Source: Thiobacillus sp.
Lineage (GTDB): Bacteria; Pseudomonadota; Gammaproteobacteria; Burkholderiales; Thiobacillaceae
Assembly: GCA_024710445.1 (NCBI GenBank)
Contig: JANJUT010000252.1
Location: 1 to 10,921 of the forward strand
DNA length: 10,921 nt
Direction: 5' to 3'
The translations under genes were made by a program, and so were the position numbers. Below are positions 1 through 10,921 of the stretch, one piece after another. The number at the start of each line of letters is the position of its first letter. The stretch's first letter is position 1. The notes under the pieces are model-generated. The model was given only the letters and a program-made list of their open reading frames with translations. It made no database searches and was not told the origin of the DNA.

Positions 1-1773
1 CAGATTGGCGAAGAAACGGTCCGCCAGCTTGGCTGGCAAATCGATTTCGGCTACGCCTTCACGCAGTCGCTTCAGCAACCCCGGCAGAATGCGAACCAGC
101 ATCAGCCGGGCATCCATGTCGGCCTTGGCCTGCACGCTCCACACCAGTTCACGCATGGTTTCAACGTGACTATTGAAGTGCGCACCCTGGTCGCCCTCCC
201 TGACGTAGTCCGTCGTCAGCAGTTGTGCCCAGTCGCGGCGCAGGAATTCGCGTACGGCTTCGGCCACGGGCTGATCCTTGAGCGCGCGGTTGATGAAATC
301 GTGAACAATGACTGGTGCGAGTTCGGTACGCTCGGATTGCTTGATCTCGAGGATGTCCGATTGCAGGCTGACATCGACTGTTTCCTCAAGTGTTTCTTCC
401 AGGCTGGAGCCCAGATCTTCCAGCTCAGTGGCAGCGGTAGCGAACACGGCGATATCCTGCTCGAAATTCTCCAGCACACGGCTCACTACCTGGGAAATGG
501 CGTCCAGGCGCGCCTGGCCGGCGGCGTTTAAAGGCAGGTGGAGGGCCAGCGTGGCAATGGCATCCAGCATGCGGCGCACGGGGTGGTTCGCCTGCGAGAA
601 GAAATTGCGGTCCAGCATGGCTGCTTTCAGCACCGGAATTTGCAGGCGCGCGATCTGGGCCTTGAGGCGGTCGGGGATGGCGGCTTCCTCAAACACCACA
701 TCGAACAGCATGGCGACGGCATCCACCAGCACCGCGTCGAGCGGGCTGGCCGATTGCATGACGGGGCTTTGCTGCAGGCTGCGCAGCACATTGTGGATGG
801 CCGAGGCTTCCAGCAGCGGGAGTTCGAAACGCGCGCCACCCGGCAGTGTCATGGCGCCTGTTTGCAATTGGCTGAGCGAGTCGAGCAGTGAATATCCGCC
901 TGCCCCGGCTGACACATTGCCGCCCGCATAGCCCCCTCCGCCTCCTCGGGATGTACCACCGGCCAGTTGCTCAAACAGGTTGAACATGTCGCCGCCTGCC
1001 TGCTGGTTTGGCATCGCCGCGCTTGAAGCGGCACCATGGCCGGCTGAAGCAGACGAATGCTGGGCGCGGCTCTTCGCCCCCACTTTGAGTTCAGGCAGAA
1101 CGCCGTGGTCGATCAGGTAACGGTTGATGGATTGATAAATGCCGGCGAGTTCGGTGGTCAGCACCAGATCAAACTGGTTCAACAACACAATGCGGATGCT
1201 TTGTTCGGATTGCGTGCGGGTAATGCCATCGAGCAGGGCCTCGCACAGCGCGCGCGGGCCCAGTGGATTGTCGTTTTCCGCCAGGTCGGAGCGTCCCATC
1301 AAATGGGCGATACGGGCATCCAGCGCAACCAGTTCCTCCGCGCAGTTGTAACGCAAACGGGAGGTGGCCTTGTCGACTGCCAGGGTGATTTCGAAATCCT
1401 GGTCGCCGACCAGCGACAGTTCCATCAACTCGGGGGCGGCGGGGGATTCGCGGTTGAGCGTGAAGTCGTTGAACGACGAGAAAAAGGCGTCCTTGCAGGC
1501 ACTCAGTAATTCATTGGCCTGTTTGTTAAGGATGCCTTGCGCACCGTAAAAGCTGTTGCGGGTTTCCAGCAAGGGTGAACGGTCTGCCATGGCCAGCAGC
1601 GTGTTTTCCATGGCTTCGGTTTGTCGCGTCAAAACGCGGGTCGCGCCCTCGATCAATAAATCGCGGCTGTCGTGCAACATACCCAGTGTCTCGGACGAGA
1701 CCTGAGCACGGCGTGACCGCTCAAACTGGTTGAGGTTAACTACGACTGAATTGTCAGGCATCTCGCGCTCCAT
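1..1773 (-). CDS. DUF1631 family protein, downstream copy, 3' end beyond window
   Basis: The minus-strand frame is open from ATG 1773 to position 1 without a stop, giving 591 residues; the C-terminus lies outside the window. The start is supported by GAGGTG six bases upstream; a second in-frame Met four codons later (1761) has no comparable site. No signal peptide or membrane segment is visible, so it is probably cytoplasmic. A core at residues 345-414 (VDAVAMLF, IARLQIPVLKAAM, FFSQANHPVRRMLD) aligns by eye with residues 307-376 of the gene just upstream, so the two are paralogues. A glycine-rich linker (about 271-294) separates an alpha-helical N-terminal half from this core. An acidic stretch (about 450-468, SSLEETLEETVDV) may be coiled coil. 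The family is DUF1631, of unknown biochemical function. Its leader carries a c-di-GMP riboswitch, which points to a role in lifestyle switching; that role is inference. Confidence 0.88.
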   Translation of the reverse strand, partial: MEREMPDNSVVVNLNQFERSRRAQVSSETLGMLHDSRDLLIEGATRVLTRQTEAMENTLLAMADRSPLLETRNSFYGAQGILNKQANELLSACKDAFFSSFNDFTLNRESPAAPELMELSLVGDQDFEITLAVDKATSRLRYNCAEELVALDARIAHLMGRSDLAENDNPLGPRALCEALLDGITRTQSEQSIRIVLLNQFDLVLTTELAGIYQSINRYLIDHGVLPELKVGAKSRAQHSSASAGHGAASSAAMPNQQAGGDMFNLFEQLAGGTSRGGGGGYAGGNVSAGAGGYSLLDSLSQLQTGAMTLPGGARFELPLLEASAIHNVLRSLQQSPVMQSASPLDAVLVDAVAMLFDVVFEEAAIPDRLKAQIARLQIPVLKAAMLDRNFFSQANHPVRRMLDAIATLALHLPLNAAGQARLDAISQVVSRVLENFEQDIAVFATAATELEDLGSSLEETLEETVDVSLQSDILEIKQSERTELAPVIVHDFINRALKDQPVAEAVREFLRRDWAQLLTTDYVREGDQGAHFNSHVETMRELVWSVQAKADMDARLMLVRILPGLLKRLREGVAEIDLPAKLADRFFANL

Positions 1774-1779
1774 GGTGAT

Positions 1780-1785
1780 CACCTC
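1780..1785 (-). promoter_or_regulatory. Shine-Dalgarno site of the downstream DUF1631 gene
   Basis: GAGGTG on the minus strand lies six bases before ATG 1773 and decides the start. The site and spacer lie partly inside a perfect 10-bp palindrome (GGTGATCACC, 1774-1783). An ATCTCC segment at 1823-1818 on the same strand could pair with GGTGAT at 1783-1778 (five of six bases), so it is a candidate anti-Shine-Dalgarno for riboswitch control. The pairing is inferred by eye only. Confidence 0.6.
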
Positions 1786-1838
1786 GCGGTATCTGCGGTC
1801 GGACGGACTACGAATGGGGAGATGCGCAACCGGAAGCG

Positions 1839-1931
1839 ACCGGCGGTCCCGCTGTCTCGTGCATCCGTGGCGAATGATTGAGACCGGTAACTTTGCGTCC
1901 CCGTCTCGCGGCGGGTTTGCCCTGTTCGGTG
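1839..1931 (-). promoter_or_regulatory. Cyclic-di-GMP-I (GEMM-I) riboswitch aptamer
   Basis: Read on the minus strand, the conserved GEMM-I segments appear in order. AGGGCAAACC is at 1923-1914. A hairpin follows with arms CCCG/CGGG, a C-A mismatch and a GCGA (GNRA) tetraloop at 1909-1906. GGGACGCAAAG is at 1901-1891. A second hairpin is built from GTCTC/GAGAC (1884-1880 with 1858-1854) and an inner CATTCG/CGGATG stem. AGCGGG is at 1853-1848, where the C that contacts the ligand in known structures is expected. ACCG/CGGT (1930-1927 with 1842-1839) can close the end helix. The family binds c-di-GMP and controls motility, biofilm and c-di-GMP turnover genes. Here it sits in the leader of the downstream DUF1631 gene, 65 nt before its ATG. 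No U-run follows, so translational control is likelier than termination. The canonical 11-nt tetraloop receptor is not obvious, so docking may be looser. Confidence 0.9.
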
Positions 1932-1936
1932 TTCGT

Positions 1937-1966
1937 CGGTTGTGTCTGAAATTTGACACACAACCG
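1937..1966 (-). other. Stem-loop just upstream of the riboswitch
   Basis: A perfect 9-bp inverted repeat (CGGTTGTGT / ACACAACCG) encloses a 12-nt loop and ends six bases before the aptamer. There is no following T-run, so it is not a typical intrinsic terminator for the upstream DUF1631 gene. It could be an operator, a 5' stabilising hairpin of the riboswitch transcript, or an attenuating or processing element between the two genes. The repeat is seen directly; the role is unknown. Confidence 0.5.
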
Positions 1967-1976
1967 CGTAACTGAA

Positions 1977-2004
1977 CTATCGGTTGCGAGGAAGGAGAAC
2001 TTGA
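1977..2004 (-). promoter_or_regulatory. Possible sigma-28 (FliA)-like promoter
   Basis: On the minus strand TCAAGTTC (2004-1997) and ACCGATAG (1984-1977) each match six of eight bases of the FliA consensus TAAAGTTT and GCCGATAA. The spacer is 12 nt instead of the usual 11, so the match is imperfect. Its position would start a transcript near 1970, just before the stem-loop and riboswitch. Control by a flagellar sigma factor would fit a c-di-GMP-responsive leader, but the match may be chance. Confidence 0.25.
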
Positions 2005-2011
2005 GTGCAGA

Positions 2012-2028
2012 GCGTAAAAATTTTACGC
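2012..2028. repeat. 17-bp palindrome over the stop codon of the upstream DUF1631 gene
   Basis: GCGTAAAA-A-TTTTACGC is a perfect 8-bp inverted repeat around a single A. It spans the TAA stop at 2025-2023. The one-base centre is too tight for a simple RNA hairpin, so a DNA-binding site is possible, as is chance in an AT-rich gene end. Confidence 0.4.
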
Positions 2029-4080
2029 AGGACTATTTGTTAATTGTGATTTAAGACGCAGCATGGCTTTGCGGGTAAGTGACTGCTCAGGTATGCGCGC
2101 GTGACCCGCACGTATTTCTGCTGCGAGCTGGTCGCAGTCAAGCGAAAAGCGCTGCTCGCCATCGCTGTCGCAAAACAGCATGTAGCCGCGTACCCCAACC
2201 CAGGCAACACGCGCGGTAGGGAGTCCTTCGTATGGCGGATCGAAGTCCACCCAGTCGCCCTCCATCAACTGCTCAGCCTGCAGCCGGGCGGCGTCATCCG
2301 AAGGCTCGTCGGTCAGCCTGCGGGCGAACGAATCGATTTCTTCCTGTGATACCAGCTTGGGCGTGAATGTGCTGACTCGGGTTTCCTGCCGGCCCATGCC
2401 TGGACGGATCCAGCCTTCCTGGGTGGCGGTGATGGCGCTGAAGAAATCCTTGAGCTGCGCGGGTTCGGCGCCCTGCGCCAGCAGACCGCGCCGCAGTTCG
2501 GTGTTGATCCTGGGAATCGATTGCAGGCGCGCTTCGCGCATATCCCCGTCATCCGGTGGCTGCAGGCTGAGAAACAGCTGGAGCTGGGTCGTGCAGGCAT
2601 CGCGCCAGCCTGGGCCTTCGCCTGATTCAGATACGTATAGTGAAGCCATGTAGGGAACCCAGGCCGCTTCCATGCGCCGGAGAACGGATTCTGGCGCAGG
2701 ATAACGGGCGGTCAGATCGTTCAGGTTTTCCAGCGCCAGCAGCGTGCCGAGTTCCTGTTGCTCAATATGCTCCAGGTTTGCAACTTCTGACGTCAACTCG
2801 GCCGAAGTGCGTGCGTTCTCCTCGCTCAGCCAGGTGGTTAGCGCCTGATGTGCCCGGGCAAAGGCTTCGATCTGGTGGCCTGGGTCATCGAGGACATGTG
2901 TGCAGGCTGCCTCGATCTGGGTAAGCGCCTGGAGATGTGAAGGGTTGTGTTCGGGGAAATGGCGGGAAAAGAGTCCGAGCAGATCGATCAACTGGCGCGC
3001 CGGATGCTGGTCGTCGCTGAAAAACTCGGGCGAAACGAGCGCAACCCGGAGTGCGGGAATCTGCAATTGGGCGATTTCAGATTTGTAATGCGGCGAAATG
3101 TCCGGGTCGTCGAGGATGAATTCGAACAGGCCAGCCACCGCATCCAGCACCGCCAGATCGAACGTCCCTGCATCGGTTTGCCGGGCGTCCTGCTGCAATT
3201 GTCGCAGGACGAGCGTTGCTGGGGGCTGACTGGGTCCCGAAGCGCGTGGGATGTCGGCCTGCCAACGCGCCAGGCTATCCAGAAACCCTGGCATTAAAGT
3301 GGGGAATGCGGTGCCGCTTGCCGGCGCAAATGAGCCGGCATTCCCGGACGCACCGGATTGCTCGCTGACAGCCTGGATATGCGCCAGAATTTGCTGGCCG
3401 ACATCCGAATCGCGTTTTTTGGGCGGTGAGGTGGGGGCTGCGCGCACGGTCGTGTGTTCCTCTACTCCCTGGGCACTCAAATATTGATTGAGCGCGGTGT
3501 ATGTATGTTTCAAGGTATCCCGTAGCGGTACGGCTGCACACTGCAGTATCAGGGTGCCGCTCGGGATATCGATATCCAGGCTTTCCAGTGCACGCGACAA
3601 GGCGCGCATCACAGAAAGCGGCCCATAAGTCTCAATATAGTCAGCGTTCCCGGCCACTTCCTGTTGCAAGCCCAGCAAACGGCTGAACAGCAGCAACATT
3701 TCAGGGCGCAGGGCTTCGGTCAGGTAGGCGGCCGCCTTGTCTTCGGCAAGTTGTCTGACCAGCATGGCGTCGTCCACCAGTTGCAGCGTGACGGGATGGC
3801 TGTCTGCCTGCTTGGTGACATTGTCTGGGCGGATCAGGTGTTGGCGAAACTGGTCGGCAAACGCCGTGGACAGGCTATCGGGATGCACGTCAATCCAGCC
3901 CAGGCAGGTTTGCCCGGTGGCCAGCATGGAAGGCGTCATTTGCTCCACGATGGTACGCATGATGGCATCGTGGATAAAGCTGCGGCTGCGCTGAAAGAAA
4001 TTATCCAGTGCCTGCGCCATGCGCAGGTCGGCTTCGCGCAGCAGCGCTTCAGCGGAAAGGGGGTCGGTTTGCTTGTTCAT
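2023..4080 (-). CDS. DUF1631 family protein, upstream copy
   Basis: A complete 685-residue protein with no signal peptide or membrane span. The N-terminal part (1-205) is mostly helical. Residues about 215-300 form a low-complexity Ser/Pro/Ala-rich linker. Residues 307-376 (LDAVAGLF, IAQLQIPALRVAL, FFSDDQHPARQLID) are the core shared with the downstream paralogue. The last 80 or so residues (from about 604, GDWVDF, RVAWVGVRGYMLF, LDCDQLAAEIRAG) look like a small beta-barrel followed by a helix. This end is reminiscent of a PilZ-like fold, but I see neither the RxxxR nor the D/NxSxxG c-di-GMP motif, so binding should not be assumed. ATG 4080 has only a weak ribosome site (CAGG too close to the start). 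It lies 69 nt downstream of the tRNA-Gly gene on the same strand, so co-transcription is possible. Function is unknown. Confidence 0.9.
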   Translation of the reverse strand: MNKQTDPLSAEALLREADLRMAQALDNFFQRSRSFIHDAIMRTIVEQMTPSMLATGQTCLGWIDVHPDSLSTAFADQFRQHLIRPDNVTKQADSHPVTLQLVDDAMLVRQLAEDKAAAYLTEALRPEMLLLFSRLLGLQQEVAGNADYIETYGPLSVMRALSRALESLDIDIPSGTLILQCAAVPLRDTLKHTYTALNQYLSAQGVEEHTTVRAAPTSPPKKRDSDVGQQILAHIQAVSEQSGASGNAGSFAPASGTAFPTLMPGFLDSLARWQADIPRASGPSQPPATLVLRQLQQDARQTDAGTFDLAVLDAVAGLFEFILDDPDISPHYKSEIAQLQIPALRVALVSPEFFSDDQHPARQLIDLLGLFSRHFPEHNPSHLQALTQIEAACTHVLDDPGHQIEAFARAHQALTTWLSEENARTSAELTSEVANLEHIEQQELGTLLALENLNDLTARYPAPESVLRRMEAAWVPYMASLYVSESGEGPGWRDACTTQLQLFLSLQPPDDGDMREARLQSIPRINTELRRGLLAQGAEPAQLKDFFSAITATQEGWIRPGMGRQETRVSTFTPKLVSQEEIDSFARRLTDEPSDDAARLQAEQLMEGDWVDFDPPYEGLPTARVAWVGVRGYMLFCDSDGEQRFSLDCDQLAAEIRAGHARIPEQSLTRKAMLRLKSQLTNSPA

Positions 4081-4149
4081 GGCCTGATCGCAATAACGGC
4101 CATGGAGGGCGCATTATTGAATAAGGTCTGGATAGACACAGACAGGTGT

Positions 4150-4223
4150 TGGAGCGGGCGAAGGGAATCGAACCCTCCTCATGAGCTTGGGAAGCTCAGG
4201 TAATGCCACTATACGACGCCCGC
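4150..4223 (-). tRNA. tRNA-Gly (anticodon CCC)
   Basis: The minus strand folds as a full cloverleaf of 74 nt including an encoded CCA end. The acceptor stem is GCGGGCG/CGCCCGC with discriminator T. The anticodon stem TGAGC/GCTCA closes a seven-base loop TTCCCAA, giving anticodon CCC for GGG glycine codons. The T arm has stem GAGGG/CCCTT and loop TTCGATT. It is divergent from thiS. A short GTCTG/CAGAC stem (4143-4126) follows it but lacks a convincing T-run, so I do not call a terminator. Confidence 0.96.
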
Positions 4224-4305
4224 GAAGTGCGTGTTTCCTTCAGGGACGTATGCCCTTCGGGGTAGAATCCGGGATGATACTGAAACTCACGTCCGGATAG
4301 AAGCT

Positions 4306-4509
4306 GTGATTGAACTGATCATCAATGGCGAACCCCGTAGCTTTCCTGCGCCGCTGACCCTTGCCCTGCTGGTTGAATCGCTGGATTTGGCAGGGAAACG
4401 CATTGCCATCGAGAAAAATGGCGAAATCGTCCCGCGCAGCCAGCATGCCGAAACGTCGCTGGTAAACGGCGACCGCCTCGAAATTGTCGTCGCCGTTGGC
4501 GGCGGCTGA
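4306..4509 (+). CDS. thiS: Sulfur carrier protein ThiS
   Basis: ThiS is a small ubiquitin-fold protein. It carries sulfur as a C-terminal thiocarboxylate to ThiG for the thiazole ring of thiamine. I place the start at GTG 4306, which gives 67 residues beginning M-I-E-L-I-I-NGE, the usual family length and N-terminus. The frame is open upstream to 4231, but those 25 extra residues overlap the tRNA promoter region and match nothing in the family. Recognisable features are IVPRSQHAETSL in the middle, GDRLEIV near the end and the C-terminal Gly-Gly needed for adenylation. The RBS is weak. No TPP riboswitch motif is seen in the 82 nt between the tRNA and this start. thiG follows 37 nt later. Confidence 0.93.
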   Translation: MIELIINGEPRSFPAPLTLALLVESLDLAGKRIAIEKNGEIVPRSQHAETSLVNGDRLEIVVAVGGG

Positions 4510-4546
4510 CCCCGTTATTCCTTCGCTTTAAGTCTTGAAGAACCTT

Positions 4547-5350
4547 ATGGAACCACTCGTTATCGCCGGAAAATCCTATGCTTCCCGTCTGCTGGTCGGT
4601 ACCGGTAAGTACAAGGATTTTGAACAGACGCGCCTCGCGGTCGAGGCCTCGGGTGCGGAAATCGTCACCGTCGCCATCCGCCGCACCAATATCGGCCAGG
4701 ACGCCAGCCAGACGAGTCTGCTCGATGCATTGCCGCCGTCGAAATACACTTACCTGCCCAACACCGCCGGCTGTTATACGGCGGATGATGCGATCCGCAC
4801 CCTGCGTCTGGCGCGCGAATTGCTGGATGGCCATAGCCTGGTCAAGCTCGAAGTGCTGGGCGATTCGGAGTCGCTTTACCCTAATGTCGCTGAAACGGTG
4901 AAAGCCGCCGAAGTGCTGGTAAAGGAGGGCTTTCAGGTGATGGTTTATACGTCTGACGACCCTATCGTCGCCAGGCAACTGGAAGACATCGGCTGCGTTG
5001 CGGTGATGCCGCTGGCGAGCCTGATCGGTTCCGGCATGGGCATTCTCAATCCGTGGAACCTGCAGATCATCATCGACCGTCTCTCGGTACCGGTGATCGT
5101 CGATGCCGGCGTCGGAACGGCCAGCGACGCCACCATTGCGATGGAATTGGGCTGCGACGCAGTATTGATGAACACCGCGATTGCCGGTGCGGGCAACCCG
5201 GTGTTGATGGCTTCGGCGATGCAAAAAGCAGTCGAAGCCGGACGCGAAGCCTTCATGGCGGGCCGCATGCCGAAAAAAATCTATCAGGCCAGTCCCAGTT
5301 CGCCCACCAGCGGCCTCATTACTGAAAATAAAAGCGCGGGCAGCAAGTAG
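4547..5350 (+). CDS. thiG: Thiazole synthase ThiG
   Basis: ThiG joins deoxyxylulose 5-phosphate, dehydroglycine and ThiS-thiocarboxylate to make thiazole phosphate in the cytoplasm. The TIM-barrel landmarks are all present: LLVGTGKY near the start, the Schiff-base lysine in LVKLEVLGD (Lys100), the phosphate-binding GSGMGILNP (161-169), [10 protein letters not shown] (186-195) and [12 protein letters not shown] chose ATG 4547, preceded by GAAG at a six-base distance, giving 267 residues. A TTG four codons upstream (4535) is possible but has no ribosome site. The last residues (about 260-267, ENKSAGSK) form a short polar tail. It pairs with thiS upstream and is separated from trmB by one base. 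Confidence 0.96.
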
Positions 5351-5351
5351 C

Positions 5352-6035
5352 ATGACGACCGATACCGGCGCGCATCCGCGCATCCGTTCCTATGTGCTGC
5401 GCGCCGGGCGCGTCGGCTCCGGCCAGGCGCGTGCGCTGGCCGAAATCGGGCCGCAGTTCATGCTGCCTTACCAGTCTGAACAGCTTGACCTTGATGCAGC
5501 CTTTGGCCGAATGGCTCCCCGAATTCTGGAAATCGGTTTTGGCATGGGTGAGGGTCTGGCCGAGATCGCTGCGGCCCATCCCGAAAACGATTACCTCGGG
5601 GTTGAGGTGCATACGCCCGGTGTCGGCGCGCTGTTGAAGCAGTTGGGTGAGCGCGGCCTCACCAATGTCCGGGTCATTCAGCACGACGCGGTCGAAGTGC
5701 TGACCAGGATGCTGGCACCGGCCAGCCTCACCGGTATCCACATTTTCTTCCCCGATCCGTGGCATAAAAAGCGCCATCACAAGCGTCGGTTGATCCAGTC
5801 GCCGCTGGTGCAACTTCTGGCCAGCCGGCTTCAGCCCGGCGGCTATATTCATCTGGCCACCGACTGGCAGGAGTATGCCGAGCAGATGCTTGCCGTGCTG
5901 ACAGCAGAACCGCTGCTGAAAAATTCCGTGACCGACTATGCGCCGCGTCCCGATACCCGGCCCCTCACCAAGTTCGAGCAGCGTGGCATTCGCCTGGGAC
6001 ACGGCGTGTGGGATTTGGTGTTCCGCAAGGTTTAA
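5352..6035 (+). CDS. trmB: tRNA (guanine-N7-)-methyltransferase TrmB
   Basis: TrmB uses S-adenosylmethionine to methylate N7 of G46 in the variable loop of tRNAs. The 227-residue length is normal. The SAM-binding motif is [10 protein letters not shown] (59-68) with the acidic end of strand 2 at GVEVHTPG. The family signature [15 protein letters not shown] spans 132-146, followed by LATDW (168-172) and the C-terminal TKFEQRG (206-212) that contacts substrate. It begins one base after the thiG stop and so is almost certainly in the same transcript, a gene order often seen in betaproteobacteria. The functions of the two are unrelated. Confidence 0.96.
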
Positions 6036-6254
6036 GGCTTTGTGGTTCAGGGCGTTCTTTAAGCACTTAATCATTTCCTCGATGGGCGTGGGCGAACCGG
6101 AAAAAATGTTCCTGGGTTGCAGGCCTTAGGCAGCAGCTGAAAGTGAGCCCAGCATGCTGGACTCCATGCTTACTCTTTTGACGTTCTATCATGGCATTGC
6201 GACTGGCATGATGGCCAGTGCCACTGTTGTTGGCTTTAATCTAAGGAGGAAAGC
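6036..6254. other. Intergenic region between trmB and the zwf group
   Basis: These 219 nt hold no convincing gene. A 76-codon frame starting at 6154 has no ribosome site and no recognisable product, and overlaps a better small ORF. A 20-bp near-perfect palindrome (GAG-C-CCAGCATGCTGG-A-CTC) lies at 6145-6164. An ACTGGC/GCCAGT inverted repeat with a six-base loop lies at 6202-6219. Either may form RNA hairpins; only short, interrupted T-runs follow, so a terminator for trmB is not secure. I could not identify a convincing promoter. Confidence 0.5.
6145..6164. repeat. 20-bp imperfect palindrome upstream of zwf
   Basis: The central 12 bp CCAGCATGCTGG (6149-6160) are a perfect palindrome. Flanking GAG and CTC extend it across one mismatch. 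It could be an operator for a regulator of the zwf-pgl group (zwf is often controlled by HexR-type repressors in proteobacteria) or part of a trmB terminator. The sequence is not a HexR-type site that I recognise. Confidence 0.4.
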
Positions 6255-6385
6255 ATGGCGTTTGGTATTGCCGGGCGTGGCTGTATGGCCCCCGAAATCG
6301 CGCTGGCCGGCCACTATCATGGTGATGGTGCGATCCTTGAAAAAATGCCGCGCCCGTATTCCAGCTTTGTTCAGGAGAAGATGAC

Positions 6386-6389
<4 letters not shown>
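6255..6389 (+). CDS. Small 44-residue ORF translationally coupled to zwf
   Basis: An ATG at 6255 follows AAGGAGG (6243-6249) at five bases, the strongest ribosome site in the window. The frame runs 44 codons to TGA 6387-6389, whose first bases overlap the zwf ATG (6386) in an ATGA junction. This suggests coupled translation. The peptide begins MAFGIAGRGCMAPEI, has a glycine/histidine stretch AGHYHGDGAI in the middle and ends KMPRPYSSFVQEKMT. There is one Cys and no membrane segment. I do not recognise a family. It could be a real small protein or a leader ORF that delivers ribosomes to zwf. Confidence 0.6.
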
Positions 6390-8559
<2,170 letters not shown>

Positions 8560-8590
8560 CGGAGGCCGTAAACGAGATCAATCACAGGCT

Positions 8591-8630
8591 GTTCGCCCTG
8601 ATCGTGAGCCTGTCGAACGATCGAAGGGCT
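8591..8630. repeat. Imperfect hairpin in the pgl/rbgA convergent gap, resembling an interspersed repeat
   Basis: GCCCTGATCG (8595-8604) pairs with CGATC-GA-AGGGC (8618-8629): a 10-bp stem with a two-base bulge and a 13-base loop. The sequence resembles the widespread proteobacterial repeat whose core reads like GTTCGCCCTGAGC...GTCGAAGGGC, with short insertions that double TGA and TCGAA. Its place between two convergent genes suits a bidirectional terminator, though no long T-run flanks it. The match to the repeat family is from memory. Confidence 0.45.
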
Positions 8631-8646
8631 GCTCGCACCCAACGAA

Positions 8647-9576
8647 TCAAGCTGAGGTATCCACCTCAGGTGCGCCAGGTTCCACCTTTTCAGGTTTCGC
8701 CGCTTTGCTCCGGGCGGCCGCCAGCATCGCCTGCCGCGTAGCCGGCGTTTCCAGGCTGATCCGCCCCAGCGCACCGCTGCGGTAATCAGTCAGGAAAATC
8801 ATCGCTGCCTTTTCCAGGTCGAGTTCGCCGCCGCGCCCTTTCAGAATGCAGCCGCGTTTTTTGGCCACCGCTTCCAGTACTCCGGTTGCATCCAGGCCTT
8901 CCAGCGAGAGTTTGTAACGTGCCTTGAGCAGTTCCGGGTAGCGTTCGAGCAGGATTCCCGCCAGAAATACCGCCACTTCCTCGTCGATCACCGCGTTGCG
9001 GCCAATTGCGTGGCTGGCGGCGAGCATGAAACCGTCGGAGTCGTGTTCGATCTTTGGCCAGGTCATCCCCGGCGTATCGACCAGTGTCAGGCGCGGCGTG
9101 AGGTTGATGCGCTGCTGCGACTTGGTCACCGCCGGTTCGTCGCCCACCGCCGCCACCCGGCGCTTCACCAGCGCATTCAGCAGCGTGGACTTGCCGACGT
9201 TGGGGATGCCCATGATCATCAGCCGCAGCGGCTTGAAGGTGTCGTCGCGATGTGGTGCCAGCTTCTGTGCCATCGCCGGCAGCTTGGCCACGTCACTGGG
9301 TTTCTTGGCTGAAATCGCCACTGCCATCACGCCGGGCTGCTGGTTGAAATAGTCCAGCCAGGCCCGCGTCGCCTCCGGGTCGGCCAGATCCGCCTTGTTT
9401 AACAGCTTGAGGCAGGCGCGCTGCCGATGCGCGCGCAACTCGTGAATCATCGGGTTGCTGCCCGCTTCCGGCAGGCGCGCGTCGAGCACCTCGACCACCA
9501 CGTCGATCAACGCCATCGTTTCCGCGGCTTTCTTGCGCGCGGTGGTCATGTGACCGGGGAACCACTGGATAGGCAT
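8647..9576 (-). CDS. rbgA: Ribosome biogenesis GTPase RbgA/YlqF
   Basis: This is a circularly permuted GTPase involved in late assembly of the large ribosomal subunit. Its motifs come in the order G4-G5-G1-G2-G3: NKAD (60-63), SAK (89-91), GIPNVGKS (123-130), the Thr in PAVTKSQQ (151) and DTPG (167-170). The N-terminus MPIQWFPGHM is the family hallmark and fixes the start at 9576 although no Shine-Dalgarno is visible. At 309 residues the length is normal. The C-terminal 25 or so residues are Lys/Pro/Glu-rich and probably disordered. It lies 47 nt downstream of the lyase gene on the same strand, so the two may share a transcript. The assignment to RbgA/YlqF rather than a neighbouring YRG/YawG-type GTPase rests on the N-terminus. 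Confidence 0.92.
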   Translation of the reverse strand: MPIQWFPGHMTTARKKAAETMALIDVVVEVLDARLPEAGSNPMIHELRAHRQRACLKLLNKADLADPEATRAWLDYFNQQPGVMAVAISAKKPSDVAKLPAMAQKLAPHRDDTFKPLRLMIMGIPNVGKSTLLNALVKRRVAAVGDEPAVTKSQQRINLTPRLTLVDTPGMTWPKIEHDSDGFMLAASHAIGRNAVIDEEVAVFLAGILLERYPELLKARYKLSLEGLDATGVLEAVAKKRGCILKGRGGELDLEKAAMIFLTDYRSGALGRISLETPATRQAMLAAARSKAAKPEKVEPGAPEVDTSA

Positions 9577-9623
9577 GATGGGTTTTATCGGTGAGGGGAG
9601 GGGATTATCACACCAGTCTGGCC

Positions 9624-10921
9624 TTAGCCTGCTCCACCGCCGCTGCCCACCCCATGCGCCGCCTGCAACACCAGTACATCAAAGTCTTCTGCTCTCATCA
9701 GCCCGCGCTCGGCGACGATGTCACGCACCGGACGGCCTGATTTCTCGGATTCCTTGGCGACTTCGGCGGCCTGGTTGTAGCCGATCTGGGTGTTGAGCAG
9801 GGTGGCGAGGGCGACGCTCTGGTGGATAAAGAACGCGCAGCGTTCGCGGTTAACAATAATCTCCTTGAGGTTCTTTTCGGTGGCGGCGTTCATGGCGTTG
9901 GTGAGCCAGTCCATGGCGTCGAACAGCGCGCTGCCCATGGCAGGCATCATCACGTTGAGTTCCATCTGCCCGGCCTGCACCATGTAGGACACGGCGGCAT
10001 CCTGCCCCAACACCTGGAAACAGACCTGGTTGAGCATCTCGAACATGACCGGGTTGACCTTGCCGGGCATGATGGACGAGCCGGGCTGCACCGGCGGTAA
10101 CTGGATCTCGCCGAGGCCGGTCCGCGGGCCGGAAGCCAGCAGGCGCAGGTCGTTGGAAATGCGGGTGAGTTCCAGCGCAAGGTTGCGGATTTCGCCGGAC
10201 AACCGTGCGAGATCGTTCATCGATTGCATCTGCGCAACCAACTGGCCGACGCGGATCGGTTCGCCGGTGAGTTGCGCCAGTTCGGCCGCGGCGCGCGCCG
10301 GGTAGTCGGGCGAGGTGTTGAGTCCGGTGCCGGCGGCCGAGCCGCCGAGGCCGATTTCGCACAGTGCGGGGCGCACTGCATCGAGCGCAGCTTCGCAGCG
10401 GGCAAGCGTCCAGGCGTAGCCGGCGAATTCCTGCCCCAGTGTGGTCGGTACCGCATCCTGCAAGTGGGTACGGCCGGATTTGACGGTGTCCTTTTCGCGC
10501 TCGGCCAGGCGCATGAATTCCATGGTCATGGCATGCACCGCTGTGGTCAGGCGCGGCAGCTTGGCCAGCACGGCCAGCCGGATGGCGGTGGGGATGGTGT
10601 CGTTGGTCGACTGCCCCATGTTGACGTCGTCGTTGGGGTTGACCGGCTTGTAGGTGCCTTTTTCACCGCCCAGCGCCACGTTGGCGAGGTTTGCGATGAC
10701 TTCGTTGCTGTTCATGTTGTGGCTGGTGCCGGCACCCGCCTGAAAGCGGTCGACCACGAATTGATCGATATACTCACCGGCAAGGATTTTTTCGCAGGCT
10801 GCAACAATGGCGTCGCGCTTCTGCTCAGACAACCAGTCCGGCTGGCAGTTGGCGCGGGCAGCGGCAAACTTGATGCGTATATGGGCTAGTACGAAATCCT
10901 TATCCGGACGACGGCCGGACA
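9624..10921 (-). CDS. aspA: Fumarase/aspartase-family lyase, probably aspartate ammonia-lyase, 5' end beyond window
   Basis: The frame stays open to the window edge; 431 residues are visible and perhaps 40-60 N-terminal residues are missing. A TTG at 10832 is internal, since upstream residues (FVLAHIRIKFAAARAN) fit the family. Superfamily motifs are present: GAGTSHNMNSNEV, STNDTIPT, SGRTHLQDA and the signature GSSIMPGKVNP (visible residues 280-290) with the catalytic serine loop. The GAGTS-NMN form is that of aspartases, where class II fumarases usually read GSGTQSNMN, so conversion of aspartate to fumarate and ammonia is favoured; fumarase activity is the alternative. The extreme C-terminus (GVGSGGGAG) is unusually glycine-rich. 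rbgA follows 47 nt downstream. Confidence 0.85.
   Translation of the reverse strand, partial: SGRRPDKDFVLAHIRIKFAAARANCQPDWLSEQKRDAIVAACEKILAGEYIDQFVVDRFQAGAGTSHNMNSNEVIANLANVALGGEKGTYKPVNPNDDVNMGQSTNDTIPTAIRLAVLAKLPRLTTAVHAMTMEFMRLAEREKDTVKSGRTHLQDAVPTTLGQEFAGYAWTLARCEAALDAVRPALCEIGLGGSAAGTGLNTSPDYPARAAAELAQLTGEPIRVGQLVAQMQSMNDLARLSGEIRNLALELTRISNDLRLLASGPRTGLGEIQLPPVQPGSSIMPGKVNPVMFEMLNQVCFQVLGQDAAVSYMVQAGQMELNVMMPAMGSALFDAMDWLTNAMNAATEKNLKEIIVNRERCAFFIHQSVALATLLNTQIGYNQAAEVAKESEKSGRPVRDIVAERGLMRAEDFDVLVLQAAHGVGSGGGAG

Follow-up and report, generated by a model that had tools for sequence, protein, structure and literature searches.

The leader of DUF1631-B and its aptamer

The window (the whole stretch of 10,921 nucleotides of Thiobacillus sp. 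analysed here) carries on its minus strand, in this order, a tRNA-Gly gene (4223-4150, 5' of DUF1631-A), the gene DUF1631-A (2023..4080), an intergenic leader and the gene DUF1631-B (1..1773, with its ATG at 1773-1771 and cut by the window edge). The two DUF1631 genes are tandem paralogues (4080-1). They match PF07793 with 247.5 bits for DUF1631-A and 455.5 bits for DUF1631-B, the latter exceeding the Pfam cut-off of 33.7. A promoter-riboswitch leader is found on DUF1631-B only, and the upstream paralogue lies outside the riboswitch transcript.

Read 5' to 3', the leader holds a sigma-28 (FliA)-type promoter motif, TCAAGTTC-N12-ACCGATAG (1977..2004, minus strand), a 5' hairpin between promoter and aptamer (1937..1966, minus strand; its stem in the window was read by eye), a c-di-GMP-I (GEMM-I) aptamer with helices P1, P2 and P3 (1838..1930, minus strand) and an expression platform (1774..1837, minus strand). 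The platform, delimited by sequence reading and folding tests, contains a Shine-Dalgarno-like GCGAGGTGA at 1787-1779, and 64 nt separate the 3' end of the aptamer from the ATG of DUF1631-B (1773).

A cmscan run returned a single riboswitch in the whole window, at 1930-1838 on the minus strand. Its best model is RF03167, c-di-GMP-I-GGC (65 bits, E 7.2e-14, gathering score 59), and RF01051 matches at 1931-1839 with 56.3 bits (gathering score 35). A preliminary description of this DNA had proposed a c-di-GMP-I riboswitch before a DUF1631 gene, with both hairpins and a GNRA loop. The RF01051 score confirms the riboswitch, and in the model alignment both hairpins are present, with a GCGA tetraloop closing P2. 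The span then given, 1774-1931, proves to cover the aptamer and everything downstream of it as far as the last base ahead of the ATG; that description lacked the sigma-28-type promoter, the second DUF1631 gene upstream and a DUF1631-GGDEF-EAL protein of the same genome (see below). The overall stability of the window leader is about that of its shuffles (z +0.32), and the minimum-energy fold of the free leader differs from the aptamer fold. Judged from its sequence, the leader is very probably the c-di-GMP-I riboswitch of DUF1631-B.

Conservation in Thiobacillus-type relatives

A relative of DUF1631-B was found at 34 loci, 33 of which include the leader; the other (L037) is a leaderless fragment and was left out of leader counts. 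The nearest named relative is Thiobacillus sp. MAG_64, whose DUF1631-B is 97% identical over its two fragments (L034, L037). Near-identical leaders were retained in the sets, namely those of L008, L009 and L010, and those of the window and L034. The aptamer scores above the gathering score in 32 of the 33 relatives. The reported model is RF03167 in 22 of these and RF01051 in 10, where RF03167 may score well yet fall under its own higher cut-off. The check for retention in close relatives thus turned up a single loss, in L017, whose leader gives no aptamer match even at E 10. At two loci (L016 and L023), a tRNA directly upstream replaces DUF1631-A, and the aptamer is still with DUF1631-B.

Some further features of these loci deserve mention. 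In L017 (3600-4050), the aptamer is lost and the sigma-28-type box is retained (13/16), which makes this locus a natural knock-out of the riboswitch. In most relatives looked at, DUF1631-B is followed by a gene that by eye resembles mutY. The record of L009 is titled Rhizobium sp., while its DUF1631 locus is of the Thiobacillus type at 80% identity; it is probably a mislabelled bin.

Covariation was assessed in an alignment (A2) of 38 aptamers, that is, the window and 37 of 46 leaders from other genomes. Double changes occur in 12 of the 21 pairs (three of the 12 in P1) against a shuffle mean of 7.0, and 87.8% of cells are paired, compared to 35-46% for slid structures. In P2, 96.5% of cells are paired and all six pairs show double changes; in P3, the figures are 99.7% and three of nine pairs. 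P1 aligns poorly between groups, whose 5' ends are shifted by one base in A2, and 40.9% of its cells are paired. The predicted helices P2 and P3 are therefore backed by covariation.

Pairing of aptamer and DUF1631 across the order

The preliminary description took GEMM-I to be less known from betaproteobacteria. RF01051 is not rare here: of 300 genomes sampled from the order, 115 have matches, a count from which the filters lose weak matches, and PF07793 matches in 126 of the 300. Both are present in 69 genomes (36 of 58, 32 of 56 and the window's own genome; one genome, G261, has no RF01051 match and so falls outside the 56). A survey of other genomes had also been suggested. In 47 of the 69 order genomes with both, spread over 12 families, DUF1631 has the aptamer immediately ahead of it. 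In particular, 45 of the 150 RF01051 places listed are paired with DUF1631, one in each of 45 genomes, where about 0.03 upstream pairings would be expected. The paired aptamers share the strand of DUF1631 and precede the first codon matched by PF07793 by 135-443 nt.

Two further pairings (G167 and G061) add to these 45 and were found by scanning DUF1631 leaders, which was done where an unpaired genome had RF01051 places beyond the 150 listed. The aptamer was absent from the scanned DUF1631 leaders of six genomes (G065, G033, G062, G078, G088 and G137), as well as from that of G201 and from 12 further scanned leaders. Altogether, pairing was not found in 22 of the 69 order genomes with both. 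A class draw of 274 genomes gave PF07793 matches in 94 and RF01051 matches in 49; outside the order, the aptamer was upstream of DUF1631 in none of the 22 genomes with both, among the places listed (a by-eye comparison, with weak PF07793 places unlisted).

Aptamers in other settings were also seen. In one genome outside the order (G511, contig C32, 91911-91992), DUF1631 is followed on its own strand by an aptamer at a distance of 306 nt, and a genome from the class draw (G465) has 15 RF01051 matches. The window's own genome has a second aptamer, on contig C263 (L006 8105-8030, minus strand; 63.7 bits with RF03167 and 67.1 bits with RF01051), which precedes a subtilisin-like S8 peptidase gene (L006 7965-6115).

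A sigma-28-type promoter

Promoter boxes were scored against TAAAGTTT-N11-GCCGATAA, which we take to be the sigma-28 (FliA) consensus. The window box scores 12/16. Each of the 34 leaders of the Thiobacillus type, that of the window among them, has a box scoring 12-15/16. Its position hardly varies, and in most leaders the distance to the aptamer core is 53 nt. By itself, a score of 12 is weak: 56 of 1999 background windows (320 nt, taken from the same loci, with real sites among them) score as high. The case for a promoter therefore rests on conservation. A sigma-70 promoter scan of 1700-2300 found none. The 5' hairpin that follows the box has a mean folding z-score of -2.8 in Thiobacillus-type leaders (30 of the 33 relatives, without L009, L017 and L031).

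Among the 46 leaders from other genomes, 16 have a box of at least 13, compared to 0.26% of 1960 control 140-nt windows, and 19 have a box of at least 12, compared to 1.2% of these controls. In the remaining 27, all boxes score below 12. The spacing between box and aptamer is typical of each family (46-54 in f50, 81-87 in f40 and 82-92 in f30). Boxes of at least 12 occur in three of four leaders of f1, in one of five of f35 and in none of f11, f14, f15, f23, f29, f3 and f33. Since boxes are present in some families and missing in others, sigma-28 control would be common and not required for the pairing. A strong FliA match (E at most 1.2e-79) is present in the genome of each of the 19 boxed leaders, and six of the 27 boxless genomes are without one (G010, G022, G113, G121, G250 and G280; best E about 1e-29). 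The window's own genome has FliA matches with E 6.3e-83 and 1.1e-81. The presence of FliA in a genome makes the use of sigma-28 possible and says nothing beyond that.

Expression platform and direction of control

A ribosome-binding site is seen in Thiobacillus-type leaders, and the effect of the aptamer on its accessibility was followed by folding in 66 leaders. These comprise 33 of the Thiobacillus type (31 of the 33 relatives, all but L017 and L031, together with L085 and the window) and 33 of the 46 others, for which start codons were picked by script. Enforcing the aptamer lowers the accessibility of the ribosome site in 31 leaders and raises it in seven, whereas shuffled platforms average 17.8 lowered and 14.4 raised. 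None of 16 shuffle replicates reaches the real mean change in accessibility over all 66 leaders. Taken separately, the other leaders give the same result (0/16), and the Thiobacillus-type set is matched by three of 16 replicates. The OFF signal is modest because the 66 leaders are related rather than independent. In these folding models, c-di-GMP probably turns off translation of DUF1631-B.

Specific platform designs were tried and rejected. Anti-Shine-Dalgarno pairing is no stronger than in shuffles (mean z +0.28, n=33; window +1.36), and a candidate anti-P1 helix is equalled by five of 40 column shuffles. A transcription terminator was likewise rejected: the scan of 1700-2300 found no terminator-like site on the minus strand and one on the plus strand only (2099-2113). 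In this respect, the leader differs from the c-di-GMP-I riboswitch of the C. difficile flgB operon, which acts by transcription termination ahead of a flagellar operon. The two would have in common that c-di-GMP switches off a motility-linked transcript, the OFF direction being our proposal for the window.

We propose that a sigma-28 (FliA) promoter of its own (2004-1977) drives transcription of the leader. The transcript would include the 5' hairpin and the aptamer, followed by a platform of 64 nt with the ribosome-binding site at its end. Binding of c-di-GMP would fold the aptamer and make the ribosome-binding site less accessible. As a result, DUF1631-B would be made mainly in flagellated, low-c-di-GMP cells, as a motile-phase component of the c-di-GMP network. 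As a whole, this model of a FliA-transcribed c-di-GMP-I riboswitch leader with translational OFF control of DUF1631-B seems to us reasonably likely; we hold it less firmly than the identity of the riboswitch because it includes the OFF direction.

GEMM-I switches of both the ON and the OFF direction are known, and the same riboswitch and promoter could also work as an ON switch. Production of DUF1631-B would then need both active FliA and high c-di-GMP, a state expected at first surface contact or in the transition from swimming to settling. A flagellar promoter combined with ON control would give a sharp signal of such a transition, and the seven leaders that gain accessibility on aptamer folding are what an ON switch would produce. 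On the other hand, the leaders that shift in the OFF direction exceed those of shuffled platforms, and we consider an ON switch unlikely, though a serious competitor to the OFF model.

Ligand and relation to known riboswitches

The ligand is presumed to be c-di-GMP from the bases that would contact it. At G20, A47 and C92, which we take to be the ligand-contact positions in Vc2 numbering, the window has G, A and C, all canonical. In the alignment of 38 aptamers, the A47 and C92 columns hold A and C throughout, and the G20 column holds G in 37, the exception (L071) having C. The cyclic AMP-GMP variant of GEMM-I is marked by A at position 20, where the window has G.

A different ligand, perhaps that of a variant of unknown specificity, might be suggested by the best model, as RF03167 beats RF01051 in the window (65 vs 56.3 bits) and was reported for 22 of the 32 aptamer-bearing relatives (RF01051 for the other 10). 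In the RF03167 consensus, model positions 10 and 37 are G and position 75 is C, which we infer to be the bases meant by GGC in its name. The window departs from this consensus at position 37, where its A is the canonical base. Although RF03167 gives the top score, it is an unsafe label because the contact bases of the window are canonical. With these bases so uniform across the 38 aptamers, we regard another ligand as improbable. The window switch shares with the RF01051 class its architecture, GNRA tetraloop, canonical contact bases, 5' leader position and a score above threshold; it differs in preceding DUF1631, with a sigma-28-type promoter and a 5' hairpin.

Among known systems, the nearest parallel to a c-di-GMP riboswitch RNA expressed under a FliA programme appears to be merRNA of Bdellovibrio, an attack-phase RNA proposed to serve as a c-di-GMP store (PMC3627812). 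It is massively expressed in a motile cell state with mostly FliA-type promoters; its own FliA box is not marked in the paper's table, and the authors did not find a conserved ORF downstream of it (PMC3627812). An analogous role for our RNA as mainly a c-di-GMP sponge, with the downstream gene incidental, is highly improbable, given that the aptamer here, in contrast to merRNA, tracks DUF1631 over 12 families (among the RF01051 places listed) and that Thiobacillus-type leaders have a ribosome-binding site.

DUF1631 proteins and c-di-GMP domains

The part of DUF1631-B within the window encodes 591 residues, and most full-length relatives have 720-785 (in L012, the reading frame is broken at 190). 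Most of the predicted structure (mean pLDDT 78.6) is helical, and a small barrel lies at the C-terminus. A sequence search found no solved homologue (best E 0.7). For the barrel, a PilZ fold was considered, and the Foldseek and VIA matches listed are mostly Tudor/SH3-type barrels and a TraI domain.

A tie to c-di-GMP is seen in the domain fusions of the family. The window's own genome has a third DUF1631 gene (L004, contig C181), which encodes a DUF1631-GGDEF-EAL protein of 1320 residues; contig C181 has no RF01051 match. The N-terminus of this protein looks PilZ-like by eye and has no Pfam PilZ match. Domains were also scanned in eight of eleven further DUF1631 loci, chosen mainly for length (L138, L140 and L142 were left out). 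Six of the eight proteins contain GGDEF and EAL domains; among these six, three have PilZ above the cut-off and a fourth falls just under it. The remaining two have DUF1631 only, and one of them is riboswitch-linked. In addition, a PilZ gene lies directly 3' of DUF1631 in at least two (G463 and G311) of 28 genomes searched. Because DUF1631 is fused to GGDEF-EAL and PilZ domains, its tie to c-di-GMP is independent of the switch. The link between DUF1631 and c-di-GMP drawn in the preliminary description is upheld on both counts, that is, by the order-wide pairing (47/69) and by the GGDEF, EAL and PilZ fusions.

The Pfam entry for DUF1631 gives its function as unknown, and some public records say thymidine phosphorylase. 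A gene annotated with that name, possibly encoding a DUF1631 protein, precedes a PilZ gene in Pseudomonas resinovorans (PMC9765421). The name PacR is not used here because DUF1631-B matches NCBIfam NF058594 with 162 bits against a cut-off of 1200 and no PacR paper on the DUF1631 family was found among the literature matches listed.

DUF1631 as a target of c-di-GMP riboswitches

The riboswitch-DUF1631 pairing was not found described in the parts of the openly licensed PMC literature covered by our search, whose scope was article text rather than supplementary tables. For this established class of riboswitches, DUF1631 is a new target, and a widespread one. Of the 150 c-di-GMP-I aptamers listed for the order, 45 belong to DUF1631 genes, which is a high proportion for a single family of targets, and the family itself is widespread (126 of 300 order genomes and 94 of 274 class-draw genomes).

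More tentatively, DUF1631 might be an unrecognised family of c-di-GMP signalling proteins. Stand-alone betaproteobacterial DUF1631 would be placed under a two-key circuit, with the flagellar sigma factor as the key to transcription and the c-di-GMP riboswitch as the key to translation. Given the GGDEF-EAL and PilZ fusions, including one GGDEF-EAL protein in the window's own genome, DUF1631 may act on its own controlling signal, which would close a feedback loop at the point where the cell turns from swimming to settling. We put this whole reading forward as a possibility somewhat short of even.

The flagellar-type promoter gives the riboswitch a physiological setting, and the recurrent switch-gene pair would link the DUF1631 family to the choice of whether to swim or to settle. 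With a conserved c-di-GMP switch on the one hand and fusion to c-di-GMP enzymes on the other, DUF1631 becomes a testable family.
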